64,000 nt of DNA from an uncultured Porphyromonadaceae bacterium. GTDB taxonomy: Bacteria > Bacteroidota > Bacteroidia > Bacteroidales > Muribaculaceae. The stretch lies in contig CANSRU010000012.1 of assembly GCA_947649495.1 (NCBI GenBank), positions 1 to 64,000 on the forward strand. The letters are read 5' to 3'. This document shows positions 1 to 64,000 of this stretch, piece by piece. The stretch's first letter is position 1. Every line of letters begins with the position of its first letter. Both the position numbers and the translations under genes were made by a program. Under the pieces are notes generated by a model that did no database searches, had not been told where the DNA came from, and was given only the letters and a program-made list of their open reading frames with translations.

Positions 1-51
1 CTTTATTTGATGACTTCTAAACTAACGCGATTTTTATCGCACCAGTAGTAA

Positions 52-765
52 TTGGATATTAATGAAATAGGCAGTAGCCCTGTAAATGTTAACTTGCTTT
101 TGGACGTTGATAGCGGTGGTAATGTCGACTTAATAGAAAAAGATGATAAAGTCTCTGACGTGCTGAATGATGAAACTTTGCGTTTACTGAAAGAATTACA
201 ATGGATATTGGGCTATGAGAGTGATGGGATTATGGAAAAGAGAGCAAGGAGGGGAATGCGTGCTTATTGCAACGTGGAAGTGACATTCGACCCAACTCAG
301 ATGAAGTCAAATCTTGAAGTTCTCAATGATAAAAAGCAAAAGAAACAGAAGCAAATAGAAGCAGCGAAGCAATACGAAGAGAGTTTTGCTCCAATATCCG
401 AGAAGATTGAATACAACCTCGCATCCAAAGAATCAGAAGATGACGATAAAATTTATGATAATGTTCAAGAAGTGCCGCAATTTCCGGGCGGTAGAGCGGG
501 ATTGGCGCAATTTATAAGTCAGAATCTTAGATATCCTATTTCGGCGCAAGAAAATGGTGTTTCCGGCACGGTGTTTGTTGGTTTTGTCGTTCGAAAAGAC
601 GGAACGATTTCCGATGGGAAGATAATCAGAGGCAGACATTCAGACCTTAATAAAGAGGCTTTGAGAATAGTGAAAATGTTACCTAAATTCAAACCCGGCA
701 AATTGAATGGGAAACCGGTAAACGTTAGGTTTACGCTCCCGATTAATTTTAGGATGGGAAATTAA
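52..765 (+). CDS. TonB C-terminal domain protein, possibly 5'-truncated
   Basis: The last ~95 residues form a TonB C-terminal domain: a VPQFPGGRAGL segment (about residues 143-153), then VSGTVFVGFVVRKDGTI and a PKFKPGKLNGKPVNVRF ending, the usual energy-transducer pattern. Residues ~10-80 look like a degenerate second copy of the same fold (VNVNLLLDVDSGGNVDL, an ETLRLLKEL helix, then a CNVEVTF strand), so the protein may hold two tandem TonB-like domains joined by a Lys/Gln-rich linker. No N-terminal membrane anchor is present. The only start available is TTG at 52, directly after two in-frame stops (46-51), and no other frame is open upstream. This suggests a gene that has lost its 5' part, or a stand-alone soluble fragment. 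The domain call is firm; whether it is functional is not. Confidence 0.6.
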   Translation: MDINEIGSSPVNVNLLLDVDSGGNVDLIEKDDKVSDVLNDETLRLLKELQWILGYESDGIMEKRARRGMRAYCNVEVTFDPTQMKSNLEVLNDKKQKKQKQIEAAKQYEESFAPISEKIEYNLASKESEDDDKIYDNVQEVPQFPGGRAGLAQFISQNLRYPISAQENGVSGTVFVGFVVRKDGTISDGKIIRGRHSDLNKEALRIVKMLPKFKPGKLNGKPVNVRFTLPINFRMGN

Positions 766-838
766 TCTGGCAAGGACCTGCACTATAAAATCTAAGCACT
801 TAAAAGCAATTATTCCACTAATAGCATAAAAAGCAAAA

Positions 839-867
839 CGAGGGGTCGTTGTCGCAACGTCTCCTCG
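839..867 (-). terminator. Hairpin terminator on the minus strand
   Basis: CGAGG (839-843) pairs with CCTCG (863-867), with an inner CGTTG/CAACG stem. Read on the minus strand, the hairpin is followed by TTTTGCTTTTT, so it is a better terminator for leftward transcription. It probably backs up the groEL terminator. Confidence 0.45.
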
Positions 868-914
868 CTTAGATAATAAACCAATCATTATCACATTTCT
901 TGCAATGGAAAAAG

Positions 915-1041
915 TAATTTTGCTATGTACTTATACAACATGAAATGATTGGAAATGGTTCGGTGCACCATTATGTTTTTTACGAAAAAAAATAGGAACT
1001 AAAAAGAAAGCCTGCGAAAATCTAAGTTCGCAGGCTTTTTT
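915..1041 (+). ncRNA. Candidate small RNA (-7 box to terminator)
   Basis: A perfect -7 box TAATTTTG lies at 915-922 and a strong terminator ends near 1041, with no ORF between. The predicted transcript (~928-1041, about 114 nt) would contain an AATGGT/ACCATT hairpin (954-959 with 967-972) and then the terminator stem. No clear -33 TTTG is seen at the right distance, so this is a weak prediction. The stretch 766-1061 holds nothing else I can support. Confidence 0.25.
1008..1041. terminator. Bidirectional terminator downstream of groEL
   Basis: AAGCCTGCGAA (1008-1018) pairs perfectly with TTCGCAGGCTT (1027-1037) around an 8-nt loop. On the plus strand the stem runs into T6. On the minus strand it is followed by TCTTTTTAG, which suits groEL ending at 1062. 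Confidence 0.8.
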
Positions 1042-1061
1042 GTGTATGTTGATGGGGTCTA

Positions 1062-3009
<1,948 letters not shown>

Positions 3010-3060
3010 AATTGAATCGCTTTATTATTGGTTATGTATTGAAATAATCAGTTTTGTGGT

Positions 3061-3087
3061 TGTATCGCAATTTGTTGCCGCGATACA
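3061..3087. promoter_or_regulatory. Perfect 8-bp inverted repeat in the groESL leader
   Basis: TGTATCGC (3061-3068) and GCGATACA (3080-3087) are exact reverse complements separated by 11 bp. They lie ~50-75 bp upstream of the groES start and just downstream of the predicted transcription start. The repeat could be a repressor site or an mRNA hairpin acting on groESL. It does not resemble CIRCE. Confidence 0.45.
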
Positions 3088-3111
3088 GTTTATGAATTGC
3101 ATATCTCATGC

Positions 3112-3142
3112 CAAAGTTGTATTCTGACATGTATCTGCCAAA
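3112..3142 (-). promoter_or_regulatory. Predicted groESL promoter
   Basis: On the minus strand TTTG (3142-3139) is followed after 19 bp by CAACTTTG (3119-3112), one mismatch from TAnnTTTG. Predicted start is near 3106, giving a ~96-nt leader before groES. Confidence 0.5.
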
Positions 3143-3218
3143 ATGGCAAATATTCTTTCGTGCGTTCCACGAATAATAACATGCGGAGAGATGGAAAGTT
3201 GCAGTACCGTGTCTGATT

Positions 3219-3950
3219 TTAGGAGTGTTGTCCGGCGGGCAACGATTCTTCTATAGCGTTGCGGCTCTGTTCCATAAGCTGATTTATGTCGTGGCCGTCA
3301 GCTTCCGGTTCTATCGGACGGTGTATGGTGAGATGGATGTGCCCCCACACCGGGAGCTTCTTGAAACGGGGCAGCACTGAAAAGGCACCGTCGATTGTTA
3401 TAGGCACCACCGGGAGCTTGAATTCGTCGGCCAGCATGAACGCCCCGCGTTTGAACCGACGCATCTTTCCGTTCCATGTCCGGGCTCCTTCAGGAAAGAC
3501 CACTATCGACATGCCGTGCTCCAATAGTTTCTCAGCGGATTTCATGGTCGACGCAATGCCACGGGGTGTGGAATTATCGACATATACTTGTCCGGCTCTC
3601 TCGCATGCATATCCCACGAGGGGTATGCTCCGCAGTTCCTTTTTCATGAGCCAGCGGAAATTGTGTCCGAGATAACCATAGATGCTGAATATGTCGTAGG
3701 CTCCCTGATGGTTTGCTACAAACACGTAGCTTGTGCCTTTGGTGATGTTCTCCCGCCCGGCAACGGTGACTTTCACCAATGTGAGGATACAGAATAATCG
3801 TGCCCATATCTTTGCGGGATAATATCCGAATATACGTCCGGCTCCGGTCATGGAGCCGATGATTGTGATTATCGCGGTAAGCACGGTGGCAATCAGCAGC
3901 ACCGGAAGCATTACCAAAAACTGATATATGCGGTAGATAAGGAGTTTCAT
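3219..3950 (-). CDS. plsC: 1-acyl-sn-glycerol-3-phosphate acyltransferase
   Basis: A PlsC-family membrane acyltransferase of 243 residues that makes phosphatidic acid from lysophosphatidic acid. The acyltransferase motif NHQGAYD (80-86; NHxxxxD) and the FPEGAR motif (152-157) are both present, and residues ~10-35 form a membrane segment. I place the start at ATG 3950 rather than an upstream TTG at 3986, because a good promoter (-7 TAACTTTG at 3963-3956) sits inside the longer reading frame and predicts transcription from about the ATG itself. It is divergent from guaB. Confidence 0.9.
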   Translation of the reverse strand: MKLLIYRIYQFLVMLPVLLIATVLTAIITIIGSMTGAGRIFGYYPAKIWARLFCILTLVKVTVAGRENITKGTSYVFVANHQGAYDIFSIYGYLGHNFRWLMKKELRSIPLVGYACERAGQVYVDNSTPRGIASTMKSAEKLLEHGMSIVVFPEGARTWNGKMRRFKRGAFMLADEFKLPVVPITIDGAFSVLPRFKKLPVWGHIHLTIHRPIEPEADGHDINQLMEQSRNAIEESLPAGQHS

Positions 3951-3955
3951 GTACG

Positions 3956-3986
3956 CAAAGTTATATCGCCGTTCCGAATTAGACAA
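3956..3986 (-). promoter_or_regulatory. plsC promoter giving a leaderless mRNA
   Basis: TTG (3986-3984), a 20-bp gap and TAACTTTG (3963-3956) match the Bacteroidetes promoter pattern. Only 5 nt separate the -7 box from the plsC ATG at 3950, so the transcript should begin at or within 1-2 nt of the start codon. Confidence 0.65.
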
Positions 3987-4051
3987 TATAAATATGGTGG
4001 GAGATGGTGAAAAATGTGCATGGCAGGATTAATTTTTAGTTGAAAAATCAT

Positions 4052-4059
4052 TATCTTTG
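4052..4059 (+). promoter_or_regulatory. guaB -7 box
   Basis: TATCTTTG is an exact TAnnTTTG match 31 bp before the guaB start. No convincing -33 TTTG is seen at 19-21 bp. Confidence 0.5.
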
Positions 4060-4069
4060 CATGCAATAA

Positions 4070-5569
<1,500 letters not shown>

Positions 5570-5621
5570 ACAGATGGCGTCAAAGCTCGCCAAGCGTGCT
5601 CTCGCCACCGTAAAATAGTAT

Positions 5622-5670
5622 AACACGAATATGTAATAATCGGCTTTTTGCTGCGTTATATATTCGTGTT
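5622..5670. promoter_or_regulatory. 11-bp inverted repeat around the parvulin promoter
   Basis: AACACGAATAT (5622-5632) is the exact reverse complement of ATATTCGTGTT (5660-5670). Inner bases allow several more pairs with G-T wobble. The -33 box of the downstream promoter (5647-5650) lies in the loop, so this may be an operator as much as a transcript hairpin. Confidence 0.4.
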
Positions 5671-5679
5671 TTATATTTG
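5647..5679 (+). promoter_or_regulatory. Promoter of the first parvulin gene
   Basis: TTTG (5647-5650), a 21-bp gap and TATATTTG (5672-5679) match the consensus fully. Predicted start ~5685, 13-15 nt before ATG 5699. Its position rules out the longer TTG-started frame at 5648. Confidence 0.7.
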
Positions 5680-5698
5680 GTTACAGAATATATTGTTG

Positions 5699-7636
5699 AT
5701 GAGAAAGATATTACTTGCAATGCTGCTGGCTGTGGCGATTGTCGCTCCAGGGCAAATGTCGGCCAAGAAAGCGAAAGATCCTGTTGTGATGACGGTTGGT
5801 AACCGGGATGTGAGATTGAGCGAATTTGAATATCTCTATAAAAAGAACAATGAGCAACAGCAGGACTCCACTACTCTTGACGACTATGTGGATATGTTCG
5901 TTAACTATAAGCGTAAGGTGCTTGCTGCCGAAGCAGCCGGGCTTGACACTCTTTCTGAGATGGTGGCCGAATACAATAGATATAGGGCGGAACTTGCTGT
6001 TCCATATATGCGGGTACAATCGGTAGATGACAGCCTGAAACGTGTGGCCTACAGCCATTTTCTGGAGAATGTATCAGTAAATCACATTATTGTCGCTCCA
6101 CAGACCGCCACCCGGACCCGCAAACAGCAATGGGCGTTGCTTGACAGTCTGCGCGGTCTTTTGAAGAACGGGGCTGATTTCGGCGAGTTGGCAGCGAGAT
6201 ATTCGGCTGATCCGGCTGCTAAAAGCACTAAGGGAGCCATGGGATGTGTCCCGGTCGGGGTCTTTCCTTATGAATTTGAAGATATGGCTTATCGTACACC
6301 GGTGGGCGATGTCTCGCCTGTGTTTGAGACAATGTTCGGGCTTCATATATTGCAGGTGTCAGGTCGCCGACCTGATATAGGCAGGGTTAAGGCCCGACAC
6401 ATATTGAAAGTCACTAATGGACTTGATTCAGATGCCGCTGATAAAAAGAGGGCGGAAGCTGATTCCTTGTACCGGTTGCTTTTGTCAGGTGCGGATTTTA
6501 AAAAAATAGCATCGGAAGAGACTGAAGACCCTTCCGGTAAAAACAATGGTGGTGATTTGCCTTGGTTCGGTGCGGGACGTATGGTGCCGGAATTTGAGGA
6601 AGCCGCATTTTCATTGTCAGATGGTGAAATATCAAAGCCGGTACGCACTTCTTACGGCTATCATATAATATTGCGCGAGGGTTACAAGAAGTGCGATTCC
6701 TATGAATCCATGGAGAAAGAACTCGGTGATATGATAGCCCGCGACAGCCGTGGAGGTTTGTCGCACAGACGGAAACTGGATGAAGGCCGCAGGCGGTGGA
6801 AAGTTACTCCGGTGGTAAAGGCAGAAAAACTTGTGACGTCGGTATTTAAGGAGAATGGCGGTTGGAATGAAAACGCGAAGAGTGTTCTCAGTGATATGAA
6901 TTCGGTTGTTGTCAAATCCAGAATTGGAGATGTGAAAATAGCCGATGTGGTCAAGGATATGCCTGCGGCAGATATTTCTGATGTGGAGAGCGCTGAGTCT
7001 GCCTATAAGGCTGCCGTGAACCGGATTGTTGACAACATGGTTGAGTCGGCGTTTCTGGCAGTTTTGCCTGATGAAGAGGCGTCTTATCTGAATCTGTTGA
7101 ATGAATACCGTGACGGAATGCTTCTCTATGAGATAAGCAATCGTGAGGTGTGGAATAAGGCAAATACGGATTTGGACGGTCTTCAGGAATATTTTGAACA
7201 GCATCGGTCTGATTATGTGTGGGACCGTCCCCATTACCGGGGCTATGTGCTTGCGGCTGTGTCTGATTCAGTTGCCGATGCGGCGCTGTCATTCCTTAAC
7301 GGAACGGATATCGAGGACTCTGCACTTACCGCCGAATTGCGCAAGAAGTTTGGTACAAATGCCAAACTTGAAAAGGTGATTACGGCACAAGGCTCTACCA
7401 AGATTGTGGACTACATCGGATTTGGTGGGGCGCGTCCCGAAGCTGGCGAGCGCGGGCGATGGGTGGCATATCGTCCTTATAAAGGTGAGATTCTGCAGCA
7501 GCCGCAGTCGGCCATGGATGTCAAGAGTCAGGTGAGCATGGCTTATCAAAAATATCTGGAAGCACAATGGCTCGAGCGGTTGAAGCTCGCTTACCCCGAA
7601 AAGTTGAACCGGGCGGTGTTGTCGGCAATAAAGTGA
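5699..7636 (+). CDS. Periplasmic parvulin-type peptidyl-prolyl isomerase, two PpiC domains
   Basis: A 645-residue protein with a Sec signal peptide (MRKILLAMLLAVAIVAPG...SA) and two parvulin domains. The first runs from about VNHIIVAP to FGLHILQVSGRR (residues ~120-230). The second runs from KARHILKV to YGYHIILREG (~235-340); both end in the G-[FY]-H-I-[LI] signature. The remaining ~300 residues match nothing I recognise. It should assist folding of exported and outer-membrane proteins. It is the first of three consecutive envelope genes. ATG 5699 is chosen over TTG 5648 because the promoter lies between them. Confidence 0.88.
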   Translation: MRKILLAMLLAVAIVAPGQMSAKKAKDPVVMTVGNRDVRLSEFEYLYKKNNEQQQDSTTLDDYVDMFVNYKRKVLAAEAAGLDTLSEMVAEYNRYRAELAVPYMRVQSVDDSLKRVAYSHFLENVSVNHIIVAPQTATRTRKQQWALLDSLRGLLKNGADFGELAARYSADPAAKSTKGAMGCVPVGVFPYEFEDMAYRTPVGDVSPVFETMFGLHILQVSGRRPDIGRVKARHILKVTNGLDSDAADKKRAEADSLYRLLLSGADFKKIASEETEDPSGKNNGGDLPWFGAGRMVPEFEEAAFSLSDGEISKPVRTSYGYHIILREGYKKCDSYESMEKELGDMIARDSRGGLSHRRKLDEGRRRWKVTPVVKAEKLVTSVFKENGGWNENAKSVLSDMNSVVVKSRIGDVKIADVVKDMPAADISDVESAESAYKAAVNRIVDNMVESAFLAVLPDEEASYLNLLNEYRDGMLLYEISNREVWNKANTDLDGLQEYFEQHRSDYVWDRPHYRGYVLAAVSDSVADAALSFLNGTDIEDSALTAELRKKFGTNAKLEKVITAQGSTKIVDYIGFGGARPEAGERGRWVAYRPYKGEILQQPQSAMDVKSQVSMAYQKYLEAQWLERLKLAYPEKLNRAVLSAIK

Positions 7637-7643
7637 TTTAGAC

Positions 7644-7693
7644 TATTTTTGCAGTCATAATTGTATATGAGTGAGCAAAAATTAGTAATTTTG
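7644..7693 (+). promoter_or_regulatory. Two -7 boxes upstream of the second parvulin
   Basis: TATTTTTG (7644-7651) and TAATTTTG (7686-7693) both match TAnnTTTG. The second would give a ~28-nt leader before GTG 7728. A TTG at 7661-7663 is 22 bp from the second box, slightly long for a -33 element. Confidence 0.45.
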
Positions 7694-7727
7694 GCCGTAG
7701 ATAATTAAAAATAAAAAATATCACATT

Positions 7728-9098
7728 GTGAAAATAGCAAGATTCCTACTCATAGCTGTATATATATTTGCCTCAACAGTATCTAACGCACAAAACAATG
7801 TGGCCGAAGAAGTGGCGTGGGTGGTTGGCGACCAACCCATTTGGAAATCGGAGATTGAGGAGCAGTACAATAATATGCAGTATGAGAAAGTGGCAATCAA
7901 TGGCGACCCGTATTGCATCATTCCCGAGCAGATGGCAATTGAAAAATTGTATCTTCATCAGGCAGATATTGACACCGTGGAGGTGCCCGAGGCTTCTGTG
8001 GTGGCTGAAGTTGATGCCCGATTGAATTTCTACATCACACAACTTGGGTCGAAAGAGAAAGTGGAGCAGTATTTCCGTAAATCGATGCCCGAAATGCGGG
8101 AGTCTATGGTGGATATGGTGCGGAATTCATATCGTGTCCGTAGTGTGCAGCAATCGCTGACTAAAAACATAAAGGCCACTCCATCCGATGTCAGGAAATA
8201 TTTCGACAAGCTACCGGCCGACAGCATCCCATTTGTTCCCATGCAGGTGTCAGTGCAGATATTGACCTTGAATCCGGTAATCCCTCGTCAGGAGATTGAG
8301 GATGTCAAAGCCCGCCTACGCGATTTTACCGATCAGGTTTCGAAGGATCCGAGTAAATTTTCCACGCTTGCAATTCTATATTCCGAGGATAAGGAAAGTG
8401 CATTGCGTGGTGGTGAAATCGGATTTATGGGGCGCGGGCATCTCGACCCCGAATATGCAGCTGTAGCTTTTAACCTCAACGACCCCAAGAAGGTGTCTAA
8501 GATTGTAGAGAGCCAGTATGGCTATCATATTATTCAGTTGATAGAAAAACGTGGCGACCGAATAAATACCCGCCACATACTTCTTAGACCGAAAGTGTCA
8601 GACAATGATCTGATGGATGCTGTGAACCGCCTTGATTCAGTAAGAACCGATATGGTGGATAATAAGAAATTCACATTTGAGGAGGCTGTAGCGTATATGT
8701 CGCAGGATAAGGATACACGTAATAACCGTGGCGTTATGGTGAACCAGCAGACCGGCACGCCTATGTTTGAGATGTCGCAGCTTCCTCAGGAGGTAGCTAA
8801 GGTCGTTAATAATATGGCTGTAGGTGATGTGTCCAAGCCTTTTATCATGATAGATCCGAAGCTTAACCGCGAGGTTGTGGCCATGGTGAAACTGAGTAAC
8901 CGCATGGATGGTCATAAAGCTAATATCGCCGATGATTATCAGGTGATAAAGGATATGTACGAGGATAGTTGTCGTGAAAAGCAACTCGCCGAATGGCTTG
9001 AGAAGAAGATTCAGGATACTTATGTGCGTGTGGAAGAAGGTTGGCGCAACTGTGATTTCAAGCATAAAGGTTGGATAAAGGAGGCCTCATCGAAATAA
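7728..9098 (+). CDS. SurA-like periplasmic peptidyl-prolyl isomerase
   Basis: A 456-residue SurA-like chaperone/isomerase. It has a signal peptide (MKIARFLLIAVYIFASTVSNA), a SurA-type N-terminal helical region (VAWVVGDQPIWKSEIEEQ and following), a clear parvulin domain (about residues 170-275, ending YGYHIIQLIEKRGD), and a second, more degenerate one beginning NTRHILLRP. The start is GTG at 7728, since no ATG precedes the signal peptide in frame. It probably escorts outer-membrane proteins through the periplasm, in line with its place between another parvulin and an OstA-like gene. Confidence 0.88.
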   Translation: MKIARFLLIAVYIFASTVSNAQNNVAEEVAWVVGDQPIWKSEIEEQYNNMQYEKVAINGDPYCIIPEQMAIEKLYLHQADIDTVEVPEASVVAEVDARLNFYITQLGSKEKVEQYFRKSMPEMRESMVDMVRNSYRVRSVQQSLTKNIKATPSDVRKYFDKLPADSIPFVPMQVSVQILTLNPVIPRQEIEDVKARLRDFTDQVSKDPSKFSTLAILYSEDKESALRGGEIGFMGRGHLDPEYAAVAFNLNDPKKVSKIVESQYGYHIIQLIEKRGDRINTRHILLRPKVSDNDLMDAVNRLDSVRTDMVDNKKFTFEEAVAYMSQDKDTRNNRGVMVNQQTGTPMFEMSQLPQEVAKVVNNMAVGDVSKPFIMIDPKLNREVVAMVKLSNRMDGHKANIADDYQVIKDMYEDSCREKQLAEWLEKKIQDTYVRVEEGWRNCDFKHKGWIKEASSK

Positions 9099-9130
9099 TA
9101 GGAGACCATAGTATACTATAAAGTAAAAGG

Positions 9131-11299
9131 ATGCGGTTTAGATTAAAAAAGGAATCCGGATCAAATTCAAAGATATATGCCATTGCCGCGGTAGCGGTGA
9201 TGGCTATGCTGTTTTTACCGACATTGCTCTCAGCTGGTTCTTCAGGCCAGCGACCGGTCTCGGCACCGCAAAAGACCTATCATTCCGTCTCGTCAGATCA
9301 CGACGAGCGGGAACGAAAGGCGCAGGAGGCTGTGAACCGGGGTGAAAAGCAATCCAAAGCCCATAAGCAGGTGTCTTCGCGGCCGGCTCCATCATCAGGT
9401 GCCGATAATAAGGTTTTGCAGCCTGTAACTGTGCCGAAAAAGGCTGCTTCCAAGGCTTCAACAGGTAAAACTACCCCTATAGCGGGTGGGGGGATGCGCA
9501 AGAGCCATGGTCAATTAACCCCCATGGTCCCTAAGGCCGATCGTGCGCAGACAGATAAGGTGTTTCTTGAACATGCAGATCGTCTTCACTACGACCGAGC
9601 CCAGGCCGAACTGGAACAGCTTCCGGAATATCAGGTGCTCAGCGGAAATGTGAAATTTCGCAAAGGTGGAATGTTTATGTTTTGCGACAGTGCATATTTT
9701 TACGATTCCACAAATTCAGTTGATGCGTTTGGTAATGTTAGGATGGAACAGGGCGACACCCTGTTTGTATATGCCGACGAGCTAAATTATAATGGGCTGA
9801 CAGAGTTGGCGGTGCTGTATGCCGATTTTGGTAAGAAAGTTAAGTTGCAGAACCGCGATGTGGTTCTGGAAACTGATATTTTTAATTATGATATGGCTCA
9901 GGAGCTGGGCTATTATAATATAGGTGGAGTGTTATATGATGCTCAAAACCGATTGACATCTGTGGAGGGCGAATATAATCCCCGTACAAAATATGCCTAT
10001 TTTAATTATGATGTGCATCTGACAAGTTTGCGCAATAAGGATAATCCTCTTTATATCAATACTGATTCGCTCACTTATAATACCGCTACACATGTGGCGG
10101 AACTTGTCAGCCCAAGTGAGATAATCAATGCCGATGGTAAGATTTATTCATCTAATGGAGTTTACAATACTTCAAGTGGAGTTGCTGATTTGTATCATCG
10201 GTCGCTTGTGGTGACAAATAAAGGTAACACGCTTACCGGCGACACTCTTTTTTACGACCGTAACCGTCAGTATGGCGAGGCGTTCGGAAACATGGTGCTC
10301 ACAGATTCAGCACGTCAAAGTTCGTTGCAGGGCGATTATGGATATTACGATGAGGTTCGCGACAGTGTGTTCGTGACAGGACGAGCACTGGCCAAGGAAT
10401 ATTCCAAAGGTGATACGCTCTATCTGCATGGCGATACGATTAATGCCTATCTTGATTTGGTCGATTCAACACACGTCACTAATGTTTTTCATAAGGTGAG
10501 ATTCTACCGTTACGATCTGCAGGGGTTGTGCGATTCGCTGAGCATGACTGAACGCGATTCAATACTTTATATGTATCGCAGCCCGATAGTGTGGAGTGGT
10601 GAGAGACAGATTTATGGCAATATCATAAATGTGCACATGAATGATTCGACTGTTGATTGGGCCCGATTGCCACAAAGCGGTGTAATGGCCGAGCATATTG
10701 CCGAAGATTGTTACAATCAGCTGAGTGGAACCGATATGACAGCATGGTTCAATGATTCGACGGTGCGCCGGTTGTATGTCGAGGGCAATGTACAGCTGAT
10801 AATGTTCCCTATGGAGAGCGATTCCACATATAATAAGTTCGCATACGTGGAGAGCAGCTACATGGATGCATATTTCCTTGCCAATTCTATTGAGGGTATT
10901 CACTTCTGGCCTGAAACCACCACTAAAATCACGCCGCTGTATCTGGCTAAGCGCAATAGCTATTTTCTCCCCAAATTCAAATGGTATGAGACACTACGGC
11001 CGTTTTCTCCGGCCGATGTATTTGTTGTGCCGGAAGAGATGGTGGAGCTGATGCGCAATGCTGAGCCGATAGCTCCTGCGGTTAACAAATTGGATTCTAA
11101 GGATGCTTCACGGCCCAATGGTAAGGCTCCGGCATCGAAGGACGACGCTGTAATTGGGGTTGATGGCGTTCCATCGGTGGCTTCGCGTGATGCAATTGTT
11201 GAAAAGAGTGTGGATGAAGCCGTAATTTCCGATGAATCAGCGCCGTTGCCATCTGATAGCTATACTGAGGACAGGACTTTGGACACCGGAGAGGAATAA
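9131..11299 (+). CDS. OstA/LptA-like envelope protein
   Basis: A 722-residue protein with an N-terminal membrane or signal segment (residues ~16-36), a low-complexity Ser/Pro/Lys linker to about residue 135, then a long OstA-type beta repeat region: EYQVLSGNVKFRKGGMFMFC, VDAFGNVRMEQGDTLFVYAD, GKIYSSNGVYN, GNTLTGDTLFYD. This jellyroll repeat is that of LptA and the LptD N-domain, which move LPS across the periplasm. There is no LptD-type outer-membrane barrel, so I call it OstA-like. The C-terminal ~70 residues are low complexity. A 12-bp palindrome (ATAGTATACTAT, 9108-9119) lies before the start. Confidence 0.8.
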   Translation: MRFRLKKESGSNSKIYAIAAVAVMAMLFLPTLLSAGSSGQRPVSAPQKTYHSVSSDHDERERKAQEAVNRGEKQSKAHKQVSSRPAPSSGADNKVLQPVTVPKKAASKASTGKTTPIAGGGMRKSHGQLTPMVPKADRAQTDKVFLEHADRLHYDRAQAELEQLPEYQVLSGNVKFRKGGMFMFCDSAYFYDSTNSVDAFGNVRMEQGDTLFVYADELNYNGLTELAVLYADFGKKVKLQNRDVVLETDIFNYDMAQELGYYNIGGVLYDAQNRLTSVEGEYNPRTKYAYFNYDVHLTSLRNKDNPLYINTDSLTYNTATHVAELVSPSEIINADGKIYSSNGVYNTSSGVADLYHRSLVVTNKGNTLTGDTLFYDRNRQYGEAFGNMVLTDSARQSSLQGDYGYYDEVRDSVFVTGRALAKEYSKGDTLYLHGDTINAYLDLVDSTHVTNVFHKVRFYRYDLQGLCDSLSMTERDSILYMYRSPIVWSGERQIYGNIINVHMNDSTVDWARLPQSGVMAEHIAEDCYNQLSGTDMTAWFNDSTVRRLYVEGNVQLIMFPMESDSTYNKFAYVESSYMDAYFLANSIEGIHFWPETTTKITPLYLAKRNSYFLPKFKWYETLRPFSPADVFVVPEEMVELMRNAEPIAPAVNKLDSKDASRPNGKAPASKDDAVIGVDGVPSVASRDAIVEKSVDEAVISDESAPLPSDSYTEDRTLDTGEE

Positions 11300-11328
11300 G
11301 TTATTAACATTGTTATTAACATGTTGTG

Positions 11329-11351
11329 AAAAGGTGTTGATAATACCTTTT
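11329..11351 (+). terminator. Weak hairpin between the OstA-like gene and mutL
   Basis: AAAAGGT (11329-11335) pairs with ACCTTTT (11345-11351) around 9 nt. The following U-tract is short, so it is a poor terminator. Its right arm overlaps the mutL -33 box, so it could equally be an operator. Confidence 0.35.
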
Positions 11352-11380
11352 GCCCGCGCATGAAAGGTGTGCTAACTTTG
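11349..11380 (+). promoter_or_regulatory. mutL promoter
   Basis: TTTG (11349-11352), exactly 20 bp, then TAACTTTG (11373-11380): a full consensus match. Predicted start ~11386, leader ~35 nt. Confidence 0.75.
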
Positions 11381-11421
11381 TAGTGTCAAACTCCGGTTAA
11401 AGAAACTTCCATTACACAACT

Positions 11422-13311
11422 ATGAGCGATGTTATACGATTATTGCCCGATTCGGTAGCCAATCAGATTGCTGCCGGAGAAGTGATACAGCGTCCTGCGT
11501 CTGTGGTGAAGGAGCTTGTGGAGAATGCCGTGGACGCCGGGGCAAAAAGCATTCAGGTGATAATAAAGGATGCCGGCCGCACGCTGATTCAGATAGTGGA
11601 TGACGGTTGCGGCATGAGCGATACGGATGCCCGGTTGGCTTTTGAACGGCATGCTACATCGAAAATAGAGCAGGCCTCCGATTTGTTCTCATTGCATACC
11701 ATGGGGTTCAGAGGTGAGGCACTGGCCTCTATCGCGGCGGTAGCTCAGATTGATTTACGCACAAGAGTGCGCAGCAGTGATATCGGTACGAGGATTCTTA
11801 TTTCCGGCTCTAAAGTTGAGTCGCAGGAACCTGAAGCATGCGCCCCGGGGTGTAACATGATGGTGAAAAATCTGTTTTTCAATGTGCCGGCACGCCGCAA
11901 ATTTCTGAAAAAGGATACCGTGGAGTTCAGCAACATCGCAAGGGAGTTTGAACGGATGGCGTTGGTGAACCATTCTGTTGAGCTCACACTTGTGCATAAC
12001 GATGTTACAGTGCATAAGCTATTGCCATCCTCATTGAAGCAACGAATTGCCGATTTGTTTGGCAAGTCGCTCGATAAGCAGCTTATACCGGTAGCCACAT
12101 CAACATCGATAGTCACCATCGATGGGTTTATAAGCCGTCCGGAATATGCCAGAAAGCGCAATGCCCTGCAGTATCTCACTGTGAACGGACGCCACATGCG
12201 TCATCCATATTTTCATAAAGCAGTGATGCAATGCTATGCTCCACTCATGGCTTCGGACGACCAACCTAACTATTTCCTGAACTTCAATGTCGATCCTCAG
12301 ACAATAGATGTAAACATCCATCCCACCAAGAATGAAATAAAGTTTGAGAATGAGGCTGCGATATGGCAGATTCTGACAGCTGCTGTAAAGGAGTCGCTCG
12401 GACGGTTCAATGTAGTGCCCGGAATTGATTTCGATGTGGATGATGCACCCGATATACCGGTGTTTAATCCCAACGCTAATGGTGAGCATGGTGTGGAGTT
12501 GGATAATTCTTACAATCCTTTTGCTGCATCCGTGCCGGTTACTCCACCGGTCAGCAGGCGTAGCTCCGGTGTTTCGGGCGATTCGTTGCGTTCCACTGGT
12601 GTAAGTTCCGACTGGGATAAACTTTATGCCGGATTTATGTCGTCATCTTCCGAAAAAGAGGAACTGGGCAGTAAATTGAATGTGATGGATGAAAAAGCCG
12701 ACAGCCCCGAATTGCCGTTTGATGATGAACCGGTGGTGGCAGCAGCTCCCGACGCGGCGACCATTCAGATTAAAAACCGCTATATAATGGCTTCGTCGGC
12801 ATCGGGCGTGATGGTCATAGATCAGTATCGGGCTCACGTGAAGGTGTTGTTTGAGCGATATAAGGATATGCTGGCTAATGGAGATGCTCCATCTCAGCGT
12901 ATGATGTTTCCGGAAGTTGTCGATATGACACCCGCGCAGAGCGATATGATGGCCGATATCAAGGATATGGTGGAGGCATATGGATTTGAACTCTCATATC
13001 TGGGCGACAATAGCTGGAGCATAATTTCCATGCCGTCAATGCTCGGCACGGCATCGCCGGTAAGTGTGCTTATGCGTATTGTTGACGATGCTGTTGATGG
13101 CGCCGGAGAATTATCGGCCGGTGTTTCCGACCGCATAGCGCTATCCATGGCGCGGAGCGCTGCTATAAGGAGCGGACAGCAGCTTAATGCTGAGGAACGT
13201 GAGCATCTGATGGCGTCATTGCTCAAGCTCCCTATGCCAAATTATACGCCCGACGGACTTTCTATAATAAGTGTGATAACAACTGATGATATAGCCAAGT
13301 TGTTTCAATAG
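11422..13311 (+). CDS. mutL: DNA mismatch repair protein MutL
   Basis: MutL (629 residues), the GHKL-ATPase matchmaker of mismatch repair. N-terminal motifs are clear: VIQRPASVVKELVENAVDAG, DDGCGM, RHATSKI and RGEALASI. A variable linker occupies ~335-440 and a C-terminal dimerisation domain follows. The endonuclease motifs of MutL-alpha-type proteins are altered: DQHAxxER reads DQYRAHVK, the ACHGxxR-like segment reads ARSAAIR, and CPHGRP reads TPDGLS. This copy is therefore unlikely to nick DNA by the usual metal site. Confidence 0.96.
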   Translation: MSDVIRLLPDSVANQIAAGEVIQRPASVVKELVENAVDAGAKSIQVIIKDAGRTLIQIVDDGCGMSDTDARLAFERHATSKIEQASDLFSLHTMGFRGEALASIAAVAQIDLRTRVRSSDIGTRILISGSKVESQEPEACAPGCNMMVKNLFFNVPARRKFLKKDTVEFSNIAREFERMALVNHSVELTLVHNDVTVHKLLPSSLKQRIADLFGKSLDKQLIPVATSTSIVTIDGFISRPEYARKRNALQYLTVNGRHMRHPYFHKAVMQCYAPLMASDDQPNYFLNFNVDPQTIDVNIHPTKNEIKFENEAAIWQILTAAVKESLGRFNVVPGIDFDVDDAPDIPVFNPNANGEHGVELDNSYNPFAASVPVTPPVSRRSSGVSGDSLRSTGVSSDWDKLYAGFMSSSSEKEELGSKLNVMDEKADSPELPFDDEPVVAAAPDAATIQIKNRYIMASSASGVMVIDQYRAHVKVLFERYKDMLANGDAPSQRMMFPEVVDMTPAQSDMMADIKDMVEAYGFELSYLGDNSWSIISMPSMLGTASPVSVLMRIVDDAVDGAGELSAGVSDRIALSMARSAAIRSGQQLNAEEREHLMASLLKLPMPNYTPDGLSIISVITTDDIAKLFQ

Positions 13312-13334
13312 AATGTCTGATTTGTGAGTTTAAG

Positions 13335-13366
13335 TTTGATGAATTAATTAAAGTTGACTATTTTTG
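13335..13366 (+). promoter_or_regulatory. Promoter of the HU-SPOR gene (leaderless)
   Basis: TTTG (13335-13338), 20 bp, TATTTTTG (13359-13366): full consensus. Five nt then separate the box from GTG 13372, the same spacing as at plsC, so the mRNA should start at the GTG. Confidence 0.7.
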
Positions 13367-13371
13367 TACTC

Positions 13372-14331
13372 GTGGTAACTATAATAGAACATATTCAATA
13401 CCTTTTGTGCCATCACGACTGTGTGGTGGTGGAGGGGCTTGGCGCGTTTGTTGCGTGTCGCCGTCCGGCTTACATCGATGCGGATCTGGCTCGCTTCATG
13501 CCTCCGGGTCGTGACCTGGGGTTCAACAGTGTGCTTGTGCACGACGATGGACTTCTTGCCGGTTCGATAGCTCGTCGCGAGAATGTTGGGTACGATGTCG
13601 CTAAATCCATTATAGAACGGGATGTGGAGCTTATCCGTAACCGTATGGAGGTGGGAAGCGTGTTCTGTATTCCACGTATTGGCGAACTTTCAATGTCGCG
13701 GACTGGGACCATAGAGTTTGTGCCCGTGGCTGATGATGACGCGATGTTCGGCGCCAGTCTCGATAAGTTGCCTGTTGTCAGTCTGCCGAGTGTGGAGATT
13801 GCATCGAAACAAGAATCCCGGGTGAATATCCTTGAGGTGGCTCCGCGCGGATGGCGTCAGCGCACGGCGTCAGCGCTTAAATATGCGGCTTCTGTAGCCA
13901 TTTTGTTGGGGCTGGGATTTGTAGCATCTACTCCTTTGGTTGTGGATAAGGAGAATGTGGATTTTGCTTCCATCTCCATTCCTCAGGTCAGTGCATCATC
14001 CAATGCGTTTGTATATAACGATGGTGATGATGACGGGCGAGCGTTGTTTATACGCAAGCCGGCAGAGGATACAGCTGCTTTCGGAGATATCAAAAAGCAA
14101 GAAAAAGATTACGGCTATTATCTGATAGTAGGCTCATGCGCAAGCCGCAGTGAGGCTGAGCGCTTTATGTCGCGCATGGGCGATGAACGTATGCGGGTGG
14201 TGCGTGGCGATGGACGTTATCGTGTGTATGTTGCTGCCGGAGATACATACAGCGGAATGTACTCCTATAGAATGTCAGACCCGCAACTTTTGGAGAAATA
14301 TCCTGATGCTTGGATTTATCATAGAAAATAA
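13372..14331 (+). CDS. HU-like (CCDC81-type) and SPOR domain membrane protein
   Basis: A 319-residue protein found typically in Bacteroidetes. Residues ~1-115 resemble the HU-CCDC81 tandem (IEHIQYLLCHHDCVVVEGLGAFVA, then RRENVGYDVAKSIIERDVELIRNRM). A single membrane segment follows (ALKYAASVAILLGLGFVAS, ~165-190), then a linker and a C-terminal SPOR domain (YYLIVGSCASRSEAERFM to the end), which binds denuded septal peptidoglycan. The topology suggests a cytosolic HU-like part tied to a periplasmic septum-binding part. I use GTG 13372; a TTG at 13354 would lie inside the promoter. Confidence 0.82.
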   Translation: MVTIIEHIQYLLCHHDCVVVEGLGAFVACRRPAYIDADLARFMPPGRDLGFNSVLVHDDGLLAGSIARRENVGYDVAKSIIERDVELIRNRMEVGSVFCIPRIGELSMSRTGTIEFVPVADDDAMFGASLDKLPVVSLPSVEIASKQESRVNILEVAPRGWRQRTASALKYAASVAILLGLGFVASTPLVVDKENVDFASISIPQVSASSNAFVYNDGDDDGRALFIRKPAEDTAAFGDIKKQEKDYGYYLIVGSCASRSEAERFMSRMGDERMRVVRGDGRYRVYVAAGDTYSGMYSYRMSDPQLLEKYPDAWIYHRK

Positions 14332-14350
14332 GAATATAATGAAAAATGAT

Positions 14351-14380
14351 GAGGGGCACCGTTATCGGCGCCCCTCGTTT
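14351..14380. terminator. Bidirectional terminator between convergent genes
   Basis: GAGGGGC (14351-14357) pairs with GCCCCTC (14370-14376), with an inner CCG/CGG pair and TTAT loop. The plus side runs into GTTTCTT and the minus side into ATCATTTTT. It serves the HU-SPOR gene and the GH95 gene. Confidence 0.75.
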
Positions 14381-14405
14381 CTTATGCTATTTGCAGGTGG
14401 ATGAT

Positions 14406-16880
14406 TTATTTGAGTTTTACTGCAGTGAGAGCTCCGGTTTCAGGATTGCGGCTTACAGTATAGATGCCATCGGGTTCAGTCTCGAATTCTATTTTTGAAC
14501 CATTGTAGTATGCTGTGCATTTCTCGCCGGCTTTGGATGTTATTGTGGCTTTGTCAAGTTTACCGTCGGCGTATTCTATGTCGACCGCGAAGTTTCCACG
14601 GGCCAATAGACCGGTGACACTGCCGTTGATCCATTCCGAAGGCAGAGCCGGAAGCAGATGCAGCATTCCATTATGGCTTTGAAGCAGCAGTTCGGCCACA
14701 CCGGCTGTTCCACCGAAATTGCCGTCAATCTGGAATGGCGGATGCATGTCCCACATGTTGTCGGCAGTGCCGTTTTTGATTAGATTCCGGAACAAGGTGT
14801 ATGCATGGTCGCCATCAAGAAGTCGCGCCCAGTGGTTGAGCTTCCATCCCATGCTCCATCCGGTGGCTGCGTCGCCACGTTGTCTGAGGGTCTCCTTGCA
14901 GGCGTTGACCAGAGCAGTGTCTGATAGCGCATTGATTGTGGTGCCGGGATGCAGGCCAAACAGATGGTTGGTGTGGCGGTGTCGGTCGTTGTATTCGTCG
15001 ATGTCGTTGTACCATTCCTGTAGCTGTCCGTAGCGGCCTATTTTGTATGGATATATGCTTTCCAATTTTTCGGTCCATTCTTCGATTGATGCGGAGTCCG
15101 TGCCGAGTATGTGGGCTGCCGCTATAGCTTCAGTCAGCACTTCACGCGTCACTGCATTGGCATACGTTGCGCCGAGGTCGCAAGGGCCGTGCTCGGGAGA
15201 ATACGATGGTGCTGAGGTGTATGTTCCGTTATGCTTATAGAGTAGGTCGGATACGAAGTCGGCACTTGCCTTTATTATCGGATAACCAGTATCGCGGAGC
15301 CAATCCTTGTCGCGGGTGTAGTCGTAATATTCCCATATCTGGGTGGTGAGCCACGGGCCGGCCATAGGATTGTAGTTCCACGACATTCCTGAAGAATTGA
15401 GGGGGGCTGTGAAACCGAAAATGTTGGTTGATACCTCGGCGGTCCATCCACGTGCGCCGTAGTAGGATTTTGCTGTCAGTTCTCCCGGCTTGATAAGTCC
15501 GCGCACATAATCTATGAATGGTTGGTGACATTCCAATAGATTGGTGCAAGTTGCGGGCCAATAGTTCATCTGGAGATTTATATTGTTGTGGTAGTCCACA
15601 CGCCAGGGACCATCGGAGTTGTTGTGCCACAGCCCCTGCAGATTGGCCGGCATATTGCCCTTGCGGGAGCTTGAAATCAGCAGGTAGCGGCCATATTGGA
15701 AATATTGTTGCTCAAGTTCATGGTCGAGCGCTCCGCGCCGATAATTCTTTAATCGTTCGGGGGTGGGCAGATTGGCGAATTTCTTATCGGGATTAATCTT
15801 GATTTTTACGCGGTTGAAAAGATTGGAGTAGTCGTCTATATGTGCCGCATAGAGCTGTTTATAGCTCTTTTTGCAAGCTGAGTTTATTATCTGTACCACA
15901 TTTTCAGCCGGGTTGACTCCTACGAATGTGGCCGGGTCTGACATGTCGGGGTCGAAATTCATTTTGTAGTCAGTGTCGGCGGCCAGAATGAACTCAATGT
16001 CTTTGGCTCCGGACACAGTGATGGTTCCATTCTTAATGTCGGTTTTCACCTTGCCGCCACCTATAGTCCGGGCCGCTACGCAAAGCGCCCATTTCATGCC
16101 GTTGCCGTCAAGCAAACCATTGTAAAGCAGTGTGCCTTTAGAGGGCGATGCCGTCGCTGAAATATGTTGCGGGGTGTTGAATGCGAAGGTGAGATTCTGC
16201 GGCTTGCCTGAGGATGTGAACCGCCACACCATCACGCTGTCGGGATAGGAACAGAAGTAATACCGGTGGTATTTTGTTCCGTCAGATTCAAATTGAACCA
16301 CAGCCATTGACCGGTCCATGTTGAGTATCCTTTTATAGTCGGATATGTTGTCCTCGTCAATACCGGTGGATATGTATGCCTCGCCAAGTGTTGTGAATAC
16401 ACCGAAACGGTTGCGGTCGTAGTCAATGTTGCCTCGGTAATACTCTGTAACCAGACTGTCGGCTGTGCGTTCGTTACCGTTTGTGAGTTGCGTCCTTATC
16501 TCGGCGAGCGTCTCAGGGGCTACAGTCCGATTCATGTTCCAATATTCCCGGACACCGGTACCCGGCCCGCCTTTCCACAGCGTTTTCTCATTGAGCACTA
16601 TGCGCTCCCGACCTATGGAGCCGAGAATCGTGGCTCCGAACGAGCCGTTGCCGATAGGGAATGACCTGCGTTCCCATAAACTGTCGGGGTTGGTGTCGGT
16701 GGCGCTGAAATCATTGGTCAACCAAATTCCGGCGCCTTCGGTAGAAGAATTGGGCGTGTCAAACCAGAGGGCATTGCCTGAAGTGTAGTCGGTAGTGTCG
16801 GTTGTCTCTATTCGCGGTGACGAGAAGCTCAGCATGGATATGCCGCACAGAAGCAAGGTCGGGATTCGTAAGTTGCTCAT
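14406..16880 (-). CDS. GH95-family alpha-L-fucosidase (periplasmic type)
   Basis: An 824-residue GH95 glycosidase that should release L-fucose, most likely alpha-1,2-linked as in host mucin glycans. Visible family motifs: WERRSFPIGNGSFGA and LNEKTLWKGGP near the N-terminus, NNINLQMNYWPA (with the paired Asn of the active site), APSYSPEHG (Glu), and PPFQIDGNFGG (Asp). A signal peptide (IPTLLLCGISMLSFSS) is present but no T9SS tail, so it is probably periplasmic. The start is ATG 16880; an upstream TTG is possible but unneeded. A close paralogue lies at 41308-45849. Confidence 0.92.
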   Translation of the reverse strand: MSNLRIPTLLLCGISMLSFSSPRIETTDTTDYTSGNALWFDTPNSSTEGAGIWLTNDFSATDTNPDSLWERRSFPIGNGSFGATILGSIGRERIVLNEKTLWKGGPGTGVREYWNMNRTVAPETLAEIRTQLTNGNERTADSLVTEYYRGNIDYDRNRFGVFTTLGEAYISTGIDEDNISDYKRILNMDRSMAVVQFESDGTKYHRYYFCSYPDSVMVWRFTSSGKPQNLTFAFNTPQHISATASPSKGTLLYNGLLDGNGMKWALCVAARTIGGGKVKTDIKNGTITVSGAKDIEFILAADTDYKMNFDPDMSDPATFVGVNPAENVVQIINSACKKSYKQLYAAHIDDYSNLFNRVKIKINPDKKFANLPTPERLKNYRRGALDHELEQQYFQYGRYLLISSSRKGNMPANLQGLWHNNSDGPWRVDYHNNINLQMNYWPATCTNLLECHQPFIDYVRGLIKPGELTAKSYYGARGWTAEVSTNIFGFTAPLNSSGMSWNYNPMAGPWLTTQIWEYYDYTRDKDWLRDTGYPIIKASADFVSDLLYKHNGTYTSAPSYSPEHGPCDLGATYANAVTREVLTEAIAAAHILGTDSASIEEWTEKLESIYPYKIGRYGQLQEWYNDIDEYNDRHRHTNHLFGLHPGTTINALSDTALVNACKETLRQRGDAATGWSMGWKLNHWARLLDGDHAYTLFRNLIKNGTADNMWDMHPPFQIDGNFGGTAGVAELLLQSHNGMLHLLPALPSEWINGSVTGLLARGNFAVDIEYADGKLDKATITSKAGEKCTAYYNGSKIEFETEPDGIYTVSRNPETGALTAVKLK

Positions 16881-16933
16881 GGAAAGATAGGTCAATAATG
16901 TTGTCTCTATTATGGAATAATCCGTATTCCATA

Positions 16934-16970
16934 CAAAGATACGCTTTTTTGGTAATAATGATTAAATTTG
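16934..16970. promoter_or_regulatory. Divergent promoters of the GH95 and nitroreductase genes
   Basis: The minus-strand -7 box TATCTTTG (16941-16934) and the plus-strand -7 box TAAATTTG (16963-16970) face away from each other, 21 bp apart. The TAAA at 16963-16966 also reads as TTTA, a near -33 element for the minus promoter, so the two promoters overlap and may compete. Confidence 0.5.
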
Positions 16971-17002
16971 CACCATACAATAATGAACTAACCGTTGACT
17001 AT

Positions 17003-17545
17003 ATGGAAAATCTGCATGAGCTGCTGGTGCGTCGCCACAGCATTAGAAAATATACCGCCGAACCTGTATCGGCAGAAGATGTTAAACTGATTCTTGAGGC
17101 GGCTCTTCTTGCCCCGACGTCCAAGAGCAGCAGGTCGTGGCAATTTATCGCTGTCGATGACAAGTCAATGCTTGAACGTCTCGCCGAGTGTAAGCCGGCC
17201 GGTGCTTTGCCTGTGGCCCGCTGCCCTCTTGCCATTGTGGTGGCAGGCGATCCGACATTGTCTGACCCATGGGTGGAAGACGCCTCTATTGCTGCTGCAT
17301 TCATGCAGCTTCAGGCTGAGGACCTCGGTCTTGGCTCGTGTTGGATTCAGGTGCGCGGTCGTTTCACGGCCGACGGTATTCCTTCTGAGGAATATGTCCA
17401 GCAGTTGCTCGGGATGCCCGATACAATGCCTGTGCTGTGTATAGTGACTTTCGGGCATAAGGATGAGGAGCGTCGTCCGGTGGACACCTCCAAACTTTTG
17501 TGGGAAAAGGTTCATATAGGCCAATGGAATCCGGCGCAGGAATGA
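17003..17545 (+). CDS. Nitroreductase-family flavoprotein
   Basis: A 180-residue FMN-dependent nitroreductase-like protein. The N-terminus LHELLVRRHSIRKYTAEPVS has the family's R-R-S-[IV]-R-x-[FY] FMN-binding motif, followed by AALLAPTSKSSRSWQFIAVDD and a DLGLGSCWIQVRG segment. It should use NAD(P)H to reduce a small substrate that cannot be named from sequence. ATG 17003 gives the usual N-terminus; the longer frame begins in the divergent GH95 gene. It heads an operon in which the next ATG overlaps its stop codon (ATGA). Confidence 0.88.
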   Translation: MENLHELLVRRHSIRKYTAEPVSAEDVKLILEAALLAPTSKSSRSWQFIAVDDKSMLERLAECKPAGALPVARCPLAIVVAGDPTLSDPWVEDASIAAAFMQLQAEDLGLGSCWIQVRGRFTADGIPSEEYVQQLLGMPDTMPVLCIVTFGHKDEERRPVDTSKLLWEKVHIGQWNPAQE

Positions 17546-18321
17546 AACCTCTGAAGGCAGTGGTAATTGGGTCGGGTAATGTTGCCAGTGCTGTTGCCCC
17601 GGCTCTCGAGAAGGCAGGTGCTATTAGCGTGGAATGTGTCTACAGTCCGACACCGGGCCATGCTGCCACGCTTGCCGAGAAGCTGCATGGAGCCTCGGCT
17701 GTGTCTGAGGTTCAGGATATACCGGCCGATGCCGAACTGTATCTGCTTGCGGTAAAGGACGATGCCATAGCACATCTTGCCACGGTATTGAAACCTAATG
17801 GCGCGGTATGGTTGCATACATCCGGGGGAGTGGACTGTTCTGTTTTGTCGTCGCTGACATCCGATTATGGAGTGTTTTATCCGTTGCAGACTTTCTCAAA
17901 GGGAGTTGAGGTGGATTTGTCGGTAGTGCCGGTGTTTGTCGAAGGTTCTACATCCGTGGCATTGGACGTGGCGAAAAGATTGGCTCATGCCATATCTGAT
18001 AATGTGCATGAAGCTGATGGAGCGACACGCTGTAAACTGCATGCCGCGGCAGTGTTCGCATGCAACTTTACCAACCACTTGTGGGCTGTGGCCGATGATG
18101 TGCTCCGGCGTGAGGCCGGAGTGGACATACATGTGCTTGAGCCATTGCTGCGGGAGACCTTGCGCAAGGCTATGCTGGTGCGTCCCGCCGATGCCCAGAC
18201 GGGTCCGGCAGTGCGTGGCGACGTGAATGTGATGGAAAAGCATGCCGCATTGCTTGCCGGGGATGAGGCGGAGATGTATCGTTATCTGTCACGGCATATA
18301 ATGGATTACTATAAGCGTTGA
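17542..18321 (+). CDS. Rossmann-like / DUF2520 domain protein
   Basis: A 259-residue protein with an N-terminal dinucleotide-binding fold (KAVVIGSGNVASAVAPAL, GxGxxA pattern) and a C-terminal helical DUF2520 region (CKLHAAAVFACNFTNHLWAVADDVL). It is related to F420/NADP-dependent oxidoreductases and ketopantoate-reductase-like proteins; the substrate is unknown. I start at ATG 17542, whose ATGA overlaps the nitroreductase stop, rather than at 17524 or 17500. It precedes a KdsC-like gene by 6 bp. Confidence 0.82.
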   Translation: MKPLKAVVIGSGNVASAVAPALEKAGAISVECVYSPTPGHAATLAEKLHGASAVSEVQDIPADAELYLLAVKDDAIAHLATVLKPNGAVWLHTSGGVDCSVLSSLTSDYGVFYPLQTFSKGVEVDLSVVPVFVEGSTSVALDVAKRLAHAISDNVHEADGATRCKLHAAAVFACNFTNHLWAVADDVLRREAGVDIHVLEPLLRETLRKAMLVRPADAQTGPAVRGDVNVMEKHAALLAGDEAEMYRYLSRHIMDYYKR

Positions 18322-18327
18322 CGAATT

Positions 18328-18852
18328 ATGAGCTCGATTAACTACGACCTGAAGAAGATACGTGGGGTGGTGTTTGATGTCGATGGTGTCCTTTCGCCGT
18401 CCACCATATCGCTGAGCGGCGATGGCGAGCCACTGCGTATGGTCAATGTCAAGGATGGTTACGCCATGCAGCTTGCCGTGAAGTGCGGTCTGCGACTGGC
18501 CATAATAACCGGCGCCGATAGTAAAGGAGTGGATGTCCGTTATCGAAATCTTGGCATAACCGATGTCTATATGGGGGTCTCGAAAAAAGTAGATCTCCTT
18601 TTACGCTGGATGGCGGAACAGGGATTGGCTCCCGATGAGGTGGCATACGTGGGCGATGATGTCCCCGACTACGAGGCCATGCAGTGCGTGGGGCTTAAAG
18701 TGGCTCCTGCCGATGCCTGTACTGACATAAAGGGGATGGCCGATTATATATCGCCGGTGGCCGGTGGCTATGGTGTGGCGCGCGACCTGCTTGAGCAGAC
18801 GTTACGTGCCAAAGGAAGTTGGATGAACAGTGATAATGCATTTGGTTGGTGA
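18328..18852 (+). CDS. HAD phosphatase, KdsC-like (KDO-8-phosphate phosphatase)
   Basis: A 174-residue cap-less HAD phosphatase of the KdsC type. Motif I VVFDVDGVLSP, motif II AIITGAD, and motif IV VAYVGDDVPDYEAM are intact, and the length matches KdsC (~170-190). It should hydrolyse KDO-8-phosphate to KDO for lipid A core synthesis. Low-specificity members exist in this family, so no symbol is given. The gene is tightly linked to maf, with 1 nt between stop and start. Confidence 0.85.
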   Translation: MSSINYDLKKIRGVVFDVDGVLSPSTISLSGDGEPLRMVNVKDGYAMQLAVKCGLRLAIITGADSKGVDVRYRNLGITDVYMGVSKKVDLLLRWMAEQGLAPDEVAYVGDDVPDYEAMQCVGLKVAPADACTDIKGMADYISPVAGGYGVARDLLEQTLRAKGSWMNSDNAFGW

Positions 18853-18853
18853 T

Positions 18854-19456
18854 ATGGAACAGACAGGAGTGCTTGACAATCTTTCCGGACGAAAGATAAT
18901 ACTCGCAAGCGGTTCGCCACGGCGCCGTGAATTGTTGTCGCAGCTAGGGCTCGATTTTGAGGTTAAGAGCGCCGGTGATGTCGACGAAACATTCGCCCCT
19001 GACACACCCGCCGACGAGGTGGCGGGAATGCTGGCCCGCCGTAAGGGGCAGTGTTATCGCCAACGGTGTATGAAGCCCGACGAGGTGGTGATTACCGCCG
19101 ATACGGTTGTGGTGGTGGATGGAAAGGTGTTTGGTAAACCGGTTGATGCTACCGATGCCGTGCGCATGCTCCGCACATTGTCAGGTAGGGTTCACAGTGT
19201 GGTGACAGGTGTCAATATTGAATGGGCGGGAGGTTCGATGTGCCGTTCAGCCCATACCTCCGTGGAGTTCGCCGAACTTACCGATGCCGAGATTGCATAT
19301 TATGTCGAACGTTATCGCCCGATGGACAAAGCCGGCGCCTACGGCATCCAGGAATGGATAGGATGCATAGGCGTGAAGCATATCTCAGGCAGCTACTACA
19401 ATGTGATGGGCCTCCCCCTCCATCTTCTCTACACCATGCTCCGTCAAGTCCGCTGA
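18854..19456 (+). CDS. maf: Maf-family nucleotide pyrophosphatase
   Basis: A 200-residue Maf/YhdE-type protein that hydrolyses non-canonical or excess nucleoside triphosphates to monophosphates. The N-terminal ILASGSPRRRELL motif, DETFAPDTPADEVA, TADTVVVVDGKVFGKP and the KAGAYGIQEW region are all conserved. ATG 18854, 1 nt after the preceding stop, is preferred to the overlapping GTG 18830. It is the last gene of the nitroreductase-DUF2520-kdsC-maf operon. Confidence 0.93.
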   Translation: MEQTGVLDNLSGRKIILASGSPRRRELLSQLGLDFEVKSAGDVDETFAPDTPADEVAGMLARRKGQCYRQRCMKPDEVVITADTVVVVDGKVFGKPVDATDAVRMLRTLSGRVHSVVTGVNIEWAGGSMCRSAHTSVEFAELTDAEIAYYVERYRPMDKAGAYGIQEWIGCIGVKHISGSYYNVMGLPLHLLYTMLRQVR

Positions 19457-19532
19457 AAAACCAGTCGTTATTGCATTTGTGTAATACTCCGCATATTATT
19501 CTGTTATGTTTGTTGATTGGAGTTGCTACTTT

Positions 19533-19563
19533 TTTGTGGAAACGAAAAATTGCAGTACATTTG
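19533..19563 (+). promoter_or_regulatory. Promoter upstream of a short leader ORF
   Basis: TTTG (19533-19536), 19 bp, TACATTTG (19556-19563): full consensus. Six nt later is the ATG of a 33-codon ORF. Confidence 0.65.
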
Positions 19564-19569
19564 TGGTTA

Positions 19570-19671
19570 ATGATATATGTGGAGTGTGGTAAAAAGCTCG
19601 GTAAACAATCATTGAGCCGTATGGTGATTTTATTTTTAACAACTAATAAATACTGTATAAATCATAGTTAA
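19570..19671 (+). CDS. Possible 33-residue leader peptide
   Basis: This short ORF starts with ATG at the predicted transcription start and stops (19669-19671) 1 nt before the next gene's ATG. Its product begins MIYVECGKKLGK and has a hydrophobic VILFLT stretch. Position and spacing suggest a leaderless, translationally coupled upstream ORF. I do not recognise a family, and a chance ORF is possible. Confidence 0.3.
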   Translation: MIYVECGKKLGKQSLSRMVILFLTTNKYCINHS

Positions 19672-19672
19672 A

Positions 19673-20068
19673 ATGAACGTAATAATATTGTTTATAGCAA
19701 TTGCATGGGGTGTATTGAATCTCGTTTTATTTTTCAAAATATGGAATATGTGCAATGATGTTGCGGAACTAAAGCAGCGATTACTGCATAGCGAAAATAA
19801 GCCACGCATAAATATGTTGCTTGGTGATAAACATACTGCAGCATTACAAATCAAGACTAAAATCGTAAATAAACTCATCGTTTATGCTGATGATATATCT
19901 CAAAACAAATGTTCCGAAGAATATAGTAATGAGGTGTTTGCGCAAATGGATAAAAATATTGCCATATTAAACGACGTATACAACGACTTGTCTTTAGGAG
20001 AATTGCCAGAACATTTAAAATCACGCGATGCATTCATGGCTTATTATACCAAGTTAAAAAAGTATTAA
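19673..20068 (+). CDS. Hypothetical single-pass membrane protein
   Basis: A 131-residue protein of unknown function. Residues ~3-24 form one membrane segment (NVIILFIAIAWGVLNLVLFFKIW), followed by a Lys/Glu-rich, mostly helical cytosolic or periplasmic part with a possible coiled coil (DVAELKQRLLHSENK). The gene is AT-rich compared with its neighbours, which may point to horizontal origin or weak expression. It is preceded by its own promoter and possible leader peptide and followed by a very long terminator stem. Confidence 0.65.
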   Translation: MNVIILFIAIAWGVLNLVLFFKIWNMCNDVAELKQRLLHSENKPRINMLLGDKHTAALQIKTKIVNKLIVYADDISQNKCSEEYSNEVFAQMDKNIAILNDVYNDLSLGELPEHLKSRDAFMAYYTKLKKY

Positions 20069-20073
20069 CGCAT

Positions 20074-20136
20074 TAATAGTCCAGAAAAGAAACTCCACAG
20101 CAATATGAGCTGTGGAGTTTCTTTTCTGGACTATTA
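20074..20136. terminator. 27-bp perfect inverted repeat, bidirectional terminator
   Basis: Bases 20074-20100 and 20110-20136 are exact reverse complements (27 bp) around a 9-nt loop. The stem includes A-rich and T-rich runs (GAAAAGAAA / TTTCTTTTC), so T-rich sequence follows the GC part in both directions. It sits between convergent genes ending at 20068 and 20229. Confidence 0.75.
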
Positions 20137-20228
20137 GAACTGTTAATTGAGCCTTTTTAGCAATTGACAGCCTGTGTATCTGTTGCAGTCGGAATTTAAT
20201 GCTGGCGTAACGGTCAGGATGTGAGGGT

Positions 20229-21287
20229 TCAGGGGCGGTCGAGGATGAAGCGGGGGGTGGAGGTGGCGGGGGAGAGGTCGATGGCTCCGGCGGGGAGTGT
20301 GGTTGATGTGAGGAGGATGCCGCGACGCTCGGCGGGGAGCCGGGAGGCGATTTTCATGGCGGCTACGCCCATTGTGCAGCGGAGGTTCATTTCGATGCAG
20401 GGGGCTGTAAGTGTGGTGCGTGTCTCGTGGTCGCGGTAAAGTAGCATGTCTATGCCGAGCCATCCACGGTAGTAAGGGCAAATCAAAGATGTCAGCGCTT
20501 GTTCCAGTTTGGTGGCCAGCGGGTGGATGTCTGTGCCGAGCATCTGCTCGAGTTCGGGCTGCGTGGCCACTATATTCCCGCTGTAATAGCCGCGGCCGTC
20601 GGTGGTGAACATCGAGAGTCCTTTGTAGCGCACTTGACATCCGTCGGAGTGATATAGGGTAGCGAAATCGCGGATGCGGTCGAAGTGAGGTTCGATAAGC
20701 GCGCTTCCCTGCCGGTGGATTATTCCGGCAATATATTCTTTCAATGTGGGTTCGGGAATGTCGGCGGAATAGAGAATGCCCCTGCCGCTGCTGGACCATG
20801 GCAGTTTTATTACGGTGCGTCCCATCCGCCGGATGGTGTCCATGGCGGTTTCAACCGATGAGGTCTCTACCGGACGCAGATGCTCGGGTGTGCCAAGAAG
20901 ACGGTGTATGTCGATGGTGGTGCGGCGGTGGCTGAGCATGCGCAGCTGTTGTATATTGCTATCTGATGGCAGGATGCCCTCGGCCATTCCGGCCTGAATG
21001 AAAAGGCGGCGGGTATAGCCGCTCCATCCCCATGGTGCGGGGTGGGCTCCGGGTGGAATGTGTGTTACCGGAGTGCCGGGAAGTCCGTATAGCTCTTTGA
21101 GTTCCATGCCTCTTCTGACCGAATCGGTGTCGCCCACCAGTATGTAGTCGCCCACCTCGGCCCACCACATAGGGAGCAGGCAGCCGGCATGGCGCAACCT
21201 GACAGCTGCGGCCGGAGGGGTATAGCCCGGCCGGTCTACGGCGAGGGCGAGGTCGTTTTCAGGATTAAAAAGCAGTATCGAACTCAT
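20229..21287 (-). CDS. ATP-grasp-like protein of unknown substrate
   Basis: A 352-residue protein starting MSSILLFNPENDLALA. The middle and C-terminal parts carry ATP-grasp features: TVIKLPWSSSGRGI (nucleotide-binding lysine and Ser/Gly loop), ALIEPHFDRIRDFA, and GWLGIDMLLYR...PCIEMNLRCTMG, where the ExNxR pattern matches the metal-binding motif of ATP-grasp ligases. It may ligate a carboxylate to an amine or thiol, but the substrate is unknown. A start near 21287 is supported by a -7 box just upstream. It is divergent from the T9SS operon. Confidence 0.7.
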   Translation of the reverse strand: MSSILLFNPENDLALAVDRPGYTPPAAAVRLRHAGCLLPMWWAEVGDYILVGDTDSVRRGMELKELYGLPGTPVTHIPPGAHPAPWGWSGYTRRLFIQAGMAEGILPSDSNIQQLRMLSHRRTTIDIHRLLGTPEHLRPVETSSVETAMDTIRRMGRTVIKLPWSSSGRGILYSADIPEPTLKEYIAGIIHRQGSALIEPHFDRIRDFATLYHSDGCQVRYKGLSMFTTDGRGYYSGNIVATQPELEQMLGTDIHPLATKLEQALTSLICPYYRGWLGIDMLLYRDHETRTTLTAPCIEMNLRCTMGVAAMKIASRLPAERRGILLTSTTLPAGAIDLSPATSTPRFILDRP

Positions 21288-21294
21288 GGTGTGG

Positions 21295-21324
21295 CAAAAT
21301 TACGAAATTATCCCGATGCGCAAT
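21295..21324 (-). promoter_or_regulatory. Promoter of the ATP-grasp gene (near-leaderless)
   Basis: ATTG (21324-21321), 18 bp, TAATTTTG (21302-21295) on the minus strand. Only 7 nt lie between the -7 box and the ATG at 21287. Confidence 0.5.
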
Positions 21325-21357
21325 ATTCCTATCAGGAGCACGTTAATGTATTAAGGT

Positions 21358-22086
21358 ATGAATTTGTTCAGACACATTATTATATATATATCGGTTGCCT
21401 GTGCTATGTTGGGGGCGCCGGAAGCACGCGCGCAGCAACTCAATGATAAGTTGATGAATAAGCCGTATGCCGATTTGCGTAAATGGAATCTCGGTTTTTC
21501 GGTGGGTCTGCACACGCAGGACTTAAATTTCACCCACAATGGATTCGTCACGCCCGACGGTCAGGCTTGGTTTATGGAGCAGCCGGGATTCTCACCCGGG
21601 TTTTGTGTCAATGGTCTGGTGTCGTTACGCCTCAGCACATATTTCAGTCTGCGTTTTACCCCCGGACTTTATTTCGGCAACAGGGAGGTGAAGATGCGCG
21701 ATGCCACCACCGGAGCCACCGAATCGCAGAACATTAAGTCGACATTCATTGTCGCTCCGATAGACCTGAAGTTTGCCGCCCAGCGTTTCCGCAATGCCCG
21801 TCCATATCTGGTGGGTGGAGTGATGCCGGCTTTTGATGTGTCGAAGAAGCGCAGCGACTTCCTGAAATTGAAAACTACCGATGTATATCTCTCCATAGGG
21901 TTCGGTTGCGATTTCTATCTGCCTTATTTCAAGCTGAATCCTGAGATTAAATTCTGTTTCGGCCTGACCGATGTGATACAACACAACCGTCCGGATCTGG
22001 TGGACGAGCCTGATAAATTGAAGTTCACGCAGTCTTTAAAAAAGGCTACATCGCAGATGGTGGTGCTTACATTCTACTTTGAATAA
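21358..22086 (+). CDS. porT: T9SS outer-membrane protein PorT/SprT
   Basis: A 242-residue outer-membrane beta-barrel protein with a signal peptide (ISVACAMLGAPEARA). The sequence KWNLGFSVGLHTQDLNF and the closing strand QMVVLTFYFE resemble PorT/SprT, needed for assembly of the type IX secretion system. Its stop overlaps the porP start by 1 nt (TAATG). It is the first gene of the porT-porP-gldKLMN operon, which supports the assignment. Confidence 0.85.
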   Translation: MNLFRHIIIYISVACAMLGAPEARAQQLNDKLMNKPYADLRKWNLGFSVGLHTQDLNFTHNGFVTPDGQAWFMEQPGFSPGFCVNGLVSLRLSTYFSLRFTPGLYFGNREVKMRDATTGATESQNIKSTFIVAPIDLKFAAQRFRNARPYLVGGVMPAFDVSKKRSDFLKLKTTDVYLSIGFGCDFYLPYFKLNPEIKFCFGLTDVIQHNRPDLVDEPDKLKFTQSLKKATSQMVVLTFYFE

Positions 22087-23096
22087 TGATGACGGGCAAG
22101 CATATTTTGAGACTAATAACGGTTATTGCGGTATATGCATTGGCTTCGATAGGCAATGTTCACGCTCAGTCTGACGCTCAGCTGTCGCAATATTTTGCCG
22201 TGCCATCCTATTATAATCCGGCTGCAATAGGCCTCACCGACCATATTGCCATAAGAGGTGGCACACGGTTGCAATGGGTTGGCATTGAAAATGCCCCACG
22301 GGCTTTTCTGCTCACGGCCAACATGCCCTTGAAACTGTTCGGAAAGCGTTTTGGCGTAGGCATAATAGCTCAGCAGGAATCGGCGGGTCTTTTCCGCAAC
22401 CTCACTGTAGGAGCACAGGTGGCTTATAAACTGAAACTGTGGAAAGGAGAGTTGACGGCCGCGCTTCAGATCGGTTTTGCCAACGAGGTTTTCAAGGGCT
22501 CGGAAGTTTTCATTCCTGACGACGACGATTACCACGAAGGTACAGATGAGGCCATTCCTACAACCGATGTTTCGGGCAATGCCCTTGACCTCGGGGTTGG
22601 TGTGTTCTACAACCATAGATATTTCTGGGGCGGATTGTCGTGCACTCATGTCACCTCGCCCACCATCAGCTTTTCCGACGATACAGGTTCGACCACCGGC
22701 GGCGAAAGCGAGTCGGCTAAAAATTATGAATTTCAGCTCCGCAGGGTGCTTTATTTTATGGCCGGCGGCAATATTCCCATCAAGAATACGTTATTTGAAG
22801 TGATGCCCTCCATGTTGGTTAAGAGCGACTTTGATACAACGAGGGCGGAGATTACAGGACGTGTACGCTACAAAAAATTCATCACCGCCGGCGTGGGTTA
22901 CCGTTACGACGATGCGGTGGTGGCCATGATAGGAGCCGAATATAAAGGCTTTTTCATCGGTTACAGCTATGACTATCCGACATCGGCCATATCCAAGGCC
23001 AGCAGTGGAAGCCATGAGATTTTTGCAGGTTACAGTCTGAAACTCAATATGTCGGAGAAAAACAAGAACAAACACAAGAGCATTCGCATAATGTAA
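22086..23096 (+). CDS. porP: T9SS PorP/SprF-family membrane protein
   Basis: A 336-residue PorP/SprF outer-membrane protein. After a signal peptide (IAVYALASIGNVHAQ), the family's hallmark QSDAQLSQYFAVPSYYNPAAIGL is present, followed by barrel strands (FGVGIIAQQESAGLF, ALDLGVGVFYNHRYFWGGLS). PorP-type proteins associate with gliding or secretion components and help place T9SS cargo on the surface. It lies directly before gldK, as in many Bacteroidetes. Confidence 0.92.
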   Translation: MMTGKHILRLITVIAVYALASIGNVHAQSDAQLSQYFAVPSYYNPAAIGLTDHIAIRGGTRLQWVGIENAPRAFLLTANMPLKLFGKRFGVGIIAQQESAGLFRNLTVGAQVAYKLKLWKGELTAALQIGFANEVFKGSEVFIPDDDDYHEGTDEAIPTTDVSGNALDLGVGVFYNHRYFWGGLSCTHVTSPTISFSDDTGSTTGGESESAKNYEFQLRRVLYFMAGGNIPIKNTLFEVMPSMLVKSDFDTTRAEITGRVRYKKFITAGVGYRYDDAVVAMIGAEYKGFFIGYSYDYPTSAISKASSGSHEIFAGYSLKLNMSEKNKNKHKSIRIM

Positions 23097-23097
23097 T

Positions 23098-24537
23098 ATG
23101 AAAAAACTATCAATCTACTTATTGACATTCATTATAACGCTCGGCTTTGCCGGATGTGCTTCCGGCACCCGCGGTTCGGCCGGCGGTGAAGTTACCGGGG
23201 TAGGCGGCACATCGTGGACTGAGCCGACTCCCTATGGCATGGTGCTCGTGAGCCGCGGTTCGATGAAAGCCGGTCCGTCGGAAGCTGACAGTGCATGGAA
23301 CCTTCGTGCCGATGCGCGGGGCATGTCGGTCGATGCTTTCTGGATGGATGAAACCGAGGTTACCAACTCCAAATACAAGCAGTTTGTGTTCTGGGTGCGC
23401 GACTCCATTATCCGCGAACGCCTTGCCGACCCATCGTATGGTGGCAACGAGGAGTTTAAAATCGAGGAGGACCGCGAGGGCAATCCTATCACTCCGCGTC
23501 TCAACTGGTCAAAGCCCATTCCATGGCGCAATCCCAACGAGGATGAGGAGCGTGCCATAGAAAGCCTCTACAAAATCAATCCTATCACGGGAGTGAAGGA
23601 GCTTGACCCCGAGCAGTTGAACTACCGCTACGAGACTTACAACCACACCGAGGCTGCCAAGCGCAAGCATCGTCTCAATCCGGCGCGCAGGGAGTATAAC
23701 ACCGATAAGCCTGTGCCCACCGATATTCCGCTGATTTCCAAGGATACCGCATATTTCGACGATAACGGCGAGATAGTGCGCCGCACCATAACGCGTGGCC
23801 TTACCGGCGATTTTGATTTCGTTAATACATATATAGTGAATGTCTATCCCGATACCACTGTGTGGATTAACGATTTTGAGAATGCGTACAATGAACCGTA
23901 TGTGCGTATGTATTTCTCGCATGGCGGTTACAATGAATATCCTGTGGTAGGGGTGAGCTGGGAGCAGGCCAATGCGTTTGCCAACTGGCGTACCGAATAT
24001 CTGCGTCGTTCGCTCGGACGCGAAGGGGTGTATGTGGAGCCCTACCGTCTGCCCACCGAGGCCGAATGGGAGTTTGCCGCCCGTGCAGGAGTCAACGAGA
24101 ATAAATATCCCTGGGCCGGCGACCTTCCGCTCACAGAGGAAAAAGGTTGTTTCTACGCCAATTTCAAACCTCAGGAAGGAAACTATGTGCAGGATGGACA
24201 TCTGATAACATCGCGTGTCGGAACATATTCGCCCAACGATTTCGGTCTATACGATATGGCCGGTAACGTGAGCGAGTGGACCTCTACGGCCTATACCGAG
24301 AGCGTGAGCAAGCTCACAAGCGACATGAATCCGGAATATCGCTACGATGCAGCCAAGGAAGATCCTTACAGGATGAAGCGCAAGATTGTACGTGGCGGTT
24401 CATGGAAAGATGTGGCACACAACATCCGCTCCGACATCCGCATGTGGGAATATCAGAATGAGCAGCGTTCCTATATCGGGTTCCGGTGTGTGCGCTCTCA
24501 GATAGGTTTTGCAAAGGGCAATAAATTAAAGAAATAA
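23098..24537 (+). CDS. gldK: T9SS lipoprotein GldK/PorK
   Basis: A 479-residue lipoprotein with a lipobox (LGFAGC, Cys ~20) and an FGE/sulfatase-modifying-factor fold. Seen motifs include MDETEVTNSKYKQFVFW, EYPVVGVSWEQANAFANWR, YRLPTEAEWEFAARAG, GNVSEWTSTAY and RGGSWKDVAHNIRSDIR. In T9SS it forms the periplasmic ring with GldN, attached to the outer membrane; the enzyme fold is structural here. Next in the operon is gldL, 22 bp on. Confidence 0.95.
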   Translation: MKKLSIYLLTFIITLGFAGCASGTRGSAGGEVTGVGGTSWTEPTPYGMVLVSRGSMKAGPSEADSAWNLRADARGMSVDAFWMDETEVTNSKYKQFVFWVRDSIIRERLADPSYGGNEEFKIEEDREGNPITPRLNWSKPIPWRNPNEDEERAIESLYKINPITGVKELDPEQLNYRYETYNHTEAAKRKHRLNPARREYNTDKPVPTDIPLISKDTAYFDDNGEIVRRTITRGLTGDFDFVNTYIVNVYPDTTVWINDFENAYNEPYVRMYFSHGGYNEYPVVGVSWEQANAFANWRTEYLRRSLGREGVYVEPYRLPTEAEWEFAARAGVNENKYPWAGDLPLTEEKGCFYANFKPQEGNYVQDGHLITSRVGTYSPNDFGLYDMAGNVSEWTSTAYTESVSKLTSDMNPEYRYDAAKEDPYRMKRKIVRGGSWKDVAHNIRSDIRMWEYQNEQRSYIGFRCVRSQIGFAKGNKLKK

Positions 24538-24559
24538 TCCTTCCAAACAGATCTATGCA

Positions 24560-25459
24560 ATGGGAAAGATAAAAAGATATAAGAACAGCGTCGAACGTTT
24601 CCTCTCGGGTGAGAGCGGACAGCGCTTTTTCAACTTCGCTTACAGTATCGGCGCTGCTATCGTGATATGGGGTGCGCTGTTCAAAATCCTCCACCTTCCG
24701 GGTGGCAACACGTTGCTGTCAATCGGTATGGGCACTGAGGTGCTTATGTTCATCCTGACGGCATTCGACCGTCCGCCACGCGATTACAATTGGGAAGAGG
24801 TGTTCCCGGTTCTTTCATCGAAAAATCCTGACGACCGTCCTGATTTTGCGTCGGGCAGTGGTGTCGTTGTGACCGGTTCGGCCGTATCGGCCGCCAGCGC
24901 GCCGTCTTCACTACCAGCGGCATCATCATCGTCGGTGGTTTCGTCGGTGGCCCATGCGGCAGGTTCGGGAGAGATGGCCACAGTGGAGGAGCATTATATA
25001 GCTCAGATGGGTGCCATAGCTGAGCAGATGGCCCGTCTGAAGGAAACGACAGAATCGCTGAATAAGGTGAGCGAGGTGCTCCTCGACAGTTACAAAGCCA
25101 TCACCGAGAATTCCGAGAACATAACACAGAGTTCCACCGGATATGTTGAGCAGATGCAGAATCTTAACCGGAATATATCGGGGCTGAACACCATTTACGA
25201 GATTCAGCTCAAGAGTGTGTCGTCGCAGCTTGATGCCATAGACCGTGTGAACCGTGGCATAAAGGATATATGCAATATGTACGAGAATACGGCAAATTCC
25301 AGCGCACGCTACTGCGAGGAGAGTGAGAAAATGGCCAAATATATGCAGCAGCTAAATCAGGTCTATGCCAAAATGTTGCATGCCATGACCATAAACATGT
25401 ACAGCCCTATGCAGGGTGTGCCGGCCGATAATGCGGTCACCCCCGAGTCAGAAGATTGA
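24560..25459 (+). CDS. gldL: T9SS inner-membrane motor protein GldL/PorL
   Basis: A 299-residue protein with two N-terminal membrane helices (about residues 23-42, SIGAAIVIWGALFKILHLPGG, and 50-68, IGMGTEVLMFILTAF), as expected for GldL. A long cytoplasmic helical part follows (YIAQMGAIAEQMARLKETTES to the C-terminus). GldL forms the stator around GldM and uses the proton gradient to power secretion. The conserved glutamate in the second helix (GTEVL) is present. It sits between gldK and gldM. Confidence 0.93.
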   Translation: MGKIKRYKNSVERFLSGESGQRFFNFAYSIGAAIVIWGALFKILHLPGGNTLLSIGMGTEVLMFILTAFDRPPRDYNWEEVFPVLSSKNPDDRPDFASGSGVVVTGSAVSAASAPSSLPAASSSSVVSSVAHAAGSGEMATVEEHYIAQMGAIAEQMARLKETTESLNKVSEVLLDSYKAITENSENITQSSTGYVEQMQNLNRNISGLNTIYEIQLKSVSSQLDAIDRVNRGIKDICNMYENTANSSARYCEESEKMAKYMQQLNQVYAKMLHAMTINMYSPMQGVPADNAVTPESED

Positions 25460-25473
25460 AATCGATATAATAT

Positions 25474-27018
25474 ATGGCACAATCCAATACACGGCTTTCA
25501 CCACGCCAGAAGATGATAAATCTGATGTATATCGTCTTGACGGCTATGCTCGCCTTGAATGTGTCGAGCGATGTTCTCGACGGTTTCTCACAGGTGGAGG
25601 ACGGATTGTCGCGCACGAATCTTAATGTGCATCAGCGTAACAATGCTGTCTATGCCGACCTTGAGAAGTTTACGTCACTGCATCCCGACAAGGGGCGTCA
25701 GTGGCTGTCGAAAGCCACTGAGGTGCGGCGTGAGTCACAACGCATATATGAACTTATAGATTCAATGAAGGGGCTGATTGCTGTCGAGGCCGATGGCGAC
25801 GGAGCCGATATGACTAATGTGCAGAACCGCGAGGACCTTGAAGCTGCCGCGGTGGTTATGCTCAATCCCGGCCGACGTCTCGGAGAGCATCTACGTTCTG
25901 AAATAGATTCTTACCGTGCATATATAGAGGAAATGGTTCCCGACTCGGCAAAGAGGGCAAGTATAAACGCCGCTTTGTCAACCGCGCCATTCCGTCGTCC
26001 TGGCACAGCCATGCCGCAATCGTGGGAAGAAGCTAAATTCGACAATCAGCCGGTGGTAGCCGCACTTACTCTGCTCACCAAATTACAGAATGATGTGAGG
26101 TTTGCCGAAGGTGAGGCACTGAATATGTTGCTGTCGCAGGTCGATGCCGGCGATATGCGTGTCAATAGCTTGAGCGCTTTTGTCATACCTCAGTCTCGAA
26201 TGGTGATGCGCGGAAGCCGCTATTCAGCTGATATAGTGCTTGCCGCTGTCGACACAACTTCGCGTCCAAAAGTGTTTGTCGGCGGGAAAGAGATAGCCGG
26301 TGGCAAGTACGAGTTTGGAACAGGTTCTACCGGTTCATTCGATTATTCGGGCTATATAGAGGTCACCAATCGCGACGGGTCGGTGACAAAACATCCATTT
26401 TCGTCCAATTATCTTGTGATGGAGCCAAGCGCCACTGTGTCGGCTTCAATGATGAATGTGCTGTACGCCGGCATAAATAACCCGATAAGTATTTCTGTGC
26501 CCGGTGTGCCGATGAGTGCTGTCAGCGCTTCGATGACCAACGGTTCGCTGACACGCAACGGCGATCATTGGGTGGCTCGCCCTGCGGCTGTGGGTACTGA
26601 TGCGGTTATTACAGTGACCGCAAATATCGATGGACGCCAGCAGACTGTGAATACCACCAAGTTCCGTGTCCGTAAGTTGCCCGATCCGGTGGCTTTCATC
26701 ACCATGGGCAACGACCGATACAAGGGTGGAAAGCCTGTGGCAAAGGCTGCTCTTATGAATGCCAAAGGGCTTGAAGCGGCAATTGACGATGATATGCTCA
26801 ATATCGACTTTACGGTGCTCGGATTCGAGACTGTGTTTTTTGATTCGATGGGCAACGCCATCCCCGAGGTCTCAGCCGGAGCTTCATTCTCGTCGCGTCA
26901 GAAAGATTCTTTCCGGCGTCTGTCGCGAGGCAAGCGTTTCTATATATCGCGCATACGTGCCAAGGGTCCCGACGGTATAGAGCGTGTGCTTAATCCGGTA
27001 GAGGTGATAGTAAATTGA
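25474..27018 (+). CDS. gldM: T9SS motor shaft protein GldM/PorM
   Basis: A 514-residue protein with one N-terminal inner-membrane helix (MINLMYIVLTAMLALNVSS) and a long periplasmic part of helical and Ig-like domains ending in the GldM C-domain (residues ~400-514, DPVAFITMGNDRYKGGK onward). GldM couples the GldL motor to the GldKN ring. Length and order in the operon are normal. It follows gldL by 14 bp. Confidence 0.94.
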   Translation: MAQSNTRLSPRQKMINLMYIVLTAMLALNVSSDVLDGFSQVEDGLSRTNLNVHQRNNAVYADLEKFTSLHPDKGRQWLSKATEVRRESQRIYELIDSMKGLIAVEADGDGADMTNVQNREDLEAAAVVMLNPGRRLGEHLRSEIDSYRAYIEEMVPDSAKRASINAALSTAPFRRPGTAMPQSWEEAKFDNQPVVAALTLLTKLQNDVRFAEGEALNMLLSQVDAGDMRVNSLSAFVIPQSRMVMRGSRYSADIVLAAVDTTSRPKVFVGGKEIAGGKYEFGTGSTGSFDYSGYIEVTNRDGSVTKHPFSSNYLVMEPSATVSASMMNVLYAGINNPISISVPGVPMSAVSASMTNGSLTRNGDHWVARPAAVGTDAVITVTANIDGRQQTVNTTKFRVRKLPDPVAFITMGNDRYKGGKPVAKAALMNAKGLEAAIDDDMLNIDFTVLGFETVFFDSMGNAIPEVSAGASFSSRQKDSFRRLSRGKRFYISRIRAKGPDGIERVLNPVEVIVN

Positions 27019-27046
27019 TTTTTTCGATTATCCGTTATAAAAATAG

Positions 27047-28177
27047 ATGAAACAGATTAGCAAAATATTCTTGACTTTGACTGCCGTGGCTTGCTTCACA
27101 GCTGTTGCTGTGGCTCAGGATTCAAGTTCGGCTACCATGCGGCGCGGTTCCCGAAATCGCGACAAGCAGGAGAACAGCCAGGTGAGCACACGTCTGCAGA
27201 ACCGTATGCAGACCCCGGCGGTGTCCGATGCCGATTTGTCGTGGATGAAAGTGATATACCGCAGCCTCGACTTGACAAAAGATAAGAATGCACCGCTTTA
27301 TTTCCCTGAGGAACCTACCGAGGGAAGTGAGAGCCTGTTCCGTATAGTGATGCGTCTGCTGGCCGATGGGCAGCTTCCGGTATACGAATACCTCGATGGC
27401 AGGGAAGTGTTTACCGATCAATATCGGCTGAAGGTGCGCGACATTCTCGACAGATTTCATATCTACTATCAGGATGCCAAGGGCAGCACCGAGAAAAATC
27501 CTAAATTCACAATCCATGAGAGCGATGTGCCTGCATCGGAGGTGTTGAGCTACTATATACTCGAGCGTTGGGAATTCGACACCCGCGACAACCGTATGCG
27601 CACACGTATCGAGGCTATATGCCCTGTCCTTCACCGTAGCGACGATTTCGGTATGGAGACTGTGAAGTATCCTATGTTCTGGATAAAATATTCCGATTTG
27701 CGTCCTTATCTGTCCACCCAGAATATATTTGTGTCAGATTACAATAACCTGCCTTCGTGTACTTACGATGATTATTTTACTCTTAATCTCTACGAGGGAG
27801 ATATCTACAAGACACGCAATCTGCGTAACCGTTCGATGATGCAGCTGCATCCCGATCCCGATGATATGAAGCGGGCGCAAGACAGCATACAGAAGGAACT
27901 GGATACGTTCGAGAAAAAACTGTGGGTGCCTGATTTGGAAGAATTGCAGGCTCGGCGCGAAGCTAAAGAGCGTGCGGAGGCAGAAGCAGCCGCGAAAGCG
28001 AGTGGCGATTCCATATCAGTGGCGCCTGCCGATAAGGAGAAAAGCGGTCGCCGTGTGGTGAGCCGTCGCGGAAGCAAATCGAAGTCCGCAGCGTCAAAAC
28101 CGGCCAAAGTGAAACGCGCCAAAGCTCCAAAAACTAAATCGGCGGCCACGCGTAGTGTGCGAAACCGAAAGCGTTGA
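27047..28177 (+). CDS. gldN: T9SS periplasmic protein GldN/PorN
   Basis: A 376-residue GldN with signal peptide (FLTLTAVACFTAVAVAQ), the central domain WMKVIYRSLDLTKDKNAPLYFP, a MFWIKYSDLRPYL motif, and a basic, Ala/Lys-rich C-terminal tail (from ~330). It partners GldK in the outer-membrane-linked ring. It is the last gene of the T9SS operon; a strong hairpin terminator follows 31 bp after the stop. The long basic tail looks like a lineage-specific extension. Confidence 0.94.
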   Translation: MKQISKIFLTLTAVACFTAVAVAQDSSSATMRRGSRNRDKQENSQVSTRLQNRMQTPAVSDADLSWMKVIYRSLDLTKDKNAPLYFPEEPTEGSESLFRIVMRLLADGQLPVYEYLDGREVFTDQYRLKVRDILDRFHIYYQDAKGSTEKNPKFTIHESDVPASEVLSYYILERWEFDTRDNRMRTRIEAICPVLHRSDDFGMETVKYPMFWIKYSDLRPYLSTQNIFVSDYNNLPSCTYDDYFTLNLYEGDIYKTRNLRNRSMMQLHPDPDDMKRAQDSIQKELDTFEKKLWVPDLEELQARREAKERAEAEAAAKASGDSISVAPADKEKSGRRVVSRRGSKSKSAASKPAKVKRAKAPKTKSAATRSVRNRKR

Positions 28178-28208
28178 GCTGACAGCAAGATATTGATTTA
28201 AATGATTT

Positions 28209-28249
28209 GTGGAGACGATAAAAACAATGTCGTCTCCACTTTCGTTTTA
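28209..28249 (+). terminator. Terminator of the T9SS operon
   Basis: GTGGAGACGA (28209-28218) pairs perfectly with TCGTCTCCAC (28230-28239) around 11 nt, followed by TTTCGTTTT. Confidence 0.8.
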
Positions 28250-28254
28250 ATGGC

Positions 28255-28719
28255 ATGAAACACGATGAGATAGATATACGTCTGCTGGAACTGCGCGAGG
28301 ATAAGCAGCATACCCGACTGTACAGGTGGGAACTGGTGCGGTACGACGGTGCGCCTGTCGATGTCGAATTGTCGACTGATTTTAAGGCCAATACCGGAAA
28401 GGGCACTGTGACAGTGAGGCTTGGCGCGCATTACACCACTATGCGTACTCAGATGCGACGCAGGTTGCTTGACTATGTGATGGAAGCGGAATATGGTGTG
28501 ACTGATGCCGATGGATTGATTGATGTGGCTGATAACGAAGTGCTGGTTACTACAGATTTCCTAAGGCTTATGCTGAGTATTGCTCTCGGAGCCATGCGGG
28601 GTATGATAGCATTGCGCACCGAAGGGACATTCCTGAGCAAATATCCGTTGCCGATATATAATCTCGGCACCCTCCTCGACAATATTGTGAATTCGGGTAC
28701 TCCCGCCGCGTCACGTTGA
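28255..28719 (+). CDS. Hypothetical protein of 154 residues
   Basis: A soluble protein with no signal peptide or membrane segment and no motif I recognise. The N-terminal half is charged (EIDIRLLELREDKQHTRLYRWELVRYDG) and the C-terminal half more hydrophobic (FLRLMLSIALGAMRGMIAL), which may be an amphipathic helix. It starts right after the T9SS terminator and overlaps by 9 bp the end of the convergent radical SAM gene. I can name no function. Confidence 0.6.
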   Translation: MKHDEIDIRLLELREDKQHTRLYRWELVRYDGAPVDVELSTDFKANTGKGTVTVRLGAHYTTMRTQMRRRLLDYVMEAEYGVTDADGLIDVADNEVLVTTDFLRLMLSIALGAMRGMIALRTEGTFLSKYPLPIYNLGTLLDNIVNSGTPAASR

Positions 28720-29622
28720 TTGCGTAATCTCGGATATGCGTTTGCGCAGTAACGATGTGAACTGGTAGTTTTTCAGACCCCATCGCGGACATATCAGGAG
28801 ATTGTCAGGTGCCTGCGACACGAACCGTTCTATCCCTATGCCGGGACGGAGCGTTTTTATTATATCGCAGCACAAATCGAGGTATTCGTCCACATTGAAA
28901 TTGATTATGTCGCAACTGCCCGCCCGGTATTCTGCGGCGAGACGTGTGCCCTCTATTATCTGCAGCTGGTGAATCTTGATGAGGTCTACCGGCAGTTGGT
29001 TCACGGCGTTGATGGTGCGTAGCATGTCTTCCCTGGTTTCTCCCGGAAGTCCCATTATAAGGTGAAGCCCGACAGGTATGCCACATTCGGCCGTGCGGTT
29101 TACGGCATCGGCTGTGTCAGCCCATGTATGGCACCGGTTTATACGCTTCAGTGTGTGGTCGGATGCGGTTTCAGCTCCATATTCCACCATTACAAATCTG
29201 TCGCGCGACAATGCGGCAAGATGTTCAAGCAGTGGCTGAGGCATGCAATCGGGACGTGTGCCTACTATTATACCGTCTATTCCATCCACGGAGAGCGCTT
29301 CATTGAAAAGCTGCATCACTTTTTCGATGTCGCCGTTGGTGGATGTGTACGACTGGAAATAGGCTAAATAGCGCATCTCCGGATATTTGCGTGCGAAAAA
29401 TGCTTTGCCTTGCAGCAACTGTTCGGTGACAGAACCTCCCGAGGATGTGTAGCCCGGTGAGAACGAATTGTTATTGCAGTATATGCATCCGCCGGTGCCT
29501 TTGCTGCCGTCGCGGTTAGGGCATGTGAAACCTGCGTTGACGGTGATTTTCTGTATCTTCCCCGGAAGGTATCCGGAGATGAACTGCGAGAAACTGTGAA
29601 AATCGAAGTCGGCAGGGTTCAT
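28711..29622 (-). CDS. Radical SAM protein, TIGR01212/YhcC family
   Basis: A 303-residue radical SAM enzyme. The cluster-binding motif is Cys34-(11)-Cys46-x2-Cys49 in CPNRDGSKGTGGCIYC, the spaced form typical of TIGR01212 (YhcC) proteins. Further family features are GTRPDCMPQPLLE, VEYGAETASDHTLKRINR and HLIMGLPGETREDML. The substrate is unknown. It is the last gene of ybaK-aroC-TIGR01212 on the minus strand, 12 bp after aroC. Confidence 0.92.
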   Translation of the reverse strand: MNPADFDFHSFSQFISGYLPGKIQKITVNAGFTCPNRDGSKGTGGCIYCNNNSFSPGYTSSGGSVTEQLLQGKAFFARKYPEMRYLAYFQSYTSTNGDIEKVMQLFNEALSVDGIDGIIVGTRPDCMPQPLLEHLAALSRDRFVMVEYGAETASDHTLKRINRCHTWADTADAVNRTAECGIPVGLHLIMGLPGETREDMLRTINAVNQLPVDLIKIHQLQIIEGTRLAAEYRAGSCDIINFNVDEYLDLCCDIIKTLRPGIGIERFVSQAPDNLLICPRWGLKNYQFTSLLRKRISEITQST

Positions 29623-29634
29623 TTCGGTGGGGTA

Positions 29635-30708
29635 TTACATGTGTGACGTTTTGGCAAGTAACCAGTTGTCGAGTATAACCATGGCTGCCATTGCCTCAAC
29701 CACCGGCACTGCTCGTGGAAGCACACAGGGATCGTGGCGACCGCGGGCGTGTAGCACTGTTTTCTGAAGTGTGTCGGTCACGGTGCTTACATCGCGCAGG
29801 AGTGTGGCCACCGGTTTGAACGCGACACGGAAATATATGTCCTGACCGTTGGATATGCCACCTTGTATTCCTCCTGAATGGTTGGTGCGGGTGTGTATAC
29901 GCCCGTTTTCTACGGTAAAAGTGTCGATCATTTCAGTCCCGAGTCGTCCGGCTCCCTCGAATCCCATGCCGTAGTCAAATCCTTTGGCGGCATTTATGGA
30001 TAGCATCGCTGCGGCAAGCTGTGCATGGAGTTTGCCGGCTACAGGTTCGCCCAATCCGGGCGGGCACCCTTTTATCACACCTGTGATTATTCCGCCGACG
30101 GTGTCGCCGGCCGATTTGACACGGTTGAGCAGGGCTATCATCCTCTCTGCGGTGTCAGGGTCGGGGCATCGTACAGGATTGGAGTCTATGAGCGCGGGGT
30201 CGTAGTGTGTGTAGGGTGCGTTAAGCGTGATATTGCCTACGGTCGATGTGTAGGCATAGACTTTTATACCTAAGAAGTCGAGCGCTTGAGCCGCGAAACT
30301 GCCTCCCACTACACGGGCCACCGTTTCACGGGCTGATGAGCGTCCGCCTCCGCGATGGTCGCGTATGCCATATTTTGCGGCGTATGTGTAGTCGGCGTGC
30401 GACGGCCGGTAGGTGTGGAGCATTTCATCGTAATCTTTCGGATTGGTGTTGGTGTTCGGGATTGTAAACCCGATTGGGGCTCCGGTGGTTACACCATCAA
30501 GCAGGCCTGAAAGTATCTGTACCTCATCGGGTTCGTTGCGCGGGCTCACTATTGATGACTGTCCGGGACGGCGTCTGCGGAGTTGGGCTTGTATCTTTTC
30601 CAGATTTATATGTATGCCCGAAGGCATTCCGTCAATAACGCCACCGAGTGCTGGTCCGTGGGATTCACCGAATGTGGTGAGGCGGAATATGTTGCCGAAA
30701 GTGTTCAT
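29635..30708 (-). CDS. aroC: Chorismate synthase
   Basis: Chorismate synthase (357 residues) turns EPSP into chorismate with reduced FMN, the last common step to aromatic compounds. [19 protein letters not shown], the [19 protein letters not shown] region and [17 protein letters not shown] are well conserved, as are [15 protein letters not shown] and [17 protein letters not shown]. Its start codon overlaps the ybaK stop by 1 nt, so the two are co-translated. Confidence 0.97.
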
Positions 30709-31193
30709 TAGTTGTTTTGTATAAGATCAATTGTTGTCGCGCTTACAAATGATATGAGGTCAGTAGGGTTCAGGCCTATCTGAAGTCCGCGAATGCCGGC
30801 GCTTATAAATATTTCGTTGAAATCGACAGCTGTGGAATGAATGAATATCGGAAATGGCTTTTTCAGCCCGATAGGGGAGCAGCCACCTCGGATATATCCT
30901 GTCAGCGGTAGCAGCTCTTTCATCGGAATCAAGTCGGCTTTCTTGGCGCCCGCTGCCCGGGCCGCTTTCTTGAGGTCGATTTCACAGTTCCCGGGAACCA
31001 CGCAGATGAAATGGCCGCAACCGTTGCCTTGCAGCACGAGGGTCTTGAACACCTGGCGTATATCCTCTCCAAGCTCTTGGGCCACGTGTGTTGCCGAGAG
31101 GTCGCTCTCGTCCACGGTGTATGGGATGAGCCGGTAGCTGATGCCTGCCTTGTCGAGCAGACGCGCTGCGTTGGTTTTCGTCAGATGTGCCAT
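30708..31193 (-). CDS. ybaK: Cys-tRNA(Pro)/Cys-tRNA(Cys) deacylase YbaK
   Basis: A 161-residue YbaK/EbsC-type trans-editing enzyme that hydrolyses Cys-tRNA(Pro). The motif QVFKTLVLQ (with the functional lysine), [28 protein letters not shown] and [21 protein letters not shown] are characteristic. Its -7 box TAACTTTG lies ~47 bp upstream. It heads an operon with aroC and a radical SAM gene. Confidence 0.94.
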
Positions 31194-31239
31194 AGACAGT
31201 TTGTGATCGGTTCGTGTGGTGCGATTGCTGTAGATGACG

Positions 31240-31247
31240 CAAAGTTA
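31240..31247 (-). promoter_or_regulatory. ybaK operon -7 box
   Basis: TAACTTTG (31247-31240) on the minus strand matches the consensus; predicted leader ~40 nt. No clear -33 TTTG is seen. Confidence 0.45.
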
Positions 31248-31330
31248 TAAAAATGCTTCAACTTTTTCACCGGCTTTGTTGTTTTTAATCGTGTAATAAA
31301 ATTTAAGAAACTAAAAACCCGTTTCAGATT

Positions 31331-31852
31331 ATGAAAAAGTTTATCATCGTATTGCTCGCGGTAATAGGTATGACAGCCGGCGCGAATGCTCAAAAAATGA
31401 ATCTATCCGTAAGTTACGGCGGCTATACCTTGATGGATGCCGCTGATTATCATGATGGCTGGCATCATGTCAATAACGCATGGGGTGCGCTCAACATCGG
31501 TTTTAATGTCCAGGTGCTCCCGAAATTCTGGGTAGGTCCGTCGTATACGTTCTCAAGCACCAGCACCAAGGGTTCGCACTCAAATGACATCGCTTATCAT
31601 GCCATTATGGTCAACGGTCGTTATGATTACTACAGGAACCGTCTGCTCACCATGTATGCACACATGGGTATAGGTGCTGAGATATCTCACATGATGCCTT
31701 ATGATGATGACGCTTACAATAAATGTTATTTCGCTTTCCAACTCTCGCCTATAGGTGTTGACGTACAGCTCAGTAAGATGTTCACAATGTTCGGTGAACT
31801 CGGCTTCGGTGCTCAGGGTCTCCTTCAGGTTGGCGCAAGAGTGAACTTTTAA
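31331..31852 (+). CDS. Small outer-membrane beta-barrel protein
   Basis: A 173-residue protein with a signal peptide (FIIVLLAVIGMTAGANA) and alternating barrel-like strands (MNLSVSYGGYTLM, WGALNIGFNVQVL, FWVGPSYTF, GVDVQLSKMFTMFGELGFGA) ending LLQVGARVNF with a terminal Phe, typical of outer-membrane beta-barrels. The size fits an 8-stranded porin-like barrel. The function is unknown. It is followed 14 bp later by a small unknown gene. Confidence 0.75.
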   Translation: MKKFIIVLLAVIGMTAGANAQKMNLSVSYGGYTLMDAADYHDGWHHVNNAWGALNIGFNVQVLPKFWVGPSYTFSSTSTKGSHSNDIAYHAIMVNGRYDYYRNRLLTMYAHMGIGAEISHMMPYDDDAYNKCYFAFQLSPIGVDVQLSKMFTMFGELGFGAQGLLQVGARVNF

Positions 31853-31866
31853 CCGCACTGCTTGTT

Positions 31867-32103
31867 ATGAATGACAGATTAGGCTATAAGGCAAAGAAAG
31901 AGCTGCCCGACAGTATGTTCGGTTTACCCGAGCGCCGGGAGTATCCTATGCCTGATGCCGCACATGTGCGGGCCGCCGAATCCTATTTCCGGTATTGTCC
32001 GGAGGAATTACGTCCGAAATTGGCTAAGGCAATATTGGCGCGGGCGGCGGAATATGGCGTGGATGTGGAGAGTCCCACGGTCCTGTCGTATGCAAAGGAA
32101 TAG
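31867..32103 (+). CDS. Small hypothetical protein (78 residues)
   Basis: A soluble protein with LPDSMFGLPERREYPMPDAAHVRAAESYF and a helical end. This resembles short domains found in phage-type and hypothetical proteins with the pattern FALPExRxYPIPDxAHxRNA, but I cannot give a function. It shares a transcript with the upstream barrel gene, and a terminator follows. Confidence 0.6.
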   Translation: MNDRLGYKAKKELPDSMFGLPERREYPMPDAAHVRAAESYFRYCPEELRPKLAKAILARAAEYGVDVESPTVLSYAKE

Positions 32104-32132
32104 AAGCTAATATTTTAATATCCAATTCCCTG

Positions 32133-32171
32133 CGAGGGTGGTGTTGAGAGAAACATCACCCCTCGTTTTTT
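32133..32171 (+). terminator. Terminator upstream of asd
   Basis: CGAGGG plus TGGTGTT pairs with AACATCA plus CCCTCG (one bulged C), followed by a T6 run (32165-32171). Confidence 0.7.
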
Positions 32172-32202
32172 ATTGGCATACAATGAAAAATTAGTAAATT
32201 TG
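32172..32202 (+). promoter_or_regulatory. asd promoter
   Basis: ATTG (32172-32175), 19 bp, TAAATTTG (32195-32202). Predicted leader ~26 nt. Confidence 0.6.
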
Positions 32203-32233
32203 CACAAATATTTTAATTAGGAATATAAACGCA

Positions 32234-33241
32234 ATGAATGTAGCTATTGTGGGCGCAAGCGGCGCCGTCGGACAAGAATTTCTCCGAGTGCTCGATGAGC
32301 AGAATTTTCCTGTGGACAATCTGTTGCTTTTTGGCTCGAAACGCAGCGCCGGCCGCAAATATACGTGGCGCGGTCGTGAGTATGAGGTTAAGGAGCTAAG
32401 ACATGGCGATGATTTCAAGGGTGTGGATGTCGCTTTCACATCGGCCGGTGCCGGAGTGTCGAAGGAGTATGCCGAAACCATAACCAAGCATGGTGCCATA
32501 ATGATAGACAATTCAAGCGCGTTCAGAATGGATGAGGATGTGCCGCTCGTAGTGCCTGAGGTCAATGGCGACGATGCATTCAACACTCCGCGCAATATTA
32601 TAGCCAATCCTAATTGCACGACTATACAGATGGTTGTGGCATTGAAGCCGATTAATGACATAAGCCCGATTCGTCGCGTGCATGTGGCTACATATCAGGC
32701 CGCGAGTGGCGCCGGTGCTGCCGCTATGGATGAGCTGGTGCATCAGTATGAGCAACTGCAGCGCGGCGAGACCCCGACGGTGGAAAAGTTTGCCTACCAG
32801 CTGGCATATAATGTTCTTCCCCATGTTGATGTGTTCATGGACAATGGGTACACCAAGGAGGAGATGAAAATGTATAATGAGACCAAGAAGATAATGCATG
32901 CCCCGAAACTCGATGTCAGTGCCACATGTGTGCGTGTGCCGGTGATGCGTGCGCACAGCGAGGCTATCTGGGTGGAGACGGAGGAGCCTATCGCTCTCGA
33001 CCGTCTGCGCGATGCTTTTGCAAACGCTGAAGGGCTTGTGGTGATGGACAATCCGGCAGAAAAGGTTTATCCGATGCCGCTCGACATAGCCAACAAGGAT
33101 GCTGTGTATGTGGGTCGCATACGCAAGGACCTCACTAATGAATGTGGATTGTCGTTCTGGGTGGTTGGCGACCAGATAAAGAAAGGTGCCGCTCTTAATG
33201 CCGTGCAGATAGCTCAATACATGCTGACTCATAAGAAATAA
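32234..33241 (+). CDS. asd: Aspartate-semialdehyde dehydrogenase
   Basis: A 335-residue enzyme that makes aspartate semialdehyde from aspartyl phosphate, feeding lysine/diaminopimelate, threonine and methionine synthesis. The NADP-binding GASGAVGQ (7-14) and the catalytic NPNCTTIQ with Cys128 are intact, and [15 protein letters not shown] is the usual substrate-binding region. It is followed 13 bp later by an antiporter gene. Confidence 0.96.
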
Positions 33242-33253
33242 CAGGAACAACTG

Positions 33254-35440
33254 ATGCTGTTGTCGCTCGCCATACCGGCCACAAGGCCGCTTGTGTCGTC
33301 GCCGGTCGCTATATTTCTGATAGTGCTTGCGATAATATTGCTTGCGCCCCTGCTGCTGAACCGCCTTAAAATTCCCCATGTGATAGGGCTTATAGTGGCA
33401 GGTGTGGTTGTGGGGCCTCATGGATGCAATATATTGGCGCGCGACATGAGCTTCGAGGTCTTTGGCCAGGTGGGGCTCCTCTATCTTATGTTTCTGGCCG
33501 GAGTGGAGATAGATATGTACCACTTGCGGAAAAATATAAGGCGGGGCTTTGTGTTCGGTCTGTTTACATTTGTCATTCCGCTTGTGCTCGGCACTATATC
33601 CGGACTTTTGTTCCTGAATCTGGATATGCTCACATCGGTGTTGCTGGCTTCTATGTTTGCGGCGCACACGCTGCTTGCCTACCCGATAGTGTCGCGCTTC
33701 GGTCTGACCCGGAATCCGGCAGTGATAATAGCTATTGCCGGTACTATATTCACGGTGCTCGGTTCACTGGTGGTGCTCGCCTCTATTGTGGGGGTGGTGC
33801 GCGAGGGCGAATTTAATTTTGCCATGATAGGCAAATTGCTCGGGGGGCTTCTGCTATATTGTGTGGTGACAATCTATGCATATCCACGGATAACGCGATG
33901 GTTTTTCAAACGTTACCATGATGGAATATTGCAGTTTGTCTACGTGCTGGTGATGGTGTTCCTTGCCGCGGAAACAGCGACGATGATAGGCATAGAGGGG
34001 GTGTTCGGCGCGTTTTTCGCCGGCATTGTGCTCAATAGGTACATTCCCGGCCGTTCACCGTTGATGAACCGAATAGAGTTCGTCGGCAATGCTTTGTTTA
34101 TCCCCTATTTCCTTATCGGTGTGGGAATGCTGATCAATCTGCGGGTTCTGATGTCGGGATGGGTCACCCTGTATGTCGCGGCAGTGATGAGTGTCACTGC
34201 GATGGCAGGAAAGTGGCTAGCGGCGTTTGTTACCCAACGTGCTTTCCGTATGAGGGGAGTGGAGCGCTCGATGCTTTATCAGTTGTCGAACGCGCATACG
34301 GCGGTTGCATTGGCTGTGGTTATGATTGGTTTTAAGCTCGGAATATTCGGCGAGTCGATACTGGATGGAACGATAGTGATGATTCTGGTTACGTGTACGG
34401 TTTCGTCGATCGGAACTTCGCGTGCTGCATCGCGTCTGAAGGTGCTCTCGCTAAAACCTGACCGGGTGGTGGAGAATGCCGATGCCGACAAGAAGCGTGT
34501 AAATACACTGATTCCGGTGGTGAATCCGGCGAGTGCCACTGAATTGGTAAATCTTGCCATGATGATGAACGGAGCATCTCGCCGTAACAATCTGTATGGG
34601 TTGCATGTGCGTAATGACAATTCTCCATCATCGCGCGCGGTCGGGCAGAACTCGCTCGATGTGGCGCAGCAGGTGGCCGCGAGCGCCGATGTGCGTCTTG
34701 ACCCCATAGAGCGTTATGATCTCAATTTTGTGACAGGAGTGCTGAACACTATCGAGGAGCGGGATATCAATGAAGTGGTGATAGGATTGCACCGACGCAG
34801 CAATGTGATAGATTCTTTCTTCGGGGATAAGCTCACGCAGTTGCTGAAGGCTACCTACCGTATGGTGGTTATATCACGTTGCTACATTCCGGTCAACACC
34901 ATGCGGCGAGTGGTCGTTTCGGTGCCTGATAAGGCTGAATATGAGACCGGCTTCGTGCGCTGGGTTCGTGCCATCGGCAACCTGACGCGGCAGCTCGGTT
35001 GCCGGGTGGTGTTCTGCTGTTCGAGCGCCACGCGCAGGTCTATAGAAGCTGTCCTGAAGCATGGAGGATATGAGATACGCTCGGAGTATCGTCTGGTGGA
35101 GGAGTGGGACGATTTTATATTGTTGGCAAACAAGATTCTCGACGAGGATTTGTTTGTTGTGGTCAGTGCCCGCCGTTCGTCAGTGTCGTTTACTTCCGAC
35201 ATGGATCAGTTGCCTGAATTTTTGCGCAAATACTTCGCCCAGAATAATCTGATAGTGCTTTATCCTGAGCAGTTCGGGGAATCGGCCGACATACCTACGA
35301 TGACGGATGTGTTGTCGACCGATATGGCGTCGGCTCCCTCGGCCTTATGGTTGCGGATTATGGATTTCTACAGATCGGCGTCGGCTTTGTGGCGTCGCAT
35401 CAAGCACCGCCGTCCGCGTCCTAATAAAATAGATTTATAA
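33254..35440 (+). CDS. CPA2-family cation:proton antiporter with USP-like C-domain
   Basis: A 728-residue inner-membrane antiporter. The first ~390 residues form about 12 membrane helices (AIFLIVLAIILLAPLLLNRL, IGLIVAGVVVGP, VGLLYLMFLAGVEID, MLTSVLLASMFAAHTLLAYP), matching Na+/H+ or K+/H+ exchangers of the KefB/NhaS type. The remaining ~330 residues are cytosolic and contain parts like universal-stress-protein domains (RRVVVSVPDKAEYETGFVRW). No TrkA-N domain is visible. Ion specificity cannot be read from sequence. It is cotranscribed with asd. Confidence 0.85.
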   Translation: MLLSLAIPATRPLVSSPVAIFLIVLAIILLAPLLLNRLKIPHVIGLIVAGVVVGPHGCNILARDMSFEVFGQVGLLYLMFLAGVEIDMYHLRKNIRRGFVFGLFTFVIPLVLGTISGLLFLNLDMLTSVLLASMFAAHTLLAYPIVSRFGLTRNPAVIIAIAGTIFTVLGSLVVLASIVGVVREGEFNFAMIGKLLGGLLLYCVVTIYAYPRITRWFFKRYHDGILQFVYVLVMVFLAAETATMIGIEGVFGAFFAGIVLNRYIPGRSPLMNRIEFVGNALFIPYFLIGVGMLINLRVLMSGWVTLYVAAVMSVTAMAGKWLAAFVTQRAFRMRGVERSMLYQLSNAHTAVALAVVMIGFKLGIFGESILDGTIVMILVTCTVSSIGTSRAASRLKVLSLKPDRVVENADADKKRVNTLIPVVNPASATELVNLAMMMNGASRRNNLYGLHVRNDNSPSSRAVGQNSLDVAQQVAASADVRLDPIERYDLNFVTGVLNTIEERDINEVVIGLHRRSNVIDSFFGDKLTQLLKATYRMVVISRCYIPVNTMRRVVVSVPDKAEYETGFVRWVRAIGNLTRQLGCRVVFCCSSATRRSIEAVLKHGGYEIRSEYRLVEEWDDFILLANKILDEDLFVVVSARRSSVSFTSDMDQLPEFLRKYFAQNNLIVLYPEQFGESADIPTMTDVLSTDMASAPSALWLRIMDFYRSASALWRRIKHRRPRPNKIDL

Positions 35441-35462
35441 TCCGCATAGTCAAGCCTGAGTT

Positions 35463-35654
35463 ATGTCGTTCTGGAAATTTATAAAGGGTTGGATTGTGTA
35501 CGATTTTCTGTTTGGACATCGTGATGACGATTGTTCGTGTGGCGATTCGTGTTCTGACTGTGATTCTGATGATGTATGCGGTGAGTGCCGATGGGATGGA
35601 TGGCCAACTGATATTGACGATTATATTGGGATGTCTGATGACGATTATGTGTGA
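35463..35654 (+). CDS. Small Cys/Asp-rich protein
   Basis: A 63-residue protein with an N-terminal aromatic part (MSFWKFIKGWIVYDFLFGH) and then an Asp- and Cys-rich core with six cysteines at 24, 26, 30, 33, 39 and 42 (patterns CxC, CxxC, CxxC). Seventeen acidic residues and no signal peptide suggest a cytosolic metal-binding or membrane-face protein. It lies 22 bp after the antiporter gene, probably in the same transcript. I know no named family. Confidence 0.55.
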   Translation: MSFWKFIKGWIVYDFLFGHRDDDCSCGDSCSDCDSDDVCGECRWDGWPTDIDDYIGMSDDDYV

Positions 35655-35668
35655 ATTAGTGATTGTTT

Positions 35669-36676
35669 TTACCGGTGAGTAAGCGCCATCCTGACAAAAA
35701 TATAATTAACCGACCCGCATATTGCAAGAACCGGTAGCAGAGCAAGCTCTGGTCCGGTTAGCATGCTGAATACTGACACCAGTATGAGTTGCAGGCTGAA
35801 GTTTAGGATATGGCTTGCAGTAAACAATATGGCTTTTCTGATATTTGGCTTTGTGTGAAAAGTGAACAGATTTGAAAGTATGAAATTACAAATAAGGCTT
35901 ACGGTATAGCTTATGACTGTGGATGTTACGGTCGGCATGCCGTAGTGCGAAACCAACAATAGAAATACCGAATATTGTATGATAACTGCTATGATGCCTA
36001 CTATTGCGAAACGCATTATTTCTGCCTTTCGGGATGATGTGTGAAATAATGTGGCAAATATTCTCACTATGCGTTTTCGGATGGAATCCGTACTTATTTT
36101 TTTTGAGTGAGCGGCAAAATCAAGCATTGCGTCATCGCCATTTGAGTCGCCATAAGCATACATGTTTTCGGGGACTGCATCGGGGATCTCCGCAATTATC
36201 CGAGCAACTTTCTCTTTACCATGGCAATTAGGCGTATGGAATCGTCCGGTGAGACATCCGTCGGAATCAGTCTCCACTTCAGTGGCAATTACGCCGTCTA
36301 TACCTTTGTGTTTGGCCCAAGGTTTAATCCAATCGGATAAACTTGCTGATACTATGTATAGTCTGTGTCCTGAGGCCTTGTGTTTGTTGAGAATCTCCAC
36401 GGTTGAATATCTTAGGTCTCGTTCAATCAAGGGTGCGAATTTCTCTCCAAGTTCACGGAATTGCAAGAGTGACATGCCTTTGAAGAGGCGGGAAAACAAA
36501 ATTTCCTTAGCCGAACTATTGCTGATGATGCCAAGCCGCCACATAATCAACCAAGGGAATGTTAATGCCATTCCGCGTATGAATTTAAATTTGCCGAGTG
36601 CAAATTTGCTGAATGAGATAAAGGTGTCGTGGCGGGTAAGTGTGCCGTCGAAGTCAAATAGCGCAATCGGCGTCAT
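35669..36676 (-). CDS. HAD phosphatase fused to a GtrA-like membrane domain
   Basis: A 335-residue fusion. Residues ~1-205 are a HAD-IB phosphatase (LFDFDGTLTRHD with Asp8 and Asp10; YIVSASLSDW; YGDSNGDDAML). Residues ~215-335 are a GtrA-like domain of four membrane helices (AEIMRFAIVGIIAVIIQYSVF ... YTVSLICNFILSNLFTF). GtrA proteins act at polyprenyl-phosphate-sugar steps, often as proposed flippases. I start at ATG 36676, which overlaps the UbiA stop as ATGA. Longer frames from 36709 or TTG 36721 overlap the UbiA gene. The fusion could dephosphorylate and present a lipid-linked sugar. Confidence 0.85.
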   Translation of the reverse strand: MTPIALFDFDGTLTRHDTFISFSKFALGKFKFIRGMALTFPWLIMWRLGIISNSSAKEILFSRLFKGMSLLQFRELGEKFAPLIERDLRYSTVEILNKHKASGHRLYIVSASLSDWIKPWAKHKGIDGVIATEVETDSDGCLTGRFHTPNCHGKEKVARIIAEIPDAVPENMYAYGDSNGDDAMLDFAAHSKKISTDSIRKRIVRIFATLFHTSSRKAEIMRFAIVGIIAVIIQYSVFLLLVSHYGMPTVTSTVISYTVSLICNFILSNLFTFHTKPNIRKAILFTASHILNFSLQLILVSVFSMLTGPELALLPVLAICGSVNYIFVRMALTHR

Positions 36677-37557
36677 AGGTAGATTATGAAGAGGAATACT
36701 ATTATCCATAATGTTAGGCAACTATGGATGAAGTGATCGTGAAACAATATTTTAGTGGGGCTTCCACTGCGTCCATCAACTATAGTGACCTGCAGATAAC
36801 GTAAAATCCCTGCGATGACGAATATGGAAGTTATGTAGACATATCCGCTGCCCATTCGATTCTCAACCTCAGGGCTTACAGTATAGCTTATGTAGCAAAC
36901 GACAGTTATCGCGCCTATAATGCCAAGGGTCTGGTTGAGAAACGCGATGTTGTAATTATGGGTGTTTTTTCTTGTTTCAATTCCGGTGGAGTTACGTATA
37001 AGCACGTCATCGTATCTTTTGGCAAATGCCAGAAATAGTGCTATAAGGAAGGTCATAAGCACAATCCATGGAGATAACCAGATATGACATGATGTGCCAC
37101 CGGCGAATAACCGCAGTACAAATCCAAGTGAAATTATGAAGACATCGATTATGGCAAATTGTTTCAGCCACATGCAATATGCTATATTCAAGATAAAATA
37201 CGTGAGGATAATTGACATGAGGTGGAGAGAGCTTCCTGATGTGAGCAGAAAGCAGGAAGCAAGTGCCAACAATATAAGCAGTGCCATTATTGCATATGCA
37301 GTCCGAACCAGAATGTGGCCGGCAGCAATTGGCCGAAATTTTTTCTTAGGATGATGCCTGTCTGCTTCGATGTCCAAGATGTCGTTCAGACAATAGATTG
37401 CACTTGCGGTCATTGAAAAGGCTATGAAGGCTACGATAGTCTGGTGCCAGCACCAAATATCGAATAGTGAACCGTTGAAAAACAAGGGAAGAGCTACAAA
37501 TATATTTTTTGCCCATTGCTGTGGGCGAATCAGATTTATCAAATGCTTTGATTTCAT
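36673..37557 (-). CDS. UbiA-family prenyltransferase, decaprenyl-phosphate phosphoribosyltransferase-like
   Basis: A 294-residue polytopic enzyme with about nine membrane helices. It has the RPQQWAKNIFVALPLFFNG N-terminus and YCLNDILDIEADRHHPKKKFRPIAAG, which carries the NDxxDxxxD (58-66) metal site and the basic HPKKKFRP segment typical of DPPR synthases (polyprenyl-P plus PRPP giving polyprenyl-phosphoribose 5-phosphate). The second region DVFIISLGFVLRLFAGG and FLAFAKRYDDVL also fits. The next gene starts inside its stop codon. Confidence 0.88.
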   Translation of the reverse strand: MKSKHLINLIRPQQWAKNIFVALPLFFNGSLFDIWCWHQTIVAFIAFSMTASAIYCLNDILDIEADRHHPKKKFRPIAAGHILVRTAYAIMALLILLALASCFLLTSGSSLHLMSIILTYFILNIAYCMWLKQFAIIDVFIISLGFVLRLFAGGTSCHIWLSPWIVLMTFLIALFLAFAKRYDDVLIRNSTGIETRKNTHNYNIAFLNQTLGIIGAITVVCYISYTVSPEVENRMGSGYVYITSIFVIAGILRYLQVTIVDGRSGSPTKILFHDHFIHSCLTLWIIVFLFIIYL

Positions 37558-37612
37558 TCAGATGCCGTATGATGTTGAGAATGGTTGTTTAAGTATCCTG
37601 TTGTAAGCACAA

Positions 37613-38914
37613 TCAGAAGAATAGATGTCGTACCATCCATTGAGCTCCTACATAGAGACTCCCTACAGGACTTTGACTCATGGCGGCAGTAGGGTCGTAA
37701 AAACATGGAGAGATGCCGAATGTCAGAAGAATGAAGATGAATACAGCCTTGGTGGGAGGGATGTTGGTACGCAACCAGGAGTTGAGACGGGCTACATCAT
37801 TTATTATCCGCTGGGGAAATATGGAACGGAGCTTATTTAAGTCGATAATCAGGATAATGGCAAACAAGGGTATGGTGATATATTGGAACAACCGTCCATA
37901 GTCGCAGCTCAGTATGGTGAACATAGGTGTCAGGCAAAGAGATTGGGTGAGAAATAATGTGGACACTATGGTTTGCAAATCACTGCTGTGGCTCGATTTT
38001 TCTTTTTTGAACACGGATAGGTAAAATGTTACGAAGTAGTAAGCAATAAAGTAGATTATAGGCCAATATATCAATCCTATGTAATTGTCGGAGGAACCCA
38101 GGTTACGTTGGATGTGCATTATCATAGTGTTTTTGGTGTCCCATGCGAGGGCTCCGATGCTATCAGGTTTATAGGTTATTTTGACGTCAGGGAGCACTGT
38201 GTTCCAAGAGTCAATAATGGAGTTCATTATATATATGTCACCTTTGAATATGCACGATATGATGAATACAGCCAGTATTAATCCAATCAATACGATGTTG
38301 GATTTGATGTGTCGGCGGTCAGATAGGAATATCAGGGTCAATATAGGAGCACCCCAAAATATAAATGCCTCATGAATCAGGATGCCGATTATGACGATGG
38401 CGGTGGCTGCAATGCGTTTCAGTAATGTCTGTGAAGATATATCCCGTGCAAGATATAATGAGCAGATGAGAATCGCATATAGAAGATAGTCCTTTCGAAT
38501 GATATCTACCGTAAACCCACACATCAGCGGAGAGAGCACCACCCACCAGCAGTATTCTTTTTCCTTGAATTTTTTGAGAAAAAAACATGCCACAAACAGA
38601 TACGCGGCTATACAGATGATGGTGATAAGCAGTTTGGGATTGTTGTTGGTCAACGAGGTGTAAGTTAATAGAATTTCTCCAAGGAGTCCTCGTCTAACGA
38701 ATCCTCCACTGAAATTTATCAGAAACTCGGAATATTGGAATGACTTGAGAGCATCGGGTGAAAAATATAGAAGAACAACAGATGCAAACAGTTTCGCTAT
38801 TACTGATAAGATAAGTATGGTACTTATTACAAATATCGGAGTAAATAGGGGCTTGAAAATTGGATTTAAATGTGCGCGCAATCCCATAAATTCAGGTAAG
38901 GCCCTGATTCCCAT
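37613..38914 (-). CDS. Polytopic membrane protein, unknown; possible lipid-sugar transferase
   Basis: A 433-residue integral membrane protein with 10-12 predicted helices. A conserved-looking loop, EFLINFSGGFVRRGLLGEIL, follows the first helix, and a long loop between ~215 and ~270 contains WNTVLPDVKITYKPD. Size and topology resemble GT-C type glycosyltransferases or other envelope-polysaccharide proteins, but no DxD-type motif is clear. The start is ATG 38914 (or 38887). Its place 55 bp upstream of the UbiA-like gene suggests a shared pathway; the function is otherwise unknown. Confidence 0.65.
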   Translation of the reverse strand: MGIRALPEFMGLRAHLNPIFKPLFTPIFVISTILILSVIAKLFASVVLLYFSPDALKSFQYSEFLINFSGGFVRRGLLGEILLTYTSLTNNNPKLLITIICIAAYLFVACFFLKKFKEKEYCWWVVLSPLMCGFTVDIIRKDYLLYAILICSLYLARDISSQTLLKRIAATAIVIIGILIHEAFIFWGAPILTLIFLSDRRHIKSNIVLIGLILAVFIISCIFKGDIYIMNSIIDSWNTVLPDVKITYKPDSIGALAWDTKNTMIMHIQRNLGSSDNYIGLIYWPIIYFIAYYFVTFYLSVFKKEKSSHSSDLQTIVSTLFLTQSLCLTPMFTILSCDYGRLFQYITIPLFAIILIIDLNKLRSIFPQRIINDVARLNSWLRTNIPPTKAVFIFILLTFGISPCFYDPTAAMSQSPVGSLYVGAQWMVRHLFF

Positions 38915-39228
38915 GGAGGCCACTATGTTTATAAAACAAAATACGTGGGAATCTTACATGTTGCTCTTCCCACCGTCTGAGGCCTTCGCATCGCCCGAAA
39001 TAGAGAGGTCGAGCAACGCAGAGGCCCACGTATGCAACTATTATGGCCGGAATTGATACCCAGTCAAATAACAAGCATACATAAAGACATCTACCGTTGC
39101 TTTTACCTGCTCTATTTTTGAAAGTTGCGAAGTTTCAGACAGTCAGGAATAAAAGCTTAGTAACGCTTTTGTTATATAGATATGATATGTCGCTTAGTCT
39201 TACTCTTAAAACTAAAAAGCGAGCAATC
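38915..39228 (-). other. Long untranslated leader or intergenic region with hairpins
   Basis: About 300 bp between a likely minus-strand promoter (39234-39264) and the membrane-protein gene have no convincing ORF. GTGGGAA and TTCCCAC (within 38945-38975) form a hairpin. GGCCT/AGGCC copies and a second CCCACGT allow alternative pairings. It may be a structured leader. Confidence 0.3.
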
Positions 39229-39233
39229 GTTTG

Positions 39234-39264
39234 CAAAAATACATTAAATGCTGTAGAATTCAAT
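39234..39264 (-). promoter_or_regulatory. Predicted promoter of the UbiA operon
   Basis: On the minus strand ATTG (39264-39261), 19 bp, TATTTTTG (39241-39234). It gives a leader of ~310 nt to the first gene. Confidence 0.5.
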
Positions 39265-39328
39265 GTTTTTTTTATGAAAATTCAGTATGTTATGGAAAAT
39301 GTAATATTGGCAGGAAGAGGTGGAATGT

Positions 39329-39424
39329 TTAGACATAGGCTTCGCTTATCACATCATCGAGGATGCCCTCTTCAATCTCCGAATCTTTTAATGTGAGGTA
39401 TATTCCAATTTGTTCGCTGTTCAT
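39329..39424 (-). CDS. Possible 31-residue small protein
   Basis: A short ORF 38 bp downstream of the GlmU-like gene, reading MNSEQIGIYLTLKDSEIEEG and ending ISEAYV. It is acidic and could form one amphipathic helix. I know no family; it may be a relic or a chance ORF. Confidence 0.25.
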   Translation of the reverse strand: MNSEQIGIYLTLKDSEIEEGILDDVISEAYV

Positions 39425-39462
39425 TGTGCGTTGTGTCGGTGTTGGTATTGAGGATAAGGATG

Positions 39463-40623
39463 TCAGCGGTATGTCTCGGTGAGGGTGTGTATGGCGGTCA
39501 GGAGGCGGCGTTCTGTGTCGTCAAGGGGTAGATCGCGGCGGGACATCATGCGTTCGGCAATGCTTAGAAACTTGGAGAGATGAACTTCAGTGAATCCGGC
39601 TGTGGCTGAGCCTTCGCTGAACGAAGCTACAAAGTTGCGTGGAAAACCGGTGCCATGGATGTTTACGCCCACGCCTGTCACGGTGGCGGTGTTGAACATG
39701 GTGTTTATGCCTGCTTTGGAATGGTCGCCCATAATCAGGCCGCAGAATTGTAGCCCGGTGCGCAGGAACCGTCGGGTGGCATAGTCCCATAGCTTTATTT
39801 CCGTATAGTCGTTCTTGAGGTTGGATGCCACACATCCGGCGCCGATGTTGCACCACGAACCTATTACGGCGTTGCCTAAGAATCCGTCGTGGGCTTTATT
39901 GGAGTATGGGTGCATCACTATATTGTTTATCTCGCCGCCAACCTTGCAATGGGCGCCTATGGTGGTGGCGCCATAAATTCGTGTGCCGATATTGACAGTG
40001 GCGTGCGGCAGTATGCCTATCGGGCCACGCAGGCATGAGCCTTCCATCACGGTCGCATCCTCACCTATATATATAGGGCCGCCGGAGGTGTTCAGGAATG
40101 CACCTTCTACGGTTGCGCCGGGGGAGATGAATACCATGGAAGGATCTCCGATAATGGTGCATGTGTGGCTTACGGGCTGCGACTGACGGTGGGCGGTGAT
40201 TCGGCGGAAATCGGCGGAAATCAGCCGGTCGTTGTTCTGGAACAGGTGGTAGGGGCGTTCTATAGCCGTTATTGGACCATCATATTGCAATGTTTTGCCT
40301 GGGTGGCCTGAGCGCAGTGCGATGGTTGTTCCGTCGGGTGTCTGAAGAGAGTCGCCGCTGCTGAGGGATGTGATGGCTTGAACCAATGCTTCGTCGGGTA
40401 TTATGTGTGAAGCGATGGTCAGATAATCGTCGGTCTCTTTTTCGGGATATTTCTCGGAAAGGTAGGAGGTGGTACGGTAGGAATATGAGCCGGGTAGGAG
40501 TGACTGCCATTTCTCGGCTATTGTGTCGAGCCCGATCAGGAGTTCGGAAACCGGGCGTGTGAATGTGAGTGGAAGTAGCTGAGTGTGAATGCGCGGGTCG
40601 TCGGCAAGTATTATATTGTTCAT
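39463..40623 (-). CDS. GlmU-family putative sugar nucleotidyltransferase / acyltransferase
   Basis: A 386-residue protein. The C-terminal half is a left-handed parallel beta-helix of hexapeptide repeats (VFISPGATVEGAFLN, PIYIGEDATVMEGSCLRGP, HATVNIGTRIYGATTIG, AVIGSWCNIGAGCVASNLKNDY). The N-terminal ~140 residues correspond to the nucleotidyltransferase part of GlmU-like proteins (NIILADDPRIHTQLLPLTFTRPVSELLIG), but the classical LxxGxGTRM motif is absent. Substrate unknown; a sugar nucleotide is likely. It is divergent from rfbC. Confidence 0.82.
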   Translation of the reverse strand: MNNIILADDPRIHTQLLPLTFTRPVSELLIGLDTIAEKWQSLLPGSYSYRTTSYLSEKYPEKETDDYLTIASHIIPDEALVQAITSLSSGDSLQTPDGTTIALRSGHPGKTLQYDGPITAIERPYHLFQNNDRLISADFRRITAHRQSQPVSHTCTIIGDPSMVFISPGATVEGAFLNTSGGPIYIGEDATVMEGSCLRGPIGILPHATVNIGTRIYGATTIGAHCKVGGEINNIVMHPYSNKAHDGFLGNAVIGSWCNIGAGCVASNLKNDYTEIKLWDYATRRFLRTGLQFCGLIMGDHSKAGINTMFNTATVTGVGVNIHGTGFPRNFVASFSEGSATAGFTEVHLSKFLSIAERMMSRRDLPLDDTERRLLTAIHTLTETYR

Positions 40624-40635
40624 ATTATTGGCAAT

Positions 40636-40669
40636 TTTGTGAAGTTGCGATGCAAAATTATTAAATTTG
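40636..40669. promoter_or_regulatory. Divergent promoters of the GlmU-like and rfbC genes
   Basis: Plus: TTTG (40636-40639), 22 bp, TAAATTTG (40662-40669) for rfbC. Minus: TAATTTTG (40660-40653) for the GlmU-like gene, leader ~24 nt. The two -7 boxes lie 1 bp apart, so only one polymerase may bind at a time. Confidence 0.5.
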
Positions 40670-40697
40670 CGAGGAAAACCATTAAAAAGATTGGATT

Positions 40698-41243
40698 ATG
40701 ACATTCAAGCAACTCGAAATAGATGGCGTGTGGGTGATTGAACCAAAGCGATTTGGCGATGCGCGCGGTTATTTTTCGGAAACATTCAAGCGTGCGGAAT
40801 TTGAATCACATGTCGGCCGGGTTGATTTTGTGCAGGACAATGAGTCGTTTTCGTGCTACGGAGTGTTGCGTGGCCTTCATTTCCAGAAAGGAGAATTCTC
40901 GCAGGCCAAGTTGGTGAGAGTGTCGCGCGGCAAGGTGCTGGATGTGGCTGTGGATTTGCGCGGCGGTTCACCGACTTTCGGGCGACATGTGGCTGTGGAG
41001 TTGAGTCAGGATAATGGCCGTCAACTATTCATTCCGCGTGGTTTCGCCCATGGCTTTGTGGTGTTGAGCGATGAAGCGCAATTCCAATATAAGGTGGATA
41101 ATGTGTATGCACCGCAAGCTGAGGCAACGTTGCGTTTTGATGACCCCGCACTTGGCATAGACTGGCAGATACCGAAAGCAGATATGCTGCTGTCGGAAAA
41201 GGATATGAGAGGAATATCGCTTTCGGAAACTGCTCCATTCTGA
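40698..41243 (+). CDS. rfbC: dTDP-4-dehydrorhamnose 3,5-epimerase
   Basis: RmlC/RfbC (181 residues), a cupin epimerase of dTDP-L-rhamnose synthesis. Seen: RGYFSETFKRAEF, LRGLHFQ with His61, DLRGGSPTFG, FIPRGFAHGFVVLSDEAQFQYK with Tyr131, and NDEALGIDW-type ending (DPALGIDWQIPKADMLL). His61 and Tyr131 match the catalytic pair by position. Its partners rfbA, rfbB and rfbD are not in the window. A second, relic C-terminus lies at 45944-46012. Confidence 0.95.
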   Translation: MTFKQLEIDGVWVIEPKRFGDARGYFSETFKRAEFESHVGRVDFVQDNESFSCYGVLRGLHFQKGEFSQAKLVRVSRGKVLDVAVDLRGGSPTFGRHVAVELSQDNGRQLFIPRGFAHGFVVLSDEAQFQYKVDNVYAPQAEATLRFDDPALGIDWQIPKADMLLSEKDMRGISLSETAPF

Positions 41244-41307
41244 GCGATGATGTCATTGCAATGGAATACACGAGATAAAAAACAATAAATCACATATATC
41301 AATTTAA

Positions 41308-44300
41308 ATGAAACTTATCCTAAAAAATCTAACATCATGGCTGACGGCGGTTATGGCACTGCTTGCTCCGATGGACGCTGTAGCATCAGACTATTGCACG
41401 TCAGGAACTTTAACCCGAACGGAGAACGACAGGTATCTTAATTCTATGACCTTGACCGATGGGACATCATCGTTGGCGGTTGCGGTAAATCAGAACGACA
41501 GATACGGTTCAGCTACATATTTCGATAAAACAACTTCTGTGCTTGAGGTTCAGCCCGGAGCCACAGTGTCGTTCAGTTCGTTAGTATGGACCGGCGCGTG
41601 GATGCATGCATACGTTTACGTAGATTATGACAATGACGGAACGTTCAATACGACGCTGAATGCTGATGGCTCAAGTATGGGCGAGCTGGTGTCGTATTCA
41701 TATTACAATGAGCAGGACGGGGACAATGCCACCGCTCCCAACAGCCGTGGCGTCATAGTGTCGCGGGCGAGTGGAGTTACTGACTCGAGTGTGCCATCGT
41801 TTACTGTGCCTGCAAATATATCAAGCGGAGATTATCGTCTCCGTTTCAAAGTCGATTGGAATTCGTTGGAGCCATGCGGCTCGACAATCCAGAAGGATGG
41901 AGGCTGCATAGTGGACATGACGTTGCGTGTGGCTGCGCCTCAGGAACGAACGGTGTCGGTGCGGTCGTCAGATGAAAACAAAGGGACTGTGTCGATAACG
42001 GGCGCAAGTGGCAACAGCGTGACCAAGGCCGGGCTGGTTGAAGTGAATGCGACACCCAAAAGCGGATATATGTTTGTGAACTGGACTAATGATGCCACTG
42101 CTGAGGTTGTGTCGAATCAGGCAACTACATCGGTGGGTGGAAATGACGATGTTAGCCTGACAGCAAACTTCGATAATTTCGCTTATGCGGGGATGAAACG
42201 TTATTTCACCGGTTCGCAGTCACAGCAGAACCGTTATCTGAAACGTGTGACCACATCCGGAACCAGTACTCCCGAAGTGTTCAACGCAACAACGCAGGCT
42301 GAGCTTCCATACACGGCATATACAGTATCGGCCGGAACTAAAGTGGAGGCCGGTGCCCTGATAGATAAAACGACCAATCCCATCCGTATAGAACATGGAG
42401 TCAGCTCGTTTGATATCACATATTATGCGTGGACCGATAATATAGGAAGTTATTCGTCGGAAATCAACTGGACACAGGATGCCTATTATATCGATTGGAA
42501 TGGCAATGGGTCTTTTGCAGATGCCGGCGAAGGATCGGAGAAAGGAACGACGTCGAAACCAGATGATGAGATACTGACCGGCGCAACGAGAACTGTGTCG
42601 ATTCCTGCCGGACAGGAACCCGGTGTGTACCGGATGCGACTTGTGTTCTATGAGCCTGATGGTGCGTCGGAAGAGTGGCACAAGTCCATGTTCGGGACTC
42701 TCAACAGTGAGATACGTAATGGTGTGGCCTATGATTTTGCCATCGAGATTATGGAAAAGAAGGATATGGCGATAACATCGATAGAGCCGGTGTATAGAAC
42801 CGGAGAAACGACCCCCGGACGAACAAACGTGGTGGTAGCTTCGCTGAAAATCGATGCGTCAGGCTCATTATCGCCAAAGACTGTGGAAACTGTCGGTATG
42901 AAATGGAACGGTACGGCGAATGTGAAAAATGTGCGCTGGGTGTATTCTGCTACCGGAACAGTGACGGACGACGTGGTGGCTACAATGCCGGCGACAAATC
43001 TGACGGCGGAGGTGTCGCTCAACAGACAGCTCTCGCCGGGTGCAAATTACCTGATGCTTGTGGCCGATGTTGAAGATGATGCGGAGATTGGCTCGACTCT
43101 GTGTGCCGAAATCCATTCGGCGGTTGTTGATGGTGAGCGTTATGACTTTGACTTGAGTAATCCAGAAGGAATTGTGGTCAGTGACAATTATGATTACACA
43201 CTTGGCAATGCGATATGGTTTGACACGCCAAATTCTTCAACTTCGGGTCTGGCAATATGGAATACCAACAATTTCGCCACTACCGATACGAATCCCGACC
43301 AGATGTGGGAGCGTAAATCGTATCCGATTGGAAATGGCTCGTTCGGAGCGACCATTATCGGTTCGATTGCATCTGAACGAGTCGTACTGAACGAAAAGAC
43401 ATTGTGGAAGGGCGGTCCTGCCACAGGTGTTTCGGAGTATTGGAATATGAACAATACCGTGAGCCCGTCGACGCTGAGCACTATACGTCAATATCTTGTA
43501 AATGGCAATACGTCGGGTGCCAATTCGCTTGTGTCGTCGAACTATAGGGGTTCGATAAATTACGACAGCAGCCGTTTCGGTTCGTTCACAACCATGGGTG
43601 AAGCGTATGTCAATACCGGTATCAATGAAAGTGGTGTGACAAACTATAAGCGTATTATGAATATGGACCGTTCTATTGTAGTGGTTCAGTTTGAGTCGGA
43701 GGGTACCAAATATCAGCGCCGTTACTTCTGTTCTTATCCGGACAGTGTGATGGTATGGCGTTATACTTCTGATGGTGCTCCGCAGAATCTCACATTCTCA
43801 TTCAATACCCCACAGGTTGTCAATTCGGTGACCTCGCCCGAGGATGGCTCTCTGTTGTACAATTGCAAGTTGTCGAACAACAATATGCAGTGGGCGCTCA
43901 AAGTGCATGTACGCACCAACGATGGAGGTACGGTGACGGCCAATCCTACTGCCCGCACAATCACTGTGAGCGGGTCGAATGATGTGGAGTTTCTTCTGGC
44001 CGGTGATACAGATTACGTGATGAACTTTGATCCCGATTTCACAGATGCAAATGCATTCGTTGGTGTAGACCCGGTAGAAAGTGTGACCAAATCAATTGAG
44101 AATGCCATGGGGATGTCGTATGACCAGCTTTATGCATCCCATTACGATGACTACTCCGCACTGTTTGACCGTGTGACGCTCGAAATCAATCCATCGGAAA
44201 CTTATGAGAACCTCCCGACGCCAACGCGATTGGCAAAATATCGTCAGGGGACACTTGACCATGGATTGGAGCAACTTTATTTCCAATATGGGCGTTATCT

Positions 44301-45849
44301 GTTGATATCAAGTTCGCGAGCCGGAAGCATGCCTGCCAATCTGCAGGGTCTCTGGCACAATAACACGGAAGGCCCATGGCGTGTGGACTACCATAATAAT
44401 ATCAATGTCCAGATGAACTACTGGCCGGCCACCAATACCAATCTTCTGGAGTGTTTCACTCCTTACATAGATTATATACGCGGGCTGGTGAAGCCGGGCG
44501 AGCGTACGGCTCAGGCTTATTACGGCGCGCGTGGCTGGACAGCCGAGGTGTCGACCAATATATTCGGATTTACCGCACCTCTTAATGCCTCCGATATGTC
44601 GTGGAACTACAATCCGACAGCAGGGCCGTGGCTCACAACACAGTTGTGGGAGTACTACGACTATACCCGCGACAAGGAATGGCTTCGCGAGATTGGATAT
44701 CCGATTATCCGCTCGAGCGCCAACTTTGTAAGCGATTTGCTCTATCTGCACAACGGTACATATACTTCGGCGCCGTCGTATTCGCCTGAGCATGGAAATG
44801 TGGATCTCGGCGCCACATACGCCAATGCCGTGACACGCGAGGTGCTTTCCGAGGCTATACAAGCGGCGGAGGTGCTTGGCGAGAATCCTTCGGAACTGTC
44901 GGAATGGCAAGAGAAATTGTCGAAGATGTATCCGTACCAGATTGGCCGGTATGGACAGTTGCAGGAATGGTATAATGATATTGATACATACAATGACACA
45001 CATCGCCACACCAATCATCTGTTCGGATTGCATCCCGGCACATCCATCAATGTGCTTGAGGATACGGAGCTTGCTGAAGCATGCAAAGAGACACTGCGTC
45101 AACGCGGCGATGCTGCAACAGGATGGTCGATGGGTTGGAAACTGAATCACTGGGCCCGACTTCTGGATGGTGATCATGCATACACCTTGTTTCAGAATCT
45201 GTTGAAAAACGGCACTGCCGACAATATGTGGGACCTTCATCCCCCATTCCAGATCGATGGTAATTTCGGTGGAACGGCGGGCGTGACGGAGTTGTTTCTC
45301 CAGAGCCACAATGGAATGCTACATCTGTTGCCGGCTTTGCCATCATCGTGGACGGAAGGTATTATAACGGGGTTGCGTACAAGAGGCAATTTTGAAGTTT
45401 CGATTGTGTATGAGAACGGCAAACTCGATTTTGCTGAGGTAAAATCGAATGCCGGAGAAGACTGCACCGTTTATTACAATGGGTTGACAAAAACTTTCAA
45501 TACGGTTTCCGGCGGATTGTATGTTGTGAAATATGACCCAGATGAAAATATGCTGATTATGGACGATCTTGCATCTATTGACGAGATTATACCGGAAGGT
45601 CAGGATGATATTTTGATCAGGCAGGACGACAATGGACGTCACGTGACTGTGGAACTGATCGGACCAGCCCGTGGGAATATAGTGTTGAGTGTCTACAATC
45701 TCACAGGCCAGAAGCTGAAATCGTTTGCCATAGACAAGACGTCGTCGCGTGCAAGTGTGTCGTTCAATCCGGCTGCCGGCTCGGGTGTGCTGTTGCTCCG
45801 CGCCGAAGGAGGCATGATGTCTAAGACCAAAAAGTTGATCGTTAGATGA
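41308..45849 (+). CDS. Multidomain GH95 alpha-L-fucosidase with T9SS sorting tail
   Basis: A 1513-residue secreted protein. Order of parts: signal peptide (~1-26); GEVED-like domain 1 (~27-215, YVDYDNDGTFN); an InlB-type repeat (~216-290, GYMFVNWTNDATAEVV); GEVED-like domain 2 (~292-485, YYIDWNGNGSFADAGEG); a sialidase-associated N-domain (~486-625); the GH95 catalytic region (~630-1412); and a T9SS type A tail (~1440-1513, ILSVYNLTGQKLKSF). The catalytic part has NNINVQMNYWPA, APSYSPEHG and PPFQIDGNFGG. Export by the nearby T9SS would place it on the surface, probably acting on fucosylated mucin glycans. Confidence 0.93.
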   Translation: MKLILKNLTSWLTAVMALLAPMDAVASDYCTSGTLTRTENDRYLNSMTLTDGTSSLAVAVNQNDRYGSATYFDKTTSVLEVQPGATVSFSSLVWTGAWMHAYVYVDYDNDGTFNTTLNADGSSMGELVSYSYYNEQDGDNATAPNSRGVIVSRASGVTDSSVPSFTVPANISSGDYRLRFKVDWNSLEPCGSTIQKDGGCIVDMTLRVAAPQERTVSVRSSDENKGTVSITGASGNSVTKAGLVEVNATPKSGYMFVNWTNDATAEVVSNQATTSVGGNDDVSLTANFDNFAYAGMKRYFTGSQSQQNRYLKRVTTSGTSTPEVFNATTQAELPYTAYTVSAGTKVEAGALIDKTTNPIRIEHGVSSFDITYYAWTDNIGSYSSEINWTQDAYYIDWNGNGSFADAGEGSEKGTTSKPDDEILTGATRTVSIPAGQEPGVYRMRLVFYEPDGASEEWHKSMFGTLNSEIRNGVAYDFAIEIMEKKDMAITSIEPVYRTGETTPGRTNVVVASLKIDASGSLSPKTVETVGMKWNGTANVKNVRWVYSATGTVTDDVVATMPATNLTAEVSLNRQLSPGANYLMLVADVEDDAEIGSTLCAEIHSAVVDGERYDFDLSNPEGIVVSDNYDYTLGNAIWFDTPNSSTSGLAIWNTNNFATTDTNPDQMWERKSYPIGNGSFGATIIGSIASERVVLNEKTLWKGGPATGVSEYWNMNNTVSPSTLSTIRQYLVNGNTSGANSLVSSNYRGSINYDSSRFGSFTTMGEAYVNTGINESGVTNYKRIMNMDRSIVVVQFESEGTKYQRRYFCSYPDSVMVWRYTSDGAPQNLTFSFNTPQVVNSVTSPEDGSLLYNCKLSNNNMQWALKVHVRTNDGGTVTANPTARTITVSGSNDVEFLLAGDTDYVMNFDPDFTDANAFVGVDPVESVTKSIENAMGMSYDQLYASHYDDYSALFDRVTLEINPSETYENLPTPTRLAKYRQGTLDHGLEQLYFQYGRYLLISSSRAGSMPANLQGLWHNNTEGPWRVDYHNNINVQMNYWPATNTNLLECFTPYIDYIRGLVKPGERTAQAYYGARGWTAEVSTNIFGFTAPLNASDMSWNYNPTAGPWLTTQLWEYYDYTRDKEWLREIGYPIIRSSANFVSDLLYLHNGTYTSAPSYSPEHGNVDLGATYANAVTREVLSEAIQAAEVLGENPSELSEWQEKLSKMYPYQIGRYGQLQEWYNDIDTYNDTHRHTNHLFGLHPGTSINVLEDTELAEACKETLRQRGDAATGWSMGWKLNHWARLLDGDHAYTLFQNLLKNGTADNMWDLHPPFQIDGNFGGTAGVTELFLQSHNGMLHLLPALPSSWTEGIITGLRTRGNFEVSIVYENGKLDFAEVKSNAGEDCTVYYNGLTKTFNTVSGGLYVVKYDPDENMLIMDDLASIDEIIPEGQDDILIRQDDNGRHVTVELIGPARGNIVLSVYNLTGQKLKSFAIDKTSSRASVSFNPAAGSGVLLLRAEGGMMSKTKKLIVR

Positions 45850-45883
45850 TTCCGTAGGTTTTTGAACGAATATATCTTTCCAT

Positions 45884-45913
45884 GTGTGGCTCCTGTAAAT
45901 CGGGAGCCACACT
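45884..45913 (+). terminator. Terminator of the large GH95 gene
   Basis: GTGTGGCTCC (45884-45893) pairs with GGAGCCACAC (45903-45912). A short AT-rich tract (TATATTTA) follows. Confidence 0.65.
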
Positions 45914-45943
45914 ATATTTAGATAAGTCGGATGCTTAATATTA

Positions 45944-46012
45944 GATGATGGGGTTTTGCTGCCGGAAAAGGATATGAGGGGTGTGGCGCTTGACGAAATT
46001 GCGACGTTTTGA
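45944..46012 (+). pseudogene. Relic 3' end of a second rfbC
   Basis: In frame, bases 45956-46012 read LLPEKDMRGVALDEIATF-stop, against LLSEKDMRGISLSETAPF-stop at the end of rfbC (12 of 18 residues identical, same stop position). An in-frame TAA at 45923-45925 and no further match upstream show that only the last ~20 codons remain. This is a gene remnant, most likely from recombination when the large GH95 gene came to lie after rfbC. Confidence 0.75.
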
Positions 46013-46039
46013 GGAATTGTGGTTAAATTTTGTTAAATA

Positions 46040-46069
46040 ATTGGGGGGGGGTAAATTGGTTTACCTTTG
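46040..46069 (+). promoter_or_regulatory. Promoter with a G9 tract in the spacer
   Basis: ATTG (46040-46043), 18 bp, TACCTTTG (46062-46069). The spacer begins with a run of nine G (46043-46051). Copy-number slippage of this run would change the spacer between good and poor lengths. Confidence 0.6.
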
Positions 46070-46102
46070 CCGTGATTATTAACAGTTTGATTTACTTTAG
46101 CA

Positions 46103-46609
46103 ATGAAAAAGTTTTTTGCAATGATTGCTGCGGTATCTGCGTTGATGTTTGCCGCTTGTTCTGATGGAAATGGTTCGGACGAACCGGATAACCCGAATGG
46201 TCCCGACGCGCCTGGTGTTAGTGGTGGGTCGTTGTCCGATGTTGAGGTTATGAAAAAACTTATAATAGGAAAGTGGTGCAATACCGGATATTGGAATAAG
46301 GTGAATGGTTTTACGGAATATGATAAGACGGGTTTTCCATTAATGGCAGGTGGTGAATATCGCTCGCATGTCGGTGTCGGGTTGAATGACCGTATTAGGT
46401 ATCTTGTGTTCAATGAGGATGGTAGCGCTGAAGAATGGCTGGATGATAAGTGTGAAGAACGTGGGGTGTATCGATGGTTCGGAAATAAGGTGGCGTATCT
46501 GGGTTATGGTGGTCCTAATCCGATAAGATTTGAGAGCCCCGACAAAATGCTGATTCATTGGACGCACGACGGATGGGAGATTGAAGAATTTGTAAGGGTT
46601 GAAGATTAA
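46103..46609 (+). CDS. Hypothetical lipoprotein
   Basis: A 168-residue lipoprotein with a lipobox (ALMFAAC, Cys ~19), then an Asp/Pro/Gly-rich stretch (SDGNGSDEPDNPNGPD, a likely surface-export tether) and a lipocalin-like small domain (MKKLIIGKWCNTGYWNKV, YLVFNEDGSAEEWLDD, PDKMLIHWTHDGWEIEEFVRVE). This resembles small lipocalin-like lipoproteins of Bacteroidetes. The function is unknown. The upstream G9 tract suggests variable expression. Confidence 0.65.
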   Translation: MKKFFAMIAAVSALMFAACSDGNGSDEPDNPNGPDAPGVSGGSLSDVEVMKKLIIGKWCNTGYWNKVNGFTEYDKTGFPLMAGGEYRSHVGVGLNDRIRYLVFNEDGSAEEWLDDKCEERGVYRWFGNKVAYLGYGGPNPIRFESPDKMLIHWTHDGWEIEEFVRVED

Positions 46610-46617
46610 AAAAACAA

Positions 46618-46679
46618 CGGAATGTATCCATTCCGGAGATAGTGAAAGTGCGGGGGCAGATGGCATCCGCACTTTTTTT
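46618..46679 (+). terminator. Two hairpins and terminator after the lipoprotein gene
   Basis: CGGAATG/CATTCCG (46618-46635) is followed by AAAGTGCGG/CCGCACTTT (46645-46653 with 46667-46675) and a T7 run. The second is a strong terminator. The rest of 46680-46910 is promoter and leader of rpsL. Confidence 0.8.
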
Positions 46680-46729
46680 AATTAAATTGTGGGAATTTGC
46701 ACCGCGGGGATAAATAGACGACTGAAATA

Positions 46730-46761
46730 TTTGGTAGTTAGAAAATTAGTTAGTAATTTTG
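46730..46761 (+). promoter_or_regulatory. Promoter of the ribosomal superoperon
   Basis: TTTG (46730-46733), exactly 20 bp, TAATTTTG (46754-46761): full consensus. Predicted start ~46767. Confidence 0.75.
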
Positions 46762-46766
46762 CAACG

Positions 46767-46910
46767 CTTTTAAGCATAAAGAAGCGTCAAACCATTGCTA
46801 ATCTATTGAAAAATAGAACGATGGTTGGCGTGAAATGTGTGTGAAAGCGTGCTTAAAGAGACTGAAAGAACAATAGATTTAATAAACGAAAAGTAAAAAC
46901 AAGAACTAAG
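46767..46910 (+). promoter_or_regulatory. Structured leader of rpsL
   Basis: A ~144-nt leader without ORF. AACCAT and ATGGTT (about 46791-46826) enclose a CTATT/AATAG hairpin. It could be a site for autogenous control by S12 or S7, but I see no known motif. Confidence 0.35.
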
Positions 46911-47294
46911 ATGCCTACGATTCAGCAATTAGTAAGAAAAGGACGTGTAGCTCTTGAGGATAAGAGTAAGTCGCCTGCGTTGGATTCATGCCCGCAGCGT
47001 CGCGGTGTGTGCGTTCGCGTTTACACCACTACCCCCAAGAAGCCTAACTCGGCAATGCGTAAGGTGGCCCGTGTGCGCCTCACCAATGGTAAGGAAGTCA
47101 ACTCTTATATCCCCGGTGAAGGTCACAACCTGCAGGAACACTCGATAGTGTTGGTGCGTGGCGGTCGTGTTAAGGACCTCCCCGGTGTTCGCTATCACAT
47201 TGTGCGCGGTACGTTGGATACCAGCGGTGTTAAGGACCGTACCCAGCGTCGCTCCAAATATGGTGCCAAGCGTCCGAAGGCTGCCAAGAAGTAA
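46911..47294 (+). CDS. rpsL: 30S ribosomal protein S12
   Basis: S12 (127 residues), at the decoding centre of the small subunit. [31 protein letters not shown] and [15 protein letters not shown] are conserved. The two loops where streptomycin-resistance changes usually occur look wild type ([14 protein letters not shown]). First gene of the superoperon. Confidence 0.98.
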
Positions 47295-47506
47295 TTAAAC
47301 GACTTCGAAACAGTCAGATCTTACAAGCAAAATCCCCACGGCCGGGGTTAAAGGCCGGATAAATAAAAAACGAGTTTTAAACTTCGGTTTTTGATTTATT
47401 GGAAGGCTAATTCGATGGTTGAGTAAATGGTGGCGAGAGAGCTGCCGTTGAAGATGAAAGAAGCAGCAACCAAGCAAACAAAAAACGACAAATTTGTAAA
47501 CAACAA

Positions 47507-47983
47507 ATGAGAAAGGCTAAACCTAAAAAGCGGATCGTATTGCCTGATCCCGTTTTTAATGATGTAAGAGTGTCGAAATTCGTCAATCACCTTATGTACG
47601 ACGGTAAGAAGAACACTGCTTATACAATATTCTACAGCGCACTTGAAACTGTGAAGTCCAAGCTTCCCAACGAGGAGAAAACCGCGCTCGAAATCTGGAA
47701 AAAAGCCCTTGAGAACATCACTCCCCAGGTGGAGGTTAAGTCGCGTCGTGTGGGCGGTGCCACATTCCAGGTGCCTACTGAAATCCGTCCCGACCGCAAG
47801 GAATCCATATCAATGAAGAACCTTATACTCTACGCCCGCAAACGTGGCGGCAAGACAATGGCCGACAAACTCGCTGCGGAGATTGTAGACGCTTTCAACG
47901 ATCAGGGTGGCGCTTACAAGCGTAAGGAAGATATGCACAAGATGGCCGAGGCCAACCGCGCATTCGCACACTTCCGTTTCTAA
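47507..47983 (+). CDS. rpsG: 30S ribosomal protein S7
   Basis: S7 (158 residues), which nucleates assembly of the 16S 3' domain. [20 protein letters not shown] and AFAHFRF end match the family. A 212-bp gap separates it from rpsL, with a weak hairpin near 47365-47390 and no clear promoter. Confidence 0.98.
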
Positions 47984-48025
47984 TTACACAATAGTTTCAT
48001 TGATAATAAGCTGATATAAATTCCA

Positions 48026-50152
<2,127 letters not shown>

Positions 50153-50173
50153 ACAACTTTCATTCAACAAAAT

Positions 50174-50479
50174 ATGAGCCAAAAAATCAGAATCAAACTC
50201 AAATCTTACGACCACGACTTGGTTGACAAGTCGGCCGAGAAGATCGTGAAGACCGTAAAGAGCTCCGGTGCTGTGATCAGTGGCCCGATTCCACTGCCCA
50301 CCCACAAGCGCATCTTCACAGTTAACCGTTCGACTTTCGTCAACAAGAAATCGCGCGAACAATTCCAGCTTTCAAGCTACAAGCGCTTGATTGATATCTA
50401 CAACTCTACTGCCAAGACAGTGGATGCGTTGATGAAACTGGAACTTCCCAGCGGCGTTGATGTCGAAATCAAGGTGTAA
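50174..50479 (+). CDS. rpsJ: 30S ribosomal protein S10
   Basis: S10 (101 residues), of normal length, with [20 protein letters not shown] and [17 protein letters not shown]. It also serves antitermination as NusE. First gene of the S10 cluster. Confidence 0.98.
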
Positions 50480-50529
50480 TAAGATTAGAGTAAAAGACAA
50501 AAACCAAACATTTTTAAAAACTTAGAGAA

Positions 50530-51150
50530 ATGCCAGGATTATTAGGAAAGAAACTCGGAATGACATCCGTGTTCAGTGCCGACGGTAAGAATGTACCGTG
50601 CACTGTTATTGAAGTAGGTCCCTGCGTAGTTACTCAAATCAAGACTGAAGAAGTAGACGGCTACAAAGCCATCCAGCTCGGTTTTGTGCCCAAAAAGGAA
50701 AAGCACACCACCAAGCCTATGGCAGGCCACTTCCAGAAAGCAGGAGTAGCTCCCCAGAGATACTTGGCCGAGTTCAAGGGTTTTGAGAACGAGTACAAAC
50801 TTGGTGACACAATAACTGTGGATTCCCTTTTCGCCGAATCTGATTTCGTCGACGTACAGGGTATCTCCAAAGGTAAAGGTTACCAGGGTGTCGTTAAGCG
50901 CCACGGTTTCGGCGGTGTGGGTCAGGCTACCCACGGTCAGCACAACCGTCAGCGTAAGCCCGGTTCAATCGGTGCCTGCTCCTATCCCGCAAAGGTTGTG
51001 AAGGGCATGCGTATGGCCGGTCAGATGGGTAACGAAAAGGTTACTGTTCAAAACCTTCAGGTGATCAAAGTGCTTCCCGAGCACAATTTGTTGATGATAA
51101 AGGGTTCAATTCCCGGATGTAAAGGTTCAACCGTAATAATTGAGAAATAA
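50530..51150 (+). CDS. rplC: 50S ribosomal protein L3
   Basis: L3 (206 residues). [13 protein letters not shown] at the N-terminus and the long loop [21 protein letters not shown] near the peptidyl-transferase centre are typical. Its stop overlaps the rplD start (TAATG), which implies coupled translation. Confidence 0.98.
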
Positions 51151-51770
51151 TGGAACTCGCAATTTATAACATAAAAGGAGAAGACACCGGCCGCAAAGCG
51201 CAGCTCAATGACGAGGTGTTTGCAATCGATGCCAACGAGAACGCCGTATATCTCGATGTAAAGCAGTATTTGGCCAATCAGCGTCAGGGAACCCACAAAT
51301 CGAAGGAACGTAGCGAGGTGTCGGGCTCTACCCGCAAGCTCCACAAGCAGAAAGGTGGCGGCGGCAGCCGTATAGGTGATATCAATTCGCCTGTATTGGT
51401 AGGTGGTGGCCGTGTGTTCGGTCCCCGTCCCCGTGACTATCGTTTCAAGTTGAATAAGAAAGTTAAGCAGCTTGCCCGCAAGTCAGCTCTGACCTACAAG
51501 GTGCAGGATGACCAGATCAAGGTCGTTGAAAACTTCACTTTTGAAGCCCCCAAAACTAAAGATTTCGTAAATTTTGCTAAAAATCTTCAAGCTGAAGGCA
51601 AAAAAGTGCTCCTCGTTTTAGCAGGTCAGGATAAAAACGTATATTTGTCAGCTCGTAATGTGCCCAACGCGCAAATCATTAGTGCGTCGGACATTAATAC
51701 GTATGCGATCATGCACAGCAACGCTATCATCCTGACGGAAGGTAGCCTTGATGTCATTAACAAACTTTAA
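51150..51770 (+). CDS. rplD: 50S ribosomal protein L4
   Basis: L4 (206 residues), with the extended loop [20 protein letters not shown] that lines the exit tunnel. In some bacteria L4 also represses the S10 operon; no leader for that is evident here. Confidence 0.97.
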
Positions 51771-51789
51771 ATAAAAGGAGAACATAGCA

Positions 51790-52080
51790 ATGGATATCAC
51801 AATTAAGCCCATCGTTACCGAAAAAGCCACAAAGCTTACCGACAAGCTTAACCGTTACACATTCCGTGTATCTCCCGAAGCCAACAAGTATCAGATCAAA
51901 TCATTGGTTGAGAAACTTTACGGCGTGAAGGTGGTTAATGTCAACACTGCTGTGGTGAGAGGCAAGAACAAGTCGCGTTGGACCAAGAGCGGTCTGCTCC
52001 GCGGCAAGACCAGCGCTTACAAGAAGGCATTTGTCACTGTAGGCGAGGGTGAAACAATTGACTTTTATAGCAATTTATAA
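51790..52080 (+). CDS. rplW: 50S ribosomal protein L23
   Basis: L23 (96 residues), located at the exit of the tunnel where SRP and trigger factor bind. IKPIVTEKATKLTDKLNRYTF and VNTAVVRGKNK fit the family. Preceded by AAAGGAGAA, one of few Shine-Dalgarno-like sequences in this window. Confidence 0.97.
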   Translation: MDITIKPIVTEKATKLTDKLNRYTFRVSPEANKYQIKSLVEKLYGVKVVNVNTAVVRGKNKSRWTKSGLLRGKTSAYKKAFVTVGEGETIDFYSNL

Positions 52081-52086
52081 TAGAAA

Positions 52087-52914
52087 ATGGCAGTAAGAAA
52101 ATTCAAGCCCACTACACCGGGGCAAAGACACAAGGTTATTGGCGTATTCAAAGGTACAATCACTGCTACTACGCCAGAGAAGTCTCTTACAGTCGGAAAG
52201 CGTTCATCCGGAGGCCGTAACTCCGAGGGTCACCTGACCACCCGTTACCTGGGCGGTGGCCACAAGCGCAAATACCGTATGATAGACTTTAAGAGAAACA
52301 AAGACGGTGTACCCGCCGTGGTAAAGAGCATCGAATACGATCCGAACCGTTCGGCACGTATAGCTCTTCTTTACTACGTTGACGGCGCAAAAACTTACAT
52401 AATTGCACCCAACGGCTTGGAAGTTGGCGCAACAGTGGTGTCGGGACCCGACGCTGCCCCTGAGGTGGGAAATGCTCTTCCGTTGAGCAAAATCCCCGTG
52501 GGTACGCTGGTTCACAACATCGAGCTGCGTCCCGGTCAAGGAGCATTCATGGCTCGCTCAGCCGGTACCTTTGCCCAGTTGACCTCCCGCGAGGGCGACT
52601 ATGCGATTATCAAATTACCTTCGGGCGAAACCCGTAAAGTGCTTGCATCGTGCAAGGCCACAGTGGGTGTAGTCGGCAACAGCGAGCACTCGCTCGAACG
52701 CAGCGGTAAGGCTGGTCGTTCGCGTTGGCTCGGCCGCCGTCCCCACAACCGTGGTGTTGTCATGAACCCTGTCGATCACCCCATGGGTGGTGGTGAGGGC
52801 CGCTCTTCCGGTGGACACCCGCGTTCGAGAAAGGGTCTGTATGCCAAGGGTCTGAAGACTCGTGCTCCGAAGAAACAATCTTCGAAGTACATAATTGAAA
52901 GAAGAAAGAAGTAA
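52087..52914 (+). CDS. rplB: 50S ribosomal protein L2
   Basis: L2 (275 residues), needed for subunit joining and peptidyl-transferase structure. [19 protein letters not shown] and the C-terminal [21 protein letters not shown] (with the functional His region) are intact. Confidence 0.98.
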
Positions 52915-52938
52915 TCTGATTAATTAAGCAAAGAACTT

Positions 52939-53205
52939 ATGAGTCGTTCATTAAAAAAAGGCCCGTTTATCAGTGTAAAGCTCGAAAAGAAGGTCGAGGC
53001 CATGGAAGCCAGCGGCAAGAAGTCGGTCATCAAGACCTGGAGCCGCGCTTCGATGATAGCCCCCGAATTCGTTGGCCATACTTTCGCAGTGCACAATGGT
53101 AATAAATTCATTCCTGTCTACGTGACTGAGAACATGGTAGGCCACAAACTCGGCGAGTTTGCACCTACACGTAACTTCCGCGGTCACGGCGGCAACAAGA
53201 AATGA
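52939..53205 (+). CDS. rpsS: 30S ribosomal protein S19
   Basis: S19 (88 residues), in the head of the 30S subunit. [15 protein letters not shown] and [21 protein letters not shown] match well. The length is normal. Confidence 0.98.
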
Positions 53206-53253
53206 TAGAGGCCCAGATAAATAATTTTTTAGACAAGAAAAGAATTAAAAACA

Positions 53254-53664
53254 ATGGGTGTAAGAAAAAGAATATCCGCCGATAAAAGAAAGGAAGCGCA
53301 GAAGAACGTGGCTTTCGCCAAACTAACCAACGTTCCCTCGTCGCCCCGCAAGATGCGTCTGGTGGCCGACATGGTTCGCGGTGTGGAAGTGTTCCGTGCG
53401 CTCGGTATACTTAAATTTTCCAACAAGGAAGCAGCAGCTAAGCTCGAGAAACTTCTCCGTTCGGCCATAGCCAACTGGGAAGCTAAAAACGAGCAGAAAG
53501 CCGAAAGCGGCATGCTGTGCGTGAGCACAATTCAGGTGAACTGCGCTCCGATGCTCAAACGTCTGCGTCCCGCTCCCCAGGGCCGTGGCTACAGAATTCG
53601 CAAACGTGCCAATCACGTGACTCTGATTGTCGACACAATTGATAACGCTAACATCAAAGGCTAA
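53254..53664 (+). CDS. rplV: 50S ribosomal protein L22
   Basis: L22 (136 residues), whose beta-hairpin lines the exit tunnel. [15 protein letters not shown] and [21 protein letters not shown], the loop sequence, are present. It precedes rpsC by 2 bp. Confidence 0.97.
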
Positions 53665-53666
53665 CA

Positions 53667-54404
53667 ATGGGACAGAAAGTTAATCCAATAAGCAATCGCT
53701 TAGGCGTAATTCGCGGCTGGGACTCCAACTGGTATGGCGGTAAGAAATACGGCAATACCCTTCTTGAGGATGCAAAGCTGCGCAAATATCTCAATGTGCG
53801 TCTTGCCAAATCAAGCGTGTCGCGCATAGTAATCGAACGTAACTTCAAACTTATCACCATCACCGTATGCACCTCGCGTCCCGGTCTGATCATCGGCAAG
53901 GGTGGCTCGGAAGTTGACAAGCTGAAGGAAGAATTGAAGAAGATCACCGACAAGGATGTTCAGATCAACATCTTTGAAGTGAAGCGTCCTGAACTCGATG
54001 CTCAGATTGTGGCCAGCACCATCGCCCGTCAGATTGAAGGCAAAATCGCCTACCGTCGTGCCGTGAAGATGGCTATCGCCTCGACCATGCGCAGCGGTGC
54101 CGAAGGCATCAAGGTGCAGGTGAGCGGACGTTTGAACGGAGCTGAAATGGCCCGTTCGGAAATGTTCAAGGAAGGACGTACCCCGCTTCACACCTTGCGT
54201 GCCGATATCGACTATGCGTTGGTTGAAGCTCACACCAAAGTAGGTGTGATAGGCGTTAAGGTATGGATTTGCCGTGGTGAGGTGTACGGAAAGCGTGAAC
54301 TCGCTCCCTCGTTCGCCAACAACAACCGCGAGAACCGTCCTGCCGGCGGAAATGGTCGCAATGGTGGCCGTGGACTCAGCCGCAAACCTAAAACTAACCG
54401 TTAA
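53667..54404 (+). CDS. rpsC: 30S ribosomal protein S3
   Basis: S3 (245 residues) with a KH domain ([18 protein letters not shown]) and the C-terminal S3 domain ([12 protein letters not shown]). It helps form the mRNA entry site. The tail is Asn/Gly/Arg-rich ([19 protein letters not shown]). Confidence 0.97.
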
Positions 54405-54424
54405 ACCACCTCAACAACACTACA

Positions 54425-54856
54425 ATGTTACAACCTAAGAAAACTAAATTCCGCCGCCAGCAAAAAGGCCGTATGAAAGGCAATGCTCAGCGTGGCAATC
54501 AGTTGGCCTTTGGTTCGTTTGGCATAAAGACCCTGGAGTCGAAATGGATTACCGGTCGCCAAATTGAGGCGGCCCGTATCGCGGTTACCCGCTATATGCA
54601 GCGTCAAGGTCAAATCTGGATCAGAATATTCCCCGACAAGCCTATTACCAAGAAGCCTGCCGAAGTGCGTATGGGTAAAGGTAAAGGTGCTCCCGAAGGT
54701 TTTGTGGCCCCCGTTACTCCCGGCCGCATGATTATAGAAGTGGAGGGTGTAAGCTACGACGTGGCTAAGGAAGCATTGCGTCTGGCTGCCCAGAAGCTCC
54801 CCGTAACCACTAAGTTTGTGGTACGTCGCGATTATGATCCTACCCAAAACGTGTAA
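54425..54856 (+). CDS. rplP: 50S ribosomal protein L16
   Basis: L16 (143 residues), near the tRNA A-site on the 50[34 protein letters not shown] and [12 protein letters not shown] are conserved. The arginine of the hydroxylated loop (RPxxRM region) reads VTPGRMI as usual. Confidence 0.97.
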
Positions 54857-54862
54857 AAGATT

Positions 54863-55060
54863 ATGAAGAAAGAAGAAATCAAAGAATTAGGCACGCAGGA
54901 TTTGAAAGATCGTCTGGAGCAGATGGAGCAGGAATATGCCCAGTTGAAAATCAACCATTCGATCTCGCCGTTGGACAATCCCGCCAAAATTACGGCTGAC
55001 CGTAAAATGATTGCACGCGTCAAGACTGAGTTGCGTCAGCGCGAGCTTAACAATAAATAA
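54863..55060 (+). CDS. rpmC: 50S ribosomal protein L29
   Basis: L29 (65 residues), a two-helix protein near the exit tunnel. DLKDRLEQMEQEYAQLKINHSISPLDNPAKI is typical. It lies 6 bp after rplP. Confidence 0.96.
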   Translation: MKKEEIKELGTQDLKDRLEQMEQEYAQLKINHSISPLDNPAKITADRKMIARVKTELRQRELNNK

Positions 55061-55081
55061 TCCCCCAAGAAGAAAACACAA

Positions 55082-55342
55082 ATGGAAGAAAAGAGAAATT
55101 TGAGAAAAGAACGCATTGGGGTTGTGTCGAGCAACAAGGGTGACAAAACCATCACCGTGCAGGTGAAATGGAAAGAAAAGCACCCCATCTACGGCAAATT
55201 CGTGAACAAGACCAAAAAGTTCCATGCCCACGATGAGAAAAACGAGTGCAGCATCGGCGATACCGTTCGTCTGATGGAAACCCGTCCGCTGAGCAAAACC
55301 AAAAGATGGAGATTAGTAGAAATCATCGAAAAAGTTAAGTAA
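55082..55342 (+). CDS. rpsQ: 30S ribosomal protein S17
   Basis: S17 (86 residues), an early-assembly protein. [22 protein letters not shown] and an [16 protein letters not shown] end match the family. Confidence 0.97.
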
Positions 55343-55347
55343 AAATT

Positions 55348-55713
55348 ATGATACAGACTGAAAGCCGTTTAACCGTTGCCGACAACAGTGGCGCCAAGGA
55401 AGCTCTCTGCATCCATGTGCTCGGAGGTACCGGACGTCGTTACGCTACCGTAGGCGACATCATCGTGGTGTCGGTCAAGAGCGTAATCCCTTCGTCCGAC
55501 GTAAAGAAAGGTACTGTGTCGAAAGCAGTTGTCGTTCGCACCAAGAAGGAGATACGCCGTGCCGACGGCAGCTACATCCGTTTCGACGACAATGCATGTG
55601 TGTTATTGAACAATGCCGGTGAACTTCGCGGCACTCGTATCTTCGGTCCGGTAGCCCGTGAGCTCCGTGCCACCAACATGAAGATCGTGTCGCTTGCTCC
55701 CGAAGTACTTTAA
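55348..55713 (+). CDS. rplN: 50S ribosomal protein L14
   Basis: L14 (121 residues), at the inter-subunit face. [20 protein letters not shown] and [24 protein letters not shown] are conserved. Start of the spc cluster in this order. Confidence 0.98.
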
Positions 55714-55736
55714 CCCCGTAAGAAACACAAAAACTA

Positions 55737-56057
55737 ATGAGTAAGTTACATATCAAAAAAGGCGACACAGTATATGTGCTCAGCGGCGAAGACCGCGGCA
55801 AGACAGGACGAGTGCTCAAGGTGCTTGTGACAAAAGGCCGTGCTATCGTAGAGGGCGTAAACATTGTGACCAAAGCCACCAAGCCCAGCGCTAAACATCC
55901 GCAGGGCGGACTCGTGAAGATGGAAGCCCCGATTCACATCTCGAATCTCAGCCTTATCGACCCCAAGTCGGGCAAACCTACCCGCATCGGCCGTCGTCTC
56001 AACGCTGAAGGCAAGTTAGTAAGATACGCTAAAAAATCAGGAGAGGAGATTAAGTAA
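55737..56057 (+). CDS. rplX: 50S ribosomal protein L24
   Basis: L24 (106 residues), an assembly initiator with a KOW motif ([20 protein letters not shown]). Its stop overlaps the rplE start (TAATG), so translation is likely coupled. Confidence 0.97.
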
Positions 56058-56608
56058 TGAGCACTACGACACTGAAGAAAGACTATATCGAGCGCATTGT
56101 TCCCGCTCTTGAGAAGGAGTTCAACTACACCACTGTGATGCAGGTGCCCCGCCTTAAAAAGATTGTCATCAATCAAGGTCTCGGCGAAGCAACCCAGGAC
56201 AAGAAGATTATCGAAACCGCTATCAACGAGCTTACTGCCATCACCGGTCAGAAAGCCGTGGCTACTCTTTCGAAGAAAGACATATCGAACTTCAAGCTCC
56301 GTAAGAAAATGCCTGTCGGTGTGATGGTGACCCTCCGTCGCGATAAAATGTACGAGTTCCTTGAACGTTTGATCCGCGTGGCTCTTCCCCGTATCCGCGA
56401 CTTCAAAGGTATCGAAGGCAAGCTCGACGGCCGTGGCAACTATACACTCGGTATCACAGAGCAGATAATCTTCCCCGAAATCAACATTGACAGCATCAGC
56501 AAACTTCTCGGTATGAACATCACTTTCGTGACTTCTGCCAACACTGACGAAGAAGGCTACGCTTTGCTCAAGCATTTCGGTCTCCCTTTCAAAAACGCTA
56601 AAAAATAA
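56057..56608 (+). CDS. rplE: 50S ribosomal protein L5
   Basis: L5 (183 residues), contacting 5S rRNA and P-site t[44 protein letters not shown] and [15 protein letters not shown] are present. Confidence 0.97.
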
Positions 56609-56625
56609 TCAACAAGCATTATAGT

Positions 56626-56937
56626 ATGGCAAAAGAATCAATGAAAGCCCGCGAGGTGAAGCGCGCTAAGCTTGTGGCCAAGTATGCCGCCAAGCGTGCC
56701 GAGCTTAAAAAGATTGTACAGTCGGGCGTGAACGAGGAAAACCGTGCAGAAGCATTTGAAGCCGCTCAGAAGCTTCAGTCGCTTCCCAAGAACAGCAATC
56801 CTATCCGTGTTCACAACCGCTGCACTCTTACAGGCCGCCCCAAAGGCTACATGCGCCAGTTTGGACTCAGCCGTATCCAGTTCCGTGAAATGGCATCGGC
56901 CGGACTTATCCCCGGTGTCAAGAAGGCAAGCTGGTAA
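56626..56937 (+). CDS. rpsN: 30S ribosomal protein S14, zinc-free type
   Basis: S14 (103 residues), the long form without CxxC pairs. [40 protein letters not shown] has the C-minus pattern. A 131-bp structured gap separates it from rpsH. Confidence 0.96.
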
Positions 56938-56941
56938 TCAT

Positions 56942-57047
56942 GGCGCCAAGTTCCGGACACCCCCTTGCAGGGGGCGCCGGGCGTAAGCCGATCATTAAAC
57001 AGTGCTGTTCAGGCACACAGTATTAAATATTGTTCGGATAAGCCGAA
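56942..57047 (+). promoter_or_regulatory. Hairpin-rich gap between rpsN and rpsH
   Basis: GGCGCC (56942-56947) can pair with GGCGCC (56973-56978), enclosing CCCCC/GGGGG (56960-56964 with 56970-56974). A second hairpin TTCGG/CCGAA (57033-57047) follows. Gaps elsewhere in this cluster are much shorter, so a regulatory or processing role is plausible, for example feedback by S8. Confidence 0.45.
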
Positions 57048-57068
57048 TCAATTTAAACAATATCAAAA

Positions 57069-57467
57069 ATGACAGATCCTATAGCAGATTATCTGACAAG
57101 ATTGAGGAACGCAATCAAAGCTAACCACCGTGTGGTGGAGATTCCCGCCTCGAACTTGAAAAAAGAAATCACCAAGATTCTTTTTGAACAAGGCTATATT
57201 CTTAACTACAAGTTTATAGAGGGTGAAACCCCCGCCGGCGTTATTAAAATCGCCTTGAAGTATGATCCAGTAGACCGCGTTAACGCTATCAAGAACCTGA
57301 AGCGTGTGTCGCGTCCGGGTCTTCGTCAATATACCGGCTACAAAGATATGCCGCGAGTGTTAAACGGATTGGGCATTGCCATTCTCTCGACTTCGCAGGG
57401 CGTGATGACTAACAAGGAAGCACGCGAGAAGAAGATCGGTGGCGAAGTGCTGTGCTATGTTTATTAA
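57069..57467 (+). CDS. rpsH: 30S ribosomal protein S8
   Basis: S8 (132 residues), an early 16S binder that in other bacteria also represses the spc operon. MTDPIADYLTRLRNA and the C-terminal STSQGVMTNKEAREKKIGGEVLCYVY are typical. Confidence 0.97.
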   Translation: MTDPIADYLTRLRNAIKANHRVVEIPASNLKKEITKILFEQGYILNYKFIEGETPAGVIKIALKYDPVDRVNAIKNLKRVSRPGLRQYTGYKDMPRVLNGLGIAILSTSQGVMTNKEAREKKIGGEVLCYVY

Positions 57468-57487
57468 TAATAGAGGAGGATACAGAT

Positions 57488-58042
57488 ATGTCAAGAATAG
57501 GTAAAGCTCCCATTGAAATCCCCGCCGGTGTAACCGTAAAGGTGGATAATAACATTGTTACAGTTAAAGGCCCCAAGGGTGAACTCACACAGTCAATCAA
57601 CCCTGACCTCACAATCAGCATAGACGGCAACCATCTCACGGTATCTCGTCCGAGCGACGACCGCGAGCACCGCGCGCAGCACGGATTGTACCGCGCGTTG
57701 ATACACAACATGGTTGTAGGCGTGTCCACCGGCTATCGCAAGGAAATGGAATTAGTAGGTGTAGGTTACCGCGCGCAGGCCACCGGACAGGTGCTTGAAC
57801 TTTCGCTCGGTTATTCTCACGCTATATATATCAAGCTCCCCCCGGAGATCAAAGTCGAGACAAAGAGCGAACGTAACAAGAACCCCCTGATCATTCTCGA
57901 AAGCGACGACAAGCAGCTTCTCGGTCAGGTGTGTGCGAAAATCCGTTCACTCCGCAAGCCTGAGCCTTACAAGGGTAAAGGTATCAAGTTTGTTGGCGAG
58001 ATTATCCGCCGCAAGTCTGGTAAATCGGCAAGTGCAAAATAA
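57488..58042 (+). CDS. rplF: 50S ribosomal protein L6
   Basis: L6 (184 residues) with the duplicated L6 fold. MSRIGKAPIEIPAGVTVKV is the usual N-terminus, so the start is ATG 57488, not the longer frame from 57452 that overlaps rpsH. PEPYKGKGIKFVGEIIRRKSGKSA closes the protein. Confidence 0.97.
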   Translation: MSRIGKAPIEIPAGVTVKVDNNIVTVKGPKGELTQSINPDLTISIDGNHLTVSRPSDDREHRAQHGLYRALIHNMVVGVSTGYRKEMELVGVGYRAQATGQVLELSLGYSHAIYIKLPPEIKVETKSERNKNPLIILESDDKQLLGQVCAKIRSLRKPEPYKGKGIKFVGEIIRRKSGKSASAK

Positions 58043-58061
58043 AATTTAACTATCAGAAATC

Positions 58062-58403
58062 ATGATCTCCAAGATACAAAGAAGAAATAAAATCAAAACC
58101 CGTATCCGCGGTAAGATTTCGGGCACCGCAGCCCGTCCCCGCATGACGGTGTTCCGCTCCAACAAGCAGATTTATGTGCAGCTCGTCGACGACCTTGCTG
58201 GCAAGACCCTTGCCGCAGCTTCGTCCAAAGGTATCGAAGAAGGCACAAAATGCGAAATTGCCGCTAAGGTTGGCGATGCTATTGCTAAGAAGGCTCTCGA
58301 GGCCGGCATCACAGAAGTGGTGTTTGACCGCAATGGCTATTTGTTCCACGGCAGAGTGAAATCATTGGCTGACGCCGCCCGTAATGGTGGACTTAAATTT
58401 TAA
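58062..58403 (+). CDS. rplR: 50S ribosomal protein L18
   Basis: L18 (113 residues), a 5S rRNA binder. [23 protein letters not shown] and [24 protein letters not shown] are conserved. Confidence 0.97.
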
Positions 58404-58408
58404 GAATC

Positions 58409-58927
58409 ATGGCAAAAAGAAATAATAGAGTAAAATCGACCAACGACTTAGAGTTGAAGGACCGTCTCGTGGCCATCAACCGCGTTACAAAAGTTACCAA
58501 AGGTGGACGTACATTCACATTCGCCGCTATCGTGGTGGTTGGTAACGAGGATGGCATCGTGGGCTGGGGTCTCGGTAAGGCTAATGAAGTTTCAGCTGCC
58601 ATTGCCAAAGGTGTTGAATCGGCTAAGAAGAATCTTATCCGTGTTCCGGTTCACAAAGGTACAATACCTCACGAACAGGAAGCTAAATTCGGCGGTTCGC
58701 GCGTAATTCTCAAACCTGCTTCTCATGGTACCGGTGTTAAGGCCGGTGGTGCTATGCGTGCGGTTCTTGAGAGTGTGGGTATCACCGACGTGCTTTGCAA
58801 GAGCAAGGGTTCGTCTAACCCCCACAACCTCGTGAAGGCTACTATTGCCGCTCTGGACGAAATGCGTTCTCCGGCTCAGGTGGCTCAGAACCGTGGTATC
58901 TCAGTTGAAAAAGTGTTTAACGGTTAA
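58409..58927 (+). CDS. rpsE: 30S ribosomal protein S5
   Basis: S5 (172 residues), important for decoding accuracy. [38 protein letters not shown] and [19 protein letters not shown] are typical. Confidence 0.97.
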
Positions 58928-58942
58928 CCATTCAATATCACA

Positions 58943-59122
58943 ATGGCACAGATTAAAATCAAACAGATTAAGAGCCGTATCAATTGCCCGGCAGTGCAGA
59001 AGCGCACGCTCGACGCTCTCGGCTTGAAGAAAATGAATCACACTGTGGTGAAAGAAAACACCCCCTCTGTGATGGGTATGGTCAACAAAGTTCATCATTT
59101 GGTTGAAGTGACCAATGCTTAA
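58943..59122 (+). CDS. rpmD: 50S ribosomal protein L30
   Basis: L30 (59 residues), too short for many ORF cut-offs. It starts MAQIKIKQIKSRINCPAVQK and contains LDALGLKKMNHTVV and MVNKVHHLVEV, the usual L30 pattern. It lies between rpsE and rplO. Confidence 0.95.
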   Translation: MAQIKIKQIKSRINCPAVQKRTLDALGLKKMNHTVVKENTPSVMGMVNKVHHLVEVTNA

Positions 59123-59149
59123 TAAAACAAATTTCAATACTGAATTACA

Positions 59150-59596
59150 ATGGAATTAAATACTATTCGTCCCGCTGTAGGGTCGGTAAAATCAAAGACT
59201 CGAGTTGGCCGTGGTGCAGGTTCCGGTAAAGGCGGAACATCCACCCGTGGTCACAAGGGTGCTAAGTCGCGTTCGGGTTACAGCCGTAAGATCGGTTTTG
59301 AAGGCGGTCAGATGCCGCTTCAGCGCCGTCTTCCCAAATTCGGTTTCAAGAACCCCAACCGTGTTGAATATAAGGCTGTGAACCTTGACCTTATCGAGAG
59401 TCTCGCTGCTGAGAAAGGACTTGAGAAAGTAGGTTTGGAAGAACTTCGCGCCGCCGGCTACATCTCCCGCAAGCAAGTGGTGAAAATCCTTGCCAACGGA
59501 ACACTCAGCCGCGCGCTCACAGTTGAAGCCAATGCTTTCTCAAAGGCTGCCGAAAAAGCTATAGTTGACGCAGGCGGCTCAATCTCTAAAATTTAA
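59150..59596 (+). CDS. rplO: 50S ribosomal protein L15
   Basis: L15 (148 residues), a late-assembly protein. RVGRGAGSGKGGTSTRGHKGAKSRSG and GFEGGQMPLQRRLPKFGF are conserved. It ends 8 bp before secY. Confidence 0.97.
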   Translation: MELNTIRPAVGSVKSKTRVGRGAGSGKGGTSTRGHKGAKSRSGYSRKIGFEGGQMPLQRRLPKFGFKNPNRVEYKAVNLDLIESLAAEKGLEKVGLEELRAAGYISRKQVVKILANGTLSRALTVEANAFSKAAEKAIVDAGGSISKI

Positions 59597-59604
59597 CTTT
59601 CAAA

Positions 59605-60954
59605 ATGAGATTTTTCGACACCATAAAAAATATTTGGACCATCGAGGAGCTCAGAAAGCGCATCATGGTAACCCTGTTGCTGGTACTTGTGTACCGCCTG
59701 GGTTGCTATGTAGTGCTGCCCGGTATTAGCCCGGCTGATTTGGAAGCATTGTCGAACTTCACTAACAAGAGCGGTCTCATGCAGCTTTTGGATATGTTCT
59801 CCGGCGGTGCTTTCTCACAGGCTTCTATCTTTGCCCTCGGTATCATGCCATACATCACTGCATCAATCGTGATACAGTTGCTCGGCATGGTGCTTCCTTC
59901 GTTCCAGAAAATGCAGCGCGAAGGGGAGAGCGGTCGTCAGAAACTGAACCAGTACACCCGTTATCTCACGGTGCTTATCCTGTTGCTCCAGGGCCCTGCT
60001 TATCTCGTTAACCTCAAATTTCAGGTTAGCGCGGTGTCGGCAAGTGCCTCTATGGGCGTTTTGACTATAATATATCTCACCATCATTCTGGCTGCCGGCT
60101 CCATGTTCATCATGTGGCTCGGTGAGCGCATAACAGATCGCGGTATTGGCAATGGTATATCCTTCATTATCCTTGTGGGTATCATTGCCCGTCTTCCCGG
60201 AGCTATGCTCTATGAGTTCACCAGCCGTCTCCCCGGAGAGACAGGTTCACAGGGTGGTCTCATCATGTTCCTTGTGGAAATCGTGCTGTTGTTCGCCGTT
60301 ACCGTAGGTGCCGTGCTGCTGGTTCAGGGTACACGCAAAGTGCCCGTGCAGTATGCGAAACGCATTGTGGGAAACAAACAGTATGGTGGCGTGCGTCAGT
60401 ATATCCCGTTGAAGGTGAATGCTGCCGGTGTTATGCCGATTATCTTCGCACAGGCTATAATGTTCGTGCCTATCACACTGGCAGGATTCGGTTCTCAGGA
60501 AGGTGGTAGCGGATTCTTCGCAGCGTTTTCTGACATCAACGGATTCTGGTACAATGCAGTTTACTTCATAATGATTGTTGCCTTTACATATTTCTATACT
60601 GCCATCACTGTGCGACCCACTCAGATGGCCGAGGATATGAAGCGTAACAATGGTTTTATCCCTGGTGTTAAACCCGGAAAGAAAACTGCTGAATACCTTG
60701 ATTCAATCATGTCACGCATCACATTGCCCGGTTCTCTCTTCCTCGGTATCGTAGCTATTCTTCCCGCATTCGCCCGATTCTTTGGCATAAGCCAGAACTT
60801 CGCGCAATTTTTCGGAGGAACATCATTGCTGATTCTTGTCGGCGTGGTGCTTGATACCTTGCAGCAGATTGAGAGCCACCTCATGATGCACCACTATGAT
60901 GGTTTGATGAAAGACGGTAAGATTAAAGGCCGTACAACTGGTAATGCTTATTAA
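59605..60954 (+). CDS. secY: Protein translocase subunit SecY
   Basis: SecY (449 residues), the channel of the Sec translocon with 10 membrane helices. PGISPADLEAL, GGAFSQASIFALGIMPYITASI (plug and pore region), GERITDRGIGNGIS and RIVGNKQYGGVRQYIPLKVN are characteristic. It carries all exported proteins of this window that have signal peptides. Confidence 0.98.
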   Translation: MRFFDTIKNIWTIEELRKRIMVTLLLVLVYRLGCYVVLPGISPADLEALSNFTNKSGLMQLLDMFSGGAFSQASIFALGIMPYITASIVIQLLGMVLPSFQKMQREGESGRQKLNQYTRYLTVLILLLQGPAYLVNLKFQVSAVSASASMGVLTIIYLTIILAAGSMFIMWLGERITDRGIGNGISFIILVGIIARLPGAMLYEFTSRLPGETGSQGGLIMFLVEIVLLFAVTVGAVLLVQGTRKVPVQYAKRIVGNKQYGGVRQYIPLKVNAAGVMPIIFAQAIMFVPITLAGFGSQEGGSGFFAAFSDINGFWYNAVYFIMIVAFTYFYTAITVRPTQMAEDMKRNNGFIPGVKPGKKTAEYLDSIMSRITLPGSLFLGIVAILPAFARFFGISQNFAQFFGGTSLLILVGVVLDTLQQIESHLMMHHYDGLMKDGKIKGRTTGNAY

Positions 60955-60983
60955 TACCGTTAATTGTCCAATCTCGAAACTGA

Positions 60984-61766
60984 ATGATTTATCTGAAGAC
61001 ACCGGAAGAAATTGAAAAAATGCGTGCTGCGTGCGCATTGGTAAGTCGCACACTTGGCGAATTGGCCAAGTGGGTGACTCCCGGCGTCACTACCAATAAA
61101 ATTGATTCCATAGCGCGCGAATTCATATCCGACAATGGCGGTCGGGCCGCATGTCTTGGTTATGGCGGGTTTCCCGGTGCCGTGTGCTGTGAAGTGAATG
61201 AGGTAGTGGTGCATGGTTTTCCTTCCAACTATACCCTTCGTGAAGGTGATATTATCGGTACCGATGTAGTGGTGGAACTTGATGGCTTTAATGGTGATAT
61301 GTGCTACACATTCCCGGTAGGGGAGATTGACGATAAAGTTTACGATCTCTGCCGTACCACCAAGGAATCACTCTATAAAGGAATCGAAGCCTGCCGTGAA
61401 GGAAAGCGTATCGGCGATATCTCGAATGCCGTCCAGACATATTGCGAACACCGTGGATATTCCGTGGTGCGTGAGATGTGCGGACACGGCATCGGAAAGA
61501 AAATGCACGAGGATCCCGAGGTTCCGAACTATGGACGCCGGGGCACAGGTGCTATTATCCGTAACGGAATGTGTATAGCTATAGAGCCGATGATCAACAT
61601 GGGCAGCAAGAACATAGTGATAGAGCGTGATGGCTGGACTTGCCGCACTCGCGACCGTAAGCCTTCGGCCCACTATGAGCACACCGTGGCTGTGATTGAT
61701 GGCGAGACGGAAATACTCACTTCGTTCGAGCCGGTTTACGAAATTCTTCAAGATAGATTTATTTAA
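60984..61766 (+). CDS. map: Methionine aminopeptidase, type I
   Basis: MetAP (260 residues), which removes N-terminal Met from new proteins. Metal ligands are visible in DGFNGDMCYTFPVG (two Asp), MCGHGIGKKMHEDP (His), AIEPMINMG (Glu) and HYEHTVAV (Glu-like context). It follows secY, as usual here. Confidence 0.97.
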   Translation: MIYLKTPEEIEKMRAACALVSRTLGELAKWVTPGVTTNKIDSIAREFISDNGGRAACLGYGGFPGAVCCEVNEVVVHGFPSNYTLREGDIIGTDVVVELDGFNGDMCYTFPVGEIDDKVYDLCRTTKESLYKGIEACREGKRIGDISNAVQTYCEHRGYSVVREMCGHGIGKKMHEDPEVPNYGRRGTGAIIRNGMCIAIEPMINMGSKNIVIERDGWTCRTRDRKPSAHYEHTVAVIDGETEILTSFEPVYEILQDRFI

Positions 61767-61775
61767 AAAATTCAT

Positions 61776-61997
61776 ATGGCAAAACAATCTGCAATAGAAC
61801 AGGATGGCATTATCGTGGAAGCCTTGAGCAACGCGATGTTCCGCGTGGAGCTTGAAAACGGCGGCCATGAAATAATAGCGCATATATCCGGAAAGATGCG
61901 TATGCATTATATAAAAATTCTTCCCGGCGATAAAGTGCGCGTCGAAATGTCGCCCTACGACCTCACAAAAGGCCGTATTGCATTCCGTTATAAATAA
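61776..61997 (+). CDS. infA: Translation initiation factor IF-1
   Basis: IF-1 (73 residues), an OB-fold protein of the 30S A-site. [28 protein letters not shown] and [13 protein letters not shown] are typical. Confidence 0.98.
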
Positions 61998-62019
61998 AAA
62001 ACAATAAAAACAGAATAAG

Positions 62020-62136
62020 ATGAAAGTAAGAGCCTCAGTGAAAAAGCGTACCCCCGATAGCAAAATTGTGCGTCGTAAAGGTCGTCTTTATGTGATTAAT
62101 AAGAAAAATCCCAAGTACAAACAGCGTCAAGGATAA
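62020..62136 (+). CDS. rpmJ: 50S ribosomal protein L36, zinc-free type
   Basis: L36 (38 residues). It starts [20 protein letters not shown] and ends NPKYKQRQG. The three Cys and one His of the zinc form are replaced (T/P, S, N and Y at the equivalent places), so this is a C-minus paralogue; together with C-minus S14 it would save zinc. Confidence 0.95.
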
Positions 62137-62175
62137 AAATTTTATTAATTTTGCAAAAAAATTAGTCAATACAAT

Positions 62176-62556
62176 ATGGCAGTACGTATAGTGGGAGTTG
62201 ACCTCCCCCAAAATAAAAGAGGTGAGATAGCCTTGACTTACATCTTCGGCATTGGCCGAAGCGCCGCTAAATCTGTTCTTGAGAAGGCTGGCGTAGATAA
62301 AGATATTAAAGTAAAAGACTGGACTGACGAACAGGCTGCTAAAGTGCGTGAGGTAATCGGCTCAGACTACAAGGTTGAAGGTGATCTCCGTAGCGAAATC
62401 CAGCTCAACATCAAGCGCCTCATGGATATCGGTTGCTATCGTGGCATCCGTCACCGTATCGGTTTGCCCGTACGCGGTCAGAGCACTAAAAACAACGCCC
62501 GCACCCGCAAGGGCCGCAAGAAAACAGTTGCTAACAAAAAGAAAGCTACAAAATAA
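62176..62556 (+). CDS. rpsM: 30S ribosomal protein S13
   Basis: S13 (126 residues), in the 30S head contacting P-site t[29 protein letters not shown] and [22 protein letters not shown] are conserved. A TAATTTTG -7 box (62146-62153) lies 22 bp upstream without a clear -33 element, so a minor internal promoter is possible. Confidence 0.97.
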
Positions 62557-62565
62557 TAAATTAGT

Positions 62566-62955
62566 ATGGCAAAAAAAACAGTCGCATCCAAGAAGAGAAA
62601 CGTTAAGGTTGATGCCGCCGGCCAGCTTCACGTGCACTCTTCCTTCAATAACATCATTGTGTGCTTAGCCAACTCTGAAGGTCAGGTTATTTCCTGGTCC
62701 AGCGCTGGTAAGATGGGCTTCCGTGGCTCAAAGAAGAACACTCCCTATGCTGCCCAGATGGCTGCTCAGGATTGTGCTAAGGTTGCCTACGATCTTGGTC
62801 TCCGCAAAGTGAAAGCTTATGTGAAAGGCCCGGGCAATGGTCGTGAGTCTGCTATCCGTACCATCGATGCTGCAGGTATACAGGTTACAGAAATTATCGA
62901 TGTAACTCCGCTGCCGCACAACGGATGCCGTCCTCCCAAACGTCGTCGCGTATAA
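62566..62955 (+). CDS. rpsK: 30S ribosomal protein S11
   Basis: S11 (129 residues), in the platform near the E-site. [27 protein letters not shown] and the end [16 protein letters not shown] are typical. Confidence 0.97.
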
Positions 62956-62992
62956 TCTTATTGTATTAGCTGACGATAATTCGAGGTTCGAT

Positions 62993-63121
62993 TCCTTCCA
63001 TATTGGAAGGATACACTTAATTCATCTATAAGCTGTACGGAAATTCGAGCATCTGCCTCACGGTGAAATAGACCATATTTTTCATCACCTCTCTATGGTC
63101 GCGGCTGCACCGCTGTGGCGG
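62993..63121 (+). promoter_or_regulatory. Structured leader of rpsD with alternative hairpins
   Basis: TCCTTCCA/TGGAAGGA (62993-63011) forms a strong stem with a 3-nt loop. GGTGA (63062-63066)/TCACC (63085-63089) and GACCAT (63071-63076)/ATGGTC (63095-63100) cannot form together as nested stems. CCGC (63110-63113) can pair with GCGG on either side (63101-63104 or 63118-63121). The 221-bp gap is the longest within the spc/alpha part. Confidence 0.45.
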
Positions 63122-63176
63122 ATATGCCGGAATTCTAAGCTTGATTTTTATTTATAACTCCTGATTTTTATCAAAA

Positions 63177-63782
63177 ATGGCAAGATATACAGGCCCTAAA
63201 TCCAAAATCGCACGTAAGTTCGGCGAACCCATCTTCGGTGAGGATAAGGTTTTGGCAAAGAAAAACTATCCCCCGGGTCAGCACGGTCTGAACCGCAGAA
63301 GAAAAACATCGGAGTATGGTGTTCAGCTCCGCGAAAAGCAGAAAGCCAAATATACTTATGGCGTTCTCGAAAAACAATTCCACAATCTGTTCAACAAGGC
63401 TGCCCGTACCAAGGGTATCACCGGTGAAGTTCTTCTCCAGTTGCTCGAAGGCCGTCTTGACAACGTTGTCTACCGTTTGGGTATTGCTCCCACTCGCGCG
63501 GCTGCCCGTCAGCTCGTCCTTCACCGTCACATCACCGTCAATGGCGAGGTGGTAAATATCGCCTCTTACGCTATCAAGCCCGGTGATATTGTAGGTGTGC
63601 GTGAGAAGTCCAAATCACTTGAGGTTATCGCTGACGCTTTGGCCGGTTTCAATCACTCCAAATATCCTTGGATTGAATGGGACGAGTCGCTCAAGGCTGG
63701 TAAATTCCTCCACGTTCCCGCCCGCGAAGACATTCCTGAAAATATCAAGGAACAGTTAATCGTCGAGTTGTATTCTAAGTAA
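63177..63782 (+). CDS. rpsD: 30S ribosomal protein S4
   Basis: S4 (201 residues), a primary 16S binder and, in enterics, the repressor of the alpha operon. [47 protein letters not shown] and the S4 domain [22 protein letters not shown] are present. The N-terminal zinc cysteines of some S4 forms are absent. Confidence 0.97.
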
Positions 63783-63805
63783 TAATTTCCAAAAGACAGA
63801 TCCAC

Positions 63806-64000
63806 ATGGCTATATTAGCATTTCAAAAACCTGACAAGGTGTTGATGTTGGAAGCCGACAACCGTTTCGGCAAGTTTGAGTTCAAGCCATTGGAGCCTGG
63901 CTATGGTATCACTATAGGCAATGCGCTTCGCCGCATCCTTTTGTCGTCGCTCGAAGGCTTTGCCATCGCGTCGATTAAAATTGACGGCGTGAAGCATGAA
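63806..64000 (+). CDS. rpoA: RNA polymerase alpha subunit, 5' part
   Basis: The first 65 codons of RpoA; the window ends inside the gene. [44 protein letters not shown] and [11 protein letters not shown] match the N-terminal dimerisation domain. It lies 24 bp after rpsD, the usual alpha-operon order. Confidence 0.97.

Follow-up and report, generated by a model that had tools for sequence, protein, structure and literature searches.

Three neighbouring minus-strand genes, the last two overlapping as ATGA, had been described in the original prediction for the window, the 64,000-nt stretch of DNA analysed here. All three are present as intact open reading frames (Table 1), the operon limits of 35669 and 38914 agree with the ORF ends, and the UbiA gene shares its ATGA with the HAD–GtrA gene at positions 36673–36676. 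The HAD–GtrA query used in searches spanned 35672–36679 (336 residues) and carried one added upstream codon, the ATG being located at 36676.

Table 1. Features of the operon and its surroundings
Feature	Position	Strand	Basis
Polytopic membrane protein, 433 aa, putative GT-C-like pentofuranosyltransferase	37613–38914	-	Adjacency to UbiA and hydropathy
UbiA-family polyprenyl-phosphate phosphoribosyltransferase (PPPRS/DPPR synthase), 294 aa	36673–37557	-	NF008978, PDB 8j8j, PRPP residues
Fused HAD-IB phosphatase and GtrA membrane domain, 335 aa	35669–36676	-	Pfam, TIGR01490
Operon-holding interval between kefB-like (33254–35440) and glmU-like (39463–40623) genes	35441–39462	.	Flank comparison, GC

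The protein encoded by the middle gene gave 73.8 bits against the Pfam UbiA profile (cut-off 34.2) and passed the NCBIfam equivalog for DPPR synthase, NF008978, with 230.3 bits (cut-off 207); it stayed under the cut-offs of NF008977 (217.8 versus 234) and NF008976 (180 versus 474). The solved M. tuberculosis Rv3806c structure (PDB 8j8j) matched it with an E-value of 3.1e-44. When the 11 PRPP- and Mg-contact residues of Rv3806c (taken from PMC10994848) were compared, nine were identical in the UbiA protein, the exceptions being Q135 (N) and Y157 (F). The protein carries NDxxDxxxD followed by HPKKKFRP, and is the single match of its kind in the genome. The DPPR-synthase features originally ascribed to it are thus upheld by the NF008978 score, the Rv3806c match and the PRPP residues. 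Judged from its sequence, we conclude that the 294-aa protein is a phosphoribosyl (DPPR-type) synthase.

The 433-aa product of the first gene is polytopic by hydropathy. It had no Pfam match up to an E-value of 1 and a single 12-bit NCBIfam match (E 0.15), with nothing above any NCBIfam cut-off. For its family, the best PDB match was a designed-looking entry (E 0.04), and PMT_2 matches were obtained with 2 of 67 members at E-values of 0.003 or worse. At locus L093, the slot before UbiA is occupied by a PMT_2-type (GT-C) protein that scores above cut-off; homology of the first gene to PMT_2-type proteins in this slot was not found by profile matching. In all 11 aligned homologues, the loop that follows the first hydrophobic segment contains an acidic residue, and GT-C enzymes are expected to have such a residue after the first membrane segment (PMC11127046). 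This observation rests on an 11-row alignment (A1) collected without a motif pattern; in the 67-row alignment (A2), the E/D-F/W-L/M-I-N-x-x-G-G columns are subject to bias, since the motif was itself the search pattern.

Among the 80 best loci of the first-gene family, UbiA is present in 27 and directly adjacent in 26, and HAD is also present in 23 of the 27 UbiA-bearing loci. Seen from UbiA, a family member lies beside only 3 of 46 relatives (L002, L003 and L104). The first-gene family occurs without UbiA in 53/80 loci and has a GT2 gene within 1.5 kb in 12/80; it is therefore not specific for pentose donors. DprE1- and DprE2-like genes adjoin a family member in two Prochlorococcus loci, one of which (L195) also has UbiA. 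Suspected DprE1/DprE2 neighbours at another locus (L202) proved to be pilus-assembly genes. The 433-aa protein is likely to be the glycosyltransferase, an assignment we regard as putative, and its family may be considered a candidate new glycosyltransferase family.

HAD was found beside UbiA in 14/19 relatives from the same family (not in the other five) and in 21/27 other relatives from the order, at a distance of ≤100 bp or overlapping in 16/27, as scored with HAD, UbiA, GtrA, SMR and first-gene profiles built from BLAST matches in loci that are partly among those counted in this 46-relative survey. For the expectation that the trio would stay together, the outcome is mixed: the UbiA–HAD pair is kept and, viewed from the first gene, 26/80 loci adjoin UbiA, but viewed from UbiA only 3/46 relatives have a first-gene-family member.

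In the protein encoded by the third gene, an N-terminal HAD domain (residues ∼5–195) is followed by a C-terminal GtrA domain (∼222–330). Both exceed their Pfam cut-offs within one ORF (HAD 125.9 bits, cut-off 27; GtrA 62.4 bits, cut-off 26.1), as expected for the predicted fusion of a HAD phosphatase to GtrA, and TIGR01490 gave 137.9 bits (cut-off 98.3). The protein also contains stretches that we take to be HAD motifs. As had been supposed, the fusion is unusual: both domains in one open frame were matched once more among 393 order genomes, in the one-contig genome G471, whose locus (L090/L107) carries UbiA and a HAD fused to GtrA. Matches in genomes G411 and G319 cross the HAD–GtrA boundary only through a stop, the G411 genes being separate HAD and SMR genes, and at L025 the HAD gene overlaps GtrA in another frame and has no fused extra domain. 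With a second example in a genome assembled as one contig, an assembly error is unlikely. Two origins of the fusion are probable, that of G471 looking independent. Since the node joining L107 with L238, the locus of Prevotella sp. oral taxon 299, is weak in the UbiA tree (0.21), the case for two origins is drawn from the HAD tree, to which a GtrA tree of 9 sequences adds for the window's fusion only.

In related loci, the gene after UbiA and HAD is sometimes an ArnE/F-like SMR gene and sometimes GtrA, and the fused GtrA therefore appears to occupy a flippase slot. SMR was found in 3 and GtrA in 5 of the 27 UbiA-bearing loci of the first-gene family, compared with 7/46 and 3/46 in the genome survey of UbiA relatives. 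The SMR protein of L086 scored highest with ArnF (69.8, cut-off 99) and ArnE (42.3, cut-off 92), both under cut-off. Neither SMR nor GtrA was seen beside the set in at most 19/27 UbiA-bearing first-gene-family loci, near relatives L131, L132, L135 and L136 included; this number is an upper limit because the GtrA profile missed L170, where Pfam found it. Whether GtrA acts as a flippase is disputed (PMC7389260). At L195, an LPG_synthase_TM protein lies beside the set. Another GtrA gene is encoded at a different place in the genome, which was counted as a point against the reading proposed below.

The genome as a whole (34 contigs totalling 2.45 Mb, completeness 99.98%) gave no match to the DprE1 models NF053785 and PF04030, with C. 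glutamicum positive in both control sets; PF04030 alone may miss DprE1-like proteins, the L195 case lying below its cut-off. The genome's single FAD_binding_4 match was not reported by the DprE1 model. With the DprE2 model, four SDR proteins matched at 44.4–62.4 bits versus a cut-off of 250, a model that matches 13 of 14 control genomes and exceeds its cut-off in one. The lack of a DprE1/DprE2 pair originally noted for the window extends, in the case of DprE1, to the genome as a whole, where neither model found it. For this reason the mycobacterial arabinose pathway was rejected, and ribofuranose rather than arabinofuranose is expected; on these profile searches the sugar probably stays ribose, as originally suggested.

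The surroundings of the operon were compared with 20 same-genus stretches. In none of them do trio genes lie downstream of kefB, and in 8/20 the kefB–glmU gap is 0–90 bp. The GC content is 41.9% for 35669–38914 versus 49.1% for the window outside 35501–39100. We conclude that the operon was probably acquired. A phage origin was rejected: the only matching phage record, MT837543.1, bears an unverified flag and, on visual inspection, resembles a bacterial glycan locus.

We propose, with a probability of roughly 0.7, that the operon encodes a three-component system, probably acquired, that decorates a surface glycan with a pentofuranose, which is most likely ribofuranose. A three-component pentofuranose system has experimental precedent (PMC11127046). 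The UbiA protein would load ribose, as phosphoribose from PRPP, onto a membrane lipid, presumed to be undecaprenyl phosphate. The HAD half would then remove the 5′-phosphate, as suggested by its family, its position and the Citrobacter precedent, and the GtrA half may help to move undecaprenyl-P-ribofuranose to the periplasm, considering that SMR holds this slot in some relatives. Finally, the gene neighbourhood suggests that the 433-aa protein would pass the sugar to an outside polysaccharide or glycolipid. A bolder version, which we put forward tentatively and on balance doubt, is that HAD–GtrA is a phosphatase-gated flippase that couples commitment to flipping, only freshly dephosphorylated ribosyl-lipid being exported, and that the 433-aa family, common in Bacteroidota and found in Prochlorococcus beside DprE1/DprE2-like genes, is a new pentofuranosyltransferase family.

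Several observations could also be accommodated if the first gene encoded a glycan polymerase, ligase or transporter and the sugar were used by an enzyme elsewhere. The family lacks a significant Pfam, NCBIfam or PDB match, accompanies few of the UbiA relatives and is mostly found without UbiA, in places next to GT2 and STELLO-like genes; yet it adjoins UbiA in 26/80 best loci although such a DPPR-type UbiA occurs in only 29/393 order genomes, and both the Prochlorococcus neighbours and the acidic loop residue of all 11 aligned homologues, of the kind expected in GT-C enzymes, favour a transferase. We consider this alternative unlikely.

Less likely still is that the same donor route operates and that, ahead of its transfer, the pentose is converted to xylo- or arabinofuranose by epimerising enzymes whose genes lie elsewhere. 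Citrobacter O2 does use a separate SDR epimerase (PMC11127046), the L237 cassette has an extra 321-aa ORF that by eye looks like an NAD-dependent epimerase, and the four SDR proteins might be candidates, but these score far below the cut-off of a model that also matches most control genomes, DprE1 was found by neither of two models, and the operon itself has no epimerase. That the UbiA protein belongs to another class, such as a quinone or haem prenyltransferase, and stands beside an unrelated phosphatase is scarcely credible: a UbiA domain is common to all of these enzymes, but non-DPPR UbiA families in NCBIfam score ≤43.3 bits versus 230.3 for DPPR synthase, and the PRPP residues are conserved. 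The protein thus does not group with quinone or haem prenyltransferases, an outcome that would have counted against the original prediction, and such an identity is ruled out by profile scores as far as sequence can do so.

The preferred reading, ribofuranose transfer to a surface glycan, would add gut Bacteroidales to the bacteria with lipid-linked pentofuranose modification; our literature search turned up no earlier description of such a system in them. Through the fused phosphatase, a defined lipid-sugar substrate would be assigned to a GtrA domain, offering a direct route to testing GtrA flipping, and the HAD–GtrA arrangement would represent a variation on a bacterial pathway for decorating the cell coat that was described recently. 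UbiA–HAD–GtrA is also encoded at the Prevotella L238 locus and in G471, the latter with HAD and GtrA likewise fused, but a first-gene-family member was not found in these stretches. Of the mycobacterial model initially invoked (the DPA pathway: Rv3806c, Rv3807c, DprE1/E2 and Rv3789), the DPPR synthase and the GtrA-family protein are common to both systems, whereas the phosphatase Rv3807c is not related to HAD (PMC11127046) and DprE1, present in that pathway, was not found in the window's genome. The gtrABC O-antigen glucosylation cassettes resemble the operon in their three-component logic, GtrA (PMC11127046) and accessory insertion, but GtrB makes their donor from UDP-glucose, while here the UbiA enzyme would use PRPP. 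The closest published model is instead the pentofuranose side-chain system of Citrobacter youngae O1/O2, in which ORF12 is GT136, ORF14 the flippase and ORF15 HAD-PPPRS (PMC11127046), and the type of pathway is thus already published. In both cases one gene set encodes a UbiA-type PPPRS, a HAD phosphoribose phosphatase, a small candidate for the flippase and a putative glycosyltransferase that is polytopic. In Citrobacter, however, a single protein combines HAD with UbiA, an EmrE/ArnE-like protein encoded on its own is the candidate flippase, and the glycosyltransferase, which includes a CBM, extends to residue 652 or beyond, whereas in the window HAD is fused to GtrA and the putative glycosyltransferase comprises 433 aa.

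All three minus-strand open reading frames (ORFs) of the original prediction are present, including the ATGA overlap, and its UbiA, HAD and GtrA assignments agree with Pfam, each above the curated cut-off (see table). The UbiA protein had been assigned to the DPPR-synthase type. Among NCBIfam models, it scores 230.3 bits against decaprenyl-phosphate phosphoribosyltransferase (NF008978, cut-off 207), falls below the cut-off in two sister models (217.8 of 234 and 180 of 474) and in the HAD-UbiA model NF006088 (179.5 of 351), and reaches at most 43.3 bits with the remaining listed UbiA models. Rv3806c of M. tuberculosis (8j8j, E 3.1e-44) ranks first among its PDB matches, and 9 of the 11 residues named as PRPP, Mg or phosphate contacts of Rv3806c in PMC10994848 are identical, the other two being N and F. 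All of this is in agreement with the assigned type. The protein is the sole match of its kind in the genome.

Coordinates of the operon and of other features discussed in the text (window positions unless a locus is named)
Feature	Coordinates	Strand	Description
First gene, 433 aa	37613-38914	minus	ORF; Pfam: nothing
UbiA gene, 294 aa	36673-37557	minus	ORF; Pfam UbiA
HAD-GtrA gene, 335 aa	35669-36676	minus	ORF; Pfam HAD and GtrA
Overlap of UbiA and HAD-GtrA genes	36673-36676		ATGA
GldL and GldM genes	24560-27018		type IX secretion/gliding machinery
GH95 gene	41308-45849		1513 aa; GEVED domain
Prochlorococcus locus	L195:1-5190		DprE1/DprE2-like
Prochlorococcus locus	L186:507-3854		DprE1/DprE2-like
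DUF6080 gene	L090:8962-10479		PF19558
848-aa ORF	L032:5815-8361		adjoins UbiA
UbiA relative of G315	C40:10448-11315		two pieces (L127, L129)

The lack of DprE1, first noted for the window, extends to the whole genome (99.98% complete), in which neither the DprE1 model nor the ALO domain gave a match; C. glutamicum was positive in both control sets. For DprE2 the lack holds only at the level of the cut-off, as four SDR proteins of the genome match the model, all far below it (44.4 to 62.4 bits versus 250). The same model matches 13 of 14 control genomes, one of them above the cut-off. DprE1- and DprE2-like genes do adjoin a first-gene family member in two Prochlorococcus loci. L195, which also carries UbiA and an LPG_synthase_TM protein, scores 475.9 of 500 with the DprE1 model and 86.2 of 250 with the DprE2 model, both below cut-off, while the genes of L186 were assigned by Pfam and BLAST. 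In these marine cyanobacteria, the loci resemble cassettes for making an arabinofuranose donor.

UbiA relatives were found in 20 of 149 family genomes (E 1e-10) and 29 of 393 order genomes (E 1e-20), the window included in each case. Beyond the window, 46 UbiA places were examined: the family supplied 19, in stretches of 6 to 17 kb, and the rest of the order 27, in stretches of 2 to 18 kb (28 rows, with one gene split over two of them). Since UbiA has a HAD of the window's type as a neighbour in 14 of the 19 (in L002 with an SMR gene between them) and within the stretch in 21 of the 27 (at ≤100 bp or overlapping in 16), whereas SMR is found in seven of the 46 sets (L002, L103, L104, L105, L106, L108, L111), GtrA in three (L003, L006 and, fused, L107) and the first-gene family in only three (L002, L003, L104), we conclude that the UbiA-HAD pair is stable and that the flippase and putative transferase vary. 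Seen from UbiA, conservation of the trio holds for the pair, but not for the first gene or GtrA. In two more order genomes (G336, G315), match coordinates place HAD about 1.5 to 1.7 kb from UbiA; the G315 relative, with three in-frame stops and HAD about 1.5 kb away, is a decaying copy. In L128, from the order, a weak HAD region (20.6 bits, cut-off 27) precedes UbiA within one ORF, a domain order resembling that of Citrobacter ORF15. An Acyl_transf_3-type gene of 340-363 aa separates UbiA from HAD in four Bacteroidales loci (L162 and L174, labelled by Pfam; L172 and L187, by BLAST), where acylation of the sugar is possible. L237 (MT837543.1), an unverified record from human faeces titled 'Bacteriophage sp.', carries UbiA-HAD-SMR with epimerase-like and Wzx-like ORFs, labelled by eye, and is probably bacterial surface-glycan DNA rather than phage.

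Relatives of the first gene were collected by an alignment-based pattern scan of the genome collection, which gave 198 confirmed members, and the best 80 were kept. Because some contigs are common to both surveys (L133 = L021, L161 = L022), this one is not independent of the UbiA survey. UbiA of the window's type occurs in the stretch in 27 of the best 80 loci, directly adjoining in 26; the HAD gene accompanies it in 23 of the 27. With custom profiles and Pfam, SMR was seen in three of the 27 (L133, L143, L165), GtrA in five (L130, L134, L161, L185, custom profile; L170, Pfam) and neither in 19. The absence of UbiA from 53 of the best 80, and a GT2 gene within 1.5 kb in 12, count against a dedicated role. 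No convincing match to the family was found among PDB entries or family models. For the SMR of L086 the highest scores come from the undecaprenyl-P-aminoarabinose flippase subunits ArnF (69.8 of 99) and ArnE (42.3 of 92), both below cut-off. In L093, the slot preceding UbiA holds a PMT_2-type protein (30.4 bits, cut-off 26.1). The best first-gene match (43% identity) lies in L130 (JAMPBQ010000028.1), which has a GT-UbiA-HAD-GtrA order resembling that of the window; this MAG is labelled Clostridium sp., possibly in error, or the contig may be contamination.

The HAD part of the fusion reaches 137.9 bits with TIGR01490 (cut-off 98.3) and retains stretches resembling the motifs found in catalytically active HAD phosphatases. 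GtrA is the second domain, with several hydrophobic stretches past residue 224; one additional GtrA gene lies elsewhere in the genome. A whole-protein search of 393 order genomes gave, besides the window, a single match that covers HAD and GtrA in the same open frame; it is in G471, at 36% identity over residues 5-333 and with no stop. The window HAD groups with separate HAD genes of L132, L134, L135 and L136 (61 sequences, support 0.83) and that of G471 with those of L238 (Prevotella sp. oral taxon 299) and L109 (0.94), while the window GtrA groups with separate GtrA genes of L134 and L130 (0.89 and 0.93). By these groupings, two separate origins of the fusion are probable. Support at the UbiA node for G471 is weak (0.21), and G471 is not placed by the GtrA tree of nine sequences. 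In L090, the gene called for a DUF6080 protein (578.9 bits) overlaps the G471 fusion gene at its end; this protein is a candidate partner. The L032 ORF, in which some 600 residues that Pfam does not recognise come after an N-terminal HAD, is possibly a HAD fused to a membrane transferase.

The operon has a GC content of 41.9%, versus 49.1% for the window outside it. A search for its kefB-like neighbour was positive in another 31 genomes of the genus, and the downstream stretch was examined in 20. In eight of these, 0 to 90 bp separate the kefB-like gene from the glmU-like gene; in two, a pair of other genes intervenes (an outer-membrane protein and a PD40 protein in one, a VKOR protein and a thioredoxin in the other); no glmU-like gene was found in the remaining ten, where two stretches break off at 2.5 and 3.4 kb. 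The operon's three proteins had no match in any of the 20, and among nine other same-genus genomes listed in the family search a UbiA relative occurs only in G105, where it lies on a different contig. The operon is an accessory cassette and was probably acquired. Since the GH95 glycoside hydrolase gene is missing between rmlC and the 127-aa ORF after it in same-genus L213, it may be the site's second insertion. The window also encodes GldL and GldM.

We did not find the system described for Bacteroidota in the literature searched, mostly without subscription papers or the supplementary candidate list of PMC11127046. Three points are new: the fusion of HAD with GtrA, the presence of GtrA in the slot that SMR holds in other sets, and a family of putative transferases covered by neither Pfam nor NCBIfam. 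GtrA proteins are disputed as lipid flippases or anchors of other enzymes (PMC7389260). As PMC11127046 shows for Citrobacter by genetics, in vitro synthesis and NMR, prenyl-P-ribofuranose is made from PRPP by a UbiA-type enzyme together with a HAD domain, and a GT-C enzyme adds the ribofuranose to the O antigen; the flippase in that system is a predicted one. The mycobacterial parallel originally drawn holds for the type of UbiA but not for the phosphatase; the window fits the Citrobacter scheme better than the mycobacterial pathway, in which that enzyme lies outside the HAD class.
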